Source: Thiobacillus denitrificans DSM 12475 (lineage in GTDB: Bacteria > Pseudomonadota > Gammaproteobacteria > Burkholderiales > Thiobacillaceae). Taken from it: a stretch of DNA of 64,000 nt. The notes below the pieces were generated by a model. The model saw only the letters and a list, made by a program, of their open reading frames with translations, did not search any database and was not told where the DNA came from. This document shows, piece by piece, positions 1 to 64,000 of the stretch. The translations under genes and the position numbers were made by a program. The stretch covers positions 1 through 64,000 of the forward strand of contig NZ_AQWL01000005.1 in the NCBI RefSeq assembly GCF_000376425.1, given 5' to 3'. Numbering within the stretch: the stretch's first letter is position 1; each line of letters begins with the position of its first letter.

Positions 1-940
1 TGTTGAGTTTCAGCAGGTTGTTCATGGCCGGTATGCGGGTCATGGGTGGCTGGTGGTTGATGGCCGAGTGTGGTCGATGCCAGTTGTAGCGGTGGATGAA
101 GGGCTGCAAGGCGGCTTCCCGCTGGGCTGAACTCTCGTAAGGGCGTGCATACGCCCATTCCCGCAGGCTGGTCTGTACGAAGCGCTCGACCTTGCCGTTC
201 GTCTTGGGTGTGTACGGCTTGGTGCGCAGATGGCGAATGCCCAGCTCCACGCACGCGGCCCGGAAGGCATTCTTGTACCCACTGCCGTTATCGGTCATTA
301 CACGGTCGATGCGCACACCCAGGCTCGCATAGTAGGCCACGGCCTCACGCAGAAACTGCACACAGCTCGTGGCGGTCTCGTCGGCTTTGATGCGGGCGAA
401 GGACACCCGCGAGTGGTCGTCGATGGCCAGGTGCACGCTGTCCCAGCCGATACCGCGGCTGCGGTGCTGGCGCTGGCCGGTGATGCGATGTCCGATGCCA
501 TCGATCCGCCCCAGGCGCTTGGTGTCGATGTGCAGCAATTCGCCAGGCGTCGCCCGTTCGTAGCGCACGACCGGCTCGACGGGGTCGAGTGATTTCAGGC
601 GTGCCAGCCCGATCCGGCGCAGATGGCGACTGACCGATGCCAGGCTGTTTCCCGTCTCGGCAGCAATCCGCCATTGCGGCCAACGCTGGCGTCGTAGCGA
701 CTCCCAGTACTCTTTCCGTTCCGGAGGAATGGCGTGCGGGCAACGCCGAGGACGTGAACTGCGGTCTGCCAGGCCGGCTTCACCTTCCTCCCGGAAACGC
801 GCCAGCCATTTGAACCCGGTGCGTTGACTGACGCCGGCAGCCTCGCTGGCTTCCCGCACTGTCCAGCCCTCTTCGGTCACCCGTTTCACCAACAGGGCTC
901 GACCTTTGGCCGTCAATCTCGCATGCTTATGGCTGTTCAT
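1..940 (-). CDS. IS481-family transposase (C-terminus cut by window edge)
   Basis: I translated this frame by hand: it is open without a stop from ATG at 940 to the window edge, about 313 residues, close to the full family length. The N-terminal third is a helix-turn-helix region (TVREASEAAGVSQRTGFKWLARF). The integrase-like catalytic core follows, with a DDE triad at HIDTKRLGRI, VMTDNGSGYKN and KTNGKVERF. The protein ends near MNNLLKLN, typical of the extreme C-terminus of IS481 transposases, so only a residue or two is probably missing. A purine-rich AGGAG lies just upstream of the start. Nothing suggests it is inactive. Confidence 0.93.
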   Translation of the reverse strand, partial: MNSHKHARLTAKGRALLVKRVTEEGWTVREASEAAGVSQRTGFKWLARFREEGEAGLADRSSRPRRCPHAIPPERKEYWESLRRQRWPQWRIAAETGNSLASVSRHLRRIGLARLKSLDPVEPVVRYERATPGELLHIDTKRLGRIDGIGHRITGQRQHRSRGIGWDSVHLAIDDHSRVSFARIKADETATSCVQFLREAVAYYASLGVRIDRVMTDNGSGYKNAFRAACVELGIRHLRTKPYTPKTNGKVERFVQTSLREWAYARPYESSAQREAALQPFIHRYNWHRPHSAINHQPPMTRIPAMNNLLKLN

Positions 941-977
941 CCGTACTCCTGAGATGGGGGTTGCTGTCTCGACAACA
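1..977 (-). mobile_element. IS481-family insertion sequence, right end (left end outside window)
   Basis: The element holds one transposase reading leftwards. Upstream of it, about 956-977, lies the probable terminal inverted repeat, which on the minus strand reads TGTTGTCGAGACAGCAAC and begins with TGT as is usual for this family. The other end lies left of position 1, so neither the partner repeat nor a target duplication can be seen. The outer boundary at about 977 is inferred from the repeat sequence only. Confidence 0.8.
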
Positions 978-1000
978 CCAGCTTCCCAGATCAGATACGG

Positions 1001-1030
1001 ATGAACAACCTACTGAAACATCACAACTAG
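1001..1030 (+). pseudogene. Tail remnant of a second IS481 transposase
   Basis: This 30-base stretch reads MNNLLKHHN followed by TAG. Over its first 19 bases it differs by one base from the 3' end of the transposase at 1-25, but lies in the opposite orientation, and the bases before it (ATACGG) also resemble the sequence preceding that end. It is most simply the leftover C-terminus of another IS481 copy. The match is short and could be over-read. Confidence 0.45.
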
Positions 1031-1452
1031 GCCACGACCGGGGTGAGCCGAAAGACACCCCCATGAAACTGCATCGGCACGCCCGCCCTGACGCCGGCGT
1101 GTCGTCGTCGGCTGCACCGATCGCGAACTCCGACACGCGTGAGCGCCTGCGCGCGGTGCTCGACACACCGGCTGATTTACCAGCCTTGCGGACGCAGCAT
1201 CGTCTTCGCGGCCCTGGTTCGCAGGAACGCCTGCGTCATATTGCTTGGCCGCCCGCCCTGGCATGGCAGCAGCAAACACTGGCCATCAGCATTCAGTGTC
1301 CGGCTGTGTGCGCCGGCCAGCTCCGCGCGTGTCGGCGACGGGCCTGGTCCCGACAGGCATGAGTGCTTCGACGCGATGCAATCGAAGGAGGTACTGACGG
1401 GATGCGGATGTAGATGCTGGCGCCCGAGATGCCGAACCAGAAGAAGACAAAC
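1031..1452. other. Region without a supportable gene
   Basis: About 420 bases between the IS remnant and the LysR gene. Open frames on both strands show no recognisable domain and lack convincing ribosome binding sites. One frame starting at 1063 is open for about 100 codons, but its product is rich in Arg, Ala and Cys and resembles nothing I know. This is probably decayed DNA next to the insertion site, plus the promoter of the regulator. Confidence 0.5.
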
Positions 1453-1463
1453 AGGAGGTGGCC

Positions 1464-2372
1464 TTGGATTTCAGATTGCTGCGTTACTTCGTCGCAGTTG
1501 CGGAAGAACTGCATCTGGCCCGTGCAGCCGAGCGTCTGGGCATCGAGCAGTCGCCTGTGTCGCGTGCGATGCGCGACCTGGAAAGCCAGCTTGGCGTGCA
1601 GTTGTTCGACCGCAGCACACGCCTGACGCGGCTGACCTGGGCCGGCCAGGTGTTCCTCGGCGAATGCCGGCGCGTGATGGCCACCGTGGAGCAGGCAGTC
1701 AAGAGCGCCAAGGCGGCGGCACAGGGCTACCAGGGCCATCTGCGCATCGCCATCTGCGACAGCCTGGCGCAGCCCCGCATCGCCACCCTGCTGGCACGCA
1801 GCCGTGAGGAGGAGCCCGAGCTGGAGATTCGCGTCTTCGAGCTGCCGTTCGCGCAGCAGCTCAAGATGCTGCACGACGATCTGCTGGACATCGGCTTTGC
1901 GTTGTCAAACGCGGTGCATGATGGCCTCGTCGCCGAGCCGGTGTGGACCGACCCGCTGTCGGTGATCGTGCCCGCACGCCATCCCTTGCTGGCACACGTG
2001 CAGGTGCCGCTGCCCGAAGCCTTGAAGTTTCCGCTGGTTCTGTGCCACCCCGAGGCGGGCTCCGGTTGCCGCCACCAGATTCAGGCGGTGCTGCAGGACA
2101 CGAACATGCCGCTCAAGCTGGTGGACGAAGTGACCAGCCTGGGCGTGATGCTGACCCTGGTCGGCGCCGGCTACGGCATCGGCTTCGCCATCGCCTCGCA
2201 GGTGCAGACGCTACAGCGCCCGGACATCTCCATTCGTCCCCTGGCCGGCATCCCACCGATGCTCTCCACCTACCTGCTGCGCCGCCGGGGCGAACCCTCG
2301 GAGCCCATGAGGCGATTCATCGAGCGGGTGAAAGACGGGGCCGCGCCGGTCGATGATGAGCCGGTCCTTTGA
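1464..2372 (+). CDS. LysR-family transcriptional regulator
   Basis: About 302 residues. The N-terminal winged helix-turn-helix is clear (LRYFVAVAEELHLARAAERLGIEQSPVSRAMRDLE), followed by a periplasmic-binding-like effector domain. I place the start at TTG 1464 because AGGAGG at 1453-1458 then has a five-base spacing and the protein begins MDFRLLRYF, the usual LysR opening; the GTG at 1458 overlaps that ribosome binding site. The closest style is the CatM/ClcR-like aromatic-catabolism group. No catabolic operon adjoins it, so its target is unknown. Nearness to an IS suggests it may have been acquired. Confidence 0.88.
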   Translation: MDFRLLRYFVAVAEELHLARAAERLGIEQSPVSRAMRDLESQLGVQLFDRSTRLTRLTWAGQVFLGECRRVMATVEQAVKSAKAAAQGYQGHLRIAICDSLAQPRIATLLARSREEEPELEIRVFELPFAQQLKMLHDDLLDIGFALSNAVHDGLVAEPVWTDPLSVIVPARHPLLAHVQVPLPEALKFPLVLCHPEAGSGCRHQIQAVLQDTNMPLKLVDEVTSLGVMLTLVGAGYGIGFAIASQVQTLQRPDISIRPLAGIPPMLSTYLLRRRGEPSEPMRRFIERVKDGAAPVDDEPVL

Positions 2373-2704
2373 GGACGCAGCTCGCCTGTCCGTTGCGGCC
2401 TGTGGCGTTATGTGCCGGTGGACAGATAGACTTCGGAATGAAATCCGATGCTCTGGCTGTTGATAGATGTGCTTGGCTCGCTTTGGATCACCCGCAACGG
2501 CCTGCGTTGACCAGGCCGAAGACTTGAGTCCACAATCGAGTCCATTCCGTGACGCCTGGATCGGAAAAAACGTTCGTAATAAACGAGTTAGCGACCGGGT
2601 GCTGTTCCCTTCGCCCGCTCCAGAAACACGTCATCCGCAGCCTTAATGCCGGACCGGCTTCGGCTCAACAATTTCCTCCCTTTGGCCGTTATTGCAGCAA
2701 GGCC
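2373..2704 (+). other. Intergenic region upstream of first DUF1631 gene
   Basis: 332 bases between LysR and the first DUF1631 gene. No gene or RNA is recognisable. The DUF1631 frame is open back to an ATG at 2549, but residues encoded before 2705 do not look like family sequence. In contrast to the second DUF1631 gene, I see no GEMM-type aptamer here. Confidence 0.5.
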
Positions 2705-4789
2705 ATGAATACCCAGTCCACAGTTTCCGCTCCTGTCGCCCTGCTACGCGAAGCCGATGCGCGCATGGCGCAGGCGCTGGACAACTTTTTTCAGCGCAGC
2801 CGTATTCCAATCCAGGACGCCATTTTGCGCGCCGTAGCGGCACAGCCGACACCGTCGACCATGGCGATCGGGCAAACCTGCCTGGATTGGCTCAACGCGC
2901 ACCCTGACGTGCTGTCCACGGCGTTTGCCGAGCAGTTCCGCCACCATCTCGCCCGGCCCGAGACATTTACCCGGCGCCATGACAGCCGCCCGGCCGAACT
3001 GCAACTGCTGGACGACGACATGCTCAAGCGGCAGCTGGCGGAGGCAAAGACCGCGGCCCTGCTGACCGACCCCCTGCGCGCCGAGATGCTGCTGCTGTTC
3101 GGTCGCATACAGGCATTGCAGCGAGCGGCATCGGAAGATCCGGGCCATGCTGACGGCTACGGCCCGCTTCAGGTCATGCGTGCCTTGTCGCGCGCACTCG
3201 ATGCACAGGGGATCGACTCCCCGTGCGGCACTTTCCTGCTCCAGTGTGTGACCGCTCCTCTGCTTGACACGCTGAAGCATACATACGCGGCACTGAATCA
3301 GTTTCTGGAGACGCAGGGCATTCAGGGACTGTTCGTCCCCTCCACGCCCCCTGCTCCCTTCACGGATCCTGCCCCCGCCTCACCGCAGAGAACCACGACC
3401 GATGCCGGAGAGAAGGTTCTGACACACATTCGGTCGATTGCCGCGCGTGCAAGTGAAACCGCCTCTTCCGGCGCGCCCTCTTCCGCAGGTGCCCCGCCAT
3501 TCCCCGACATGCCGCACCGGCTGGTTGACCGCCTGGCGGACTGGCCGGCCGCTCTGTCACCGCTCCCGGGCGCCCCGCAGACGGGTGAAGCGGCCGCGCC
3601 GCTGCTGCGGCAATTGCAGCAGAAGGTACGCCATAGCGGAACGGGCGCATTTGACCTTGCAGTCCTGGATGCCCTGGCGGGGCTGTTCGAATACATCCTT
3701 GACGACCCCGGCATATCGCCGCGTTACAAGGCCGAAATTGCCCACCTGCAAATCCCGGCGCTCAGGGTCGCGCTCGTCTCGCCCGATTTTTTCAGTGACG
3801 ACGGCCATCCGGCACGCCAGTTGATTGATCTGCTGGGATTGTTCTCGCGCCGTTTTCCCGAACACGATCCCTCGCACCTGCTCGCACTCGAACAAATCCA
3901 GGCCGCCTGCGCCGCTATCCACAGCGACCCTGATCACGCTACCGAGACATTTGCGCATGCGCACGGTAGGCTGGCCACCTGGCTGGCCGACGCCGACACA
4001 CATCTCAAATCCGGGCTGGTTCCGGATGTCATGCATCTGGAGCAGATCGAACGCCAGGAACTGGGCACCCTGCTGGCGCTGGAAAACCTGCATGACCTGA
4101 CCGAGCGCCATCCTGCCCCGGAATCGGTATTGCGGCGGCTGGAAAACGCCTGGGTACCCCACATGGCGTCGCTGTATGTAGCCGAAGCAGGCGAAGGCCC
4201 TGACTGGCGGGCCGCCTGCGCGACGTTGCTGCAGCTTTTTCTCAGCCTGCAGGCGCCCGACGACGATGCCGCGCGCGAACTCCGCCTGCAATCGATTCCC
4301 CGCATCAACGCCGAATTGCGCCGCGGCTTGCTGGCGCAAGGTGCCGCCCCCGCCCAACTGAAAGACTTTTTCAGCGCCATCACCATGACCCAGGAATCCT
4401 GGATCCGTCCCGCCGGCGGTCAGCAGAACGCCGTGGCCAGCCCGTTTGTACCCGCGCATGTTTCACGGGCAGGAATCGAATCGCTTACCCGCCAGTTGCC
4501 GGCCACGCCCCCGAATGACCCCATCCTGAAGCAGGCCCAGCAACTGCTGGAAGGTGACTGGGTGGATTTCGATCCGCCATTCGAGGGGCTGGCGATCGCG
4601 CGCGTGGCCTGGGTCGGCGTGCACGGCTATCTGCTGTTTTGCGACCGCGAGGGCGAACAGCGTTTTTCACTCGATTGCGCCCGGCTCGCAGCGGAAATCC
4701 GTGCCGGACACGCGCAGATTCCGGAGCAGTCGCTCACGCGCAAGGCCATGCTGCGCCTCAAAATGCAGCTATCGGACGATTCCGGCTGA
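2705..4789 (+). CDS. DUF1631 family protein, paralogue 1
   Basis: About 694 residues from ATG 2705 (MNTQSTVSAP), preceded by a weak AGCAAGG. The protein is largely helical and probably cytoplasmic; no signal peptide or membrane segment is seen. The conserved C-terminal segment (GDWVDFDPP, then RVAWVGVHGYLLFCDREG) matches the C-terminus of the next gene (GDWVEFHYDD, RLGWVSGIRNTYLFSDQDG), which suggests a small beta domain resembling PilZ/YcgR folds. The middle Ala/Pro-rich stretch (around residues 210-290) looks like a linker. The function of DUF1631 proteins is not established. The paralogue downstream lies behind a c-di-GMP riboswitch, so a role in that network is a fair inference. Confidence 0.85.
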   Translation: MNTQSTVSAPVALLREADARMAQALDNFFQRSRIPIQDAILRAVAAQPTPSTMAIGQTCLDWLNAHPDVLSTAFAEQFRHHLARPETFTRRHDSRPAELQLLDDDMLKRQLAEAKTAALLTDPLRAEMLLLFGRIQALQRAASEDPGHADGYGPLQVMRALSRALDAQGIDSPCGTFLLQCVTAPLLDTLKHTYAALNQFLETQGIQGLFVPSTPPAPFTDPAPASPQRTTTDAGEKVLTHIRSIAARASETASSGAPSSAGAPPFPDMPHRLVDRLADWPAALSPLPGAPQTGEAAAPLLRQLQQKVRHSGTGAFDLAVLDALAGLFEYILDDPGISPRYKAEIAHLQIPALRVALVSPDFFSDDGHPARQLIDLLGLFSRRFPEHDPSHLLALEQIQAACAAIHSDPDHATETFAHAHGRLATWLADADTHLKSGLVPDVMHLEQIERQELGTLLALENLHDLTERHPAPESVLRRLENAWVPHMASLYVAEAGEGPDWRAACATLLQLFLSLQAPDDDAARELRLQSIPRINAELRRGLLAQGAAPAQLKDFFSAITMTQESWIRPAGGQQNAVASPFVPAHVSRAGIESLTRQLPATPPNDPILKQAQQLLEGDWVDFDPPFEGLAIARVAWVGVHGYLLFCDREGEQRFSLDCARLAAEIRAGHAQIPEQSLTRKAMLRLKMQLSDDSG

Positions 4790-4869
4790 ATTTACAATCT
4801 GGACACTCAAGTTTCTCCCCGGCCGGCCGATAAACCAGTTATGCGGTTGTGCGTCTAAGTACAGGCACA

Positions 4870-5000
4870 GTCGCCGACCACGAACAGGGCAAGCCCGCGC
4901 GAGACGGGGACGAAAGTTTCCGGTCTCGATATCCATGCCTTTCAGGGATTTCCCCACTGGCAGTCGAGACAGCGGGACCACCGGCAACCATCCGGTCATG
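4870..5000 (+). promoter_or_regulatory. Cyclic-di-GMP-I (GEMM) riboswitch
   Basis: The region follows the GEMM-I consensus in order. It has CCACGAACAGGGCAAGCC (4878-4895), then a hairpin CCCGC/GACGGG capped by the GNRA tetraloop GCGA (4899-4902), then GGGACGAAAG (4907-4916) and TTTCCGG. A long second hairpin is closed by GTCTCGA (4923-4929) pairing with TCGAGAC (4964-4970). The 3' segment AGCGGGACCACCG (4971-4983) matches 10 of 13 bases of the Vibrio Vc2 aptamer segment as I remember it. A possible expression platform: GGTCA (4994-4998) can pair with TGACC (5045-5049) beside the downstream ribosome binding site. No intrinsic terminator is obvious, so translational control is likelier. Confidence 0.85.
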
Positions 5001-5050
5001 CCCATTTCCCCGTTCCTGGCCGGCCAGCCGCCGATACCGCGAGGTGACCC

Positions 5051-7267
5051 ATGGAGCGCGAGATGCCGGATAATTCAGTCGTAGTTAACCTCAATCAATT
5101 CGAACGTACACGCCGCGCGCAGGTCTCGAGCGAGATCCTGTCGATTCTGCATGGCAGCCGCGACCTGTTGATCGAGGGCGTGGCCCGCGTGCTGACACGG
5201 CAAGCCGAAGCGATGGAAAACACCCTGCTGGCGATGGCCGATCGTACGCCGCTGCTGGATACACGCAATACTTACTATGCTGCCCAGAGCATCCTCAACA
5301 AACAGACCAATGAATTGCTGAGCGCATGCAAGGAAGCGTATTGCCAGGCTTTCAGCAATTTCTCCCACAACCGCGAGAAAGCTGCCGGCAGCGAATTGAT
5401 GGAATTGTCGCTGGTGGACGACCATGATTTTGAGATCACTCTGGCGGTCGACAAAGCCACCTCGCGTCTGCGTTACAACTGCGCCGAAGAGCTGGTCGCC
5501 CTGGATGCCCGCATCGCCCACCTGCTGGGCCGCACGGATCTGTCCGAGAACGACAACCCGCTCGGTCCGCGTGCGCTATGCGAAGCGCTGCTGGACGGCA
5601 TCGCCAGCATGCAGCCGCAACAGGGTACACGGATCGTGCTGTTGAACCAGTTCGATCTGGTGCTGACCACGGAACTTGCCCACCTCTACCAGTCCATCAA
5701 CCGTTTTCTGATCGACCATGGCATCCTGCCGGATCTCAAGATCGGGACGAAAAACCGCACGCAGAATACTGCCGCCACCGCAACTGGCACCACCTCGGCC
5801 AGCGCCCCCCCTGCCACGCAGGGCCAGACCGGCGGCGACATGTTCAGGCTGTTCGAGCAACTGGCCGGAGGCAGCGGACACGCATCGGCAGGGGCCGGAG
5901 GCTACGCTGGCGCACCCGCGGCTTTCGCCGGATTCAACCTGCTCGATTCGCTCGGCCAACTGCAATCCGGCACCATGATGCTGCCCGGCGGCGGTCGTTT
6001 CGAGCTGCCGCTGCTGGAAGCCGCCACCGTGCACAACGTGCTGCGCAGCCTGCAGCAAAGCCCGGTGATGCAGGCTGCAAGCCCACTCGATGCGGTTCTG
6101 GTGGATGCGGTCGCCATGCTGTTCGATGTGGTATTCGACGACGCCTCCATCCCCGACCGCCTCAAGGCGCAAATCGCGCGGCTACAGATTCCGGTGCTGA
6201 AGGCGGCCATGCTGGACTCCAACTTCTTCTCGCAGCAGAATCATCCGGTGCGCCGCATGCTGGATGCGATCGCCACGCTTGCCGTGCACCTGTCCGACAA
6301 CGAGGCAGGCAATGCCAGGCTGGAAACCATCTCACAGGTGGTCAGCCGGGTACTCGACAGCTTCGAGCAGGACATCGCCATATTCGATTCCGCTGCCACG
6401 GAGCTGGAAGCAATAAGCGCCACTCTGGACGACACGCTGGAAAAAACGGTGGACGCCAGCCTGCAGGAGGATATTGCCCGGATCAGGCAATCCGAGCGTA
6501 CCGAGCTTGCCCCCGTCATCGTCCACGATTTCATCAACCGCGCGCTCAGGGATCAACCGGTGGCGGATGCCGTGCGTGAATTCCTGCGGCGCGACTGGGC
6601 GCAGTTGCTGACCATGGATTATGTCGACGCAGGCGAGCAGGGCGCGCATTTCAACAGCCACGTCGAAACCATGCGCGAACTGGTGTGGAGCGTGCAGCCC
6701 AAGGCTGACATGGATGCGCGCCTGATGCTGGTACGCATTCTGCCCGGCTTGCTGAAACGCCTGCGCGAAGGCACCGCAGAAATCGCCCTGCCGCAAAAGC
6801 TGTCCGACCGCTTTTTCGCCACCCTGGTCATTCTGCACGCCAATGCAGTGCGTCCCAACGCCCAGCCAGTGCCACTGCCCGAAATCACGCCAGAAGAAAT
6901 CGAAGCGCTGACGCCTGCCCCTGTGGCCGATACCGTCGCAGCACGCGTTTCCGAAGCCGAACCCGCGGTCCCCGAAGTGGAAGACGAGTTCAGCTTGCGC
7001 GCCCGCGCCTTGAACAAAGGCGACTGGGTGGAGTTCCATTACGACGATGGCACTTTCCGCTGGGCACGTCTGGGCTGGGTCAGTGGTATCCGCAACACCT
7101 ATCTGTTCTCGGATCAGGACGGCATGAACAGCTTCTCCATCGGCCTGCACCGTCTGGCCGACAAACTGCGGCGCGGCGAAGCAGTGCTGGTCGAACGCAA
7201 ATCCATCACCGAATCGGCATTCGGCAAGTTGATGAATCTATTCCGCCAGAAACTCAACCACGCCTGA
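5051..7267 (+). CDS. DUF1631 family protein, paralogue 2, behind a c-di-GMP riboswitch
   Basis: 738 residues from ATG 5051, with GAGGTG at 5041-5046 as ribosome binding site; ATG 5063 is an alternative. Like the first paralogue it is helical, with a Gly/Ala-rich linker (about residues 240-310) and a C-terminal small domain (GDWVEFHYDDGTFRWARLGWV, then FSIGLHRLADKL). It shares with paralogue 1 a block near the middle: LDAVAMLFDVVFDDASIP here against LDALAGLFEYILDDPGIS there. Placement directly after a GEMM-I aptamer implies that its synthesis responds to c-di-GMP. Function is unknown; motility, surface attachment or a c-di-GMP effector role are inferences only. Confidence 0.9.
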   Translation: MEREMPDNSVVVNLNQFERTRRAQVSSEILSILHGSRDLLIEGVARVLTRQAEAMENTLLAMADRTPLLDTRNTYYAAQSILNKQTNELLSACKEAYCQAFSNFSHNREKAAGSELMELSLVDDHDFEITLAVDKATSRLRYNCAEELVALDARIAHLLGRTDLSENDNPLGPRALCEALLDGIASMQPQQGTRIVLLNQFDLVLTTELAHLYQSINRFLIDHGILPDLKIGTKNRTQNTAATATGTTSASAPPATQGQTGGDMFRLFEQLAGGSGHASAGAGGYAGAPAAFAGFNLLDSLGQLQSGTMMLPGGGRFELPLLEAATVHNVLRSLQQSPVMQAASPLDAVLVDAVAMLFDVVFDDASIPDRLKAQIARLQIPVLKAAMLDSNFFSQQNHPVRRMLDAIATLAVHLSDNEAGNARLETISQVVSRVLDSFEQDIAIFDSAATELEAISATLDDTLEKTVDASLQEDIARIRQSERTELAPVIVHDFINRALRDQPVADAVREFLRRDWAQLLTMDYVDAGEQGAHFNSHVETMRELVWSVQPKADMDARLMLVRILPGLLKRLREGTAEIALPQKLSDRFFATLVILHANAVRPNAQPVPLPEITPEEIEALTPAPVADTVAARVSEAEPAVPEVEDEFSLRARALNKGDWVEFHYDDGTFRWARLGWVSGIRNTYLFSDQDGMNSFSIGLHRLADKLRRGEAVLVERKSITESAFGKLMNLFRQKLNHA

Positions 7268-7295
7268 GTGCACCGTTTCACCCATTGATTCGCCC

Positions 7296-7325
7296 TTTCA
7301 CCCCGGCTACCCTGCCGGGGTGAAA
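7296..7325 (+). promoter_or_regulatory. 12-bp hairpin overlapping the mutY start codon
   Basis: TTTCACCCCGGC (7296-7307), a six-base loop, then GCCGGGGTGAAA (7314-7325) form a perfect inverted repeat. The mutY GTG start (7320-7322) lies in its 3' arm. The hairpin could end transcription of the DUF1631 gene, although no U-run follows, or mask mutY translation. Confidence 0.75.
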
Positions 7326-8351
7326 TCGTTTGCGTCCCGCATCATCCGCTGGCAGCGGCACCACGGCCGCCATACCCTGCCCTGGCAGACCAGCCGCAAT
7401 CCCTACCCTATCTGGCTGTCTGAAATCATGTTGCAGCAGACCCAGGTCGCCACGGTCATTCCGTATTTCGTGCGCTTTGTGGCGCGCTTCCCCGATCTGC
7501 CCTCCCTGGCTGCGGCGCACGAGGACGAGGTGCTCGCGCTATGGAGTGGACTCGGCTACTACAGCCGTGCACGCAACCTGCACGCGGCTGCGCGCACCAT
7601 CGTTGCCCAGGGTGGCGATTTTCCGGCCAGTCCCGGCGCCATCGCGCAGCTGCCGGGCGTTGGACGCTCGACCGCGGCGGCGATCGCGGCATTGGCTTTC
7701 GGCCAGCCTTGCGCCATCCTCGACGGCAACGTCAAACGCGTGCTGGCACGCCACGCTGGCATTGCCGGCTGGCCAGGCCACAAACAAACCGAAGCAGCGT
7801 TGTGGCAACTGGCCGAATCGTACCTGCCGCACACCGCCATCGAAGCCTACACCCAGGGCATGATGGACCTCGGAGCACTCGTCTGCACCCGCAGCCAGCC
7901 GGCCTGCGCAACCTGCCCGGTCAACACCGACTGCATCGCGCACACGCAGCACCGCACCGCCGAACTGCCGGCGCCGCGCCCCAAAAAGACGCTGCCTGAA
8001 AAGCAGGTGCAGATGCTGCTACTGTTCGATCGCGGCGAGCTGATGCTGGAAAAGCGCCCGTCGCACGGCATATGGGGCGGATTATGGAGCCTGCCCGAAC
8101 TCGCCTTCGATGCCGATCCGGCCATACATTGCCGCAACCGCTTCGGTTTCACCGCGCTCACCCAGCAGGTGCTGCCGCAACTCAGCCACAGCTTCACCCA
8201 CTTCAAACTGCATATCCGGCCGGTGCGGCTCCAGCTGATGCCGCGACACACCGACTCGCCCGGCCAGGCATGGTTGCCGCTGGCCGACGTACTCGATGCC
8301 GCCCTGCCCGCACCGGTCCGCAAACTGGTGACGCAACTCGATGGCAATTGA
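7320..8351 (+). CDS. mutY: A/G-specific adenine DNA glycosylase MutY
   Basis: 343 residues. MutY removes adenine mispaired with 8-oxoguanine in base-excision repair. The N-terminal HhH-GPD domain has the catalytic Glu in WLSEIMLQQTQV, the helix-hairpin-helix LPGVGRSTAAAI and the catalytic Asp in ILDGNVKRVLAR. The [4Fe-4S] loop is C-x6-C-x2-C-x5-C (CTRSQPACATCPVNTDC, about residues 190-206). The C-terminus is the NUDIX-like domain that recognises 8-oxoguanine (SHSFTHFKLHIRPV). The start is GTG at 7320; the frame is open further upstream but without a better start. The start codon is buried in a hairpin. Confidence 0.96.
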   Translation: MKSFASRIIRWQRHHGRHTLPWQTSRNPYPIWLSEIMLQQTQVATVIPYFVRFVARFPDLPSLAAAHEDEVLALWSGLGYYSRARNLHAAARTIVAQGGDFPASPGAIAQLPGVGRSTAAAIAALAFGQPCAILDGNVKRVLARHAGIAGWPGHKQTEAALWQLAESYLPHTAIEAYTQGMMDLGALVCTRSQPACATCPVNTDCIAHTQHRTAELPAPRPKKTLPEKQVQMLLLFDRGELMLEKRPSHGIWGGLWSLPELAFDADPAIHCRNRFGFTALTQQVLPQLSHSFTHFKLHIRPVRLQLMPRHTDSPGQAWLPLADVLDAALPAPVRKLVTQLDGN

Positions 8352-8423
8352 ATCGTGCGCCTGCTGTGCGCTTTGCATTCGACATGCTATAAACCGGCAA
8401 CTTGATACGAGCCTTTATGCTCA

Positions 8424-8849
8424 GTGATACACGCGCATTTTCTCTTCTGGCGGTTTTTGGCATTGACCATTCTGCTCAGCCCGCTTGCCGCAGCGGCTGG
8501 AATCATCGTCCATCCCAGCGTCGAAGGCCGCAGCATCAGCATCGTCAGCCTGCGCAACATCTACACCCTGCGCCAGACGCTATGGCCCAACCACCAGCCC
8601 ATCGTGATTTTCGTCCTGCCGGATGACCATCCGGTGCACGAGGCCTTTGCCAAGGAAAAGCTCGGCCTCTATCCCTATCGACTGCGCCAGACCTGGGACC
8701 GCCTGAGCTTCAGCGGCATGGCCAGCGCCCCCATCGAAGTAAAAGACGAAAACGAAATGCAGGCACGCGTGCGTGCCACGCCCGGCGCAATCGGATACAC
8801 AAGCAAGGACACAGGCCATGACGGCATCAAGATTCTCCGGCTGGAATAA
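8424..8849 (+). CDS. Short PstS-like periplasmic protein
   Basis: 141 residues from GTG 8424, with an N-terminal hydrophobic signal peptide ending near LAAAAG. The mature part (VSLRNIYTLRQTLWPNHQPIVIFVLPDDHPVHEAFAKEKLG, ending ATPGAIGYTS) resembles one lobe of phosphate-binding PstS-like proteins. It is far shorter than a true ABC-transporter binding protein (about 330 residues) and no transporter genes lie nearby. It overlaps the next gene by 32 bases and begins a three-gene unit with an outer-membrane barrel and a GGDEF-EAL sensor. A ligand-sensing role for that sensor is an inference. Confidence 0.8.
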   Translation: MIHAHFLFWRFLALTILLSPLAAAAGIIVHPSVEGRSISIVSLRNIYTLRQTLWPNHQPIVIFVLPDDHPVHEAFAKEKLGLYPYRLRQTWDRLSFSGMASAPIEVKDENEMQARVRATPGAIGYTSKDTGHDGIKILRLE

Positions 8850-10011
8850 GCTGCTGCTGAGCGGGCTGCTGGTGGCATCGTCCGCTTGGGCGGATCACTT
8901 GGCCGATTCCCGCTACCACATCCAGGGATTTGCAGCGCAAGGCCTGATCGGCAGCACCAACAACCAATTCTTTGGCGATAGCCGGGATACGGTCAGCGCC
9001 GATTTCACCGAAGCCGGCCTCCACGGTTCCTGGCAGCCGCTCGATGCCCTGCGCCTATCGGGTCAGATACTGTATCGCCGGGCGGGCGAAAGTGACCAGG
9101 ATGGCGTGCGCCTGGATTACGTCCAGGCCGACTGGCAGTTTTATCAAACCGAAGTCACCCGGCTCGGCCTCAAGCTCGGCAAGGTCAAGCTCCCTTACGG
9201 CCTGTATAACGAGACGCGCGACGTGCCTTTTACCCGCCCCGGCATTCTGCTGCCGCAGTCGGTCTACGTCGACAACAGCCGCGATCTGCTGCTCGCCGCA
9301 CCCGGCGTGTTTCTGCACGGCGCCAGCGCGCAGAAATACGGCGCGACCGACTTTATGCTGGGCTGGGTACGTCCCGATTTCGACAGCGAATCCGTGGATT
9401 ACAGCTTCCTCGGCAACGTGCGGCCCGGCAGGCTGAAAGGCAAAGGCACCCTCGGTGCCCGGCTGCGCTGGGACACCCCGACCGATACCACCCTGATGCT
9501 GACCTACGCCGACGCCAAGGCCGATTACACCCCGGGCAGCATCGATGCCCTGGCGGCGGGCACCATGCAGTTCCGTAATCTGCTGGCAACCGTGCAACAG
9601 CGGTTCGACACCGTGACACTGACCGCCGAGTATGGCGAACCGCGGCTCGATCTGCGCGGCTTCGGCGCGCTGCCCGATACCCATCGGGTTATCCAGGCAG
9701 CCTACCTCCAGGGTGAGTGGCGTTTCCACCCGGCGTGGGAATTGATGCTGCGCCATGACCTCTTCCATCGTGACAAGCACGACAAAAGCGGCCGCCGGTT
9801 TGAGGCCGCCACCGGCCTGCCGGCACACGGCATGTTCGCCCGCGACTGGACGCTGGGGTTGCGCTGGGATGCCACGCCCAGCCTGATGCTGCGCGCGGAA
9901 TATCACCGCGTGAACGGCACCGGCTGGCTGCCGGGCCCGGACAATCCCGATTTCCTCAGCCGCGAACAGCGCTGGAATATGTGGCTGTTGCAGGCGGCCT
10001 ACCGTTTCTAG
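8818..10011 (+). CDS. Outer-membrane beta-barrel porin-like protein
   Basis: About 397 residues from ATG 8818, with a signal peptide ending near ASSAWA. The rest alternates polar and hydrophobic residues in beta-hairpin fashion and ends in aromatic residues (MWLLQAAYRF), the C-terminal Phe being the signature of outer-membrane insertion. Phrases such as GLKLGKVKLPYGLYNETRDVP are typical of short-chain porin-like barrels. It overlaps the PstS-like gene and ends two bases before the GGDEF-EAL gene, so the three are translationally coupled. Its substrate cannot be read from the sequence. Confidence 0.82.
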   Translation: MTASRFSGWNKLLLSGLLVASSAWADHLADSRYHIQGFAAQGLIGSTNNQFFGDSRDTVSADFTEAGLHGSWQPLDALRLSGQILYRRAGESDQDGVRLDYVQADWQFYQTEVTRLGLKLGKVKLPYGLYNETRDVPFTRPGILLPQSVYVDNSRDLLLAAPGVFLHGASAQKYGATDFMLGWVRPDFDSESVDYSFLGNVRPGRLKGKGTLGARLRWDTPTDTTLMLTYADAKADYTPGSIDALAAGTMQFRNLLATVQQRFDTVTLTAEYGEPRLDLRGFGALPDTHRVIQAAYLQGEWRFHPAWELMLRHDLFHRDKHDKSGRRFEAATGLPAHGMFARDWTLGLRWDATPSLMLRAEYHRVNGTGWLPGPDNPDFLSREQRWNMWLLQAAYRF

Positions 10012-10013
10012 CC

Positions 10014-12749
10014 ATGCGCCTCCCCGCTTTTCTCAGCCTGAAGTGGAAGCTGCTGCTGCCACTCACCCTGGCCATGGCGATCGGCACGATGGCGCTCACC
10101 TGGACCAACGACACCAACCTGCGCCGCGAAGTGCAGCAGACGCGGCTCGACAGTGCGACGCGCAACGAGGCGCTGCTGCGCTTCCTGATCCGGCAGAACG
10201 AGCGCCAGCTGGTGGATGCGGGCGCGGCGATGGCCGATTTTCTGGTGGCCAGCCGCAATAGTCCGATCGACAGGGAATCCGGTTTTGTGCTGCGGGCTTA
10301 TTGGGAACAGCTGAGCCTCAACCACGGCTTTGAAAGCCTGCGCCTGTATGACGTCAGGCAACATTTGTTGACCGGCTTCGGCGACATGCCCACTACCGAC
10401 GCCTTGATGGATTCCCAACTGGCGTCCGTACTGGCCACCGAACGCCCCGCCAGCGGCCTGCATTGTGCCGGGCGTTGCCTGTTCTACGGCATGGCGCCGG
10501 TGCTGCGCGGCGGCATCACCACGGGCGTGGTGGTGGTGGCAATGGACCTGTCGAGCCTGCTGAGCGCATTTGTCCAGAGCAGCGGACGCGATCTGGCCGT
10601 TGCCATCGACCGTCAACGCGCGCCCCAACTGCTCGCCACCACCACCCCGGATATCAAGGCCATGGTAAAGCAGGCGGATTTCACGCCGTATCCGCAGCGC
10701 CCGCAACTCGAATCCGCCTTGAGCCACATCGGCAGCAACGTATACGAATGGCAGAAACTGCAACCACTTGCCTCCGTGCCCGGCGCCCCCTATTTCATCG
10801 CGCGCAAGAACGTAACCGATGCGGAGCGCGCGATTGAACAGGCGTTTTTGACCAATCTGGTCACCGGCCTGACGGTCTTCCTGCTCGCCGAAGGCGTGCT
10901 GCTGGTTTCGCTTGCCTGGTTCATGCAGCGGATGAACCGCGTCAGCACCAGCCTGCCGCTGCTCGGCGAAGGCCGCTGGCACGACGCCCGTCAGCACCTG
11001 CAATTTCAGGACCAGTTGCCGCGCGACGAGCTCACCACGCTGGAGCATGCCGCGCTCGCCCTCGCCAGCCAGCTCGAATCGCTCGACACGGCCTCACGCA
11101 AGCAGCAAAACGATCTGGCCGAACTGGTCGACACCCTGTCGCATGAGCGGGACTTCAGTTCGGGCCTGCTGGACACGGCACAGGCACTGATCCTGACACA
11201 GGATCGACATGGGGCGATCCGCATGGCCAACCGCTACGTCGAAACGCTCACCGGCCTCACCGCAAACCAGCTGATCGGGCAGGATTATTTCACGCAGATG
11301 ATCGCCCAGCAGGAGCGCCGCGACTGGCGCGCACGTCTGCTGGCGCACTTTGGCAGCGATCTCGCGCCGCTGCGGTTTGAAGCGCTCCTCGCCACCCCCG
11401 GCGGGCTGCGCAACATTGCCTGGGTGCATTCGCTGATCGGCCAGGAAAACGGCAACGAGCCGCTGATGCTGTCGGTGGGGCTGGACATGACCGAACTCAA
11501 GAGCGCGCAGGCACGCGCCAGTTATCTGTCCGACTACGACACGCTGACCGGCCTGTACAACCGCCAGGGCTTTCAACGCCGGCTGGCCCATGCGCTGACC
11601 GAGGCGGAAAGCGGCTCGCTGCTGCTGATCGACCTCGACGATTTCAAGGCGATCAACGATCTGGCCGGCCACAGCGCCGGCGATATGGTGATCCAGCATA
11701 TGGCCGAGCGCCTGCGCGAACTCCGGCCAGCACCCAAACTGGCTGCCCGGCTGGGTGGCGACGAGTTCGCCCTGTTCTTCGAACCGCTGCCGGACGCGCA
11801 ACTGCTGCAGACTGCGCGCCTGCTGTGCAAGGGCGACCGCGAGCGCCACATCGCCACCGCCTGCGTCGGCATCGCGATGACCCAGCCCAGCTGCAGCACG
11901 GAAAGCCTGCTTGGCCACGCCGACCTGGCGCTCTCGCAGGCGCGCGCCAAAGGCCGCTCCAACTGGCACCTGTACAACCCGGCCGACGGCACCCGCGAAA
12001 GCCTGCTCGACCGCACCGAGCAACTCGCCCTCATCACCGATGCCCTGCACGACAATCGGCTGGCGCTTTTCCTGCAGCCCGTGATGGCGATCCAGGCCGC
12101 GCAGGCCACGCACTACGAGGCGCTGCTGCGGGTGCGCATGCCCGACGGCCGGATTCTGCCGCCCGCCCCGCTGATCGCCGCAGCGGAAGCCTCCGGCCTC
12201 ATCCGCGACATCGACCAGTGGGTACTGCAGCATGCCGTCGCACTGATTGCCGGCCGGCCGGGCCTGCGTCTGGCGGTCAACCTGTCCGCGCGCAGCCTGG
12301 ACAACCCGGAATTGCCCGCGTTGCTGCAGGAAATGCTGCAGCAACAGGGCGTCAAGCCGCAACAGCTGATCCTGGAAATCACCGAAACAGCGGCCCTCAA
12401 CCAGCTGACGCACGCCGAAATCCTGCTCACCGGCATCCGCGCGCTAGGCTGCAAGCTGGCGCTGGACGATTTCGGCGTCGGCTTTTCCACCTTCCAGTAC
12501 CTGAAGCACCTGCCGGTGGATTTCGTCAAGATCGACGGTTCCTTCATCCGCACGCTGGATCACAGCGAGGACGACCGGCTGTTCGTGAAAGCCCTGGTCG
12601 ACGCGATACACGGTTACGGCAAGCTGGCGGTGGCGGAATACGTCGAGAACCAGGCCATTCTTCAGTGGGTGAAGGAACTTGGCGTGGATTATGCCCAGGG
12701 CTACCACTTCGGCAGGCCGCAGGAGGCCGACACGGTGCTCGCTGGCTGA
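10014..12749 (+). CDS. Membrane sensor with PAS, GGDEF and EAL domains
   Basis: About 911 residues from ATG 10014, two bases after the barrel stop codon. A first membrane helix (about residues 8-30) and a second (about 278-304) bracket a periplasmic sensor domain. A PAS domain follows (RHGAIRMANRYVETLTGLTANQLIG, about 400-425). The GGDEF domain has an intact RLGGDEFAL (about 578) and the EAL domain an intact YEALLR (about 701), with NLSARS, ITETAAL, LDDFGVGFST, VKIDGSF and VAEYVEN. Gly is replaced by Tyr in VAE(G)VE, but the catalytic Glu stays. Both c-di-GMP synthesis and breakdown look possible. Its periplasmic domain may read the PstS-like protein. Confidence 0.93.
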   Translation: MRLPAFLSLKWKLLLPLTLAMAIGTMALTWTNDTNLRREVQQTRLDSATRNEALLRFLIRQNERQLVDAGAAMADFLVASRNSPIDRESGFVLRAYWEQLSLNHGFESLRLYDVRQHLLTGFGDMPTTDALMDSQLASVLATERPASGLHCAGRCLFYGMAPVLRGGITTGVVVVAMDLSSLLSAFVQSSGRDLAVAIDRQRAPQLLATTTPDIKAMVKQADFTPYPQRPQLESALSHIGSNVYEWQKLQPLASVPGAPYFIARKNVTDAERAIEQAFLTNLVTGLTVFLLAEGVLLVSLAWFMQRMNRVSTSLPLLGEGRWHDARQHLQFQDQLPRDELTTLEHAALALASQLESLDTASRKQQNDLAELVDTLSHERDFSSGLLDTAQALILTQDRHGAIRMANRYVETLTGLTANQLIGQDYFTQMIAQQERRDWRARLLAHFGSDLAPLRFEALLATPGGLRNIAWVHSLIGQENGNEPLMLSVGLDMTELKSAQARASYLSDYDTLTGLYNRQGFQRRLAHALTEAESGSLLLIDLDDFKAINDLAGHSAGDMVIQHMAERLRELRPAPKLAARLGGDEFALFFEPLPDAQLLQTARLLCKGDRERHIATACVGIAMTQPSCSTESLLGHADLALSQARAKGRSNWHLYNPADGTRESLLDRTEQLALITDALHDNRLALFLQPVMAIQAAQATHYEALLRVRMPDGRILPPAPLIAAAEASGLIRDIDQWVLQHAVALIAGRPGLRLAVNLSARSLDNPELPALLQEMLQQQGVKPQQLILEITETAALNQLTHAEILLTGIRALGCKLALDDFGVGFSTFQYLKHLPVDFVKIDGSFIRTLDHSEDDRLFVKALVDAIHGYGKLAVAEYVENQAILQWVKELGVDYAQGYHFGRPQEADTVLAG

Positions 12750-12805
12750 TTGCGGATGCGGTGCTATACCTAACAGCAGGAACGTTCCCGTAACAGGAGG
12801 TTGGC

Positions 12806-13129
12806 ATGAAAACGCAAGACGATGCGTCCGGTCCCGCCATTTTCGACCCCGACGGTTTTCTGATCGACCCGGCCATGTGGAGCGAGAGCCTGGCCGACCG
12901 CATTGCCCAGACCGACGGCCTGAGCAATCTCAGTGAATTGCAACTGAGCCTGCTGTACACCTTGCGGCACGAGTTTTCCAAACATGGCAGCGTGACCGCG
13001 CTCAGCCATATCTGCCATCTCAGCGGACAAGACCCGGACTGCATGCAACACCTGTTCTCCAACCCGCGCGAGGCCTGGCGGCTGGCAGGGCTCCCCAATC
13101 CGGGCGAGGAAGCCAAAACCTATCTTTAA
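12806..13129 (+). CDS. DsrC/TusE-like protein lacking the C-terminal cysteines
   Basis: 107 residues with an excellent AGGAGG ribosome binding site. The sequence follows the DsrC/TusE family (IFDPDGFLIDPAMWSESLADRIA, then LQLSLLYTLRHEFSKHG and AWRLAGLPNPGEEAKTYL). DsrC and TusE carry sulfur as persulfide or trisulfide on one or two cysteines in a flexible C-terminal arm. Here that arm ends GLPNPGEEAKTYL with no cysteine. Two cysteines remain in the central part (ICHLSGQDPDCMQHLF). It therefore cannot act as a canonical sulfur carrier; family members without arm cysteines have been suggested to be regulatory. Confidence 0.85.
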   Translation: MKTQDDASGPAIFDPDGFLIDPAMWSESLADRIAQTDGLSNLSELQLSLLYTLRHEFSKHGSVTALSHICHLSGQDPDCMQHLFSNPREAWRLAGLPNPGEEAKTYL

Positions 13130-13157
13130 AGCAACACGGCGGTGCGACAATGACGAG

Positions 13158-13826
13158 ATGAGTTCTACCCCTCCTTCCCTCCATCCCGACGTCTGCCTGC
13201 TGTGCGAACCCATCGTCGGCGCCTTCGGACTGCCGGCCGACACCCCGTTCGTCAGCATCAAGGGCGATCCTTCCCTGCGTGAAACCGTACCGCTGCGCCC
13301 GCGCCAGCACTCGCGTCTGGACCAGATTGCCGGCGAAGTGCTGCAAACCTGCGCCGCCCTGCTGCGCGACACCGGGGTCTATGCGATTTACATCGGTTTC
13401 AACAGCTCGGAAGTGCGCACCGAATCGATCTTCAACCCGTTTGCCTATGAGGTGCACGACGCCGAGGACCTGGTGAAACCCGGCTACACCGCGCGGCATT
13501 TCGTGACCGTGCCGTACGACGAAAAAGTCCGCACCATTGCCTGGGTCCGCGCGATGATCCAATCGGGTCCTCTGCGCCATTACTTGCCAGCCCACTGGCT
13601 GAAGCTGATGGACGCGGGAAGCGCCGGTTGGCAGCCGCTGGCTGCCGAGCGCATCGGCGAAATCGTGCACAGTTTCAACGTGCTGCGCGGCATCGAGGGC
13701 TACTACCTGCGCAATGCCGCGATTTCGTTGTCCGAAGGCATCGTGCGCGCGTCCTACAATTGCGATGGCACCTACATCGTGCGGGCGGATTACTTCCCCG
13801 AGTTCGTGCGCATCAACACGCCCTGA
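13158..13826 (+). CDS. Conserved-looking protein of unknown function
   Basis: 222 residues starting MSSTPPSLHPDVCLLCEPIVG. No signal peptide, membrane segment or known motif is seen. The composition is that of a soluble globular protein, with a Tyr/Arg-rich C-terminus (LRGIEGYYLRNAAISLSEGIVRASYNCDGTYIV). It follows the DsrC-like gene by 28 bases on the same strand and may be co-transcribed. Codon use matches its neighbours, so it is probably a real, resident gene. I do not recognise the family. Confidence 0.8.
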   Translation: MSSTPPSLHPDVCLLCEPIVGAFGLPADTPFVSIKGDPSLRETVPLRPRQHSRLDQIAGEVLQTCAALLRDTGVYAIYIGFNSSEVRTESIFNPFAYEVHDAEDLVKPGYTARHFVTVPYDEKVRTIAWVRAMIQSGPLRHYLPAHWLKLMDAGSAGWQPLAAERIGEIVHSFNVLRGIEGYYLRNAAISLSEGIVRASYNCDGTYIVRADYFPEFVRINTP

Positions 13827-13852
13827 TCCCGGCGCACCCGCAGGCAGCCGCG

Positions 13853-14599
13853 CTAATCCAGCGGCGTATCGATATAGGCCCTGCCCTCCGGACAGCCGGA
13901 GTTGTAATGCCTGTGCCCTGCCCGGGCAAAGGCCAGCGGGCGCCCGGGCTCGCCGCTGGCCGGATGGCGCTCGAAATAGACGCGCACCTCGCGCAGCATC
14001 GGGCGACGCTTGGCAGGGATTGGCGTACGCGGGGTGCTGCAATCGAAAGTGACGGCATCCTTCAGCGCCGGATCGGCCCTGGCCAGCGACGCACGCAAGG
14101 CCGCCAGGCTGACTTCACGGCCCATGTGGCGCGCGATTTCGCCGCCGATCGCCCGATTGACGCGCTCGGTCAGCGTAGCCGAGGCGGCGAAATAGTCCGC
14201 CTCGCGCAGCCCCGAGCAGCTGCCGTGCTTGGCCCACTGGTAGCGGTCCAGGCAGTCCACCGTTGCCGGCATCGCCCGCCCCAGCTGCGCACGCGTCTCC
14301 GCCGGCAGCCGCACCACGGGCAGCCGGCAAAACGGGCCCGCCACTTCGCCGCCGCAATACACCGGATGCGGCCGGTCGGCGCGGTTCGGCCACAACCCGT
14401 GCAGCGTCAGCGGTAGCGCCTTGAAGCCTGCCTCCGACAGGTTCCGGCATTGCGCAAACCGTTTCTTGCGCTGCGGCTCGTCCTCGCAAAACGCGGGGGC
14501 CACGCTCAAGGCCAGCAGGTAATAATCGAAACGCGCGGGCTCGGCACCGCTTGCCAGCGGCAGCAACGCCAGCACGCTGGCCATCCATTTCCATTGCAT
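13853..14599 (-). CDS. Ribonuclease T2 family protein, secreted
   Basis: About 248 residues from ATG 14599 (GGGGAG seven bases upstream). A signal peptide (WMASVLALLPLASGAEP) sends it to the periplasm. Both catalytic segments of RNase T2 are present: LTLHGLWPN (CAS I) and YQWAKHGSC (CAS II), with the two active-site histidines. The protein has many cysteines, fitting the disulfide-rich fold. It would cleave RNA to 2',3'-cyclic phosphates for nutrient scavenging. It converges with the preceding gene and is divergent from ilvE. Confidence 0.93.
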   Translation of the reverse strand: MQWKWMASVLALLPLASGAEPARFDYYLLALSVAPAFCEDEPQRKKRFAQCRNLSEAGFKALPLTLHGLWPNRADRPHPVYCGGEVAGPFCRLPVVRLPAETRAQLGRAMPATVDCLDRYQWAKHGSCSGLREADYFAASATLTERVNRAIGGEIARHMGREVSLAALRASLARADPALKDAVTFDCSTPRTPIPAKRRPMLREVRVYFERHPASGEPGRPLAFARAGHRHYNSGCPEGRAYIDTPLD

Positions 14600-14702
14600 G
14601 TCAGTCTCCCCGGATGGCCGCATCGTGCCATAAGAGCGGGGCTGCGCATCGCCCGGAATCCGGTAAAATCCAGACTTTCCATTTGCTCAAGAAAGCCACA
14701 CC

Positions 14703-15626
14703 ATGTCCATGGCCGACCGCGACGGCGTCATCTGGTACGACGGCAAGCTCGTCCCCTGGCGCGACGCCACCACCCACGTCCTCACCCATACCCTGCACTA
14801 CGGCATGGGCGTCTTCGAGGGGGTGCGCGCCTACAAGGCCGAGCAGGGCACGGCGATTTTCCGCCTGCAGGAGCATACCGACCGGCTGTTCCGCTCCGCC
14901 CACATCCTCGGCATGAAGCTGCCGTTCGACAAGGCCGCGATTTCCGAAGCGCAGCGCACCGTGGTGCGCGAGAACAAGCTCGAATCCGGCTACCTGCGCC
15001 CGATGGCCTTCTTCGGCTCCGAAGCGATGGGCATCTCGGCGAAGAACCTGTCGGTGCACGTCATCGTCGCCGCCTGGCCGTGGGGCGCCTACCTCGGCGC
15101 CGAGGCGCTGGAGAACGGCATCCGCGTGAAGACCAGCTCGTTCTCGCGCCACCATGTCAACATCACCATGTGCAAGGCCAAGGCCAACGGCAACTACATG
15201 AACTCCATCCTCGCGCACAAGGAAGCCGAGACGGACGGCTACGACGAGGCGCTGCTGCTGGACGTCGACGGCTTCGTCGCCGAAGGCTCCGGCGAGAATT
15301 TCTTCATGGTGCGCAACGGCAAGCTCTACACGCCGGACCTCACCGCCGCGCTGGAAGGCATCACCCGCGACACCATCGTTCAGCTGGCCAGCGAAATCGG
15401 CCTGCAGGTGATCGAGAAGCGCATCACCCGCGACGAAGTCTACTGCGCCGACGAAGCCTTCTTCACCGGCACCGCGGCCGAGGTCACGCCGATCCGCGAA
15501 CTCGACAACCGCGCCATCGGCGAAGGCACGCGCGGCCCCATCACCGCAAAACTGCAGGCGATGTATTTCGACTGCGTCCATGGCCGCGCGCCGGCGCACA
15601 CCGGCTGGCTCGCCCCGGTCAAGTAA
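14703..15626 (+). CDS. ilvE: Branched-chain amino acid aminotransferase
   Basis: 307 residues, the usual size. A PLP fold type IV enzyme performing the last step of Leu, Ile and Val synthesis with glutamate as amino donor. Family segments include HYGMGVFEGVRAY, SGYLRPMAFFG, the PLP lysine in CKAKANGNYMNS, EGSGENFFMV, ITRDT and FFTGTAAEVTPI. The start is ATG 14703. A zinc-finger mini-gene follows after 12 bases, a pairing I know from many betaproteobacteria. Confidence 0.97.
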   Translation: MSMADRDGVIWYDGKLVPWRDATTHVLTHTLHYGMGVFEGVRAYKAEQGTAIFRLQEHTDRLFRSAHILGMKLPFDKAAISEAQRTVVRENKLESGYLRPMAFFGSEAMGISAKNLSVHVIVAAWPWGAYLGAEALENGIRVKTSSFSRHHVNITMCKAKANGNYMNSILAHKEAETDGYDEALLLDVDGFVAEGSGENFFMVRNGKLYTPDLTAALEGITRDTIVQLASEIGLQVIEKRITRDEVYCADEAFFTGTAAEVTPIRELDNRAIGEGTRGPITAKLQAMYFDCVHGRAPAHTGWLAPVK

Positions 15627-15638
15627 ACGGAGCCCGGC

Positions 15639-15842
15639 ATGAGCGAACGGCACGACAACACGCAGCGCGTCATCGAGGTCACCGAAGCCGACCTGCCCCT
15701 GCATTGCCCGATGCCGCAGCAGACCGACTGGAATGCCCACCCGCGCGTCTATCTTTCGATCGAATCGCGCGGCGATGCGCTCTGCCCCTACTGCGGCACG
15801 CTCTATCGCCTGAAAGGCAAACCCAGCAGCGGCCATCACTGA
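15639..15842 (+). CDS. CHCC-type zinc-finger protein
   Basis: 67 residues. The C-terminal half carries the zf-CHCC pattern: a Cys in LPLHCPMP, a His in NAHPRVYL, and CPYCG. This is related to the zinc domain of mitochondrial complex I subunit NDUFS6. It lies 12 bases after ilvE and is surely co-transcribed. The molecular role in bacteria is not known. The stop is followed by about 220 bases with no gene. Confidence 0.9.
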   Translation: MSERHDNTQRVIEVTEADLPLHCPMPQQTDWNAHPRVYLSIESRGDALCPYCGTLYRLKGKPSSGHH

Positions 15843-16061
15843 AAACGAAGACCCGCCGGCCTGGCGCATATAAAACTCCGCACGCCTGTCGATATCGCAA
15901 CACCGTACCGGCCTCGATCCCGTCCGGGGATGAATGAGCGGGATGCTCCAGGCTACCCCCTCGCCCTCTGTCGCCGGGCAAATTCCTTGCCGAGCTTCAC
16001 GCCTGGCTTGCTGGAACAGAATTTGCTGCTTGCCGGGCACTAAATTTCTGTCGGGGGGGAT

Positions 16062-16802
16062 ATGGGTATTGCAAAAATCGGCCGGGGTCTGGCCGCCTGC
16101 GCTACGGGCTTGACGATGGGTCTGCCCGCCAGCGCAGCTGTCATTTACCAAACCGACTTCCAGTCGGGCGTCGGCAGCGAATGGTCGCACACGATCACCC
16201 AGAATGCGCCGACACCATACGACTTCGGCCCGCGCACCTTTCTGGGCGAATTCGGCAATGAAACGATCACGCTTTCGCTAGCGGATTTGGGCTGGCACAG
16301 CGGCATACAGCTCGACTTCGACCTCTACCTGATCCGCTCGTGGGACGGCAGTTCGGGAGGAGCCGCGCTTTACGACTATGGCAACGACATATTCAAGGTG
16401 GCCACATCGGGCGGCCTCACCTTGCTGGAAGCCACCTTCAGCAACGGCAACCCCGCAGGCCAGACCTTCGGCCCCGCCGCCAACAATCCGGCCTATACCG
16501 GTGCCGCCGAGTCCTATTCGCTGGGCTACGTATTCGATGACGGCATCCTGGGAATTTCCCAGGTCATGGACTCGGTCTATCGCTTCAGTTTCAACTTTAC
16601 CCACGGCGACAGTCTGCTGGCCTTCGATTTCAGCGGTATCGGCCTGCAGGGGCTGGAAGACGAAAGCTGGGGACTGGATAATGTCCGGGTTTCATTACTC
16701 GGTGGCCAGTCCGCGGCCATACCGAATCCATCCGTGCTGCCGCTGCTCGGGGCGGGATTGATCGGCATGCTGTGGGCACGCCGCAACCGCTCCCCATCGT
16801 AA
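16062..16802 (+). CDS. Exported protein with PEP-CTERM-like sorting signal
   Basis: 246 residues. The N-terminal signal peptide (GLAACATGLTMGLPASA) is followed by a secreted beta-rich domain (IYQTDFQSGVGSEWSHTI, SWGLDNVRVSLLGG). The C-terminus shows the PEP-CTERM tripartite pattern: a short Pro motif (IPNPSVLPLL), a hydrophobic helix (GAGLIGMLWA) and a basic tail (RRNRSPS). The canonical PEP is here PNP. Such proteins are processed by exosortase and linked to exopolysaccharide; no exosortase gene lies in the window. A GC-rich hairpin (about 16808-16826) follows. Confidence 0.87.
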   Translation: MGIAKIGRGLAACATGLTMGLPASAAVIYQTDFQSGVGSEWSHTITQNAPTPYDFGPRTFLGEFGNETITLSLADLGWHSGIQLDFDLYLIRSWDGSSGGAALYDYGNDIFKVATSGGLTLLEATFSNGNPAGQTFGPAANNPAYTGAAESYSLGYVFDDGILGISQVMDSVYRFSFNFTHGDSLLAFDFSGIGLQGLEDESWGLDNVRVSLLGGQSAAIPNPSVLPLLGAGLIGMLWARRNRSPS

Positions 16803-16805
16803 GAA

Positions 16806-16828
16806 ACAGGGCGCGACAGCGCGCCCCG
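16806..16828. terminator. GC-rich hairpin between convergent genes
   Basis: GGGCGCG, a three-base loop and a matching GCGCGCCC arm lie between the stop codons of the PEP-CTERM-like gene and the BcsS-like gene. There is no long U-run on either side, so it is a weak or Rho-assisted terminator for both strands. Confidence 0.5.
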
Positions 16829-16833
16829 ATCCC

Positions 16834-17526
16834 TTAGAACGGAATGTAGAATTCAGCCCCGAGGTACATGGACGCCGGATCGTCTTCGGGCTTGTTCACG
16901 CCGGCCTTGAGCGTGAGCGCAGTGGCTGCGCCCAGCCCGATGTTGCCCACGAAGGCGCCCACCTTGTAGGCACTGTAGTTCGAGTCGCCCTGCACCACCA
17001 CCTCGGGGCCGACGCGCCACTGATTGCGAAGCTGCGTCTGCAGCCGCAGGCGCGCCCAGTAGTTGGCGTCGCCAACCAGATGACTGGCAATGCCATTGAT
17101 ACGCCAGCCGGCTCCCATTTCGGTTTCGCCTTCGAATTGCAGCTTGGCACGCAATCGCCTGCCCTGATCGTCGTTGTCGGGGTCGTCGGGACGCAAACGG
17201 GTGCTGGCGTAGCGCGCACCCAAGTACGCCCCCCACCAGCCGCTCGTACTGCTTTGCTGGTATCCCAGCGCCGCCTCGGCCCCGGTCATTCGGGTATCGA
17301 TTTCCAGCTGCGGCGTTTTCTCATAGCGATAGGCGACATAATCGAGCCAGTAGCGCTGCACGTATCCCTGCCCCAGCCTGGACCCCGGCAAGGGCAATAC
17401 CGTCCCCAAATAGGCATACCGGTTATCGCGGCTTGCCTCGACGCCCGCCAGCGCAATGCCATCTTGTGCCCACACCGGGGCGTTCATGGCGAGCAGCAGA
17501 CTCGCCAACAGCAATCTCGACATCAT
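16834..17526 (-). CDS. BcsS-like outer-membrane/periplasmic protein
   Basis: 230 residues with a cleavable signal peptide (LLLASLLLAMNAPVWAQ). The remainder is beta-rich with many aromatic residues (YVQRYWLDYVAYRYEK, GWWGAYLGARYAST) and ends in Phe (GAEFYIPF), consistent with a small outer-membrane barrel. The style matches the cellulose biosynthesis protein BcsS family. It follows the cellulose-synthase-like gene after 28 bases on the same strand, supporting a role in that polysaccharide's export or assembly. The assignment is from memory of the family. Confidence 0.72.
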   Translation of the reverse strand: MMSRLLLASLLLAMNAPVWAQDGIALAGVEASRDNRYAYLGTVLPLPGSRLGQGYVQRYWLDYVAYRYEKTPQLEIDTRMTGAEAALGYQQSSTSGWWGAYLGARYASTRLRPDDPDNDDQGRRLRAKLQFEGETEMGAGWRINGIASHLVGDANYWARLRLQTQLRNQWRVGPEVVVQGDSNYSAYKVGAFVGNIGLGAATALTLKAGVNKPEDDPASMYLGAEFYIPF

Positions 17527-17554
17527 TCGATCCAGTCAGAAAATTTGCGGCGCA

Positions 17555-19771
17555 TTATGCCCGCGATCCGGCGGCAATGGCAGCCGGCACCATCGGCTCA
17601 ACGCCACTGTGCAGAACGGAAGCGACAGCGCCCGCCGACAATTCCAGCCGGTACAGATGGAGCATTCCCAGGCCGGTCAGAATGGTTTCATGCGCTGCAG
17701 TCTTTGCATGCAGGGTACGCAGACCTGTCCTGCCATGCGCCTGAATGACATGGCGGCAACCCGGATCGAGCGGCCGGTTCACCAACAGCCGGGGCTCCCC
17801 CTTTTCGCCAGCGTGTGCGCTGACCAGCCCGACCAGACAGCGATCTGCGCGAGCAACATTGGCGGAGACCTCACAGCTGACCCAATAACCGATGGGTTCG
17901 GACGGTGCTTGCGGCGCGTCGACCAGCCCCATACGTTGCAGCGGGGTTGGGCTGTCGTCACGGTATCGATTGATCCGCCATTGCGCATCCGAACCATACA
18001 AGAACTGTTCGATGCGCTGGGTCACGGACAGGGGCATCGCATGGAATGTGCCGCCGATGGCGCGCACATACGCTTGTTCTCCCTTTCCCGCATGCATCAA
18101 GGTGCGGATTTCCAGCTCCGCATCCAACTCGCCATCGGGCAGATACAGGGTGACAGCCACCCTGTCGCCGACCTTCGCCTGCCTCAGCACGCCATAAAAG
18201 CTCATCCCGCTGGGCGACAGGTCGTCCACCGTTCCCAACACGCCATCCAGACGCGCCGCCAGCGGCAGGGCAAAACGATATTCGTTGCGCCGGTTAACCC
18301 CGCGCGCGGCAGTGAAGCGCACCACCAGCACGGCCAGCCAGGTGTTGACCGTGGCCCACACCACATTTGCCCACATGCCGTCCTTTGGCAAATGGCCATA
18401 GAAATAGAACAGCGCGATGCCCACCGGGATGGCAAGCGTATTGAGCCCCATCACGGCCAGCTGAGGCAGCAGAAAGCCCAAGCTGAGCGCATGCTCTCCC
18501 TGCTTCTTGGCCGTCACCCCGAAACGCTTGCGCATCTTGAACACGCCCAGCGTCGACCAGGCGAAGCTGGCAAAGCGCGCCATGTTGTACTGCTCGATCA
18601 TCAGGCTGCGCCCGTAACCGCGCGATATCTCCTCGAACGCCAGGAAATTGACCAGGTAGTACGGCACGAAATGCAGCAGGAACACCCAGCCATCGACGGC
18701 GATCGGCATGGCGCCCGCCATCAGCACATAAACCGGCGCAAAGTAGAAAAACATCTTTTGCCAGCCGTCAAAATAGGCCAGTACGGTAGCCAGGTAATTC
18801 AGCCGCTGCGGCAGCGTCAGCCCACGGGAAAACAGGATGCCCTCCTTGCGCCAGACGTTCATCGCGCCCACCCCCCAGCGCACGCGCTGCTTGAGAAAAG
18901 GTTCGATTTTGGCGGGCGCCACGCCATAGGCCAGCGACTCGTCGTGATAGACGGAACGGTAGCCTTTCTTGTGCAGCAGCAGACTGGTGTGAAGGTCCTC
19001 GGTCACCGTGCCTGTCGCAAATCCGCCAATGGAGTCAAGCGACTGACGCCGGATCACCGCGCAGCTGCCGCAATAAAACGCCGCATTCCAGTAATCCTTG
19101 CCGCGCTGGATCACCCGGAAAAACAGCGACTGTTCGGACCAGGCGACCCGGCTGCCAGGGTCGGTGCGGTTCTGAAACGAGTCCAGGTTGTAGAAGTCCT
19201 GCGGTGTTTGCACAAACGCCACACTGGGGTCGGAAAAATAACCCAGCGTCTTCAGCAGAAAATCCTGACGCGGCGCATGATCGGCGTCGAAGGTCGCGAT
19301 CAGGTCCGCCGTGCTGTGCGGCAATGCATGGTTGAGATTGCCTGCCTTGGCATGCGCATTATCGGTTCGTGCCAGGTAACGCACGCCGAGCGATTGCGCC
19401 ATCTCGCGCATCGCCTCGCGGTTGCCGTCGTCCAGAATCCAGGTTTCGTGCGGATACTTCATTGCCCGCGCCGCCAGCGCGGTGCGCCGCACCATCTCGA
19501 CATCCTCGTTGTAGGTCGGGATGAACACATCCACCTTGAGCCCCAGGACGGGCGACGGCGCGGTGCGCTCGGACAGACGCCAGGTCATGAAGATGTTCAG
19601 AACGGCAGTGAAAAACCCGAACACCTCGGCGCCATACAGCAGCCAGGAAAAGACCGGATGCGCCGCATTGAACGTCTCCAAGCGCCAGTTCAAATACCAG
19701 GCGCCAATAGCAAGAAACAGCAGAACCACGGCTTGCCTGGCGGGTTGGAGTGAGCGATATTGCGGTTTCAT
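17555..19771 (-). CDS. Cellulose-synthase-like GT2 glycosyltransferase with PilZ domain
   Basis: About 738 residues from ATG 19771 (MKPQYRSLQPARQ); the frame is open upstream but that part is low-complexity antisense of the next gene. Two N-terminal membrane helices precede a GT2 domain with LDDG, TFDADHAP (DxD), TVTEDLHTS (TED) and QRVRWG (QxxRW), then more membrane helices. A PilZ domain follows near residues 494-520, with RRNEYRFAL (RxxxR) and DLSPSGMSF (D/NxSxxG), so c-di-GMP should activate the enzyme. It resembles BcsA, but no bcsB, bcsC or bcsZ lies nearby; the polymer may be cellulose or another beta-glycan. Confidence 0.92.
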   Translation of the reverse strand: MKPQYRSLQPARQAVVLLFLAIGAWYLNWRLETFNAAHPVFSWLLYGAEVFGFFTAVLNIFMTWRLSERTAPSPVLGLKVDVFIPTYNEDVEMVRRTALAARAMKYPHETWILDDGNREAMREMAQSLGVRYLARTDNAHAKAGNLNHALPHSTADLIATFDADHAPRQDFLLKTLGYFSDPSVAFVQTPQDFYNLDSFQNRTDPGSRVAWSEQSLFFRVIQRGKDYWNAAFYCGSCAVIRRQSLDSIGGFATGTVTEDLHTSLLLHKKGYRSVYHDESLAYGVAPAKIEPFLKQRVRWGVGAMNVWRKEGILFSRGLTLPQRLNYLATVLAYFDGWQKMFFYFAPVYVLMAGAMPIAVDGWVFLLHFVPYYLVNFLAFEEISRGYGRSLMIEQYNMARFASFAWSTLGVFKMRKRFGVTAKKQGEHALSLGFLLPQLAVMGLNTLAIPVGIALFYFYGHLPKDGMWANVVWATVNTWLAVLVVRFTAARGVNRRNEYRFALPLAARLDGVLGTVDDLSPSGMSFYGVLRQAKVGDRVAVTLYLPDGELDAELEIRTLMHAGKGEQAYVRAIGGTFHAMPLSVTQRIEQFLYGSDAQWRINRYRDDSPTPLQRMGLVDAPQAPSEPIGYWVSCEVSANVARADRCLVGLVSAHAGEKGEPRLLVNRPLDPGCRHVIQAHGRTGLRTLHAKTAAHETILTGLGMLHLYRLELSAGAVASVLHSGVEPMVPAAIAAGSRA

Positions 19772-19855
19772 ATCCTGTGCCTCATGTTGCGATGGACATA
19801 TGCACAGCAAAACCCGTACCACACTTTCTACGTACCGCCGATCGCCACTCACGCC

Positions 19856-20278
19856 ATGCCCTACCCTACCCCTGAAGCCGCCGAAACCGCGTTCTACGCC
19901 GCCTTCGAGGCACGCTCGCTGGGCGCCATGATGGACGTCTGGGCCAGCGACGACAGCATCGTCTGCATCCACCCCCTGGCCGCCCCATTGAACGGACGTG
20001 CCGCCGTGGCGGCCGGGTGGCGCAGCATGTTCGAGGCCGCCGGCCAGTTCCGCGTGCAGGTCGAGGCCGCCCACCAGATACGCGAAGCCACGCAGGTCGT
20101 TCGCATCGTCCGCGAATATCTCGTCATCGGCCAGGAGACCGAGCCGCGCCCTCCCATCCTCGCAACCAATGTCTACCGCAAGGACGCCGACGGCTGGCGC
20201 ATGGTGCTGCACCATGCCTCGCCGCTCCAGGTAGGCGGCACACCGCCGTCACGCACGCCGCCCGTGGTCCTGCATTAA
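19856..20278 (+). CDS. NTF2/SnoaL-like protein
   Basis: 140 residues from ATG 19856 (MPYPTPEAAETAFYAAFEARSL). The N-terminal helix pair and following strands (WASDDSIVCIHPLA, LNGRAAVAAGW, FRVQVEAA, YLVIG, ATNVYRKDADGWRMVLHHAS) follow the SnoaL/nuclear-transport-factor-2 fold. No catalytic residue can be proposed. It is divergent from the GT2 gene, 84 bases apart, and lies 13 bases before the hydrolase gene, with which it is probably co-transcribed. Confidence 0.85.
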   Translation: MPYPTPEAAETAFYAAFEARSLGAMMDVWASDDSIVCIHPLAAPLNGRAAVAAGWRSMFEAAGQFRVQVEAAHQIREATQVVRIVREYLVIGQETEPRPPILATNVYRKDADGWRMVLHHASPLQVGGTPPSRTPPVVLH

Positions 20279-20291
20279 AGGCGGCGGCGCC

Positions 20292-21278
20292 TTGGCCACC
20301 ACGCCTTCGCCGGGAAACCTGCCCTATCGCGCCCCGACCTGGCTGCCCGGCGGGCATCTGCAAACCATCTACAGCAGCCTGTTCATCCGCGTCCCGCCGG
20401 TCACCTACCGGCGCGAACGGCTGGAATTGGCGGATGGCGACTTCCTGGATTTCGACTGGGTCGACGGCCCGGCTGGCGCGCCGGTGGTGGTGCTGTTCCA
20501 TGGTCTGGAAGGCAGTGCCGACAGCCACTACGCGCGCGACCTCATGGCCCACATGCGGGCGCGTGGCTGGCATGGCGTGGTGGCGCATTTCCGCGGCTGC
20601 TCGGGTGAGGACAACCGGCTGCCGCGCGCCTATTTCGCCGGTGACAGCGCAGACATCGGATGTATCCTGCATCACGTCAAATCGCAGCACGCCGATGCGC
20701 CGGTTTACGCGGCCGGCGTCTCGCTCGGCGGCAATGCCCTGCTGAAATGGCTAGGTGAACAAGGCGATGCGGCGCATCTGCTGGTCGAGCGCGCCGCCGC
20801 CGTCTCCGCGCCGCTCGATCTCACCGCGGCCGGCCACACCCTCGACCGTGGCTTCAACCGCCGCGTCTACACCGCACGCTTCCTCGTCACCCTGAAAGCC
20901 AAGGCCCTGCTCAAGGCCGCGCGCTTTCCCGACCTGCTCGATTCGCAGGCGATTGCCGCTGCCACCACCTTCCGCGAATTCGACACCCTGGTCACCGCGC
21001 GGCTGCATGGCTTTCACGATGCCGAAGACTACTGGCAGAAGGTGTCCTCCAAGCCCCTGCTGCAGGCCATCGCCGTACCCACGCTTGTCGTCAACGCACG
21101 AAACGACCCGTTCCTGCCCGCCTGGGCGCTGCCGTCGCCAGTCGAAGTCTCGCCTGCGGTCACGCTCGAACAGCCTGCCACCGGCGGCCATGTCGCCTTT
21201 CCTTCCGGCCCCTTCCCAGGAAGACCCGGCTGGCTTCCGCGCCGCCTGATGCAGTATTTCGACACCCTGCGCAGGTAG
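20292..21278 (+). CDS. YheT-type alpha/beta hydrolase
   Basis: 328 residues from TTG 20292. The sequence is typical of the YheT/EMB8 family: APTWLPGGHLQTIYSSL at the N-terminus, VVLFHGLEGSADSHYARDL (oxyanion region), AHFRGCSGEDN, and the nucleophile elbow AAGVSLGGNAL (GxSxGG). The catalytic Asp is probably in NARNDPFLP and the His in TGGHVAF. The physiological ester is unknown. It lies between the NTF2-like gene and the phosphohexomutase on the same strand. Confidence 0.92.
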   Translation: MATTPSPGNLPYRAPTWLPGGHLQTIYSSLFIRVPPVTYRRERLELADGDFLDFDWVDGPAGAPVVVLFHGLEGSADSHYARDLMAHMRARGWHGVVAHFRGCSGEDNRLPRAYFAGDSADIGCILHHVKSQHADAPVYAAGVSLGGNALLKWLGEQGDAAHLLVERAAAVSAPLDLTAAGHTLDRGFNRRVYTARFLVTLKAKALLKAARFPDLLDSQAIAAATTFREFDTLVTARLHGFHDAEDYWQKVSSKPLLQAIAVPTLVVNARNDPFLPAWALPSPVEVSPAVTLEQPATGGHVAFPSGPFPGRPGWLPRRLMQYFDTLRR

Positions 21279-21309
21279 AATCGGCGCATCGCCATTCAGG
21301 GAGCGTGTT

Positions 21310-22683
21310 GTGGAATACCCCAAGGAAATCTTCAAGGCCTACGACATTCGCGGCATCGTCGGCCAGAGCTTCACCCCGGAGATCGTCGAAGCCATCGGTC
21401 ATGCCATCGGCTCCGAGGCAGTGGCGCGCGGCCAGCAGGAAATCTGCATCGGTCGCGACGGCCGCCTGTCCGGACCCGATCTCGCCGCCGCCCTGGCGCG
21501 CGGCATCCGCAAGGCCGGCATCGGCGTGGTGGACCTGGGCATGGTCGCCACGCCGATGACCTATTTCGCCGCGTATCAGCTGAACACGAACAGCGCGGTG
21601 ATGGTCACCGGCAGCCACAACCCGCCCGACTACAACGGGCTGAAAATGGTGCTCGGCGGCGAGACCCTGGCGGGCGACGCCATCCAGAAGCTGCGCCAGC
21701 GCCTCGTCGACAACGATCTCGCCCACGGCGACGGCGGCTACCGCCAGCACGACATCGCTGGCGAATACCTCGCCCGCATCGTCTCCGACGTCAAGCTTGC
21801 ACGGCCGATGAAAATCATCGTCGACTGCGGCAACGGCGTGCCCGGCGCCTTCGCCCCCAAGCTCTACCGCGACATGGGCTGCCAGGTGGAAGAACTGTTC
21901 TGCGAGGTCGACGGCAATTTTCCCAACCACCATCCCGATCCCTCGCAGCCGAAAAATCTGCAGGACCTGATCGCCGCGCTGAAAACCAGCGAGGCAGAGA
22001 TCGGGCTGGCGTTCGACGGCGACGGTGACCGCCTCGGCGTCGTCACCAAGGATGGCAGCATCATCTTCCCCGACCGCCAGTTGATGCTGTTCGCCGACGA
22101 CGTGCTCTCGCGCAACCCCGGCGCCGAAATCATTTTCGACGTCAAGTCGACGCGCAAGCTGTTCGGCTGGATTCGCGAACGCGGCGGCCGTCCGCTCTTG
22201 TGGAAGACCGGCCACAGCTTCATCAAGGCGAAGATGAAGGAGACCGGCGCGCTCCTGGCCGGCGAGATGTCCGGCCACGTGTTCTTCAAGGAACGCTGGT
22301 ACGGCTTCGACGATGGCCTGTACGCCGGTGCACGGCTGCTCGAATACCTCAGCAAGCAGGCCGACATCGACGCCACCCTGCATGGCCTGCCCGATACGCT
22401 GAACACGCCCGAACTCAACATCAAGATGGCCGAGGGCGAACATTACGCACTGATGGAGCGGCTGCAGAAAACCGCACGTTTTCCGGATGCGCAGGAAGTC
22501 ATCACCCTCGATGGCCTGAGAGTCGAATATGTCGACGGCTTCGGCCTGGCGCGTCCGTCCAACACCACGCCGGTGATCGTGCTGCGCTTCGAGGCCGATA
22601 ACGCCGCGGCACTGGAAAGAATCCAGGCCGACTTCCGCCGCGTGATTCACGAGGCAGCGCCCGGCCTTGCGCTGCCGTTCTGA
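21310..22683 (+). CDS. Phosphomannomutase/phosphoglucomutase
   Basis: 457 residues from GTG 21310. An alpha-D-phosphohexomutase of the AlgC/ManB type, interconverting hexose 6- and 1-phosphates to feed GDP-mannose or UDP-glucose pathways. It has FKAYDIRG at the N-terminus, the catalytic phosphoserine loop VTGSHNPPDYNG, the metal loop FDGDGDRLG, the sugar loop GEMSGHVFF and the phosphate-binding RPSNTTPVIVLRFE. It is immediately followed by a GT10 gene, fitting supply of nucleotide sugars (possibly GDP-fucose) for the glycan cluster. Confidence 0.96.
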   Translation: MEYPKEIFKAYDIRGIVGQSFTPEIVEAIGHAIGSEAVARGQQEICIGRDGRLSGPDLAAALARGIRKAGIGVVDLGMVATPMTYFAAYQLNTNSAVMVTGSHNPPDYNGLKMVLGGETLAGDAIQKLRQRLVDNDLAHGDGGYRQHDIAGEYLARIVSDVKLARPMKIIVDCGNGVPGAFAPKLYRDMGCQVEELFCEVDGNFPNHHPDPSQPKNLQDLIAALKTSEAEIGLAFDGDGDRLGVVTKDGSIIFPDRQLMLFADDVLSRNPGAEIIFDVKSTRKLFGWIRERGGRPLLWKTGHSFIKAKMKETGALLAGEMSGHVFFKERWYGFDDGLYAGARLLEYLSKQADIDATLHGLPDTLNTPELNIKMAEGEHYALMERLQKTARFPDAQEVITLDGLRVEYVDGFGLARPSNTTPVIVLRFEADNAAALERIQADFRRVIHEAAPGLALPF

Positions 22684-22688
22684 GCGCG

Positions 22689-23684
22689 GTGCCGGTGCAG
22701 AAAGGCGGCGCGATTCACGTCCGGATCAACATGGACTGCGCACCCGGCGGCATGGCATTGCTGACGCCGGGCGGCAGCTTGGCCTGGGGGCGCTGTCATT
22801 TCGACTTCAACCCGAAGCCCGGGGGCCGCACGGATTTCAGCGTCGTGCTGGGCAATATGCGCCCGTACGACCGCTTCATCGCTGCACCGCAGAACACCCT
22901 GTTCATCGCTGGGGAACCGCTGTCGAAGAAGCTGTACCCGCAGGCGTTCTACCGGCAGTTCGGCCATGTCGTCGACAGCCACGCCGAGTCACGCCATCCC
23001 CATCTGCACGTGAGTGCGCTCGGGCTCAACTGGCACGTCGGGCTCGATCGGCGTTCCAACAGCTATCGCTACGGCTACGACCATTTATCCACGCTGGCCT
23101 GCCCGGAGAAGCAGAACCGCATCGCCGTGGTGTGCTCCAATGCCAGCAGGACCGAAGGCCAGCGCCAGCGACTGACTCTGCTCGAAGGACTGAAACAGCG
23201 CCTGGGCGACCGGCTGGTGCATTTCGGGCGCGGTTTCGAGCCCATCGACGACAAGATGGACGGCATCCTGCCTTACCGCTTTCATCTGGTGCTTGAAAAC
23301 AGCGTGCTGCCCAACTACTGGACCGAAAAGCTCGCCGACGCCTGCCTGGGCTGGGCCTACCCGGTTTATCTCGGCTGCCCGAACGTGGGGGATTACCTGC
23401 CCGCTGAAGCGCTGCTGTCGATCAATGATCTGGATGTGGACACAGCGGCTGCGCGGATTACCGAACTGCTGGACCAGCCGCTCGATCCGCAGCGCCAGGC
23501 CGCGCTCGCCGAGGCCAGGCGCCGCGTGCTGAACGTCTACAACCCCTTCGCCTGGGCGGCGCACTGGGCCGAGCAATTGTATCGCCCGGATTGTGCTGAA
23601 AAGACGCTGACGCTGCGCTCGCACAAGGCTTTCCGCAGTTTCCCGCGCGGCCATCTGTTCCGGGTGCGCAAGGCGCTGGCCTGA
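22689..23684 (+). CDS. GT10 (fucosyltransferase-like) glycosyltransferase A
   Basis: About 331 residues from GTG 22689, five bases after the mutase stop. The C-terminal half carries the GT10 signature of alpha-1,3/4-fucosyltransferases: LPYRFHLVLENSVLPNYWTEKLADACLGWAYPVYLGCPNVGDYLP. The N-terminal part (about 1-150) is the acceptor domain. No signal peptide is seen, so it is cytoplasmic and would modify lipid-linked or LPS sugar. It faces a second GT10 gene with only 15 bases between the stop codons. Confidence 0.9.
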   Translation: MPVQKGGAIHVRINMDCAPGGMALLTPGGSLAWGRCHFDFNPKPGGRTDFSVVLGNMRPYDRFIAAPQNTLFIAGEPLSKKLYPQAFYRQFGHVVDSHAESRHPHLHVSALGLNWHVGLDRRSNSYRYGYDHLSTLACPEKQNRIAVVCSNASRTEGQRQRLTLLEGLKQRLGDRLVHFGRGFEPIDDKMDGILPYRFHLVLENSVLPNYWTEKLADACLGWAYPVYLGCPNVGDYLPAEALLSINDLDVDTAAARITELLDQPLDPQRQAALAEARRRVLNVYNPFAWAAHWAEQLYRPDCAEKTLTLRSHKAFRSFPRGHLFRVRKALA

Positions 23685-23699
23685 GCGCGGGCCGAGCGT

Positions 23700-24776
23700 T
23701 CAGTCTCCCGCCAGACGGCGGCGGGCGCGCACGTAGCCTTTTTCCAGTCCGTAGCGCAGCCCCGGCAGCAGTTGCCGGTGCAGGCGACGGCGGCTCTGGA
23801 TAAGGGAGGGTGAGGCAGGCAGGGCGCGGCCGGCGGCGTGTCTTTCGTTGACCAGTCGCACCACGGTGGCAATCGGACCATATTCTTCCAGCACGCGGCG
23901 GCGGCTCTCCAGAATCGCGGGTAGGTTCTTTTCCCACAGCCTGTCGCGGATCGCGTGCTGGATGGTCTCGGCGGCGCCATCGACATCGGCGATGTCGATG
24001 CGGATGAAGCTCTCCGGCGGAAAGTAATCCTCGGCGTTAGGGCAGCCGTAATAGACCGGCATGCACGCACCGAGGAAGGGGTCGGCGAGCTTTTCCGTCC
24101 AGTGGTGCGGCCCCAGGTGGTTTTCGATCGCCAGGTGGTAGCGGTAGGGGTCGAGGGCGTCGGCCTTGTCGACCAGCGGGCGCACGCCGTGGCCGTAGAT
24201 TTCCATGAACGGCAGCCGGGCCTTGAGCGCCTGGGTGAAGTCGTAGCGCATGCGGTGCAGGGTATGTCCCTGCCGCTTGCTGGAGCAGACCGTCGACAGG
24301 TCGGCAGTCTTTTCCAGTGGAACATGCGAGACCAGGGTATCGTAGTCGCCGCGCGGCGAAGTGGTGGCGTAAAACCAGATCAGCGCGGGCTGCTGAAAAA
24401 TCAGGCCCCTGTGCCTGCCCGTCGCCCATGGCTCCTGCGTGGTCAGCAGCCAGTTGAACTGGCGCAGGTAGGTTCTGCCGTAGGTCTTGATCGAAGACGG
24501 CTCGACGGTGATCAGCAGGGTGTTTTCAGGCGGGCAGGCCAGCTCTTCCACCCACAGCGGATGGCGCTCGCCGGCCAGCGAAGGCAGATCGTCGTAGACC
24601 ACCAGCCAGTCGTAGTCGCGGCAGTCGCGGTCGAAAATGAAGTCGCAGTTTCCCCAGCGCGGCTGCCTGCCGGGAAAGCATTTCAGCCAGCCCTCGCCGT
24701 CGTGGCCGGGTTTGAACTTGCCGAGGAACTTGATTCGCAGCCGCGGCGGTGGGGTCGGCAGGTCGCTGATGGACAT
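23700..24776 (-). CDS. GT10 (fucosyltransferase-like) glycosyltransferase B
   Basis: 358 residues. It shares the GT10 core with the facing gene (PYRYHLAIENHLGPHHWTEKLADPFLGACMPVYYGCPNAEDYFPPESFI) but has a different N-terminal half (LRIKFLGKFKPGHDGEGWLKCF) and an Arg-rich C-terminal tail (QSRRRLHRQLLPGLRYGLEKGYVRARRR) that may bind membrane. The two are related but not recent duplicates. It starts directly downstream of the GT25 stop codon on the same strand, so it is the last gene of the minus-strand glycan operon. Confidence 0.9.
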   Translation of the reverse strand: MSISDLPTPPPRLRIKFLGKFKPGHDGEGWLKCFPGRQPRWGNCDFIFDRDCRDYDWLVVYDDLPSLAGERHPLWVEELACPPENTLLITVEPSSIKTYGRTYLRQFNWLLTTQEPWATGRHRGLIFQQPALIWFYATTSPRGDYDTLVSHVPLEKTADLSTVCSSKRQGHTLHRMRYDFTQALKARLPFMEIYGHGVRPLVDKADALDPYRYHLAIENHLGPHHWTEKLADPFLGACMPVYYGCPNAEDYFPPESFIRIDIADVDGAAETIQHAIRDRLWEKNLPAILESRRRVLEEYGPIATVVRLVNERHAAGRALPASPSLIQSRRRLHRQLLPGLRYGLEKGYVRARRRLAGD

Positions 24777-25616
24777 TCAGAATCCGCGCAGTTGCTTGAT
24801 CAGTCCGCGCAGCCCGTCGCGCGGCTCGGCCAGCCGGTATCCCGCCCAGCGCAGTTTTCCGAGCAACCAGTAAGCCAGCGCGCCGTAGCGTGGGTCGGGC
24901 ACATGGGTGGCGTGCACCCGACTGGTTCGGCGTTGGGTGATGTCTGAAAAGCCGACCTGCTGGTTGATGATGGAAGGCGACACGGCGCACACTTTGAAAC
25001 GGCGCGCCAGATTGCGGTAATACCAGCGGTCGATGGCACGATGACGGCTGATCCACGACCAAACGTCCCCTTCTCTTGGGAGGCGCTGCAACAGCCAATC
25101 GAAAGTGCTCTCTTTAAGCACATAGGCATGTGCGGTATTGCACCCTGCAACGGCACACAGCCTGTGTCCGGCCGGCAAAGCAGCCAGAGTGCGGTAGGGC
25201 GAAACAGGATCGGTAAATCCCAGATAGCAGACGTCCCAGTCGCTGTCTTTCAGGGCCTGGGGCAGTTCTGCCGCCACTGCGGCCAGCGCCGGTTCGAGTT
25301 CGATGTCGTCTTCCAGGATCAGCACCGTGCGCCAACCCTGTTGACGCGCGTAGGCGATCGCCGCACGGTGAGAAAGTGCACAGCCGGCGCGCCCGGCCCA
25401 GGTCTTGTCGCGCTTGCGACCACGAAACCAGGGAGGCACCCCGAAGCCGGGCAGGGCCGCACCCAGCGTGGCAGGCAGCCGGTGCAGCTTGTGCGCGGGA
25501 ATGAATCCGGCCGTCCTCATCTGCACGTCCTGCCAGCGGTCGGGGCGGCTGTCGAGGTTGACCACCAGGACGCCGTCGATCATGTCCCAGAAGGCGCCGA
25601 GCTGGGGCTGCGGCAT
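24777..25616 (-). CDS. GT25-family LPS glycosyltransferase
   Basis: About 279 residues from ATG 25616 (MPQPQLGAFWDMIDGVLVVNLDSRPDRW), overlapping the stop of the upstream gene by one base (TGATG), which implies translational coupling. GT25 features: VVNLDSRPDRW at the N-terminus, GCALSHRAAIAYARQQGW, and the acidic metal-binding LILEDDIEL. GT25 enzymes add galactose or glucose to LPS core. The frame is open upstream of ATG 25616, but that part overlaps the neighbouring gene and is not real. Confidence 0.9.
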   Translation of the reverse strand: MPQPQLGAFWDMIDGVLVVNLDSRPDRWQDVQMRTAGFIPAHKLHRLPATLGAALPGFGVPPWFRGRKRDKTWAGRAGCALSHRAAIAYARQQGWRTVLILEDDIELEPALAAVAAELPQALKDSDWDVCYLGFTDPVSPYRTLAALPAGHRLCAVAGCNTAHAYVLKESTFDWLLQRLPREGDVWSWISRHRAIDRWYYRNLARRFKVCAVSPSIINQQVGFSDITQRRTSRVHATHVPDPRYGALAYWLLGKLRWAGYRLAEPRDGLRGLIKQLRGF

Positions 25617-26368
25617 CACAGCTTCCAGTAATCGGCGATCCACGGCGCGGGCAGTGTACGGTGGTGCAGCTTGCGCCCTCGATACCCGCGGATGGCCTCG
25701 TCCGGATCGGGGCGGCCATGGAACACCAGAATCCGGCAGCCCTCGGGCAGCTGCGGCGCGCGGAACAGGTTGAGCGGAAAAGCCGGACGGCAGTTCCACT
25801 TGTAGCTCTTGACCCATTCCTCCGGCCACCACTGCGGATTGCCCATGGCGTAGGTCAGAAAGGCCTGCTCGGTATTGAAGGCCGCGCGATCCTCGGCGCG
25901 GTGCATTTCGCGCAGGAAGGTTTCGTAGGCATGGCCGGACTTGCCGGCTTCGAAGCGGAAGACCGATGAGTTGCCTACCGCCGGGCGCCGCCCCAGCATG
26001 GCCTTACGCCAGTGCACCCAGTTGTGGATGATGCAGAATTCGCCCGGCTTGTAGTCGAAGAAGCCGTCGATCGGCCCGGTGATCGCCACATCCAGATCGA
26101 GGAACAGTGTCGGCCCCTGCAGGTCGCCGAAACCATCCTGCAGGATCGCCAGCTTGACCAGAATGTCGGGCCAGCCGCGCTTGACGCCGGGGTTGGCGGG
26201 AAACGGGATGATTTCCACGCCCGCGTCCAGCCCGCTGGGGTCGTCCGTGCAGCAGAAGAACCGGAACGGCCGGCTCAGGTTGCGGCCAACGGCGCGATAA
26301 AGCATGTTGACGTAATGTGGGCCATAGCGGGTGCCCCATTTGAGGCAAAGGACGTTTACGTGTTGCAT
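25616..26368 (-). CDS. Glycosyltransferase, GT8-like fold
   Basis: 250 residues (MQHVNVLCLKWGTRYGPHYVNMLYRAV). The DxD metal-binding motif is in TLFLDLDVAITG, preceded by the acceptor/donor region RGWPDILVKLAIL and followed by NSSVFRFEAGK and LVFHGRPDP. The pattern recalls GT8-related LPS glycosyltransferases. Sugar specificity is not visible. It heads the minus-strand operon with GT25 and GT10-B. Confidence 0.82.
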   Translation of the reverse strand: MQHVNVLCLKWGTRYGPHYVNMLYRAVGRNLSRPFRFFCCTDDPSGLDAGVEIIPFPANPGVKRGWPDILVKLAILQDGFGDLQGPTLFLDLDVAITGPIDGFFDYKPGEFCIIHNWVHWRKAMLGRRPAVGNSSVFRFEAGKSGHAYETFLREMHRAEDRAAFNTEQAFLTYAMGNPQWWPEEWVKSYKWNCRPAFPLNLFRAPQLPEGCRILVFHGRPDPDEAIRGYRGRKLHHRTLPAPWIADYWKL

Positions 26369-26715
26369 TGAAGCCTTAGTCTTTCCGGAAGCGTTGATAC
26401 GCAGGTGCGGTAGGCCCCGGCAAAGCCATCAAACAGCACTCGCCGTCCCTGCCGGGTGGGTGCGACACCCGGATAATCGGCACCGGATTCAATATTTTCC
26501 AAGTTGCCTTGACAATTCGACGTCTGACATCAGCGTGCTGGACCACACGTATTTTACCAAGACATTGCAGTACGTTTTCCAGGCTCTTCGCGCAAGAGGA
26601 GTGATTAATTTCCCCCGTCAGAAAAGCTAACTGACTTGTTCGGGTATAAATTGGAAGCTGGGCTTTTTTCTGGAATGGAAGCGGTGCTTGCAGGATGCGC
26701 CCTTCTGCGGGAAGC
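26369..26715. other. AT-richer intergenic region in glycan cluster
   Basis: 347 bases between the O-antigen ligase stop and the next glycosyltransferase start, both on the minus strand. Local composition is clearly more AT-rich than the flanks. A promoter for the downstream three-gene operon must lie here, but no box stands out. No gene is supported on either strand. Confidence 0.5.
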
Positions 26716-27894
26716 CTAACTTGCACTCGTGTGCGTGAGACGTTCGTTCAGCGTGTAGCAGCCGATCCCCGTGACGAGAACCCAGACCCCCCTGAAATGC
26801 GTGGAATCCAGGATGGAGTATTCGAGCGTGCCCGCCAGCACACTGGCGGCGAGCACGGCGAGCGCCAGCCGCGCTGCGGGATGGCCACGGCGATACAGCC
26901 GATACGCCAGTAGCGCAATTGACGCCAGCACGCCCGTCAGCGCGACCAGGCCGCTGCTGATAGCCAGGTCGAGCCACATGTTGTGCGGTGCGTTCACGAC
27001 ATGGCCGGGAAGGTGCTCGTAGGCGCCAATTCCCCAGCCGAGCCACGGCGCCTGGCGAATCTGTTCCAGCGTAAACGAAATGATCTGCATGCGCGTGTTG
27101 TCACTCTGCATCGTAGCGTGCTGCACGCCTGCGCTAACGTATAGGTAGACCATGGCGGCCAGGGTCGCCCCGCCCAGATAAACAAGCAGTCGCGCCCGGC
27201 TCACGGGCGGGAACAGCACTGCGAATCCTGCGGCGACGGTGAGGATCGCGCCGCGGGAGCCCGATGCCCACACGCCGAGCAGCGCAGCGATCAACAGCGC
27301 CCAGAGCAACGGGCGGCGCGGCGGGTTGCGCAGCAGTCCGGCGGAAAGAATGGCGGTCAGGGCCATGAACATGCCGAATGGATTGGGGTTGAACACAAGC
27401 CCGTTGATGCGCAACTCGCGCCAATGCGTCAGGCTTGCATCCGGCGTGGTGAGCAGGTCGATCAAACCGGCGCCGGCATGGATCGCCAACGCGCAGAGCA
27501 GCGCGAAGATAGCGGAATGCAGGCTCAGCCATCCGCGCTGGAGAAGCACGACGAGGCCAAGGCCGATGCCGAGCATGCGCAGCACGAGCACCGGCAACTC
27601 GTGCCAGCCCGGCGCGGTGGCGACCCCCAGCGCATGTTGCAGGCTGGCGGTCAGCAGAACCGGGGTCAACCAGAGCGCGGTACACAGCAGATAGGTCCGC
27701 ATCGCGGGGCTGCGCCAATCCTCACGGCGCGCAAAACCCGCCGCGAGGGCCAGGACAAGCCCCGCGATATGCAAGCTTGCCCATTTCGCAGGCAGACTCA
27801 GGGCGAAAACGAACAGCAGGAAAAACGCCGCCAGGGACGCTTTGGTCGTGCCCGCCCATTCCAGCGGGGAGGCGTGTAACCGGAGTGTCTGCAC
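26716..27894 (-). CDS. O-antigen ligase/polymerase (Wzy_C family)
   Basis: 392 residues with about 10-12 hydrophobic helices. The Wzy_C features are present: NGLVFNPNPFGMFMALTAIL, WASGSRGAILTV, a large periplasmic loop (TRMQIISFTLEQIRQAPWLGWGIGAYE) and the conserved His in NAPHNMWLDLAISSGL. The protein would join polymerised O-antigen to lipid A-core, or polymerise it. It sits at the head of the minus-strand glycan region, which supports the call; ligase and polymerase cannot be told apart here. Confidence 0.9.
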   Translation of the reverse strand: MQTLRLHASPLEWAGTTKASLAAFFLLFVFALSLPAKWASLHIAGLVLALAAGFARREDWRSPAMRTYLLCTALWLTPVLLTASLQHALGVATAPGWHELPVLVLRMLGIGLGLVVLLQRGWLSLHSAIFALLCALAIHAGAGLIDLLTTPDASLTHWRELRINGLVFNPNPFGMFMALTAILSAGLLRNPPRRPLLWALLIAALLGVWASGSRGAILTVAAGFAVLFPPVSRARLLVYLGGATLAAMVYLYVSAGVQHATMQSDNTRMQIISFTLEQIRQAPWLGWGIGAYEHLPGHVVNAPHNMWLDLAISSGLVALTGVLASIALLAYRLYRRGHPAARLALAVLAASVLAGTLEYSILDSTHFRGVWVLVTGIGCYTLNERLTHTSAS

Positions 27895-28351
27895 TTTAAC
27901 TTCTCTCTACCATACGCATGCGGGAAACCCGGCATTGATCGTCATTGCCTTGCCCAGTCAGCCTGCACCGGGTTCAGTGACCTTGCGTTTATGTTGCAGG
28001 ATTGAACCGCGCCAGTATTGGCTGCCGGGTCCTGCCAAATTCAGGAATCGTGTTGGCGGCCGCGATGATCACGCGATCCAGAGGCCGCGTGAATTCTACA
28101 CCACGCCACAGGGTCGGGCGGGCAGCGGGGCGCCGGTTGATGCAGCCAGCAACCCTGCACGACATCCACGCCCGTGCCTGTGAGGCCGATCCGTTCCGGA
28201 TCGATTTCCGGCTGCCCGGCGATGGCCTGCTGGAGAATCCCCGCCGCACCGCATAACCGACCAGCGCTCCCGGCTACGCGCCCAATATTGAATCCGCAGG
28301 GTTGGCATGGACTAGAATCGTTCCATTCCCACGCCCCCGCCGGAGCCCATC
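27895..28351. other. Intergenic region between O-antigen ligase and corA
   Basis: 457 bases between two divergent genes. It should hold promoters for both. Short open frames exist on both strands, but none has a recognisable product or convincing ribosome binding site. No RNA motif was recognised. Confidence 0.5.
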
Positions 28352-28387
28352 ATCGACTGCCTGCTCTTCCAAGACGCCACAGCCCGC

Positions 28388-29311
28388 GTGATCGACTTCG
28401 ACGACATCAGCGATCATGTCGGCCGGCCGGATCGTTTCATCTGGATCGAACTGAAATCTCCCGACAGCCGGACCATCACGCGCCTTGGCGATGAACTCGG
28501 ATTGCACGCGCTGGCGCTGGAGGACGCCATTTCCACCCACCAGCGCTCCAAGCTCGAAGAATACGACGGGCACGTATTCATTGCCACGCGCACTGCGCAG
28601 CTGTGGGAATCGCGCCTTGAACTCGGCGAGACCCACCTGTTTGTCGGCGGCAACTTCGTCGTCGCCATCCGTCACGGCAGCGGCAGCGGCTACCACCGGG
28701 TAAGCGAGCGCCTGCAGCGCCGCCCCAGCGGCATCGAGGCCGCCACGCCCTACGCGCTGTATCTGGTGCTCGATCTCATCGTCGACCAGTTCAGACCGGT
28801 GATCGAAGGCATGCAGGAGCGCTTCCAGTCACTGGAAAGCCAGCTGACGAGCGGCACCAGGCGTGGGCGCGACATGCTGGAACAGCTATACGCCATGAAG
28901 CGCGAGCTGGCCGTGTTGCGCGACGCCGCCGAGCCGATGCAGGAGATCACGCAGAACCTGATCCGCCTGCACCCGGAATTGTCCACCAAGGAGCTCAAGG
29001 CGTATTACCGTGACATCCACGACCATGCGGTGCGCGTGTCGGCTGCCATCGACCATCTGCGCGTCTCGACCTCGGACGCGATGCAGTTCCATCTCGCGTC
29101 GCTGTCGGTGAAGCAGAACGAATCGGTGCAGAAGCTGGCCGGCTGGGGCGCGCTGCTGGCGCTGCCGACGGTGGTGTTCAGCCTCTACGGCATGAATTTC
29201 GACCATATGCCGGAACTGAAATGGCCGTGGGCCTACCCGGCGCTGCTGCTGGCAACCGGCATAAGCGTGCTGGTGCTGTACCGGCGCCTGAAGCGGCGCG
29301 GCTGGATCTGA
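28388..29311 (+). CDS. corA: CorA-type magnesium/cobalt channel
   Basis: 307 residues from GTG 28388. The long N-terminal cytoplasmic domain includes LEDAISTHQRSKLEEYDGHVFI and a coiled stalk helix; the two C-terminal membrane helices carry the YGMNF selectivity signature (about residue 266). It lacks the second aromatic cap of some zinc exporters, so Mg2+ uptake is favoured. The frame continues upstream as IDCLLFQDATAR without an ATG, GTG or TTG; these residues read like the natural CorA N-terminus, with GGAG at 28342-28345 and ATC codons at 28349 and 28352. Confidence 0.93.
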   Translation: MIDFDDISDHVGRPDRFIWIELKSPDSRTITRLGDELGLHALALEDAISTHQRSKLEEYDGHVFIATRTAQLWESRLELGETHLFVGGNFVVAIRHGSGSGYHRVSERLQRRPSGIEAATPYALYLVLDLIVDQFRPVIEGMQERFQSLESQLTSGTRRGRDMLEQLYAMKRELAVLRDAAEPMQEITQNLIRLHPELSTKELKAYYRDIHDHAVRVSAAIDHLRVSTSDAMQFHLASLSVKQNESVQKLAGWGALLALPTVVFSLYGMNFDHMPELKWPWAYPALLLATGISVLVLYRRLKRRGWI

Positions 29312-29318
29312 GCCGCGT

Positions 29319-30500
29319 TCAGCGCCACTCGGCGCGGGCGTAACGGATGCGCGTGGCCGCCTGCGCATCCGTCCGCTCCAGCCACACCACATGCAGGCGC
29401 CCGGACGCATCCAGCGCCGCCACCGGGTCGGACTGCGCGCCGGCACCGGCCGCTGCCGGTACCGCCACGTTGTCGTCAAACGATTTGCCATTCCAGTTGG
29501 CCAGCCACACATCCGGCGTCCCGTCGCGCTCATCGTCCCACACCGCCACCAGCCGGCCGCTGGCGTCGCCGACGACCTGTGCATGCCACTGCGCCATGTT
29601 GTCGCCGAAGCTGTCCTGCACGCGCAGATTCTTGCCGAAGCGGCGCTTGCCTGGATCGAATGCCGCGTAGACGTCATAGCCGGAAAGAAAATCGCGCTTG
29701 TCGAGCCATACCGCCACCACGCCACGCGGCCCCCAAGTCGCAAGCGTCGGCCGCATCGCGCCGCTCCCCGCCCCCAGCCCGTCGACGCTGCCGCTCTTGT
29801 GATCGGTCAGACGGGCCGGCGGGGAAAAACGGCGCCCATCGCGGCTGTGGCTCACCAGCGGCACCGTGTGGCGCTCGCGTCGATCCTCCCACGCCACCGT
29901 CACGCTGCCGTCTCCTGCCACCGCCAGCGCGGGCCAGCCCTGCTCGTTGGACGGCACTTTCGCTTCGACCGGCCGTGCCGCCTCGACACCGAGCGTGTCC
30001 GCCGCCAACGCCAGCCGGGCAACGACGATACGGCGGAATCGCCCGGCCTGCTCGGCCCAGGCCGCGTAAATCCCGCCCGCGCCGGCCGCCAGCGTAACCT
30101 GGGCCGCCTCGGCGGCAGCCAGCTTCGATGCGCCGCCGCCGGGCAATACCCGCGCGTGCACGCTGCCCGCCTCTTCCCATGCCGCGGCAAAGCGGCCCGC
30201 ACCGAGCGCAAGCACCACCGGCTCGTAGCAGGCCGACTGGCTCAAGCGGATCTCCGGCTGGAATTCCGCTGCGGCGCCCGGCTTGATCGCCAGATAGCAC
30301 TGCGGCGTGCCATCGCGGTTGTCTTCCCACACCACGCCCACGCTGTCGCCCGACACCGCCACGCCCTGACGGTTGGCCGACTCCAGATGGGGAAAGACCG
30401 CCGCTCCCTGAACCGGGTTGACCGTCAGCGCTTCGCCCCACTCCCACGCGGCTTGCGTCGGCGCGGCCAGCATGACCAGCAACAGCGCCGCCGCCCTCAC
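29319..30500 (-). CDS. Exported beta-propeller (sialidase/BNR-like) protein
   Basis: About 393 residues from GTG 30500, overlapping the stop of the upstream gene (GTGA). A signal peptide (AAALLLVMLAAPTQAAW) precedes repeated segments with the pattern VAWEDRRE / VVWEDNRDGTP / AVWDDERDGTPDVWLA / AVWLDKRD, about six blades, as in BNR/sialidase-type propellers. No catalytic residues of sialidases are clear, so binding or scaffolding in the periplasm is more likely. It is co-transcribed with a thioredoxin-like gene. Confidence 0.85.
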   Translation of the reverse strand: MRAAALLLVMLAAPTQAAWEWGEALTVNPVQGAAVFPHLESANRQGVAVSGDSVGVVWEDNRDGTPQCYLAIKPGAAAEFQPEIRLSQSACYEPVVLALGAGRFAAAWEEAGSVHARVLPGGGASKLAAAEAAQVTLAAGAGGIYAAWAEQAGRFRRIVVARLALAADTLGVEAARPVEAKVPSNEQGWPALAVAGDGSVTVAWEDRRERHTVPLVSHSRDGRRFSPPARLTDHKSGSVDGLGAGSGAMRPTLATWGPRGVVAVWLDKRDFLSGYDVYAAFDPGKRRFGKNLRVQDSFGDNMAQWHAQVVGDASGRLVAVWDDERDGTPDVWLANWNGKSFDDNVAVPAAAGAGAQSDPVAALDASGRLHVVWLERTDAQAATRIRYARAEWR

Positions 30501-30988
30501 GACTTGCTGCCCAGGAATTCGAGCAGGGTTTTCTGCTTGTAATGGCCGCCGCGCACGTAGCGGTCGTAATCGCGGAAATCCTGCACCGTCTTGAAGCCGG
30601 GGATCTGCACGATCTTGTCGCCCTGCGGGGTCAGGTAGACAAACAACGGCGTCGCAAATGCCTTCAGCCGCACGCCCAGTTCGGCTTCGGTGATGCGTTC
30701 GCCAGAAGGCAGCGTCAGCCGTTTTCCCGATTCGGCATCGACATACACCAGCTCGTAATTGGCGGTGTACAGTTTCTTTAGCGCGGCGTCGGAAAACGTC
30801 TTCTTGTTGGTATGGTCGCACCAGGCGCAGCCGTAGCGCCCGAAGTACAGGAAAATCGGCTTGCCGCTTGTGCGCGCGGCTGCCAGGCCGGCGTCGAAAC
30901 CGACAAACGGATAGCCCGGCGGCGGGTCGGCCAAGGCCGCAGACGCCCACAAGCAGATTGCCGCCACCACGCTCTTGATCAGGTTCAT
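30497..30988 (-). CDS. Periplasmic thioredoxin-like protein
   Basis: 163 residues from ATG 30988 with an AAGGAGG ribosome binding site. A signal peptide (VVAAICLWASAALA) precedes a thioredoxin fold with active site YGCAWCDHTNKKTF (CxxC) and the cis-Pro region FATPLFVYLTPQG. It resembles SoxW/DUF255-type thioredoxins that keep periplasmic partners reduced. The frame remains open upstream past 31000, but that stretch is antisense to mogA. Its stop overlaps the start of the propeller gene, so the propeller may be its partner. Confidence 0.92.
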   Translation of the reverse strand: MNLIKSVVAAICLWASAALADPPPGYPFVGFDAGLAAARTSGKPIFLYFGRYGCAWCDHTNKKTFSDAALKKLYTANYELVYVDAESGKRLTLPSGERITEAELGVRLKAFATPLFVYLTPQGDKIVQIPGFKTVQDFRDYDRYVRGGHYKQKTLLEFLGSKS

Positions 30989-31061
30989 CCTGCCCTCCTT
31001 CAGCCACAGTGCCACCATTCTGATAAATTCAGCCACTCGTGCAACCCTCTTTTCTGACCAT

Positions 31062-31616
31062 ATGACCCACGATTCCGTTCGCATCGGCCTGGTTTCCATC
31101 AGCGACCGCGCCAGCAGTGGCGTGTACGAAGACCAGGGACTTCCCGCACTCAAGGCCTGGTTCGGCGAAGTGCTGGCCAATCCCGTCGAATTCGTCACCC
31201 GGCTGATCCCCGACGAACAGGCGCAGATCGAAGCAGCACTGGTCGAGCTGGCCGACGGCGAACGGTGTTCGCTGATCCTGACCACCGGCGGCACCGGCCC
31301 GGCGCCGCGCGACGTCACCCCGGAAGCGACATTGGCGGTGGCGCACAAGGTGTTGCCCGGCTTCGGCGAGGCGATGCGCGCGGTGTCGCTGAAATATGTG
31401 CCGACCGCCATCCTGTCGCGCCAGCTGGGTGTCACCCGCGGCGCCAGCCTGATTGTCAACCTGCCGGGGCAGCCGAAGGCGATCAAGGAAACGCTCGACG
31501 GCGTGTTCGCCGCGGTGCCCTACTGCATCGACCTGATCGGCGGCCCCTATCTCGAAACGCGGCCCGGCACCGTGGCGGCATTCCGCCCCAAATCCGCACT
31601 GAGAAAGAGCGCATGA
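31062..31616 (+). CDS. mogA: Molybdopterin adenylyltransferase
   Basis: 184 residues from ATG 31062. MogA adenylates molybdopterin before molybdenum insertion. Family segments: RIGLVSISDRASSGVYEDQGLPAL, LILTTGGTGPAPRDVTPEAT (the GGTG loop), MRAVSLKYVPTAILSRQLG and SLIVNLPGQPKAIKE. The stop codon overlaps the next start codon (ATGA), so it is coupled to the EI24 gene. Molybdenum cofactor supply fits an anaerobic or nitrate-respiring lifestyle. Confidence 0.95.
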   Translation: MTHDSVRIGLVSISDRASSGVYEDQGLPALKAWFGEVLANPVEFVTRLIPDEQAQIEAALVELADGERCSLILTTGGTGPAPRDVTPEATLAVAHKVLPGFGEAMRAVSLKYVPTAILSRQLGVTRGASLIVNLPGQPKAIKETLDGVFAAVPYCIDLIGGPYLETRPGTVAAFRPKSALRKSA

Positions 31617-32335
31617 GCGGCATTCTCGATGCGCTGGCGCGGGCACTGCGCGACCTGTTCAGCCTGCGCGTGCTGTGGGTGGTGGTGTGGCCGATGCTGG
31701 TGGCGGCACTGCTGTGGCTGGTACTGGGCGTGACGTTCTGGCACACCTTCTCCGGCTGGCTTGCACAGGGACTCGACGCCATCGGCATCCAGACCTGGCT
31801 GGCCGAGCTCGAACCGGTATGGATCGCCCATGGCATTCAGGCACTGCTGCATCTGCTGCTGTTCGTGCCGCTGGTACTGCTGACCGCGCTCGTCATCACC
31901 GCGCTGTTTGCCATGCCTGCGCTGATTCGCCTGGTGGCCGGGCGCGACTACCCCGGACTCAAACGCGAAAACGGCGGCGGCCTGCTCGGCAGCCTGTGGA
32001 ATGCGGTGGTCGCCGTCGTGCTGTTTGCCGCCTTGTGGCTGGTCACCCTGCCGCTGTGGCTGATCGGCATCGGCGTGATCGTGCCCTTCGTCGCCGCGGC
32101 GTATCTGAACCAGCGCCTGTTCCGTTACGACGCCATCGCCGAACATGCCAGCGCCAACGAAATGGCGGCGCTGTTCAAGAGCGACCGCGCGGGCTGGTGG
32201 GGATTGGGGCTGCTGACCGGACTGGTGCAGTTTGTCCCCCTGCTCAACCTGTTTGCCCCGGTGCTCGCCGCGCTGGCGTTCATCCACTACGGCCTGGCGC
32301 GGCTCGAAAGGCAGCGAGCGGCCTCAACCGGCTGA
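31613..32335 (+). CDS. EI24/CysZ-like membrane protein
   Basis: About 240 residues from ATG 31613, overlapping mogA by four bases. Four to six hydrophobic helices (LWVVVWPMLVAALLWLVLGV, ALLHLLLFVPLVLLTALVITALF, VVAVVLFAALWLVTLPLWLIGIG) and the family segment YLNQRLFRYDAIAEHASANEM. EI24-domain proteins include CysZ sulfate channels, but the substrate here is not known. It converges with the peptidase gene, their ends overlapping by 12 bases. Confidence 0.88.
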   Translation: MSGILDALARALRDLFSLRVLWVVVWPMLVAALLWLVLGVTFWHTFSGWLAQGLDAIGIQTWLAELEPVWIAHGIQALLHLLLFVPLVLLTALVITALFAMPALIRLVAGRDYPGLKRENGGGLLGSLWNAVVAVVLFAALWLVTLPLWLIGIGVIVPFVAAAYLNQRLFRYDAIAEHASANEMAALFKSDRAGWWGLGLLTGLVQFVPLLNLFAPVLAALAFIHYGLARLERQRAASTG

Positions 32336-33124
32336 GGCAAAGCGCCGTCTGAAGCCTGCATCGAAATTGATTTCGCGCGCGGTCATGGCGCCGATCACGC
32401 ACTGTTCCAGGCTGAGCGGCATCACCAGCTGCCCGGCGCCATTGACCAGCCGGCCGGCCATGATTTCGGCCTGCTGGCGCGGCAGCGACTGCGGCAGCCC
32501 GGATTCGGCATAACCTTGCGGATAAACCGGCCTGCCCCCGGCGTCGTATTTGTCGGTCGCGCCCAGGGTGTGCAACAGTTCGTGTGCGATCACGATATTG
32601 TTCTGGCGCGTCTGGCGGGGATCCGCAAAGGCGTGCACCACGCCGATCAGGCCTTTCCGCAAACCCAGCGAATGATCCAGCGCGATGCCGTCTTGCGGCG
32701 CGTAATACAGCACGAACAGCTTGATCTTGCCGAGCTGCGGCAGCCACTGCCCCGACTGCCGATACACCCACCCGCGCAGCTTCAGGCTCCAGAACACGGT
32801 TTCCAGCACGCTGCGGTCGCGTGGCGGAGCAGGCGGTTTCTCCTTCAACTCCGGCAGCAGGCTGATCTGCATCGCCGGCGACTGCTTCACGCCGTAGCGC
32901 GCCGTTTCGCGTTCGAGAAACGCATTGATCTCGTGAAAATCGCTCGCCTGCAGCGTACGGATCGTCTGTGCCGCCTGTGCCGAGCCGTCGCCGTTGATCG
33001 GGACCACGACCACATCCAGCGGCACCTGCCAGGCACGCACCATGAATTGTTCCAGCCAGGTGAAGCCGAGCGCCGCGGCCAGCACGCCCAGCAGCAGCAG
33101 AATGCGCAGCCGGCGAAAAGTCAT
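32324..33124 (-). CDS. Membrane-anchored HExxH metallopeptidase-like protein
   Basis: About 266 residues. An N-terminal signal anchor (RILLLLGVLAAALGFTWLEQF) places the rest in the periplasm. The motif NNIVIAHELLHTLGATDKYD fits HExxHxxGxxD, the zinc site of metzincin-type peptidases, with the third ligand a Asp as in some families. No other family marker is clear. The downstream Cys (LEQCVIGAMTAREINF) may be structural. I do not recognise a specific family; peptidase activity is an inference from the motif. Confidence 0.8.
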   Translation of the reverse strand: MTFRRLRILLLLGVLAAALGFTWLEQFMVRAWQVPLDVVVVPINGDGSAQAAQTIRTLQASDFHEINAFLERETARYGVKQSPAMQISLLPELKEKPPAPPRDRSVLETVFWSLKLRGWVYRQSGQWLPQLGKIKLFVLYYAPQDGIALDHSLGLRKGLIGVVHAFADPRQTRQNNIVIAHELLHTLGATDKYDAGGRPVYPQGYAESGLPQSLPRQQAEIMAGRLVNGAGQLVMPLSLEQCVIGAMTAREINFDAGFRRRFASAG

Positions 33125-33179
33125 GGCAGGGCGGGCATCCAGCCATTCCCGGTACCGCGAAGACGCGTCGGCGGCAGCA

Positions 33180-36100
33180 TCAGGATGCCGCCGCGGCGGG
33201 CGCCACCGGCGCCACGGGCGTGGCAGGTTCGGTGGACGGCACGGGCGTGGCGGGTTCGGCGGGCGACGCGGGCACGGGCGACGGTTTTTTGCCCGCTCCC
33301 AGGCTCATCTTGCTGGCGGCCAGCTTGCCGCCATCCGCGTTTTTCACCGCTTCGCCCACACTGATCTTGGCGCCATCCACCTGCCCCAGCGTGATCAGCG
33401 CCTGCTTCACCGCCTCGCCGCGCGCCTGCGCCAGCCGCTGCAGTTCGGGCTCGGTCACCGGAATTTGCAGGGTCAGGCGCTCCAGCATGGCCGCGTGCAG
33501 CGACGGACCGGCCTCTTTGGCCTTCGCGTATTCGGCCTTGATCGCCTTCACCCCGCCCTGTTTGCCGAAACGCTCACCGTACAGCGCTTCCAGCGCTTTC
33601 TGCGCGCGCGGGTTGGTGGTGTCGACGGGGCCGGGTTCGCTGTCGGGCTCGATTTTCAGCCCCATGCGCAGAGCGACGTCGCGGCGAATCCACAATTCCT
33701 GGATCGCGCGCGTATCGCCTTTCACCTCATACGCCGGAGCGATCGACAGTGTGAGTTGCGGCCGTTTGGCCAGCGCCTGGCCGACTGCCTTGAGCTTCTC
33801 CTGTTCCGGCGGCAGCAGGGTGGCCGTGCCGAAATCGAATTCGACGGCTTCGAGCTTGTCGGAACTGATCCCCAGCAGGCTGCCGAGCGCGCGGAAAGGC
33901 GCGGTCACCAGCTTGGTCAGCACGTTGACGATGGCTTTCCAGATGATCTTGCCGTAGCTGAATTGCGGATCGTCGAGACTGCCGGTGACGGGCAGATCGA
34001 GGTCGATGATGCCTTCGCTGTCTTCCAGCAGGGCAATCGCCAGATCGAGCGGCAGCTTCATCGCGTCGGGGCTGTCGACGCGCTCGCCGAGCTTGAGCTT
34101 GTTGATCACGAACTTGTTGTCGCCTGTCAGCTGGCGCTGCTTGATCTTGTATTCGAGGTCGACCGAGAGCTTGCCGGAATCGATCCTGCGTCCGGCGAAT
34201 TTGCCCGAATACGGCGTCATGTTGGTCATTTCCAGATTGCGGAACGTCAGCCTCAGATCGGTGAAATCGGTCGCCCTGAATGGCTGGATCGAGCCGCGCA
34301 CGCGCGCCGAGCCGAAATCGTCGACCTTGCCGTCAAGCTCCACCAGCGCCATCGTCGCCGGATCGGTGGACAGCCCGGTCACCACGCCGCCGAGATCGTG
34401 CATGCGGGTGCCGAACTGCGGCGTCAGCGAAAGGTCGGCGAATTCCGCATTCGCGCCGACGATGCGCAGACGTTCGACGGCCAGCGGAAACGCGGCCGGC
34501 TGGGTGGGGGGCGCTGGTTGGGGCTTTGCCGGCGGCGTGACAAGCGGCGCCTGCGCCGGGGTGCGCAGGATGCGCTGCAGGTTGATCGACTTGTCCTCGA
34601 AAATGATGACCTTGCCGAAGGGATTCAGCGCCACCAGTTCGTTCATGTGCAGGCGGTCGGGGTTGAGCCTGAATTCGAGGCTGTCGGACGACAGTTTCTT
34701 CCAGCCGAGGAAGGCCTCTTCGGTTTCCTCCTCGGTGATGGCGAGATCGTCGACCGCGAAGCCGCCGTCGAAATCCAGCTTCATGCCCGATTTCGCCTGC
34801 GCGAATGTCAGCCTGCCACGGGTCGACGCCACGCCCGAATGCAGGTTGAGCCTGGCCAGCTGGTTGACGTAGGGCGCAAAGGGTTGCAGCGACAGCCCGG
34901 CCAGCTTGAGGTCGAGCCGGCCCGACGTCTTGCCCGGAACGACCGTGCCGCCGGCCTCGAAGCGGCCGCCCTGCCTGAGTGCGAAGCCGGCTTGCAGGGA
35001 CACTGCCTTGCTCATGTCGAGGCTGAGGTCATTCAGGGTGATGAAGCCCCTGGCGACATCGAGCCTGACCGGCGCGCCGGGTGACTGGTCGACGATACCG
35101 ACTTCGATGCCATCGAGACTGAGGCGCGCGAGCTGCACGTCCATGGGCGAAGCCGCCGCCGTTTCCGCCTTGGCCGGCGCTGCAGCAGGCGCGCCGGGGG
35201 CCGGCTTCATGATTTCGGTCCAGTTGAGGGTCTTGCGCCTGTCCAGCGCCACGCTGGTTTTTGCGCCGTTCAGTTCCACTGCCTCGATGGCGAGCCGGTT
35301 TTCCGCCAGCTTCAGCTGCGCATTGACCAGCGCCGCATGCTGCAATTCCGCCACCTGCTGCGTCCCGGACTGCACCCGCACCGGGCCCAGCGTTGCGTTG
35401 ACCGGGCCGACGTCGATCGCAGCCGCGGCTCCCAGCTCGCCCGTCAGCGCGGCGGTCAGGCCGAAACCCTCGGCGCTCACGCCAAGCGGCGCGGCAAAGC
35501 TCCGGTCGGTGAAACGCGCCGCCCAGTCGGCCAGTTTGATTTCGCGCACGTCGATTTTCCACGTGGCCACAGGCGCAGCGGTTTCGGCCGTCGCCGGTTT
35601 GGCTGCCGCGGACCGGGGCGCGGCAGCGTCTTCGTCCGCCGCGAACAGGGTTTGCCAGTCCAGCGTGCCCTTGAGGTCGCGCGTCGCCGCCAGCTTGCCG
35701 CCGGACAGGCTGACGCTCGCCACCTCGATCCGGCGCTTGGCCAGGTCGAGGTTGGCATTGCTGATGCGCGCCTCGGCAAGCTCCAGCACCGGCGCATACG
35801 CTCCAGCGCGCAGCGGGCCGCCGTCCTTCGGGGTGCCGTCGCCGCGTGGCGCCAGCGCCAGGCTCTGCACAATCAGGTTGGCGCCGCTGATCTGTACCCA
35901 GGGCACGTCCGTGCCGGTTTTGTCGCGTACCATGACAAAGCGGTAGCGCAAGCCTGCGGCGAGCGTGCCGGATGGCAGTTCGAAATTGCGCGGGCTCTTG
36001 ACCACCCGCAGCAGATTGGCCAGCCGCACCCCCTGCAGCCCGAGCTCGCCGCTCGATGCGATGGGATTCAAGCCGACGTCACCCTTCCATTTGAGCGTGC

Positions 36101-36713
36101 CGCCCTGTTCCGGCAGCTTGGCCGCGATCAGGTAATCGCCCCTGTCCTCGGGCAGCGTGGACAGGCCTTCGAGCTCGATACCGAGCGGCTGCAGCGCCGC
36201 CTTGAAGGGGGCGCCGGTGCGATTGGCATCGGTGTATTCGATGTCGCCGTTGTCGATCTTGATGCGATCGATCAACACCCGCGCGAGGGTATCGGACGGC
36301 GGTTCCTTGTTTTCATTGAGCTTGGCGAGCAGCGCCGCCCAGTTCAGCTTGCCGCCGGGCTGCACCGCAAGAATGGCGCGCGGCTGTTCGAGCTGAACGT
36401 CGCGGATACGCCAGGCCCAGCGGAACAGTCCGACGCTGTCGAGGTTGACGTAGAGCCGGTCGAAACCAGCCAGCGGCGCGCCATTCATCTCGGCCAGCTT
36501 GAGGCCGTCCACCGTGGCTTCGAGGGTGAGCGGATTGAACTTGACCTGCTGCGCGCTCAGCCGGCTTGCAAGCTTGTTTTCACCAACCCAGGGCAGCAGC
36601 TTCTGCGCCAGCGGATTGACCAGGAAGAAGCCGAACGCCAGATACAGCCCGAACAGTCCGGTGACGATCAGAAACGGCAGGCTCAATGCAATTTTGACGA
36701 CGCGTCCCCACAT
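33180..36713 (-). CDS. Giant DUF748/AsmA-like envelope protein
   Basis: 1177 residues. One N-terminal membrane helix (ALSLPFLIVTGLFGLYLAFGF) anchors a long periplasmic protein with repeating amphipathic beta segments (LNWAALLAKLNE, LDWQTLFAAD, LNWTEIMKPA; VDDLAITEEE). This is the DUF748/AsmA-type pattern, related to TamB and YhdP proteins that carry phospholipid across the periplasm. A late segment (LQIPVTEPELQRLAQARGEAVKQALI) resembles the OmpA-like tail of DUF748 proteins. The C-terminus is a Pro/Ala/Val repeat (TPVPSTEPATPVAPVAP), perhaps for interaction. Its start is followed upstream by repeat copy 1. Confidence 0.9.
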   Translation of the reverse strand: MWGRVVKIALSLPFLIVTGLFGLYLAFGFFLVNPLAQKLLPWVGENKLASRLSAQQVKFNPLTLEATVDGLKLAEMNGAPLAGFDRLYVNLDSVGLFRWAWRIRDVQLEQPRAILAVQPGGKLNWAALLAKLNENKEPPSDTLARVLIDRIKIDNGDIEYTDANRTGAPFKAALQPLGIELEGLSTLPEDRGDYLIAAKLPEQGGTLKWKGDVGLNPIASSGELGLQGVRLANLLRVVKSPRNFELPSGTLAAGLRYRFVMVRDKTGTDVPWVQISGANLIVQSLALAPRGDGTPKDGGPLRAGAYAPVLELAEARISNANLDLAKRRIEVASVSLSGGKLAATRDLKGTLDWQTLFAADEDAAAPRSAAAKPATAETAAPVATWKIDVREIKLADWAARFTDRSFAAPLGVSAEGFGLTAALTGELGAAAAIDVGPVNATLGPVRVQSGTQQVAELQHAALVNAQLKLAENRLAIEAVELNGAKTSVALDRRKTLNWTEIMKPAPGAPAAAPAKAETAAASPMDVQLARLSLDGIEVGIVDQSPGAPVRLDVARGFITLNDLSLDMSKAVSLQAGFALRQGGRFEAGGTVVPGKTSGRLDLKLAGLSLQPFAPYVNQLARLNLHSGVASTRGRLTFAQAKSGMKLDFDGGFAVDDLAITEEETEEAFLGWKKLSSDSLEFRLNPDRLHMNELVALNPFGKVIIFEDKSINLQRILRTPAQAPLVTPPAKPQPAPPTQPAAFPLAVERLRIVGANAEFADLSLTPQFGTRMHDLGGVVTGLSTDPATMALVELDGKVDDFGSARVRGSIQPFRATDFTDLRLTFRNLEMTNMTPYSGKFAGRRIDSGKLSVDLEYKIKQRQLTGDNKFVINKLKLGERVDSPDAMKLPLDLAIALLEDSEGIIDLDLPVTGSLDDPQFSYGKIIWKAIVNVLTKLVTAPFRALGSLLGISSDKLEAVEFDFGTATLLPPEQEKLKAVGQALAKRPQLTLSIAPAYEVKGDTRAIQELWIRRDVALRMGLKIEPDSEPGPVDTTNPRAQKALEALYGERFGKQGGVKAIKAEYAKAKEAGPSLHAAMLERLTLQIPVTEPELQRLAQARGEAVKQALITLGQVDGAKISVGEAVKNADGGKLAASKMSLGAGKKPSPVPASPAEPATPVPSTEPATPVAPVAPAAAAS

Positions 36714-36730
36714 ACGGTCTCTCCCTCTTC

Positions 36731-36826
36731 AAAACCCTTTATCCACGAAGATCGCAAAGATTCGCGAAGGAGAATTGCAAAAAGGTTTCTTCGCGTCCTT
36801 TATGCCATTCAGGGTATTCGCGGATC
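36731..36826. repeat. Dispersed palindromic repeat, copy 1
   Basis: This copy reads AAAACCCTTTATCCACGAAG at the left and ends CTTCGCGTCCTTTATGCCAT followed by TCAGGGTATTCGCGGAT. The right arm is nearly identical to that of copy 2 (39488-39551), while the left arm has diverged. It fills the gap between the DUF748 and darP genes. Confidence 0.75.
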
Positions 36827-37391
36827 AATCCGCCTTCTGCATGGCCTCACGGATCACCTTGAATATCTCACGAAAGGCTTTCGGCGGCTTGCTGCGCGCC
36901 GCCTCGTCGCGCGCGTTGCGGATCAGTTGCCGCAGGTGCGTGGCGTCGGTGTCAGGATAGTTATCGAGAAACAGCGTCAGCGCCTCGTTGTCGGCGATGA
37001 GCTTCTCGCGCCATTTCTCGGCCTGGTGCAGCCTGGCGTTTTCCGCCGCGGACACACCGTTGAAGGCGTCGATCTGCGCCTGGATCGGCGCCGGGTCGAC
37101 TGCCCGCATCAGCTTGCCGATGTATTGCTTTTGCCGCCGCAGCGCGCCGTTCTGGGTGATCTTGCGGCAGGCGGCCACTGCCTCGCGCAATTCATCCGGC
37201 AGTTCGATGCGCTTGAATTGCGCATCGGGCAGCTTGACCAGGATTTCACCCAGCGCCTGCAGGGCTTCGACTTCGCGTTTCCTGTGGCTCTTGCTGGGGC
37301 CGTCGTAGACCTCGTCGGGGTCGAATTCCAGCTCGGCATCGGGGTCGATCAGGCGCACGGTGGGGCTTTCGGTTGCTGTTATTATCGTCAT
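36825..37391 (-). CDS. darP: Ribosome-associated protein DarP (YjgA)
   Basis: About 188 residues from ATG 37391 (MTIITATES). The YjgA/DarP family binds the late 50S ribosomal precursor. Characteristic segments: KSHRKREVEALQALGEILVKLP, QYIGKLMRAVDPAPIQAQID and the C-terminal HLRQLIRNARDEAARSKPPKAFREIFK. The ribosome binding site is weak. It is divergent from pmbA, the same arrangement as in E. coli and many proteobacteria, which supports both calls. Confidence 0.94.
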   Translation of the reverse strand: MTIITATESPTVRLIDPDAELEFDPDEVYDGPSKSHRKREVEALQALGEILVKLPDAQFKRIELPDELREAVAACRKITQNGALRRQKQYIGKLMRAVDPAPIQAQIDAFNGVSAAENARLHQAEKWREKLIADNEALTLFLDNYPDTDATHLRQLIRNARDEAARSKPPKAFREIFKVIREAMQKAD

Positions 37392-37451
37392 TGTAGTTTC
37401 AGCCCATACAAAACGTATTCGCGCCCTCCATTTCCTTTTGTAAATTCCGAC

Positions 37452-38792
37452 ATGCCCCGCTCCCAATTCAGCTATACCCGCGACCAGCTCATGACCCTGT
37501 CCCGGATCGTCATCGAGCATGCAGCCAAACAGGGTGCCACCGCCGCCGACACCGAGATTTCAGAAGGCGTCGGCCAGAACGTCAGCGTGCGCCAGGGCGA
37601 GATCGAGACCATCGAATACAACAAGGACAAGGGTGCCGGCGTCACCGTCTACCTCGGCCAGCGGCGCGGCCATGCCTCGACCTCGGACCTGTCGGAAGCA
37701 GCGCTGAAAAGCGCGGTGGAGAAGGCGCTGACCATCGCCCGCTACACCGCCGAGGACGAAGCCGCCGGCCTGCCCGATGCCGACCAGCTGGCGCAGACCG
37801 TGCCCGATCTCGATCTCTACCATCCGTGGGCGCTCAGCGTGGAAGAGGCCGCCGAGCGCGCCCGGGCCTGCGAGGCGGCGGCGCTGGTGGTGGACAAGCG
37901 GCTGACCAACTCGGAAGGCGCCGGCGTCAGCCTGCACACTTCGCAGTTCATCTATGCCAACAGCCTCGGTTTCTGCAACGGCTATGCCGGTTCGCGCCAC
38001 GGCATGTCGGTTGCGGTGATCGGCGAGGACACCGGCGGCATGCAGCGCGACTACTGGTACACCAGCGCCCGCAATGCAAACGATCTGGAATCCGCCGAGA
38101 CCGTCGGCCGCATCGCCGGCACCCGCACCGTGCGCCGGTTGAACGGCCGCAAGCTCGACACCCGCACCTGCCCGGTGCTGTTCGAGGCGCCGATCGCCAC
38201 CGGTCTGATCGGCAACTTCGTCGCCGCGGTCTCGGGCGGCAGCCTCTACCGCAAGTCGTCGTTCCTGCTCGACAGCCTCGGCAAGCCGGTGTTCGCCCCG
38301 CTGGTCACCATCCGTGAGCAGCCCTTGATTCCCGGCGGTCTCGGCAGCGCGCCCTTCGACAGCGAAGGCGTCGCCTGCCTCGATCGCGACGTCGTCAGGG
38401 ATGGCGTGCTGCAGGGCTACTTCCTGTCGACCTACTCGGCGAAGAAACTCGGCATGGCAACGACCGGCAACGCCGGCGGCAGCCACAACCTGATCGTCGC
38501 CCCTGGCGAGCACGACCTCGACGGCCTGCTGAAGCAGATGGGCACCGGGCTCCTGGTCACCGAACTGCTTGGCCACGGCGCCAACATGGTCACCGGCGAC
38601 TACTCGCGTGGCGCCGCCGGCTTCTGGGTGGAGAACGGCGAGATCCAGTATCCGGTCGAGGAGATCACCATTGCCGGCAACCTCGCCGAAATGTTCAAGG
38701 GCATCGTCGCCATCGGTAAAGATATCGAGAAGCGCGGCTCCAAGCAGGTCGGCTCCATCCTGATCGACCACATGACGGTAGCCGGCAACTGA
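37452..38792 (+). CDS. pmbA: PmbA/TldE-type metalloprotease subunit
   Basis: 446 residues from ATG 37452. PmbA (TldE) partners TldD in degrading unfolded peptides, as in microcin maturation and CcdA turnover. Family segments: IEYNKDKGAGVTVYLGQRRGHASTSDLS, ANSLGFCNGYAGSRH, VLFEAPIATGLIGNFVAAVSGG, GVLQGYFLSTYSAKKLG and the C-terminal LGHGANMVTGDYSRGAAGFWVENGEIQ. TldE lacks the HExxxH zinc site of TldD and so does this one. tldD is not in the window. The frame is open far upstream, but that part is antisense of darP and DUF748. Confidence 0.95.
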   Translation: MPRSQFSYTRDQLMTLSRIVIEHAAKQGATAADTEISEGVGQNVSVRQGEIETIEYNKDKGAGVTVYLGQRRGHASTSDLSEAALKSAVEKALTIARYTAEDEAAGLPDADQLAQTVPDLDLYHPWALSVEEAAERARACEAAALVVDKRLTNSEGAGVSLHTSQFIYANSLGFCNGYAGSRHGMSVAVIGEDTGGMQRDYWYTSARNANDLESAETVGRIAGTRTVRRLNGRKLDTRTCPVLFEAPIATGLIGNFVAAVSGGSLYRKSSFLLDSLGKPVFAPLVTIREQPLIPGGLGSAPFDSEGVACLDRDVVRDGVLQGYFLSTYSAKKLGMATTGNAGGSHNLIVAPGEHDLDGLLKQMGTGLLVTELLGHGANMVTGDYSRGAAGFWVENGEIQYPVEEITIAGNLAEMFKGIVAIGKDIEKRGSKQVGSILIDHMTVAGN

Positions 38793-38793
38793 C

Positions 38794-39405
38794 ATGCGAC
38801 GCGCACAGCGCTATTTCATTGCGCTCGTTGCCGCCCTCTTTCTCGCCGCGTGCGACCGCGCGCCGACGCTGCCCAAGCTCAGCCCGCACGACGTCATCGT
38901 CGCCTTCGGCGACAGCCTCACCCACGGCACCGGCGCCAGCGACGACACCGCCTACCCTGCTGTGCTGGCATCGCTCACCGGCCGCACCGTGATCAACGCC
39001 GGCGTGCCCGGCGACACTACGGACACGGGCTTGCAGCGCCTGCCCTCCGTACTGGATGAATACAAGCCGCGCCTGGTGCTGCTGTGTCTCGGCGGCAACG
39101 ACATGCTGAGGAAGCAGCCCGCGGCCGCCACCGAGAACAACCTGCGATTGCTGGTGAAGACGATTCGCTCCAGTGGGGCGGAGGTGGTGCTGATCGGCGT
39201 GCCCGAACCGAAACTGTTCGGCGGCGCGCCGGATTTCTACACCCGTGTCGCCAGGGACATGAAGCTGCCGCTGGAAGACGAGGCCTTCGACGAAGTGCTG
39301 AAGGACAACCGGCTCAAGTCCGACCCGATCCATGCCAACGCCGCCGGCTATCGCGTAGTCGCCGAGCGGCTGGCCGAATTGCTGCGCGAGGCCGGGGCGT
39401 TGTGA
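38794..39405 (+). CDS. SGNH/GDSL hydrolase lipoprotein (arylesterase-like)
   Basis: 203 residues starting right after pmbA. An N-terminal lipobox (LFLAAC, Cys about residue 20) marks it as a lipoprotein. The SGNH blocks are complete: IVAFGDSLTHGTGASD (nucleophile Ser), NAGVPGDTTD, LCLGGNDML and SDPIHANAAGY (Asp/His). It resembles TesA-type arylesterase/lysophospholipases. The physiological substrate is unknown. Confidence 0.93.
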   Translation: MRRAQRYFIALVAALFLAACDRAPTLPKLSPHDVIVAFGDSLTHGTGASDDTAYPAVLASLTGRTVINAGVPGDTTDTGLQRLPSVLDEYKPRLVLLCLGGNDMLRKQPAAATENNLRLLVKTIRSSGAEVVLIGVPEPKLFGGAPDFYTRVARDMKLPLEDEAFDEVLKDNRLKSDPIHANAAGYRVVAERLAELLREAGAL

Positions 39406-39409
39406 ATCA

Positions 39410-39551
39410 AAAACCTTTCATCTGCGAATGCCCTGAAGGGCATAAAGGACGCGAAGAAAAACACCCCGAATCATGACTCTTCCTGGGTTTTCTTCGCGTT
39501 TCTTCGCGTCCTTTATGCCCTTCAGGGTATTCGCGGATAGAAAAAGGTTTT
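39410..39551. repeat. Dispersed palindromic repeat, copy 2 (complete inverted repeat)
   Basis: The left arm (39410-39460) and right arm (39488-39551) are near-perfect inverted copies. Each contains the inner palindrome ATGCCCTGAAGGGCAT. The right arm has an extra tandem TTCTTCGCG. The arms together could form a long hairpin in the transcript between the GDSL and TRAP genes. Confidence 0.85.
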
Positions 39552-39555
39552 CAGC

Positions 39556-40095
39556 ATGAAGCCCATGCTCGCCTTGGCCCGCCGGATCGACGCACTGACC
39601 GAGCGCATCGGCCGCCTCGTCATCTGGCTGGTACTCGTCGCCACCCTGATTTCGGCGGGCAACGCGCTGATACGGTATGCACTCGGCGAAAGCTCGAATG
39701 CCTGGCTGGAAATCCAGTGGTACCTGTTCGGCGCGATGTTCCTGCTGGCGGCGGGCTACACGCTGAAGCACAACGGCCACGTGCGCATCGACATCGTCTA
39801 CAACCGCTTCGGCCCGCGCGGGCAGGCCTGGATCGACCTCGCCGGCGGCCTACTGTTTCTGCTGCCGATGGCGTTGCTGCTGGCCTGGCTGGCCTGGCCG
39901 ATGTTTTACGAAGCCTGGCAGACGCAGGAACACTCGCCCGACGCCGGCGGCCTCTTGCGCTGGCCGGTGAAGCTGCTGCTGCCGCTGGGTTTTGCCCTGC
40001 TCGCCCTGCAGGGGGTGGCCGAAGTCATCAAGCGCATCGGCGTGCTGTCCGGCCATCTCGCCCTCATCCGCGAAGCGCCCGAAGAGGAAGTCTGA
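39556..40095 (+). CDS. TRAP transporter small permease (DctQ-like)
   Basis: 179 residues with four membrane helices (LVIWLVLVATLISAGNALIRY, IQWYLFGAMFLLAAGYTL, LAGGLLFLLPMALLLAWLAW, VKLLLPLGFALLALQGVAEVIKR). The DctQ segment EIQWYLFGAMFLLAAGYTLKHNGHVRIDI is typical. It couples with the large permease to drive sodium-dependent uptake of a carboxylate or similar anion captured by a periplasmic binding protein. The stop overlaps the start of the large permease. Confidence 0.94.
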   Translation: MKPMLALARRIDALTERIGRLVIWLVLVATLISAGNALIRYALGESSNAWLEIQWYLFGAMFLLAAGYTLKHNGHVRIDIVYNRFGPRGQAWIDLAGGLLFLLPMALLLAWLAWPMFYEAWQTQEHSPDAGGLLRWPVKLLLPLGFALLALQGVAEVIKRIGVLSGHLALIREAPEEEV

Positions 40096-41492
40096 TGGAA
40101 GCCGGAATCCTGGCGCCGCTGATGTTCGCAGGCCTGGTGGTCTTCCTGCTGCTGGGCTATCCGGTGGCGTTCGCGCTCGCCGCCAACGGCCTGCTGTTCG
40201 CCGGCATCGGCATCATGGCCGGACTGTTCGACGTCTCGCTGCTGCACGCCCTGCCCGAGCGCGTCTACGGCATCGTCGCCAATCCCACCCTGCTGGCGAT
40301 TCCTTTCTTCGCCTTCATGGGGCTGATCCTCGAACGCTCCGGCATGGCCGAGGACCTGCTCGACACCATCGGCCAGCTGTTCGGCTCATTGCGCGGCGGC
40401 CTCGCCTACGCGGTGATCCTGGTCGGCGGCCTCTTGGCCGCCACCACCGGCGTGGTCGCCGCCAGCGTCATCGCGATGGGCCTGATCTCGCTGCCGGTGA
40501 TGCTGCGCTACGGCTACGACAAGCGGCTGGCTTCCGGCGTCATCGCCGCCTCCGGTACGCTGGCGCAGATCGTGCCGCCGTCGCTGGTGCTGATCGTGCT
40601 GGCCGATCAGCTCGGCGCCTCGGTCAGCGCCATGTACAAGGGCGCGCTCATCCCGGGCCTGGCGCTGGTCGCCCTGTATCTGGCCTATGTGTTTTTCGTG
40701 ACGCTGACAAGGCCGCACGCCGCGCCCGCGCTGCCGGCCAGCGCGCGCACCCTGCGTGGTTCAGCCCTGCTACTGCGCGTCTTCACCACGCTGCTGCCGC
40801 CGCTGGTGCTGATCTTTCTGGTGCTCGGCACCATCTTCCTCGGCGTCGCCACCCCGACCGAGGGCGGCGCGATGGGCGCGGCCGGCGCGCTGCTGCTGGC
40901 GCTGGCGCGCGGGCGGCTCTCCCGTTTGCAGCTGACACAGGCGATGGACAGCACCACCAAGCTCACCACTTTTGTCATTTTCATCCTTATCGGTTCGACG
41001 ATCTTCACCCTGGCGTTCCGCGGACTGGATGGGGACGTGTGGGTCGAGCACCTGTTCAACCAGCTGCCCGGCGGCGTGCTCGGCTTCCTCGTCGCGGTCA
41101 ACCTGCTGGTGTTCGTGCTGGCGTTCTTCCTCGATTTCTTCGAGATCGCCTTCATCGCCGTGCCACTGCTGGGGCCGATTGCCTATAAATTGGGCATCGA
41201 CCCGATCTGGTTCGGCGTGATGCTCGCTGTCAACATGCAGACCGCCTTCATGCACCCGCCGTTCGGCTTCGCCCTGTTCTACCTGAAGAGCGTCGCGCCG
41301 AAGCCGATCCGCACCGCCGACATCTACTGGGGCGCGATCCCCTTTCTCGCCATCCAGCTCGTCATGGTCGCGGTGGTGCTGGCTTTCCCGCAGGTCGTGC
41401 TGCGCGACGCGCCCGCAGACGCCAGCAGCGTGACCGAGATTCCCGTCGACGTCGATCCCGACGCCTATTACCTGCCGGCCGAGTGGCGTTGA
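40095..41492 (+). CDS. TRAP transporter large permease (DctM-like)
   Basis: 465 residues from ATG 40095, overlapping dctQ by one base. About 12-14 membrane helices with typical DctM segments: LLGYPVAFALAANGLLF, GLLAATTGVVAASVIAMGLISLPVML, SGVIAASGTLAQIVPPSLVLIVLADQ and LGVATPTEGGAMGAAGALLLAL. Length is the family norm. No binding-protein gene follows; the nearest TRAP binding protein is 9 kb away on the other strand. The C-terminal tail (DAPADASSVTEIPVDVDPDAYYLPAEWR) extends beyond the last helix and is unusual. Confidence 0.95.
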   Translation: MEAGILAPLMFAGLVVFLLLGYPVAFALAANGLLFAGIGIMAGLFDVSLLHALPERVYGIVANPTLLAIPFFAFMGLILERSGMAEDLLDTIGQLFGSLRGGLAYAVILVGGLLAATTGVVAASVIAMGLISLPVMLRYGYDKRLASGVIAASGTLAQIVPPSLVLIVLADQLGASVSAMYKGALIPGLALVALYLAYVFFVTLTRPHAAPALPASARTLRGSALLLRVFTTLLPPLVLIFLVLGTIFLGVATPTEGGAMGAAGALLLALARGRLSRLQLTQAMDSTTKLTTFVIFILIGSTIFTLAFRGLDGDVWVEHLFNQLPGGVLGFLVAVNLLVFVLAFFLDFFEIAFIAVPLLGPIAYKLGIDPIWFGVMLAVNMQTAFMHPPFGFALFYLKSVAPKPIRTADIYWGAIPFLAIQLVMVAVVLAFPQVVLRDAPADASSVTEIPVDVDPDAYYLPAEWR

Positions 41493-41599
41493 AACCGGCC
41501 TGCCGCCGATGGCGGGAAACGTGAGAAAATGAACCGCTTCGCGCATTGCCTGTCACATGCGCGTCAATCGCGAACTTCAACACTCCAGGGACTGAATCC

Positions 41600-41926
41600 A
41601 TGAGCGAACTCATCATCGAAGATATCGTCGTCGGCAGCGGCGACACCGCCAGCGCCGGCCAATTCGTATCGGTGCACTACACCGGCTGGCTCACCGACGG
41701 CCAGAAATTCGACTCCAGCGTCGACCGCAACGACCCGTTCGAGTTCAAGCTCGGCGCCGGCCAGGTCATTGCCGGCTGGGACCAGGGCGTGGCCGGCATG
41801 CAGATCGGCGGCAAGCGCAAGCTCACCATCCCGCCGCAGCTGGGTTATGGCGCACGTGGCGCCGGCGGCGTGATTCCACCGAACGCCACGCTGGTGTTCG
41901 AAGTGGAACTGCTGGGCGTCAACTAA
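41600..41926 (+). CDS. FKBP-type peptidyl-prolyl isomerase
   Basis: 108 residues from ATG 41600. A single cytoplasmic FKBP domain: [66 protein letters not shown] and [14 protein letters not shown]. All residues lining the FK506 pocket are in place (Tyr, Asp, Trp, Tyr). No signal peptide. Repeat copy 3 follows it directly. Confidence 0.96.
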
Positions 41927-42010
41927 AACCTTTTTTGTCCGCTAAGGACGCGAAGGAAAACCTTGAAGCATTTCTTCGCGTACCTTCGCGTCCTTCGCGG
42001 ATAGATTTTC
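41927..42010. repeat. Dispersed palindromic repeat, copy 3
   Basis: AAAACCTTTTTTGTCCGC, then TAAGGACGCGAAGG, a short loop, and an inverted CCTTCGCGTCCTTCGCGGAT. The arms carry the same core (GGACGCGAAG) as copies 1 and 2 but lack the ATGCCC...GGGCAT inner palindrome. It lies between FKBP and ygiQ. Confidence 0.75.
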
Positions 42011-44329
<2,319 letters not shown>

Positions 44330-44367
44330 ATTTTCCTGTAACTTGAATCTTGCCTCTTGAATCTGCC

Positions 44368-44679
44368 GTGACCCCCAGCGACATCCTCCGCGCCAAGCTC
44401 AACCTCGAAACCGCCCAGCTCGGCTGGCCCGAACTCGAACGCCACTTCGCGCGTGGCGATGTCATCAAGGTCGCCATTGGCGTGGACCTGGTCGATGCTG
44501 CCCTGCATGTCGCCGAGAACAACGCCGACACCGTGCAGGAATGGCTGGCCGAGGGCCGCATCGCCCGCGCCGAACTCGGCGACGCCGAGGACTGGCATGC
44601 GCGCCAGCCGCTGTTCTGGGCGGTGGTGGTGGCGCCCTGGGTGCTGGTGCAGGAAGTGGTCAAGCAAATCGAAAACTGA
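44368..44679 (+). CDS. DUF2288 family protein
   Basis: About 103 residues from GTG 44368 (TPSDILRAKLNLETAQLGWPELERHFARGDVIKV); an in-frame TTG at 44350 is the alternative. DUF2288 proteins are small and of unknown function. It is followed by a strong intrinsic terminator and lies 20 bases after ygiQ. Confidence 0.88.
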   Translation: MTPSDILRAKLNLETAQLGWPELERHFARGDVIKVAIGVDLVDAALHVAENNADTVQEWLAEGRIARAELGDAEDWHARQPLFWAVVVAPWVLVQEVVKQIEN

Positions 44680-44703
44680 GCGTGCACCCTGGAATGCACA
44701 CAC

Positions 44704-44732
44704 AAAAAAGCCCGCGGTTGCGGGCTTTTTTT
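44704..44732. terminator. Bidirectional intrinsic terminator
   Basis: AAAAAAGCCCGC, a loop, then GCGGGCTTTTTTT. Flanking A and T runs make it effective in both directions, ending the plus-strand DUF2288 transcript and the minus-strand DUF302 transcript. Confidence 0.93.
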
Positions 44733-44747
44733 CGCACGTCAAACCGC

Positions 44748-45143
44748 TCAGGCGGCCAGACTGTCCTTCACCCGCAGCAGACGGGCGCGCGCTTCGGCCG
44801 CCACGCCATGGACTGCGGTGTTGGCGACCAGCTTGACCATGATGCCGGGATCGAGGAAGGACACCGTCACCTTGCCGTCGGCTTCCTCGCGCACCACGAC
44901 GTTGCACGGCAGCAGCATGCCGACGTCGGGTTCGGCACTGATGGCCTGGTTCGCCAGCGGCGGATTGCAGGCGCCGAGGATGCGGTAGGGGCGCATGTCG
45001 ACGTCGAGCTTGGCCTTCAGCGTGCTCTTCACGTCGATGTCGGTCAACACGCCGAAGCCTTCGGCCTTGAGGGCGGCGGTAACCTTGTCGATGGCTGCGT
45101 CGAAGGGGCCGCTGATCCGGGTGTCGAATCCATATTCGCTCAT
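44748..45143 (-). CDS. DUF302 family protein
   Basis: 131 residues ([41 protein letters not shown]). DUF302 domain; the segment [28 protein letters not shown] is characteristic, with two Cys that might bind a metal or form a disulfide. No signal peptide. Role unknown. It converges on the bidirectional terminator. Confidence 0.92.
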
Positions 45144-45216
45144 GTTGTTGCTCCTGGGTTGGGTGATTTCAATAGCGACATTTTACCTGCTCCGGGATGG
45201 CAGCGCCGGCAGTGTG

Positions 45217-45687
45217 TCAGGGTTCCAGCGATTGCTGCTCCATTTTCCACCACAGCTGGTACACCTCGTCGGACCACAGCGACTTGATGTAGGTCACCAC
45301 GTCCTGCATTTCCGCTTCGGAAAGCGTGTCCTTCCACGCCGCCATTTTCCCCTGGCCTTGCGGGCTACCTTCGCGGATGACCTCCAGCAGCACCGCAGTG
45401 GGGTGGTGCCAGGCATGGGCGCTGTCGTCGAGCGGCGGCGGCGGGAAGTGGCCATCGGCGTCGCGGATGCGCCAGTCGCCGGGCTGTCCACGGCCGCCCA
45501 CGCCGTGGCATTCGAGACAGTGTTTCTCGTAGATCACCTTGCCCCGCGTCACCTGCATCGGGTCGAGCTTGCGCTCGACCACGACCTCGCCGGTCTCGGC
45601 CTGCCCTGCCAGGGGCGTGCCGTCGCAGCCGGCCAGCCCGAGACCGACGACCAGGGTGGCGAAGATTTTCCATTTCAGGCTTTTCAT
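45217..45687 (-). CDS. Lipoprotein cytochrome c
   Basis: 156 residues with a lipobox (GLGLAGC) and a single c-type haem site CLECH (about residue 57). A conserved GKMAAWKDTLSEAEMQDVVTYIKSLW follows, where the Met of GKMAAW is the probable distal ligand. It resembles monohaem cytochromes that pass electrons at the membrane. No oxidase or reductase gene adjoins it. It is likely a periplasmic electron carrier. Confidence 0.92.
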   Translation of the reverse strand: MKSLKWKIFATLVVGLGLAGCDGTPLAGQAETGEVVVERKLDPMQVTRGKVIYEKHCLECHGVGGRGQPGDWRIRDADGHFPPPPLDDSAHAWHHPTAVLLEVIREGSPQGQGKMAAWKDTLSEAEMQDVVTYIKSLWSDEVYQLWWKMEQQSLEP

Positions 45688-45732
45688 GGGTTTTTCTCGT
45701 AGGGGAAGACAGGAGAGAGGGCGCGCCGCGCC

Positions 45733-46491
45733 TTAAGTTCCGCTTGGCCTGTTGTTCAGCAGCACGCCATCCAGCAGACGCCGCATGTTGCGGAAATGCG
45801 AGCCCTCCCAGTACACGCGTCCGCATTGGTCGCAGGTGGAGAAGCGTTCGTAATGCTCGCGCACCCTGGGCGGCAGGCGGTCGAGCACGCTCGCCTTGTC
45901 GACCGCACGCAGCGGTGCGTTGCAGTGCAGGCACAGCGTGAACGGCCGCGCGCTGCGCGCCAGGTCGAGCCGCTCGACGAGCTCGCGCAGTTGCGCCTCC
46001 GATTTCAGCGCGTGCACGTAACAGCCGCGCGTCACCGCACGCCGCTTCAGCAGTTCGCGGTCGCGCGTCAGCACGATGCGGCCGTCGTGCTCGCAGATCG
46101 CGACGATCTCGTCGTCGCGGAAATGGTTGTCGTACAGCGTGTCGAAGCCCAGCATGCGCAGCATGTGCGCCAGCCCGCCTAGATGCGCGTCGGCGACGAA
46201 GCGCGTTTCGCGCAAGGGATGCTCGCATGCCCGCAGCAAGGGCGTCACGTCCATCGCCTCGAAGCGCGGATACACCGCCACCCGGTCGCCGTCCGCCAGG
46301 ATGCGGCCGAAGTCCACCGATTCGCCGTTGACCAGGATCAGCTCCACCTCGGTGTGCGGCACCCCCAGCGCCTCGATCATATGCTTGGTCGTCGCCGCCT
46401 GCGCGCACGGCACCGTGAACGCCTGCTTGCGCCGCCTGGGCGCGAGGAAGTCGTTCAGCTCTTCGTAGAAGCGGAAGGTGGCGGAGACCAT
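45733..46491 (-). CDS. Mut7-C RNase domain protein with ubiquitin-like N-terminus
   Basis: About 252 residues from ATG 46491 (MVSATFRFYEELNDFL). Residues about 1-85 form the Mut7-C ubiquitin-like domain; then a PIN-type RNase domain (RFVADAHLGGLAHMLRMLGFDTLY, IVLTRDRELLKRRAVTRGCYV with conserved acidic residues) and a C-terminal zinc ribbon (CLHCNAPLR..., CDQCGRVYWEGSHFRNM). The family is related to the C-terminus of the MUT-7 exonuclease. The enzyme would cleave RNA; substrate unknown. Confidence 0.9.
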   Translation of the reverse strand: MVSATFRFYEELNDFLAPRRRKQAFTVPCAQAATTKHMIEALGVPHTEVELILVNGESVDFGRILADGDRVAVYPRFEAMDVTPLLRACEHPLRETRFVADAHLGGLAHMLRMLGFDTLYDNHFRDDEIVAICEHDGRIVLTRDRELLKRRAVTRGCYVHALKSEAQLRELVERLDLARSARPFTLCLHCNAPLRAVDKASVLDRLPPRVREHYERFSTCDQCGRVYWEGSHFRNMRRLLDGVLLNNRPSGT

Positions 46492-46516
46492 GCGCGGACG
46501 CGCCTTCTTAAGGCGG

Positions 46517-47971
46517 CTATTCCCCGACCTGCTGCGCCCACAGCATGGCGTCGAGATGGAAGACGCTGACCCGCCAGATATCCAGCCCAACGGCTTGCGC
46601 GAGCTGGGCGACATTCTCGTTATCGGATTGCTCACAGGCGATGGCCAGGTCCAGGTAGGGCGCGTATTTCCCCTGTTGACGAAGCAGCACCTCGTCGACC
46701 GGCGGCGGCAGGCTGACCTGCTTCAGCACGGCCTCCATGGGCATCGACAGTACGACATCCAGCAGGGAGAACATGCCCGCCACGAACAGTTCGTCCCGCT
46801 CCTCAGCGGACAAGGCATGCTGCGCACAAAGCTCGGCCAGCCGCGCCCGGATCAGGGCGTTCTCCATCACCGCCCAGTCCAGCCCCGCTGCATCTCCGCT
46901 GGTGAACAGCAACAGGGTCAGCCAGCGATAGAGCTTCTGCCTGCCGAGCAGTATCAGCGCCTGCTCCAACGTGGCGATCTTGTGCGCCTGCCCCATTGCC
47001 GGGGAGTTGATGTAGCGCAGCAACTTGTAGGACAGCGCCAGGCTCTGCCTGAGCAGGGCGACCAGCTCGGACGTTTCTGCATCGCTGCGCAGCTTGTTCA
47101 ACAGCTCCAGGATCCTGATGCGACCCGCGTCCATTTTCGGCGCATCCAGCTTCTCCCGGCTGGTGATGAAGGGCCCCTGATAACAGGCGAACGGCAGGTT
47201 GGCGCAGACGCGGTACTCCTCCATGGTCCGGATGTTGGTCGCCACGAAGCGGATTGCCGGGGCGACCCTGAGCGCGGCCTCGATCTGGTCGCTGATGACC
47301 GGGATATCGCTATTGCCGATGTCGATGAACAGGAAGTCCGCCAGTTCCAGGAAGGCCGTCATGCCCGGGCTGTCGTCGGCGGCGGCGCGCAGGCCGATGC
47401 GATATCCCAGCGTCTTCAGACAAGCCAGCCCGGCCAGGCTGGATTCCTGGTTGGCGACAAGCTGCGTGTTGGTGCCCACCACATACACGATGCCCTGCGG
47501 CTGCGGCTCGGCCAGGAAAGGCATGTCCAGCGAACTGACCGACACATCGACAAACGCCTGCCGGTGCACCAGCAGGCGCTGAATTCCCATGTCGTGCAGA
47601 TTGCGTACCAGTACCTTGTCATACAGGCGCTGGATGCTGATGCTGGCGGCCCGCACCTGCGGGTTGATCTTGTACCCCAGGCTCAGGCCATACCCCGCCA
47701 CGCGCCTGTCCTTTCCCAGCACCGTCTCGCGGTACACGATCGCCTTGGCCGGCGGCGGCGCCAGCGGGCTGCTCGAATGGGTCACCACCCTGACCGGTGT
47801 CTTGTTCACCTCGCCCGCCAGCGGTGCCACCGCGTTCAGCTTGCGAAAGGCCGCCTGTTCGCGCCGCGACGGGAACAGGCGGCTTCCATGCTCCACCTCG
47901 CTGCGCAGCCTGGCCTTCCTACCCATCAACATTCTGACAAAACGATCCAGCATCCAGACCCCATCAGGCAT
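46517..47971 (-). CDS. Degenerate EAL plus HDOD signalling protein
   Basis: About 484 residues. The N-terminal half is an EAL-like domain in which the signature Y-E-L-L is replaced (VAGYGLSLGYKI), without the catalytic Glu, so c-di-GMP hydrolysis is unlikely. The C-terminal half is an HDOD domain (MDAGRIRILELLNKLRSDAETSELVALLRQSLALSYKLLRYINSPAMGQAHKI). This is the YuxH/CdgG type, acting as a binding or regulatory protein. The exact start is uncertain; ATG 47953 is also possible. Confidence 0.87.
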   Translation of the reverse strand: MPDGVWMLDRFVRMLMGRKARLRSEVEHGSRLFPSRREQAAFRKLNAVAPLAGEVNKTPVRVVTHSSSPLAPPPAKAIVYRETVLGKDRRVAGYGLSLGYKINPQVRAASISIQRLYDKVLVRNLHDMGIQRLLVHRQAFVDVSVSSLDMPFLAEPQPQGIVYVVGTNTQLVANQESSLAGLACLKTLGYRIGLRAAADDSPGMTAFLELADFLFIDIGNSDIPVISDQIEAALRVAPAIRFVATNIRTMEEYRVCANLPFACYQGPFITSREKLDAPKMDAGRIRILELLNKLRSDAETSELVALLRQSLALSYKLLRYINSPAMGQAHKIATLEQALILLGRQKLYRWLTLLLFTSGDAAGLDWAVMENALIRARLAELCAQHALSAEERDELFVAGMFSLLDVVLSMPMEAVLKQVSLPPPVDEVLLRQQGKYAPYLDLAIACEQSDNENVAQLAQAVGLDIWRVSVFHLDAMLWAQQVGE

Positions 47972-48120
47972 TCATTCGTTCGGTTCTTTTCAAAGCCCAG
48001 GCTTCATGGTCTTGCTGCTCGGCAACAGCGAAAAGTATCGGCAACCCCACGCCGGCTATTGTCGCCCAAGTCCGCCCGGAAAAGCCGGGAGATCAATCCG
48101 GTGTCGCCGGAATGCCGGAT

Positions 48121-48149
48121 GCAAAAACGCCACCTCGAAGGTGGCGTTT
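48121..48149 (-). terminator. Intrinsic terminator of the 42-aa gene
   Basis: On the minus strand, AACGCCACCTTCGAGGTGGCGTT forms a strong hairpin followed by TTT. It sits 18 bases after the stop codon of the small gene at 48167. Confidence 0.85.
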
Positions 48150-48166
48150 GCTCGGGGCCCCGCAGA

Positions 48167-48295
48167 TCAGTTCCGGGTTTTTGTTGGGTTGGCCGCCTTG
48201 GGCGGCGTGATGAACGATCCCGCCGGAACGGCTACCTGTTTCGGCTTCTTGGGTTTTTTGGCTTCCTTGTTTCCACGTAACTGGCCTTTTGCCAT
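48167..48295 (-). CDS. Small basic protein, MAKGQLRGNKEAKKPKK type
   Basis: 42 residues from ATG 48295, with AAGGAG at a seven-base spacing and a strong terminator after it. The sequence is very basic at its N-terminus (MAKGQLRGNKEAKKPKKPKQ) and hydrophobic/polar later (VAVPAGSFITPPKAANP). This is a small conserved betaproteobacterial protein of unknown function. The ribosome binding site and terminator make it a real gene despite its size. Confidence 0.85.
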   Translation of the reverse strand: MAKGQLRGNKEAKKPKKPKQVAVPAGSFITPPKAANPTKTRN

Positions 48296-48395
48296 GGTGA
48301 TTCTCCTTGCAGTGGCTTTCGAAGTGTCGGACTGGGTTTGATAAATCCCGCGAGCACAACACGGGTTGATCATAGACCGATGCGCGGGAATAGGT

Positions 48396-48413
48396 GGGTT
48401 TATGTTTAAACCC
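48396..48413. repeat. GGGTTT-loop-AAACCC hairpin
   Basis: A short perfect inverted repeat containing the palindrome GTTTAAAC. It lies in the otherwise empty 260-base gap between the small basic gene and the DUF454 gene; it may be a weak terminator of the latter. Confidence 0.5.
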
Positions 48414-48552
48414 GTCGCGAACAATCAATCGCGCCTGGCAGGCCGTCCGCCGCACCACCCGTTTTGCCGAGAGGAGGGAGACACTGCTGACGACACACCG
48501 GTACTCGTGACCCAACCCGGGTCAGCTCAGATGCCCTATCCACACGTCCGTC

Positions 48553-48984
48553 TCATTCCCGGTCATTGGGCGCATCCCGCGATGGGATGCGCGCAATCCA
48601 TGCCATCAGCGCCAGGCCGCCCATGGCCATTCCAAGCTTAGCCAGCCAGCCGGGGATGAAAAAGCCGACGGAAATTGCGAAGCTCAGTGCGATCAGTATG
48701 AGCGCGATGCGCTTGGCGCGATACGGTATCGCGCGGTGCTCGCGCCATTCGCGGATAAGCGGCCCAAAATGCGCATGGCTCAGCAGCCAGTCGAAGATGC
48801 GGCGCGACGAGCGGGCGTAGCAGGCGGCGGCGAGCAGCAGAAAAGGCGTCGTCGGCAGCACCGGCAGGAAGAGGCCGGCCACGCCAAGTCCGAGGAACAG
48901 CGTGCCCAGGGCAGCGAACACCAGCCGCACTGGTAAGACGTGGCGGTGCAGGTGGGTGTCGGGCCTGGAAGGCGATCCGCGCAT
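48553..48984 (-). CDS. YbaN-type DUF454 membrane protein
   Basis: 143 residues from ATG 48984, with GGGAGGTG upstream. Three to four hydrophobic helices (LVFAALGTLFLGLGVAGLFLPVLPTTPFLLLAAACYARSS, RIALILIALSFAISVGFF). The DUF454/YbaN signature FLPVLPTTPFLLLAAACYARSS is clear. Function unknown; YbaN homologues are inner-membrane proteins. Confidence 0.92.
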   Translation of the reverse strand: MRGSPSRPDTHLHRHVLPVRLVFAALGTLFLGLGVAGLFLPVLPTTPFLLLAAACYARSSRRIFDWLLSHAHFGPLIREWREHRAIPYRAKRIALILIALSFAISVGFFIPGWLAKLGMAMGGLALMAWIARIPSRDAPNDRE

Positions 48985-49212
48985 CGTCACCTCCCGCGCA
49001 TGGATGAGGGTGAAATATGACACCCCTTACTCACTTTCCGGCAGAAGGGGCACATTACGAGGCGATCAGGTGCTGGCTCTTTGGCGTAGCTGGCGAGGAA
49101 GACGCGTTGCGTTTTTGGATGCGCTTGAATAATGTCCGTCAAGGCCGGTCATTCCGGCTGCGGCAGGGAGAAGCGGGGTGTGAGAAGGGTTGCGCGTGAT
49201 GTCCACCCTGAA

Positions 49213-49246
49213 CTGGCCTGGACCGCCCCAGGGCGGCCCAGGCTTT
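49213..49246. terminator. GC-rich hairpin followed by TTTAAT
   Basis: GCCTGGACCGCCC pairs with GGGCGGCCCAGGC with one mismatch. The T-run lies on the plus-strand side, yet the gene that needs termination (49250-49384) is on the minus strand, so it may work by Rho or simply by the strong stem. Confidence 0.6.
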
Positions 49247-49249
49247 AAT

Positions 49250-49384
49250 TCAAGCTACTTTTTTCAGCGCTTTCTTCAGCGACTTGACCTTCTTCTCATG
49301 CTTCTCGATCTTGGCTTCACGAGCCTTGATTTCCTGTTTGCAGGATTTGGCGGATTGCTTGGTAGTTGCTGCTTTCTTTGACAT
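49250..49384 (-). CDS. 44-aa Lys-rich coiled-coil protein
   Basis: 44 residues from ATG 49384, with AAAGGAG seven bases upstream. Sequence MSKKAATTKQSAKSCKQEIK and onward to EKHEKKVKSLKKALKKVA, about one third Lys; it would form one charged coiled coil. No known function. It follows the 59-aa gene by 25 bases and is likely in its operon. Confidence 0.85.
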   Translation of the reverse strand: MSKKAATTKQSAKSCKQEIKAREAKIEKHEKKVKSLKKALKKVA

Positions 49385-49409
49385 GAAATGTCTCCTTTGC
49401 TTTTCCGGG

Positions 49410-49589
49410 CTATTCGGTGGGCTTGTGCTTCTTGATGAACCCACGAATGAACTGCCTGATTTCGCGAGCGCTGGAGGTATCCAGTTGTTCGCATACCTGC
49501 ATGAACTGCTCGCGCTCGATGCTGCTGATACGAATCAGCAATTGGCTATCTTTCTTGTTGAGCTTCACCTTCTTTGGCCTATCGGACAT
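49410..49589 (-). CDS. 59-aa ribbon-helix-helix-like protein
   Basis: 59 residues: begins MSDRPKKVKLNKKDSQLLIR and continues ISSIEREQFMQVCEQLDTSSAREIRQFIRGFIKKHKPTE. It reads as a ribbon-helix-helix (Arc/CopG) fold: a basic beta strand, then two amphipathic helices with a TSS turn. Such proteins are DNA-binding repressors. ATG 49589 has an AT-rich upstream region with the palindrome TGTATATACA 50 bases upstream. It is the first gene of a two-gene unit with the 44-aa protein. Homology is from pattern only. Confidence 0.78.
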   Translation of the reverse strand: MSDRPKKVKLNKKDSQLLIRISSIEREQFMQVCEQLDTSSAREIRQFIRGFIKKHKPTE

Positions 49590-49634
49590 GGCTGATACCC
49601 GCGTGGAAAGTGAAACCCAAAGCAGAAAGATATC

Positions 49635-49656
49635 TACATTGTATATACATTTTTAA
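49635..49656 (-). promoter_or_regulatory. AT-rich promoter with TGTATATACA palindrome
   Basis: The sequence ACATTGTATATACATTTTT lies upstream of the 59-aa gene and holds the perfect palindrome TGTATATACA (49640-49649). It is a plausible operator for the RHH-like protein, overlapping a -10-like TATA stretch. Inferred from position only. Confidence 0.5.
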
Positions 49657-49847
49657 TTCATGCAAGTTGTCGGGCCCGGGGTATCGGTACCGCCCGCCCA
49701 CCGGTCACTCGTACTGGCGGCGAGAGGTGCGCATCCATCTTCGGCAACGGCGCTCCGCATTCCCGTCGCGTAGATCAAGAACGATACCGGAATCGATAAG
49801 AGGCCAGGCTCGCAATAAAATCCCCCCCGCTGTTGCCACACGTCAAA

Positions 49848-50471
49848 TCAAACCCGGCTCGCTGTCTGCCGCATCATATCCGCCGCGAACCGCATCGCCA
49901 TCTTCACCGGCAACGGCAACGGCGCGCCGCCGTGGTCGACGGCGGTCTGCGCGTGCCGGGCTTCGTCAAGCTTCATCTGCTCGACCACGGCGCGGCTCTT
50001 CGCGTCGGCCTCGGGCAGCTTCTGCAGGTGACCATCGAGGTGTGCTTCGACCTGGCGCTCGGTCTCGGCAAGGAAGCCGAGATTCCATTTGTCGCCCAGG
50101 AGGCCGGCGACCACACCCATTCCAAAAGCGCCACCGAACCACAGCGGATTGAGCAGGCTCTTGCGGCCACCGAGCTCGTTGATGCGCTGCTCGCACCAGG
50201 CGAGGTGGTCGGTCTCTTCGCGCGCGGCGCGGTCGAGTTCCGCGCGTACCGCTTCGTTCTTTGCGGTGAGCGCCTGGCCGGCGTAGAGCGCCTGGGCGCA
50301 GACTTCGCCGACATGGTTGACGCGCATCAGGGCGGCGGCCTGGGCTTTCTCCGCTTCGGAGAGTCCGGCCTCGGGGCCGGCGCCGGGATAGGGGCGGCCG
50401 GCATGCGGACTGGCGAAGACGGCACGCAAACCCAAATCGAAGATGGTGATGAGCTGGTCGAGTCGGTTCAT
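49848..50471 (-). CDS. coq7: Ubiquinone hydroxylase Coq7
   Basis: About 207 residues from ATG 50471 ([19 protein letters not shown]). Di-iron hydroxylase adding the C6 hydroxyl in ubiquinone synthesis. Metal ligands lie in [31 protein letters not shown] (ExxH) and [11 protein letters not shown] (ExxH). An N-terminal repeat of the four-helix bundle is complete. It follows the TRAP binding-protein gene by two bases. Confidence 0.95.
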
Positions 50472-50473
50472 GG

Positions 50474-51562
50474 CTATTTCACGTAGTAATTGAAGTTCGA
50501 ATACGCGGCTTCGGCGACCTTGAACCACTGGAATTCGGTGTCGCGGAACTGCTTCCACGAGCGGTAAATGGCGGCGAAGTCGGGATTGATTTTCGCCTCT
50601 TGCTCGTACATCGCAAAGGTGGCGCGGCGGGCGGCCAGCATCACGTCCTTGGGGTAGGGGTGCAGCTTGACGCCCTGCCCGACCAGGCGCAGCAGCGCGG
50701 GCGGGTTCCTGGCGTCGTATTGCGCCAGCATCAACTGGTTGGCTTCGAAGGTGGCGGCCTCGAAGGCCTGGCGGTACTGCTCGGGCAGCGTTTTCCAGCT
50801 GTCCTGGTTGACGTAGAAAGAGAGCTGCGGCCCGCCCTCCCACCAGCCGGGATAGTAGTAGTGCCGGGCGATCTTGTGGAAGCCGAGCTTCTCGTCATCG
50901 TACGGCCCCACCCATTCGGCGGCGTCGAGCGCGCCGCGTTCCAGCGCGGGGTAGATTTCGCCACCGGGCAGGGTTTGCGGCACCGCGCCGAGCTTCGCCA
51001 TGATCTGGCCGCCGAGGCCGGGGATACGCATTTTCAGGCCGCGCAGATCGGCCAGCGACTTGATCTCCTTGCGGAACCAGCCGCCCATCTGGGTGCCGGT
51101 GTTGCCGCCGGGAAACTGCAGCACGTTGTACTTGGCGTAGAGCGCACGCAGCGCCGAAAGGCCGCCGCCGGCGTACATCCAGGCGTTCTGCTGGCGCGCC
51201 GTGAGGCCGAACGGCACTGCGCAATCGAAGGCCAGGGCAAGGTTCTTGCCGACGTAGTAGTAGCCCGCCGAATGTCCGCATTCGGCGGTGCCGTTGCCGA
51301 CTGCGTCGAGCACCTGCAGGCCGGGCACCAGTTCGCCGCCGGCAAACACGCGGATCTGGAATTGGCCGCCGGTCAGGGCGGCCACCCGCTTGCTGAGCAT
51401 TTCGGCCGCGCTGTAGAGGATGTCCAGGCTCTTGGGGAAGCTCGACGCCAGCCGCCAGCGGATCGCCGGCCGCGGGCCGGATTCGGCCAGAGCCGCCTGC
51501 GCGGCGGCCAGCGGCAGCATGGCGGCCGCGCCCGCGCCCGCCAGGAAATCTCGTCTTTGCAT
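50474..51562 (-). CDS. TRAP transporter binding protein (DctP-like), Tat-exported
   Basis: 362 residues. The N-terminus has a twin-arginine signal ([20 protein letters not shown]). The mature part follows the DctP family: [95 protein letters not shown]. The style is that of TakP (2-oxoacid) proteins. Its permeases may be those at 39.6-41.5 kb. It precedes coq7 by two bases. Confidence 0.94.
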
Positions 51563-51652
51563 GGATTTGCTCCGGTTTTGGCCGATTATACGAGCCGCTG
51601 CAAAAACCGCCGCGTGTTAAAATGCGCCCCTTTCCTGCCTAGCCCGACTGCC

Positions 51653-52897
51653 ATGTTCAACCGCCAAGACACCCTCGCCAAGACCGATCCCGACCTGTGG
51701 GCGGCGATCCAGAAAGAAGACCAGCGCCAGCAGGATCACATCGAGCTGATCGCGTCGGAAAACTACACCAGCCCGGCGGTGATGGAAGCGCAGGGCTCGC
51801 AGCTCACCAACAAGTACGCCGAGGGCTACCCCGGCAAGCGCTACTACGGCGGCTGCGAATACGTCGACATTGCCGAGCAGCTGGCGATCGACCGCGTCAA
51901 GGCGCTGTTCGGCGCAGAAGCCGCCAACGTGCAGCCCAACTCCGGCTCGCAGGCCAACCAGGCGGTGTTCATGGCGTTCCTCAAGCCTGGCGACACCATC
52001 ATGGGCATGAGCCTGGCCGAAGGCGGCCACCTCACCCACGGCATGGCGCTCAACATGAGCGGCAAGTGGTTCAACGCCGTCGCCTACGGCCTCGACGAAA
52101 AAGAGGAAATCGACTACGAACAGATGGAGCGCCTGGCGCGCGAGCACAAGCCGAAATTGATCATCGCCGGCGCCTCGGCCTATGCGCTGCGCATCGACTT
52201 CGAGCGCTTCGCCAAAATCGCCAAGGAGATCGGCGCGATCTTCATGGTCGACATGGCGCACTACGCCGGCCTCATCGCCGCAGGCGTCTATCCCAACCCG
52301 GTGCCGCATGCCGACGTGGTGACCTCGACCACCCACAAGACCCTGCGCGGCCCGCGCGGCGGCATCATTCTGATGCGCGCCGAGCACGAAAAGGCGATCA
52401 ACTCGGCGATCTTCCCCGGCCTGCAGGGCGGCCCGCTGATGCACGTCATCGCCGGCAAGGCGGTGGCGTTCAAGGAAGCGTCATCCAAGGAATTCAAGCA
52501 CTACCAGGAGCAGGTCATCGCCAACGCGCTGGTGATGTGCAAGGTACTGGTCGAACGCGGCCTGCGCATCATCTCCGGCCGCACCGAAAGCCACCTCTTC
52601 CTGGTCGACCTGCGCGCCAAGAACCTCACCGGCAAGGAAGCCGAGGCACTCCTGGGCCGCGCCCACATCACGGTCAACAAGAACGCCATCCCCAACGACC
52701 CGCAGAAGCCCTTCGTCACCAGCGGCATCCGCATCGGCACCCCGGCGATGACCACACGCGGCTTCATGGAACTGGAAGCCGAGCAGCTCGCCCATCTGAT
52801 CGCCGACGTGCTCGACGCACCGGCCGACGAGACGGTGATCGAACGGGTGAAGGGCGAGGTGGCGAAGCTGACGGCCAAATTCCCGGTTTACGGTTGA
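51653..52897 (+). CDS. glyA: Serine hydroxymethyltransferase
   Basis: 414 residues from ATG 51653. PLP enzyme converting serine and tetrahydrofolate to glycine and 5,10-methylene-THF. Family motifs: [82 protein letters not shown] (PLP lysine in [10 protein letters not shown]) and the C-terminal [14 protein letters not shown]. Divergent from the TRAP binding protein. Confidence 0.97.
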
Positions 52898-53056
52898 GCT
52901 GGTCGAGCCGGATGAAATCCCCTGGAAACCGTAGCGAGTGCAGCCAGGTTGGACGCGGCCAGCGCGCAGGAACCGGAATGTACATAAAAGTACATGAGGA
53001 TTCCGTGCACTGCCTGCGTTCAAGATGGCAAGCGCAGTAGGTTTACGGGGGGTTTC
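52898..53056 (+). other. Structured intergenic element between glyA and nrdR
   Basis: About 160 bases with strong pairing: ATGTAC-ATAAAA-GTACAT (52978-52995) nested in GGAA...TTCC, and later CTGCGTT...AAGCGCAG (about 53014-53037). The C/G-rich left part (TGGACGCGGCCAGCGCGCAGGAACC) is fairly regular. It looks like a dispersed repeat or RNA element rather than plain spacer; no gene fits. Confidence 0.6.
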
Positions 53057-53506
53057 ATGAAGTGTCCCTTCTGCGGTTCGCTTGATACCCAGGTCATCGA
53101 CTCCCGCGTCAACGAGGCGGGTGACGCGATCCGCAGGCGCCGCCGCTGCGCCGCCTGCGACAAGCGCTTCACCACCTGGGAAACGGCCGAGTTGCGGCCG
53201 CCGCAGATCGTCAAGACCAACGGCACCCGTGAGGACTTTTCCGAAACCAAGCTGCACGAAGGCTTTCGCCGCGCACTGCACAAGCGCCCGGTTCCGACCG
53301 AACTGGTCGACGCCGCGGTCGACCGCATCCGCCAGCGCCTGCTGACCCTGGGCGAGCGCGAAGTGCCAGCGCGCGAAGTCGGCGAGCTGGTGATGAACGA
53401 GCTGAAGAAGCTCGACAAGGTTGCCTACATCCGCTTCGCCTCGGTGTACCGCAGCTTCCAGGACGTCGAGGACTTTCGCGACGTCATCCGCGACATCGAT
53501 CAATAA
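53057..53506 (+). CDS. nrdR: Transcriptional repressor NrdR
   Basis: 149 residues from ATG 53057. NrdR senses dATP/ATP through an ATP-cone domain and represses ribonucleotide reductase genes. The N-terminal zinc ribbon is [17 protein letters not shown] ... [15 protein letters not shown] (4 Cys); the ATP-cone follows ([31 protein letters not shown]). Same-strand neighbour of ribD with no gap. Its likely targets include the nrdD operon 5 kb downstream, where NrdR-box-like sequences occur. Confidence 0.97.
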
Positions 53507-54598
53507 ATGCCCAGCGCCGACCGCTTCAGCGCCGCCGACCATGTCCACATGGCGCGCGCGCTGCAACTCGCGGCGCACGGACTCTTCACCGCCAGTCCCA
53601 ATCCGCGCGTCGGCTGCGTCATCGTCAGGGACGGCCACGTCGTCGGCGAAGGCTGGCATGCGCGCGCCGGCACCCCGCATGCCGAAATCCACGCGCTGCA
53701 AGCCGCCGGTGACGCCGCACGCGGCGCGACGGTCTACGTCACGCTCGAGCCCTGCTCGCACCATGGCCGCACCCCGCCCTGCGCCGAGGCACTGATCCAA
53801 GCCGGCGTGGCGCGCGTGGTGGCGGCGATGAACGATCCCAATCCGCTGGTCGCGGGCGGCGGCGTTGCCATGCTGACGCTGGCGGGCATCCACACCGACG
53901 TGGGACTGATGGAGGCCGGGGCGCGCGCGCTCAACCCCGGCTTCGTTTCGCGCATGCTGCGGCAACGCCCATGGGTGCGCCTCAAGACCGCCGCCACCCT
54001 GGACGGCAAGACCGCGCTCGCCGACGGCCAGTCGCAGTGGATCACCGGCGCGGCCGCACGCGCCGACGTGCAGGCGCTACGCGCGCGCGCCTGCGCCATC
54101 CTCACCGGCAGCGGCACCGTGCTGGCCGACAACCCGCGCATGAACGTGCGCGATTTCGACATCGGCCGGCAGCCGCTCAGGGTGGTGGTGGATTCCGGAT
54201 TGCGCACGCCGGCGGATGCCGCAATCCTGCCCGCACTCATCGCCTGCCACCGCGCCGATCCTGACCTGCGCGCGGCGCTCGAACAGGCGGGCGCCGAGGT
54301 GGTCGCGTTGCCGGGGACGGATGACCGCGTCGACCTCGCCGCGCTGCTGGCGTTGCTGGCGCAGCGCGGCGTCAACGAACTGCACGTCGAAGCCGGCGCC
54401 GTGCTCAATGGCGCCCTGCTCGCCGCCGGGCTGGTCGACGAATGGGTGGCCTACCTGGCGCCGCTGGCGGTGGGCGACAACGCACGCGGTCTGTTCGCCC
54501 GTCCGCCGCTTGCCACGCTGGCCGACGCCGCACGATTCAAACTGGTCGAGGTGCGGCAGATCGGCGACGACCTGCGCCTGACGCTGCTGCCCACGTGA
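53507..54598 (+). CDS. ribD: Riboflavin biosynthesis deaminase/reductase RibD
   Basis: 363 residues, starting at the base after the nrdR stop. N-terminal deaminase (zinc site TPHAEIHAL ... LEPCSHHGRTPPCAEAL) and C-terminal reductase (RLKTAATLDGKTALADGQSQWITG ... ILTGSGTVLADNP). It performs steps two and three of riboflavin synthesis. The nrdR-ribD order is common in proteobacteria. Confidence 0.97.
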   Translation: MPSADRFSAADHVHMARALQLAAHGLFTASPNPRVGCVIVRDGHVVGEGWHARAGTPHAEIHALQAAGDAARGATVYVTLEPCSHHGRTPPCAEALIQAGVARVVAAMNDPNPLVAGGGVAMLTLAGIHTDVGLMEAGARALNPGFVSRMLRQRPWVRLKTAATLDGKTALADGQSQWITGAAARADVQALRARACAILTGSGTVLADNPRMNVRDFDIGRQPLRVVVDSGLRTPADAAILPALIACHRADPDLRAALEQAGAEVVALPGTDDRVDLAALLALLAQRGVNELHVEAGAVLNGALLAAGLVDEWVAYLAPLAVGDNARGLFARPPLATLADAARFKLVEVRQIGDDLRLTLLPT

Positions 54599-55362
54599 GC
54601 GGCTTCAAGGATCACTTCTCGTCGGCGTCCGGCCGCTACGCTGCCTATCGCCCAGACTATCCCGCTGCGCTGTTCACCTGGCTTGCCGGCCAGTGCTCCC
54701 ATCCGGGGACAAGCGCCGAACACGACCTCGCCTGGGACTGCGCCACCGGCAACGGCCAGGCGGCGCTGGGACTGGCGCCGCACTTCCGCCGCATCGTCGC
54801 CACCGACGCCTCGGCCGAGCAGATCCGCCACGCCGAACCGCATCCCGCAATCGACTACCGGGTGGTGCCTGCCGAAGCCAGCGGGCTGGACGACCACAGC
54901 ATCGCTCTCGTCACCGTCGCGCAGGCGGCGCACTGGTTCGACCTGCCAGGCTTTTACGCCGAAGCGGCGCGCGTGCTGAAAACCGGCGGAGTGATCGCCC
55001 TATGGGGCTACGGGCGGATGGTGCTGCCGGGAGAAATGGATGCGCCGTTCCAGTGTTTTTATGGCGAAACCGTCGGCCCCTACTGGCCGCCCGAGCGCGC
55101 GCTGATCGACGACACCTATCGCAGCCTGGATTTCCCGTTCGCTGAAATCCAGGCCCCCGCTTTTCATATCGAAGTCGAGTGGAACCTGCCGCGGCTGATC
55201 GCCTACCTCTCCACCTGGTCGGCGGTCCGGCGTTTCCAGGAGGCGCGCGGGCATGACCCGCTGCCCGCACTGATGGCCGAACTGGCGCCCATGTGGGGCG
55301 GCCACGACGCGCCGCGGCGGCTGCAGTGGCCGCTCTTCTTTCGCATCGGAAGGCTCGGCTGA
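54595..55362 (+). CDS. Class I SAM-dependent methyltransferase
   Basis: About 255 residues from GTG 54595 (GTGA overlap with ribD). The Rossmann-type SAM motif is AWDCATGNGQAALGLAPHF, followed by VATDASAEQIRHAEPHPAIDYRVVPAEA and LVTVAQAAHWFD. The N-terminus (GFKDHFSSASGRYAAYRPDYP) is typical of methyltransferase type 11 proteins of the Tam/UbiE-like class. Substrate unknown. Confidence 0.9.
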   Translation: MSGFKDHFSSASGRYAAYRPDYPAALFTWLAGQCSHPGTSAEHDLAWDCATGNGQAALGLAPHFRRIVATDASAEQIRHAEPHPAIDYRVVPAEASGLDDHSIALVTVAQAAHWFDLPGFYAEAARVLKTGGVIALWGYGRMVLPGEMDAPFQCFYGETVGPYWPPERALIDDTYRSLDFPFAEIQAPAFHIEVEWNLPRLIAYLSTWSAVRRFQEARGHDPLPALMAELAPMWGGHDAPRRLQWPLFFRIGRLG

Positions 55363-55461
55363 TCCCTCAAGCCGGATTCCGCTTCAGCCCGAGAGCAGGT
55401 GCCGCCATCGCTGCGCCGCATCCCTTCCGCGGTACCGCAGCAACGGCATTCCGAATCCGGG

Positions 55462-56154
55462 CTACGCCGCGCGCACCGCAAACTTCTCGAACAGGCCGCT
55501 CAGTTCCCCGCCGACTTCTCGCAGGGGACGCTCGCGCGTGGCGCGCTGGCACAGATCTTCATTGCCGCAACCCTGGCTGCGAAACGCCTGGATTGCGTAG
55601 CGTCTGACGCCGCGCGCGGCCAGATCGCGGCCAAGATCGACAAGATCCTGATCGGGCAGCAAATCCGGATGCACGGTGGTGCGGATTTCATAATCGACGC
55701 CGGATGCGATCAGCTGCCGCAGGCCTTCGCGCGCACGCTCACCGCTGCCCTCGACACCTGTGGTGAGCATGTAATCGGCAAACGGTGCCTTTACATCCAT
55801 CCCCACCCAGTCGACCCAGGGCAACACCTCGGCCAAACGCTTGGCATACATGCCGCCGGTATGCAGGCCGATCCTGAAGCCGAGCGCCCGCACTTCGCGC
55901 ATCGCGTCGGCGAGGCCCACTTGCGAGGTCGGCTCGCCGCCGGAAAACACCACGCCGTCGAGCAGGCCCTGGCGGCGACGCAGAAAAGCCAGCACGTCTT
56001 CCCAGGGAATTTCGCTGTCGCCGCGAGCGGGGATCAGGCCAGGGTTATGGCAATAGCCGCAGCGCCAGGGGCAGCCCTGGCAAAACACCACCGCGGCCAG
56101 CATGCCTGGCCAGTCGGTGGTGGAAAGGGGCGTCAGACCGCCCACACGCAACAC
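55462..56154 (-). CDS. nrdG: Anaerobic RNR activating enzyme NrdG
   Basis: 230 residues. A radical-SAM enzyme that makes the glycyl radical on NrdD. Cluster motif CQGCPWRCGYCHNP (CX3CX2C) near residue 30, with the NrdG-type N-terminus LRVGGLTPLSTTDWPGMLAAVVF and the GGEP motif SGGEPTSQ. It is the last gene of the nrdD operon, 25 bases after the small glycyl-radical gene. Confidence 0.95.
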   Translation of the reverse strand: MLRVGGLTPLSTTDWPGMLAAVVFCQGCPWRCGYCHNPGLIPARGDSEIPWEDVLAFLRRRQGLLDGVVFSGGEPTSQVGLADAMREVRALGFRIGLHTGGMYAKRLAEVLPWVDWVGMDVKAPFADYMLTTGVEGSGERAREGLRQLIASGVDYEIRTTVHPDLLPDQDLVDLGRDLAARGVRRYAIQAFRSQGCGNEDLCQRATRERPLREVGGELSGLFEKFAVRAA

Positions 56155-56179
56155 GATTATGTCCGGCGAAGCAGGGGGG

Positions 56180-56365
56180 TCAGCCGAGTGCGCAGCGCCC
56201 TTCGACGAAGAACTGCCGCTCGCGGTGCTCGCTCTGCTTGCCCTTGTTGAAGCTGGTGGTCGGGCGGTGGTAGCCCATCACGCGTGTCCACACTTCGCAA
56301 CGGGTACGCTCCTCATCTTTCAAGGCAATGGTCTGGATCTCGGTAAAAACACTCATGTCAGTCAT
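56180..56365 (-). CDS. Stand-alone glycyl-radical C-terminal domain of anaerobic RNR
   Basis: 61 residues from ATG 56365 with AAGGAG six bases upstream. The sequence RTRCEVWTRVMGYHRPTTSFNKGKQSEHRERQFF matches the C-terminal glycyl-radical segment of class III NrdD, the radical Gly being in RVMGYHRP. In most bacteria this is the end of NrdD itself; here it is a separate gene. The large NrdD gene ends just 28 bases upstream without it. It is well conserved in form and has its own ribosome binding site, so this is not a frameshift artefact alone. Confidence 0.88.
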   Translation of the reverse strand: MTDMSVFTEIQTIALKDEERTRCEVWTRVMGYHRPTTSFNKGKQSEHRERQFFVEGRCALG

Positions 56366-56393
56366 ATCAATCTCCTTGGATCGGGGGTTGGGA

Positions 56394-58409
56394 TCAAGCT
56401 GCGACAGCGCGCTTGCGGGACAGGGCTTCTTCATCGCAGGTTGGGCAGAATTCGTGCTCACCGGCGATGTAGCCATGTTTGGGACAAATGGAAAAAGTCG
56501 GTGTGACCGTGATGTAGGGCAGACGGAAGCGCGTAAGCGAACGGCGCACCAGATTGCGGCAGGCATTGATCGAGGAAATGTTCTCCGACATATAGAGATG
56601 CAGGACGGTGCCGCCGGTGTACTTGCGCTGCAGGTCGTCCTGCCGTTCCAGTGCCTCGAAGGCATCGTCGGTGAAGCCCACCGGTAGTTGCGACGAGTTG
56701 GTGTAGTACGGCGCGTCCTCGGTCCCCGCCTGCAGGATGGCCGGATAACGCTTGCGGTCTTCCTTCGCGAAACGATAGGTGGTGCCTTCGGCCGGCGTCG
56801 CTTCCAGGTTATACATGTGATCGGTCTCTTCCTGGAAGGCGACGATGCGTCCACGGATGTGGTCGAGCAGGCGCACCGCGAAATCGTGTCCCCATTCGGT
56901 CGTGATGTCATGTTCGTCGGCGGTGAAATTGCGGATCATTTCGTTGACGCCGTTCACGCCTATGGTCGAAAAGTGATTGCGCAGCGTGCCGAGATAGCGC
57001 TTGGTATACGGAAACAAACCTTGATCCATCAGGCGCTGGATTTCCTTGCGCTTGATTTCCAGACCGTTGCGCGCCATGTCGAGCAACGCATCGAGACGGC
57101 GCAGCAACGCGGCCTCGTCGCCCGGATATTCGTAACCGAGGCGCGCGCAGTTGACCGTCACCACGCCGACCGAGCCGGTCTGCTCGGCCGAGCCGAACAG
57201 GCCGTTGCCGCGCTTCAGAAGTTCGCGCAGGTCGAGCTGCAGGCGACAGCACATCGAACGGATGTGGTTCGGCTTCATTTCGGAATTGATGAAGTTCTGG
57301 AAGTACGGCAGGCCATAGCGCGCGGTCATGGCGAACAGGCGGTCGGCGTTTTCAGACTCCCACGGAAAGTCCGGCGTCATGTTGTAGGTCGGAATCGGGA
57401 AGGTGAACACGCGGCCCTTGGCGTCGCCGGTGGTCATGACCTCGATGTAGGCGCGGTTGATCATGTCCATCTCGACTTGCAGTTCGCCGTAGGTGAAAGG
57501 CATTTCCTTGCCGCCGATCACCGGCACCTGTTCGCGCAGATCCTCTGGGCAGGTCCAGTCGAAGGTCAGATTGGTGAACGGCGTCTGGGTGCCCCAGCGC
57601 GACGGCACGTTGAGGTTGTAGATCAGTTCCTGGATGCACTGCCTGACCGCTTCGTAGCTCATGCCATCGTTGCGGATGAACGGCGCCATGTAGGTGTCGA
57701 ACGACGAGAACGCCTGCGCGCCGGCCCATTCGTTCTGCAGCGTGCCGAGGAAGTTGACGATCTGGCCGACCGCGGACGACATGTGCTTGGGCGGGCCCGC
57801 TTCGACCTTGCCCGGCACGCCGTTGAGGCCTTCGTGCAGCAGGGTGCGCAGCGACCAGCCGGCGCAGTAGCCTGCCAGCATATCGAGGTCGTGGATATGC
57901 AGCGAGCCGTCGCGATGCGCCTCGCCGAGCTCGGGCGGATAGACATGGTTGAGCCAGTAGTTGGCCACCACCTTGCCGGAGACGTTGAGAATCAGCCCGC
58001 CCAGCGAATAACCCTGGTTGGCGTTGGCGTTGACCCGCCAGTCCTGGCGCGACAGATACTCATTGATCGAGGCTTCCACGTCCACCACCGTCTTGCGGTC
58101 CTCGCGCAGCTTCTTGTGCGTTTCGCGATAGACGATGTAGGCACGCGCGGTAGCCAGGTGGTTGGCGGCGATCAGGCTCTGCTCGACCACATCCTGGATG
58201 CGCTCGATGCTCGGCGGGGCGCTGCGGAATTTGTGGATCAGCACCTTCACCACCTGGGCGGTGAGCAAGTCGGTTTCGGCTTCGCCGAATTCGCCGCTGG
58301 CCTGCCCGGCACGCAAAATGGCCGAACGTATTTTTGTGGCATCGAATATTGCCTGGCGCCCGTCGCGTTTGATGACTTCGCAGGGCAGAGCTGCTATCAC
58401 TGAATTCAT
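56394..58409 (-). CDS. nrdD: Anaerobic ribonucleoside-triphosphate reductase, large part
   Basis: 671 residues from ATG 58409, with AGGAGGTGAGGGG. Reduces ribonucleoside triphosphates in anaerobic growth. An N-terminal ATP-cone (ALPCEVIKRDGRQAIFDATKIRSAI, about 8-95) is followed by the catalytic domain (TPFTNLTFDWTCPE, FTFPIPTYNMTPDFPWE, MCCRLQLDLRELLKRGNGLFGSAEQTGSVGVVTVNCARLGY) and a C-terminal zinc site (TFSICPKHGYIAGEHEFCPTCDEE). The glycyl-radical segment is absent and is encoded by the next gene. Promoter sequences upstream carry NrdR-box-like sites. Confidence 0.95.
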   Translation of the reverse strand: MNSVIAALPCEVIKRDGRQAIFDATKIRSAILRAGQASGEFGEAETDLLTAQVVKVLIHKFRSAPPSIERIQDVVEQSLIAANHLATARAYIVYRETHKKLREDRKTVVDVEASINEYLSRQDWRVNANANQGYSLGGLILNVSGKVVANYWLNHVYPPELGEAHRDGSLHIHDLDMLAGYCAGWSLRTLLHEGLNGVPGKVEAGPPKHMSSAVGQIVNFLGTLQNEWAGAQAFSSFDTYMAPFIRNDGMSYEAVRQCIQELIYNLNVPSRWGTQTPFTNLTFDWTCPEDLREQVPVIGGKEMPFTYGELQVEMDMINRAYIEVMTTGDAKGRVFTFPIPTYNMTPDFPWESENADRLFAMTARYGLPYFQNFINSEMKPNHIRSMCCRLQLDLRELLKRGNGLFGSAEQTGSVGVVTVNCARLGYEYPGDEAALLRRLDALLDMARNGLEIKRKEIQRLMDQGLFPYTKRYLGTLRNHFSTIGVNGVNEMIRNFTADEHDITTEWGHDFAVRLLDHIRGRIVAFQEETDHMYNLEATPAEGTTYRFAKEDRKRYPAILQAGTEDAPYYTNSSQLPVGFTDDAFEALERQDDLQRKYTGGTVLHLYMSENISSINACRNLVRRSLTRFRLPYITVTPTFSICPKHGYIAGEHEFCPTCDEEALSRKRAVAA

Positions 58410-58423
58410 TCCCCTCACCTCCT

Positions 58424-58480
58424 GATCAACATTTTGTGTATTGCTGAAAGCAAACATACGACATATTGTGTTCAAGTCAA
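58424..58480 (-). promoter_or_regulatory. nrdD promoter with two NrdR-box-like sites
   Basis: Two 16-base sequences resemble the NrdR-box consensus (ACACWATATaTWGTGT, from the literature): 58424-58439 (12 of 16 matches) and 58456-58471 (13 of 16). They lie 32 bases apart, about three turns of helix, the arrangement reported for real boxes. A sigma70-like promoter on the minus strand, TTGACT (58480-58475) and TATGTT (58458-58453) with a 16-base spacer, overlaps the upstream box. Confidence 0.7.
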
Positions 58481-58551
58481 GAAGAAATTAAGGTTGGCAT
58501 ATCCTGATAAACTTAAACATACATTTTTTCATCAACTTATGGAGGCACCGC

Positions 58552-58992
58552 ATGGGCATGATTCTGGATTATCTGGGAGGCGACCACCGCGCCTGCGACG
58601 ATTTATTTGCGTCCGCCGAAGCTGCCGTGGCGCAGAAGAACTGGGACAACGCACGCAGCCTGTTCGACCGCTTTCAGGCGGCGATGGCGCACCATCTGCG
58701 GATGGAGGAAGATGTGCTGTTCCCCGCGTTCGAAACCCGTACCGGCAACACGATGGGCCCGACCTACGTCATGCGCACGGAGCACGAGCAGATCCGCGCC
58801 CTGCTGCAGGACATGGCGCGCGCGGTGCTGGAGGCCGACCACAACGCCTATCTCGGCCTGTCGGAAACGCTCAACATGCTGATGCAGCAGCACAACCTGA
58901 AGGAGGAAAACATGCTCTACCCGATGTCCGATCAGGTGCTTGCGGCCGATCGCGAGACGCTGATCCGCAGCATGGATGCGGTGGCGAGGTGA
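58552..58992 (+). CDS. Hemerythrin-domain protein
   Basis: 146 residues from ATG 58552 with GGAGG six bases upstream. Hemerythrin-like four-helix bundle; likely di-iron ligands in GGDHRACDDLF, AHHLRMEEDVLFPAFE, TEHEQIRALL and QQHNLKEENMLYPM. Such proteins bind O2 or NO or protect iron-sulfur clusters. It is divergent from nrdD and is followed by DUF2249 and an NnrS-like protein, which points to nitric-oxide or low-oxygen response. Confidence 0.94.
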   Translation: MGMILDYLGGDHRACDDLFASAEAAVAQKNWDNARSLFDRFQAAMAHHLRMEEDVLFPAFETRTGNTMGPTYVMRTEHEQIRALLQDMARAVLEADHNAYLGLSETLNMLMQQHNLKEENMLYPMSDQVLAADRETLIRSMDAVAR

Positions 58993-59007
58993 CCGCACGC
59001 ACCGTCG

Positions 59008-59259
59008 ATGGCCACGCCGGCTGACGAAATCCGGGTCGACGCCCGCTGGCTGGAACCGCCGGAACCGATGGAACAGGTGCTGCACGCGCTGGCCCTGCTG
59101 CAGCCCGGCCAGCACATCCGATTGCTGCTGCATCGCGAACCGTTTCCGCTCTATTCCATCCTGGACAGCCGCGGCTACCGCCACGACACTGCGCCGCAGA
59201 CGGATGGAAGCTACGTAATCCTGATCAGCCCGGCGCAAGACGAGCCACCCGCCGCATAG
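59008..59259 (+). CDS. DUF2249 protein A
   Basis: 83 residues (ADEIRVDARWLEPPEPMEQVLHALALLQPGQHIRLLLHREPFPLY). A small DUF2249 protein, of the TusA-like fold group, often linked to hemerythrins and nitric-oxide genes. It follows the hemerythrin gene by 15 bases and precedes an NnrS-like gene by 25 bases. No catalytic Cys is present. Confidence 0.9.
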   Translation: MATPADEIRVDARWLEPPEPMEQVLHALALLQPGQHIRLLLHREPFPLYSILDSRGYRHDTAPQTDGSYVILISPAQDEPPAA

Positions 59260-59284
59260 CGGCATAGGCGATACTCACCCAGCC

Positions 59285-60574
59285 ATGAGCATGCAGACCG
59301 GACTTTCCTTCGAACAGGCGCCGCCATTCGCGCAGCCGCTACGGTTCTTTCTCACCGCGCCCCTGTTCCTGCTGGCCGCCGCGGGCCTGATCATGCTGGC
59401 TCCCGCTGCGCTGGCCTCGCGCTGGACGCTGCCGGCGCTCGCGCTCACTCACGCGCTGACGCTGGGTTTCCTCGCCATGGCGATGCTGGGCGCGCTGCTG
59501 CAGATGCTGCCGGTGGTGGCAGGGGCCGCCTTGCCCGCGTCCCGCGGCGTGGCCCGCTTCACTCATTTTTTCCTTGCTGCCGGAACCGTGGTCCTGATGA
59601 CAGGCTTCCTCGGCGCAGACGCGCGAGCGCTCACCGCAGCAATGTTCCTGCTGGGTTGCGGTTTTGCGGTTTTTCTCGCCGCAACGGCAATCGGCCTGCG
59701 GCGCGCGGTTGCCAGCGCCACGGTGACCGGCATGCGGCTCGCCGTGATCAGCCTCGGTCTGACCCTACTCCTCGGCATGGCGCTCGCCAGCATGCGCACC
59801 GGCGGGTGGACGCCGGCCAAAGACGAAATATTCATCGCCGCGCATGTCGTCTTCGGTCTGCTCGGCTGGGTATTGCTATTGGTGATCGGCGTCGCCTACC
59901 AAGTCGTACCGATGTTCCAGATCACGCCACCCTACCCCCCCCGGCTCATGCGCTGGCTGGCCGGTACCATCCTTGCATTGCTGCTGCTGCATGCGATTGC
60001 CCCGCTGCTGCCCGCGGCAACGGAAATCACCCTAGTCGCCGAAAGCGGTCTTGCAGCAGGGGTTCTGGTCTTCGCGCTGGTCACCTTGCGCCTGCAGTCG
60101 CGGCGCCGCAGAAAGCTGCCCGACGTCACCCTGGATTTCTGGCGCGTCGGCATGGCCAGCCTGATCGCCAGCGCGGCCGTCTGGCTGCTGGCCCGGCTCT
60201 GGCCGGCCTGGGCAGGCAGCGATGCCTATCCGCTACTACTGGGCGTGCTGTTCATCGGCGGCTTCGCCGTGAGCGTGGTCTGCGGCATGCTCTACAAGAT
60301 CGTGCCTTTCCTCGCCTGGTTTCACCTGCAAGCCCAGTTGCAGGCACGCGCGGGCAGCATCCCCACCATGAAGGACATGATTGCGGAACGCGGAAAGCGC
60401 TGGCAATTTCGTCTCCACCTCGGCACCTGCATGCTGCTCATCGCCGTCCCGTTCTGGCCAAAGCTGCTGGCCGTCCCGGCAGGTACCGGACTGGCGCTCT
60501 CGGCGGTGCTGCTGGAATTCAACCTGCTGTCAGCCGTGCGGCGTTTTTCCCGCTACGGCGGGCGCTTCTCCTAG
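59285..60574 (+). CDS. NnrS-like multi-pass membrane protein
   Basis: 429 residues, about 12 hydrophobic helices. The segments HALTLGFLAMAMLGALLQMLPVVAG, AAHVVFGLLGWVLLLVIGVAYQVVPMF and VVCGMLYKIVPFLAWFHLQ carry His and Trp residues within helices, as in NnrS and haem-copper-related proteins of nitric-oxide metabolism. The last 45 bases overlap the convergent nsrR gene. Confidence 0.75.
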   Translation: MSMQTGLSFEQAPPFAQPLRFFLTAPLFLLAAAGLIMLAPAALASRWTLPALALTHALTLGFLAMAMLGALLQMLPVVAGAALPASRGVARFTHFFLAAGTVVLMTGFLGADARALTAAMFLLGCGFAVFLAATAIGLRRAVASATVTGMRLAVISLGLTLLLGMALASMRTGGWTPAKDEIFIAAHVVFGLLGWVLLLVIGVAYQVVPMFQITPPYPPRLMRWLAGTILALLLLHAIAPLLPAATEITLVAESGLAAGVLVFALVTLRLQSRRRRKLPDVTLDFWRVGMASLIASAAVWLLARLWPAWAGSDAYPLLLGVLFIGGFAVSVVCGMLYKIVPFLAWFHLQAQLQARAGSIPTMKDMIAERGKRWQFRLHLGTCMLLIAVPFWPKLLAVPAGTGLALSAVLLEFNLLSAVRRFSRYGGRFS

Positions 60575-61006
60575 TTTCGCGTTGGCGGCCCAGATGGGGA
60601 TGGCAAAGGCAGGCAACAAATCCGCCAGGGTGTAAGCGTCCAGGCTTGCCAGAAAGGCACGTCCCGCATCGAGCAGGACGGGTTTGAGCGCACAGCCGGG
60701 CAACAGGCGGCATGCCGTGTCGCCCGGCCGGAAGCACTCGGCCAGTTCGAACCCGCTTTCCATGTCGCGCACCACATCGCCAATCCGTATCTGCTCGGGG
60801 CGGCGCGCCAGACGGAAGCCGCCCCCCTTGCCACGCACCGTTTCGATGTAGCCCTTGACACCCAGCTGGTGTACCACGCGCGTCAGATGGTGGCGGGAAA
60901 TGCCGTGCTCGCTGGCGATCTCCGCTACCGTGACCCGGCCGTCGGGATGTGCGCCCAGATAAATCAGCACCCTCAGGGAAAAATCGGTAAAGCGGGTGAG
61001 TTGCAT
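60530..61006 (-). CDS. nsrR: Rrf2-family NO sensor NsrR
   Basis: 158 residues from ATG 61006 (MQLTRFTDFSLRVLIYLGAH). Rrf2 winged helix-turn-helix: VAEIASEHGISRHHLTRVVHQLGVKGYIETVRGKGGGFRLAR. The three iron-sulfur cysteines are in ECFRPGDTACRLLPGCALK, a spacing I associate with beta-proteobacterial NsrR. NsrR represses NO-detoxification genes until its cluster is nitrosylated. It is divergent from the second DUF2249 gene across an inverted-repeat promoter. Confidence 0.93.
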   Translation of the reverse strand: MQLTRFTDFSLRVLIYLGAHPDGRVTVAEIASEHGISRHHLTRVVHQLGVKGYIETVRGKGGGFRLARRPEQIRIGDVVRDMESGFELAECFRPGDTACRLLPGCALKPVLLDAGRAFLASLDAYTLADLLPAFAIPIWAANAKLGEAPAVAGKTPHG

Positions 61007-61030
61007 GGTGGCTAAATACGTCAAACAAAA

Positions 61031-61075
61031 ACATATTATAAGCGCAGAAAACACAATCCCGTGTTTATAATATGT
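61031..61075. promoter_or_regulatory. Divergent nsrR/DUF2249 promoter with 11-bp inverted repeat
   Basis: ACATATTATAA (61031-61041) and its perfect inverse TTATAATATGT (61065-61075) are separated by 23 bases. Each arm contains a TATAAT -10 box directed outward, one for nsrR (minus) and one for the DUF2249 operon (plus). This is likely the NsrR operator and autoregulation site. Confidence 0.7.
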
Positions 61076-61104
61076 ATTCCATTTACATCTATAGGACGAC
61101 AGCC

Positions 61105-61359
61105 ATGAGTGCCCATCTGCATCTTCGCCAGGATCAGGTCTATCCGTTCGATGCACGCGGAATCGCCAAGCGTTTCCGCCATGCCGCCATTTTCGGTGCG
61201 CTGGACGCGCTGAACTCGGGCGAGCGCATGCGCTTCGTCAACGATCATGACCCGCTTCCGCTGCTCGACCAGCTGCACGCCCGCTATGGCGATGCCGTTG
61301 CGATCCAGTACCTGCAGCGCAACCCGGGGGAAATCGTGATCGACTTCGTCCGCACCTGA
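61105..61359 (+). CDS. DUF2249 protein B
   Basis: 84 residues from ATG 61105 (MSAHLHLRQDQVYPFDARGIAKRFRHAAIFGALDALNSGERMRF). DUF2249 domain, similar in form to protein A at 59008 but divergent in sequence. It is the first gene of the plus-strand operon divergent from nsrR and is followed 11 bases later by a membrane protein. Confidence 0.9.
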   Translation: MSAHLHLRQDQVYPFDARGIAKRFRHAAIFGALDALNSGERMRFVNDHDPLPLLDQLHARYGDAVAIQYLQRNPGEIVIDFVRT

Positions 61360-61370
61360 ACGGCCCGGCA

Positions 61371-62513
61371 GTGTTGCCGGCGCTGGTGTTTCTTGCCCTG
61401 ACCGCGTTTGCCGCGGCCTTGCTGTGGTCGTCCCACGCCGGCCGCGCCGCCGCCCTGCACCTGATTCTGGCGGTAGGCGCCATGCCGCTGATCTTCGGCG
61501 CCATGAGCCATTTCATCCCGGTGCTCACCCGCACCCGCAGCGCACCCAGCGCACTGGCCATCCTCCCCGTTCTGGCGCTGGCCGGCGGTGCGCTGGTGGT
61601 AGCCGCGTTCGGGTTTCCCGGCATGCTCTGGGGGCAACCGGCAGGTGCGCTGCTGGCCGTGACCGCTGCCGGCGCGCTGTTCGTCTGGAGCCGCCGCCGG
61701 CGCGCCGGCATGCTGGGCCGCCCCCATCCCTGCCTGGACTGGTACGAAGCGGCGCTGGCCTGCCTCGCGGCGGCCCTGCTCGCGATTCTCGCCAGCGTGA
61801 TCTGGCCGCAGCAGGCGCCGGCCCTGCGCCGCCTCCACCTCCATCTCAACACGCTCGGCTTCGTCGGGCTGACCGCCATGGCCACCCTCGCCGTGCTGCT
61901 GCCGACCGTTACCGGCAGGCCCGACCCGCAAGTCGGACCACGGCTGCGCCGGGATCTGCCCTGGGCCGTCGCCGGCACGCTGCTGGTCGCCTTCGGCGCC
62001 GCATGGTACGGCCCGCTCGCCTGGATCGGCGGCGCGTTGTGGGCGATTCCGCCAATGCGGCTGGGGACCCGCTGGCTGCGGCTCCATCGCGCTGAAATCG
62101 TCGCGCTGCATGGCGCCGCGCCACTGCTCACCGCCGCACTGGCGGGGCTGCTCGGCAGCGCGATGCTCGGCGCCGTGAACGCCATCCCCGCTGCGGCCAC
62201 GTTTCATTCCGTCCAGCCGGCATGGGCCTTCGTCGCCGGATTCATCCTGCCCCTGGTATCAGGAGCGGCCAGCCAGTTATTGCCGGTATGGCTGCGTCCC
62301 GGCGTGCAGTTCGGCTGGCACGCCAGGCTACGCAATGATCTGGGGCGCTACGGCGGCGCCCGTGCCGTACTGTTCGTCATCGCCGGCAGCGCGGCCGGAA
62401 CCGGCCGGGAATGGGGCCTGCTTCTGGGCGCCGTTACGCTGATCCTGTTTCTGCTGCAGGCCAGCATTGCACTGGTGCAGGCCCTGATCATCCAGTCAAG
62501 GAGTCCATCATGA
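61371..62513 (+). CDS. Polytopic membrane protein in NsrR-linked operon
   Basis: 380 residues from GTG 61371, about 10-12 hydrophobic helices (LVFLALTAFAAALLWSS, LHLILAVGAMPLIFGAMSHFIPVLTRT, LHLNTLGFVGLTAMATLAVLLPTVTG, AAATFHSVQPAWAFVAGFILPLVSGAASQLLPVWL). Conserved His lie in SHFIPV, LHLHLNTLG and FHSVQPAW, suggesting haem or metal ligands as in NnrS. It overlaps the FmdE-like gene by four bases. Function inferred only from context. Confidence 0.82.
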   Translation: MLPALVFLALTAFAAALLWSSHAGRAAALHLILAVGAMPLIFGAMSHFIPVLTRTRSAPSALAILPVLALAGGALVVAAFGFPGMLWGQPAGALLAVTAAGALFVWSRRRRAGMLGRPHPCLDWYEAALACLAAALLAILASVIWPQQAPALRRLHLHLNTLGFVGLTAMATLAVLLPTVTGRPDPQVGPRLRRDLPWAVAGTLLVAFGAAWYGPLAWIGGALWAIPPMRLGTRWLRLHRAEIVALHGAAPLLTAALAGLLGSAMLGAVNAIPAAATFHSVQPAWAFVAGFILPLVSGAASQLLPVWLRPGVQFGWHARLRNDLGRYGGARAVLFVIAGSAAGTGREWGLLLGAVTLILFLLQASIALVQALIIQSRSPS

Positions 62514-63124
62514 GCTACCCCGCCTTTTTCGATGCCGTCGCCCGCATCACGCTGTACGACCCGCTGGCCGAATTCCTCGGCACCGCCGGCAATGGGCGGA
62601 TCGAATACGGCTACCTCGATGCGGTCAAGCTCGCCGGGCATTCCTGCCCCACGGTGGCGGGCGCCTACCTGATGACCCGGCAGGCGCTCGGCAGGCTCTA
62701 CCCGGACGGCCTTCCGGAGCGCGGCGGCATCCGCGTCGAATTCGGCGCGGCGCAGACCGACGGCGTCACCGGCGTCATCGCCGCCGTGGCCGGCCTGTTG
62801 ACCGGTGCGGCGGGCGAAGGCGGCTTCAAGGGTCTTGCTGGGCGGTATAGCCGCCGCAATCTGCTGGCCTTCGCGACCGGAAGTCCCGCCGAAATCCGTT
62901 TCAGCCGCCTCGACACCGGCGCGCACGTAGCTGTCGCCTACCATCCCGAAGTCGTCCCCGCGCCGCCGGAACTGCAGGCGCTGATGCCGAAAATGCTGGC
63001 GGGGGCGGCGAGCGACGTCGAGCGGACGGAATTCGGCCGGCTCTGGCAAATGCGGGTCAAGCGCATCCTGATCGACCACTGCGACGACCCGGCGCTGATC
63101 GCGTGCCGGGACGACCCGGCCTGA
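62510..63124 (+). CDS. FmdE-like protein
   Basis: 204 residues from ATG 62510, with AAGGAG six bases upstream. The segment LDAVKLAGHSCPTVAGAYLMTRQAL recalls the FmdE family (GHxCPG motif), whose other members are linked to molybdenum enzymes; here the Gly after CP is replaced by Thr. No signal peptide. It closes the DUF2249-B/membrane protein operon. Confidence 0.8.
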   Translation: MSYPAFFDAVARITLYDPLAEFLGTAGNGRIEYGYLDAVKLAGHSCPTVAGAYLMTRQALGRLYPDGLPERGGIRVEFGAAQTDGVTGVIAAVAGLLTGAAGEGGFKGLAGRYSRRNLLAFATGSPAEIRFSRLDTGAHVAVAYHPEVVPAPPELQALMPKMLAGAASDVERTEFGRLWQMRVKRILIDHCDDPALIACRDDPA

Positions 63125-63149
63125 CCTTGCCCGGACGGCCGGCACCGGG

Positions 63150-63761
63150 TTAACTCCCGGGTCTCGGCGCCCAGCCTTCGATCAGAGTGACGATGACGGC
63201 GTCGGCCTGTTCCGTCAGTTCGAAACGCTGGTCCGAGAGGACCCAGCGGAAAGCCAGCCCCTGCACTGCTGCGATCAGGATGCAGGCGTTCTGCTGGGGA
63301 ACGATGTCGGGGCGGATTTCTCCATGCGCCTGCGCGGCGCTGATCAGGCCGGCGATGAAGTTCAGAAAAAACGACACCAGTTCGTTCATGCGGTCGCGAA
63401 AAAGCGGGTCGCCGCTTTGCAGTTCTTCCGAGAACAGCAGGCGGGGGATGCCCGGCTGCCGCTGGATGAAATTCAGATGGGCGCGGATGACCACCTTCAG
63501 GCGTTCCAGCGGAGTCATCTGCGCCAGGCCGAGGCCGGCCATTTCCTGCTGCAGCCGTTCCTGAATGGTGTCCACCAGCGCAAGAAGGACGTGGCTCTTG
63601 TTGCCAAAGTGGAGGAACAGGGTGGGCTGCGCGATGCCGACCGCCTTGGAAAGCGAACGGGTGGTCAGCCTGGCCACTCCTTCATGGCGAATGATTTCCA
63701 TGGCCGCCTCGATGATGTCATGGCGGCGGACTTCTGCGGATTTCCTTTTTTTAACGGTCAC
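63150..63761 (-). CDS. TetR-family regulator
   Basis: About 203 residues from GTG 63761 (MTVKKRKSAEVRRHDIIEAAMEII). Helix-turn-helix segment HEGVARLTTRSLSKAVGIAQPTLFLHFGNKSHVLLALVD is the TetR signature. The ligand domain (MNELVSFFLNFIAGLISAAQAHGEIRPD) gives no ligand. The frame stays open upstream to 63863, but those residues look random. It is probably a regulator of the partial gene further right, on the same strand. Confidence 0.9.
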   Translation of the reverse strand: MTVKKRKSAEVRRHDIIEAAMEIIRHEGVARLTTRSLSKAVGIAQPTLFLHFGNKSHVLLALVDTIQERLQQEMAGLGLAQMTPLERLKVVIRAHLNFIQRQPGIPRLLFSEELQSGDPLFRDRMNELVSFFLNFIAGLISAAQAHGEIRPDIVPQQNACILIAAVQGLAFRWVLSDQRFELTEQADAVIVTLIEGWAPRPGS

Positions 63762-63898
63762 GGTGTTCAGGTGCCTGGCGCAATTGCAACATAGGGAATA
63801 TAAGTGCCTTATGGCTGTTGCGGAAATTTGTCGCGTCCAGGGGTAAGGGATCGGCAGCAGCACGCGCCGCTGCCGAAAGGTGCCGCATCAACGCGTTT

Positions 63899-64000
63899 TC
63901 AGGAACAGCAGCTGCCTTCCTTGACCCCGGCTTTTTTGAGCATGAAGGCCAGCGGACAAAAACCGGTCACGCCGCTTTGTGCCAGATTGGCGCCCACAAA
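63899..64000 (-). CDS. DUF2892 membrane protein (N-terminus outside window)
   Basis: The last 33 residues ([20 protein letters not shown], then [13 protein letters not shown]) are those of the DUF2892/YgaP-type inner-membrane family, with its conserved GFCPL segment; the terminal CC may bind metal. The rest lies beyond position 64000. It is upstream of the TetR gene on the same strand. Confidence 0.82.

Follow-up and report, generated by a model that had tools for sequence, protein, structure and literature searches.

The window analysed here, a stretch of 64,000 nucleotides at the beginning of contig 5 of the 3.6-Mb genome of Thiobacillus denitrificans DSM 12475, carries two tandem DUF1631 genes separated by a gap of 261 bases, and the leader under study lies inside this gap. 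The features are listed below (P0-P5 are RNA pairings; A1 is an alignment of 52 leaders, window included).

2549..4789, plus strand: DUF1631 paralogue, upstream copy (PF07793, E 1.9e-73).
4807..4833, plus strand: candidate sigma-28 (FliA)-type promoter, TCAAGTTT-N11-GCCGATAA, the sole exact match in the genome and conserved in relatives.
4843..4874, plus strand: P0 hairpin before the aptamer (covariation in A1).
4878..4986, plus strand: class-I c-di-GMP (GEMM-I) aptamer, eroded copy (scores of RF03167, RF01051 and model R2).
4893..4908, plus strand: P2 hairpin, capped by a GCGA (GNRA) tetraloop and lacking one base compared with relatives (sequence, A1 and residue table).
4923..4970, plus strand: P3 outer helix GTCTCGA/TCGAGAC, a perfect 7-bp inverted repeat (4923-4929 with 4964-4970).
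4981..4997, plus strand: putative P4 anti-sequestor, formed by CCGG of the P1 3' strand and CCGG(U) and competing with P1 and P5 (swap test).
4994..5001, plus strand: P5 5' arm, GGUCAUGC (pair count and swap test).
5039..5050, plus strand: P5 3' arm, comprising the GAGG ribosome binding site and UGACC and reaching up to the start codon (pair count and swap test).
5051..7267, plus strand: DUF1631 gene, predicted riboswitch target (738 aa, PF07793, E 1.2e-173).

The assignment of the second gene to DUF1631, previously made from its letters, was thus confirmed by Pfam, and a search with this protein returned 38 loci, 26 of them under the names Thiobacillus or Hydrogenophilales. A PilZ-type C-terminal domain of DUF1631 was considered and rejected, since sequence searches of A3 gave DUF1631 for 28 of 28 members and PilZ for none; the other matches of A3 members were three single weak ones, with PilZ among none of them. 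Comparison of DUF1631 with solved structures gave no convincing match.

The scan of the window with Rfam at gathering thresholds yielded 0 matches. With an E-value threshold instead, the leader scored 32.2 bits with RF03167 (c-di-GMP-I-GGC; gathering threshold 59; E 4.6e-6 for 271 bases; positions 4879-4986) and the window copy 29.3 bits with RF01051 (c-di-GMP-I; gathering threshold 35; genome-wide E 0.0013; positions 4878-4985), scores that are borderline when taken alone. Model R2, a covariance model trained on 48 orthologous leaders with the window excluded, recognised the window leader at 60.3 bits (E 1.1e-12, the E-values of such models being rough), which rules out a chance resemblance; model R1 was set aside because P2 was misplaced in its automatic structure. 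The same model R2 gave 83.1-106.3 bits for 11 related leaders, all of them its own training members and favoured for that reason, and 52.0-63.8 bits for six DUF1631 leaders from other families. Within the genus, RF01051 was found above its cut-off in 54 of 57 genomes, and an above-threshold RF01051 aptamer precedes the DUF1631 coding match by 61-74 bases in 31 of the 34 Thiobacillus genomes with an orthologue, the three exceptions being the window genome (below the cut-off), G011 and G015. In the covariance search that the sequence-only reading had named as its check, the window copy therefore remained below both thresholds, whereas the orthologues passed, so the low score is attributed to erosion and not to a false match. 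On sequence comparison, the window aptamer can be regarded with confidence as orthologous to those of its relatives, and as eroded. The proposed c-di-GMP-I class and its target gene both stand; control by the ligand is a prediction.

Four other leaders (L022, L035, L053 and L056) retain the DUF1631 gene and the upstream box (L035 by eye) and have lost the aptamer or keep a remnant of it, with model R2 scores of 28.7, 20.7 and 16.1 bits for L022, L056 and L053, respectively, and no match for L035. A tRNA gene lies upstream of each of the four within the stretch searched, and none has an Rfam-detectable aptamer; the loss may accompany a changed neighbourhood, perhaps in one clade.

All the GEMM-I blocks previously pointed out in the window leader were found, namely the GCGA hairpin at 4893-4908, ACG-AAAG, the 7-bp second hairpin, AGCGGG...ACCG, GGTCA and TGACC. 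The ACG-AAAG block is present but does not form an intact core, as had been supposed, since it corresponds to a damaged ACGCAAAG with C46 deleted. This base is missing in the window only (49 of the other 51 leaders of A1 have C and 2 another base), position 25 is G instead of the conserved A in the window and in one other row of A1, and P2 and P1 are each one base short, the P1 loss being common to L016. The residues G20, G21, C22, A23, C44, G45, A47-A49, G83, C92 and C93-G14 are retained in the window, with residue numbers mapped onto the leader by our own alignment. According to the available text of PMC4744006 and PMC3764141, G20, A47 and C92 are ligand contacts and C44-G83 is an interhelical pair. 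The three contacts, this pair and the GNRA tetraloop are therefore kept in the window copy, whereas A25 and C46, the partner of G21, are both altered.

The secondary structure of the leader was evaluated on the 52 leaders of A1. The named structure has 89.1% of its cells paired, against 34-48% in slid controls, and its covariation score of 0.170 (0.139 in shuffles) was equalled by 0 of 500 shuffles. Changes on both sides were found in 16 pairs, a number reached by 4 of 500 shuffles and also by the slid control +2, with far fewer paired cells. In P0, 87% of the cells of the upper helix and 91% of those of the lower helix are paired, with both-side changes in 6 of 6 and 1 of 4 pairs, respectively, and P3 overall shows such changes in 6 of 12 pairs. 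For P5 (GGUCA/UGACC), 78% of the cells are paired, with both-side changes in 2 of 6 pairs. A swap test, in which 46 of the 52 leaders were used (L022, L053, L056 and L068-L070 were excluded, yet kept in the pair count) and which removes relatedness only in part, gave own-leader means of -8.03 kcal/mol for P5 (-7.45 when swapped) and -6.46 kcal/mol for P4 (-5.82 when swapped), with 0 of 200 shuffles as good in either case; the control pair showed no effect (96 of 200 shuffles as good). The pairing of GGTCA (4994-4998) with TGACC (5045-5049) at the ribosome binding site, proposed earlier from the window alone, is thus supported by the relatives. The GGUC segment is common to P4 and P5, and the P1 3' strand is common to P4 and P1, so that closing of P1 should favour the sequestor P5. 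A terminator platform was set aside because a scan of 4780-5080 revealed no terminator-like site, which favours a translational mode. The single-sequence fold of the window leader contains neither the aptamer nor either switch state, and it is not unusually stable (z -0.75).

A promoter-like box begins about 70 bases upstream of the aptamer, and nowhere else in 3.6 Mb is there an exact match to its pattern TMAAGTTT-N11-GCCGATAA, which we take to be the sigma-28 (FliA) consensus. Both elements are present in 51 of the 52 leaders, with a spacer of 11 bases in 32 of them and of 12 in 19, the sequence of the spacer being variable, and a similar box is kept in the aptamer-less L035 (by eye). Two FliA/WhiG homologues above the curated cut-off are encoded in the genome, and a sigma-70-type promoter was set aside because no sigma-70-like site was found in 4780-5080. 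Genome-wide, the FliA pattern was not enriched, either with up to 3 mismatches (33 matches, 38 for the reversed control) or in relaxed form (13 matches, 10 for the control). A gene that looks like cheY (by eye) has the box with two mismatches, and a clear box was found at neither of the two flagellin-domain genes of the genome. Two short genes (L235 and L236), whose products we take by eye to be DUF4124-like exported proteins, have TMAAG...GCCGTTA boxes upstream.

The spread of this arrangement was studied in 300 genomes sampled across the order. RF01051 was above cut-off in 113 of them, and DUF1631 was located downstream of 41 of 90 RF01051 loci examined (the 30 first given and 60 further rows taken down the listing, some rows being skipped). 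Promoters were rated with our own score (maximum 13.2) within 250 bases upstream, L145 and L160 being excluded because the position of the aptamer, in a truncated contig, is uncertain. At 10.5, the strictest of four thresholds, a FliA-type box was found at 18 of 40 DUF1631 loci versus 1 of 48 other GEMM-I loci (Fisher p 6e-7, ignoring relatedness and the choice of threshold), the controls at the DUF1631 loci giving 2/40 for the reverse strand and 1/40 for downstream sequence. A box of this score is absent at the other 22 DUF1631 loci. With a threshold of 9.0, the values were 29/40 and 9/48, with controls of 8/40 and 10/40.

DUF1631 itself was found in 126 of the 300 genomes. Among the listed DUF1631 genes, GEMM-I lies within 700 bases upstream of at least 34 of the 44 with 560 bits or more and upstream of at least 5 of the 58 with lower scores, and it precedes at least 39 genes in at least 11 families. 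These counts are lower bounds, in which the aptamer places of G000 and G036 were added from the genus search and the DUF1631 rows G339 and G085, added out of order, were scored as misses. The seven listed genes of family f22 with 560 bits or more had GEMM-I before none of them. Since GEMM-I occurs mostly at high-scoring DUF1631 genes and at none of these seven, the link marks one DUF1631 subfamily. FliA was present (by eye) in 33 of the 39 genomes with GEMM-I before DUF1631 and was not found at the search threshold in the other 6, so DUF1631 is not strictly tied to FliA. The proportion of loci with the promoter did not differ significantly between genomes with FliA (17/34) and without it (1/6; p 0.2, FliA presence by eye).

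Of the GEMM-I loci in the genus, 31 were compared (L001 and L076-L105). Ten lead DUF1631, each with its box 80-83 bases upstream of the core of the aptamer, and 20 others have a recognisable core, 17 of them with a FliA-like box at 44-48 bases; 8 of these 20 were flagged as S8-like by a crude motif. No core was recognisable in L095. The best GEMM-I of the genome (60.8 bits, above the RF01051 threshold; L001 1501-1577, G000:C4:332718-332794, minus strand) precedes an S8 subtilase gene.

Altogether, the leader is best explained, with a probability of about 0.6, as a translational OFF switch on DUF1631 that would be transcribed by FliA and controlled by c-di-GMP, the ligand, the direction of switching and the use of the promoter by FliA being predicted. 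FliA, active during flagellum building, would produce the transcript. At low c-di-GMP, the P1 3' strand would pair with CCGGU to form P4 and occupy GGUC, leaving the ribosome binding site free, and DUF1631 would be made. When c-di-GMP is bound, P1 would close and P4 would open, and the released GGUCA would pair with UGACC over the Shine-Dalgarno/start region (P5), which would stop translation. DUF1631 is therefore predicted to be made in motile cells with low c-di-GMP.

The strongest competing view, to which we give somewhat less than an even chance, is that in this species the riboswitch has decayed and lost ligand binding, the leader being constitutive or locked and the switch working only in relatives; it is restricted to the window copy and partly coincides with the OFF-switch model, which describes the leader type. 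The deleted C46, the A25G change and the one-base losses in P1 and P2 point in this direction, as do the gap between 60.3 bits and the scores of the 11 relatives (favoured as training-set members) and the loss or near loss of the aptamer in four other leaders. On the other hand, the window copy still has its direct contacts to the ligand, the GNRA tetraloop and the P4/P5 platform, with an intact promoter-like box and ribosome binding site. The chance that it is functional despite its erosion is put at about even. A change of ligand, to 3',3'-cGAMP or to that of the c-di-GMP-I-GGC variant, is very improbable. It would fit the higher scores of RF03167 than of RF01051 for the window and for 5 of 6 Thiobacillus-type leaders scanned, five related leaders (not the window copy) reaching the RF03167 gathering threshold of 59 bits. 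However, in the RF03167 model A47 of RF01051 is replaced by G (the letters GGC presumably name positions 20, 47 and 92), whereas A47 is present in 51 of the 52 leaders, window included; G20A is a mark of cGAMP binders, and G20 is present in all 52.

The direction of switching and the identity of the box also admit other explanations. Sequence alone gives no direction, and the window leader folds at minimum energy into neither state, as would be compatible with a translational ON switch in which the ligand-closed P1 opens the ribosome binding site through another pairing; this is unlikely considering that P4 competes with P1 for the 3' strand of the latter and with P5 for GGUC, an arrangement in which closure of P1 should favour the sequestor. 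It is equally doubtful that the box is some other conserved element and that DUF1631 lies outside the flagellar regulon. The lack of genome-wide enrichment, the flagellin-domain genes without a clear box and the six genomes that have the switch and no FliA at the search threshold speak for such an element, but they are outweighed by the conservation, in 51 of 52 leaders, of both parts across a variable 11/12-base spacer, the excess of boxes at DUF1631 loci over other GEMM-I loci in the order and, within the genus, a box of similar type at most of the GEMM-I loci examined that do not lead DUF1631. The box upstream of the aptamer is thus probably a FliA promoter.

As regards known systems, the leader shares with RF01051 (Vc1/Vc2 of Vibrio cholerae) the P1/P2/P3 architecture, the GNRA tetraloop, G20, A47, C92 and C44-G83, and differs from it in that the window copy is below threshold and has C46 and A25 altered; a DUF1631 target and a FliA-type promoter are unreported for RF01051 systems in the papers found. 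Among Rfam families, the window and five of the six Thiobacillus-type leaders scanned score highest with RF03167, A47 being the point of difference. According to the available text of PMC4744006, Cd1 is a GEMM off-switch before the flagellar operon of C. difficile. Both share an OFF logic linked to flagellar genes, predicted in the present case, but Cd1 belongs to the leader of a Firmicute flagellar operon, whereas here a single DUF gene follows a predicted translational platform. A search for literature on GEMM-I with FliA/sigma28, Thiobacillus or betaproteobacteria, which left subscription papers mostly outside, gave no link to DUF1631; such a link may nevertheless have been noted before, e.g. 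among listed GEMM targets. In the available text of the literature found, DUF1631 is named in tables only, in one list alongside chemotaxis receptors (PMC10455584).

The window leader is a real class-I c-di-GMP aptamer, worn here and well kept in relatives. The RNA itself belongs to a known class, and it is its wiring (promoter, switch and DUF1631) that is of interest; the FliA-type promoter, the competing helix of the P1 strand and the spread through the order go beyond the sequence-only reading. The conserved riboswitch and promoter give DUF1631 a testable place, as a late flagellar gene that c-di-GMP would switch off, and their recurrence in related bacteria hints at its role. As a tentative proposal, somewhat less probable than decay of the window copy, DUF1631 could be a missing part of the motile-to-sessile decision, read through an AND-NOT gate (FliA active, c-di-GMP low) and acting in motility or surface release, with the S8 protease gene, which has a box of the same kind, in the same programme; this covers the riboswitch-linked DUF1631 subfamily across the order, and the gate lies within one leader. 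The intact, eroded and lost aptamers of related leaders constitute a natural series for riboswitch decay.

Other c-di-GMP genes had been suggested in the window. The domain scan agreed with the GGDEF-EAL enzyme, whereas no degenerate EAL protein was detected among the 34 window ORFs scanned (a subset of the window genes), and at E 0.001 PilZ was not detected in the product of the gene described as a PilZ glycosyltransferase (17555-20215). This product is a glycosyltransferase family 2 protein similar to cellulose synthase. The region 22689-27894 encodes an O-antigen ligase and two glycosyltransferases of family 10, together with a family-25 match that stays under its cut-off, and probably corresponds to surface-polysaccharide genes.
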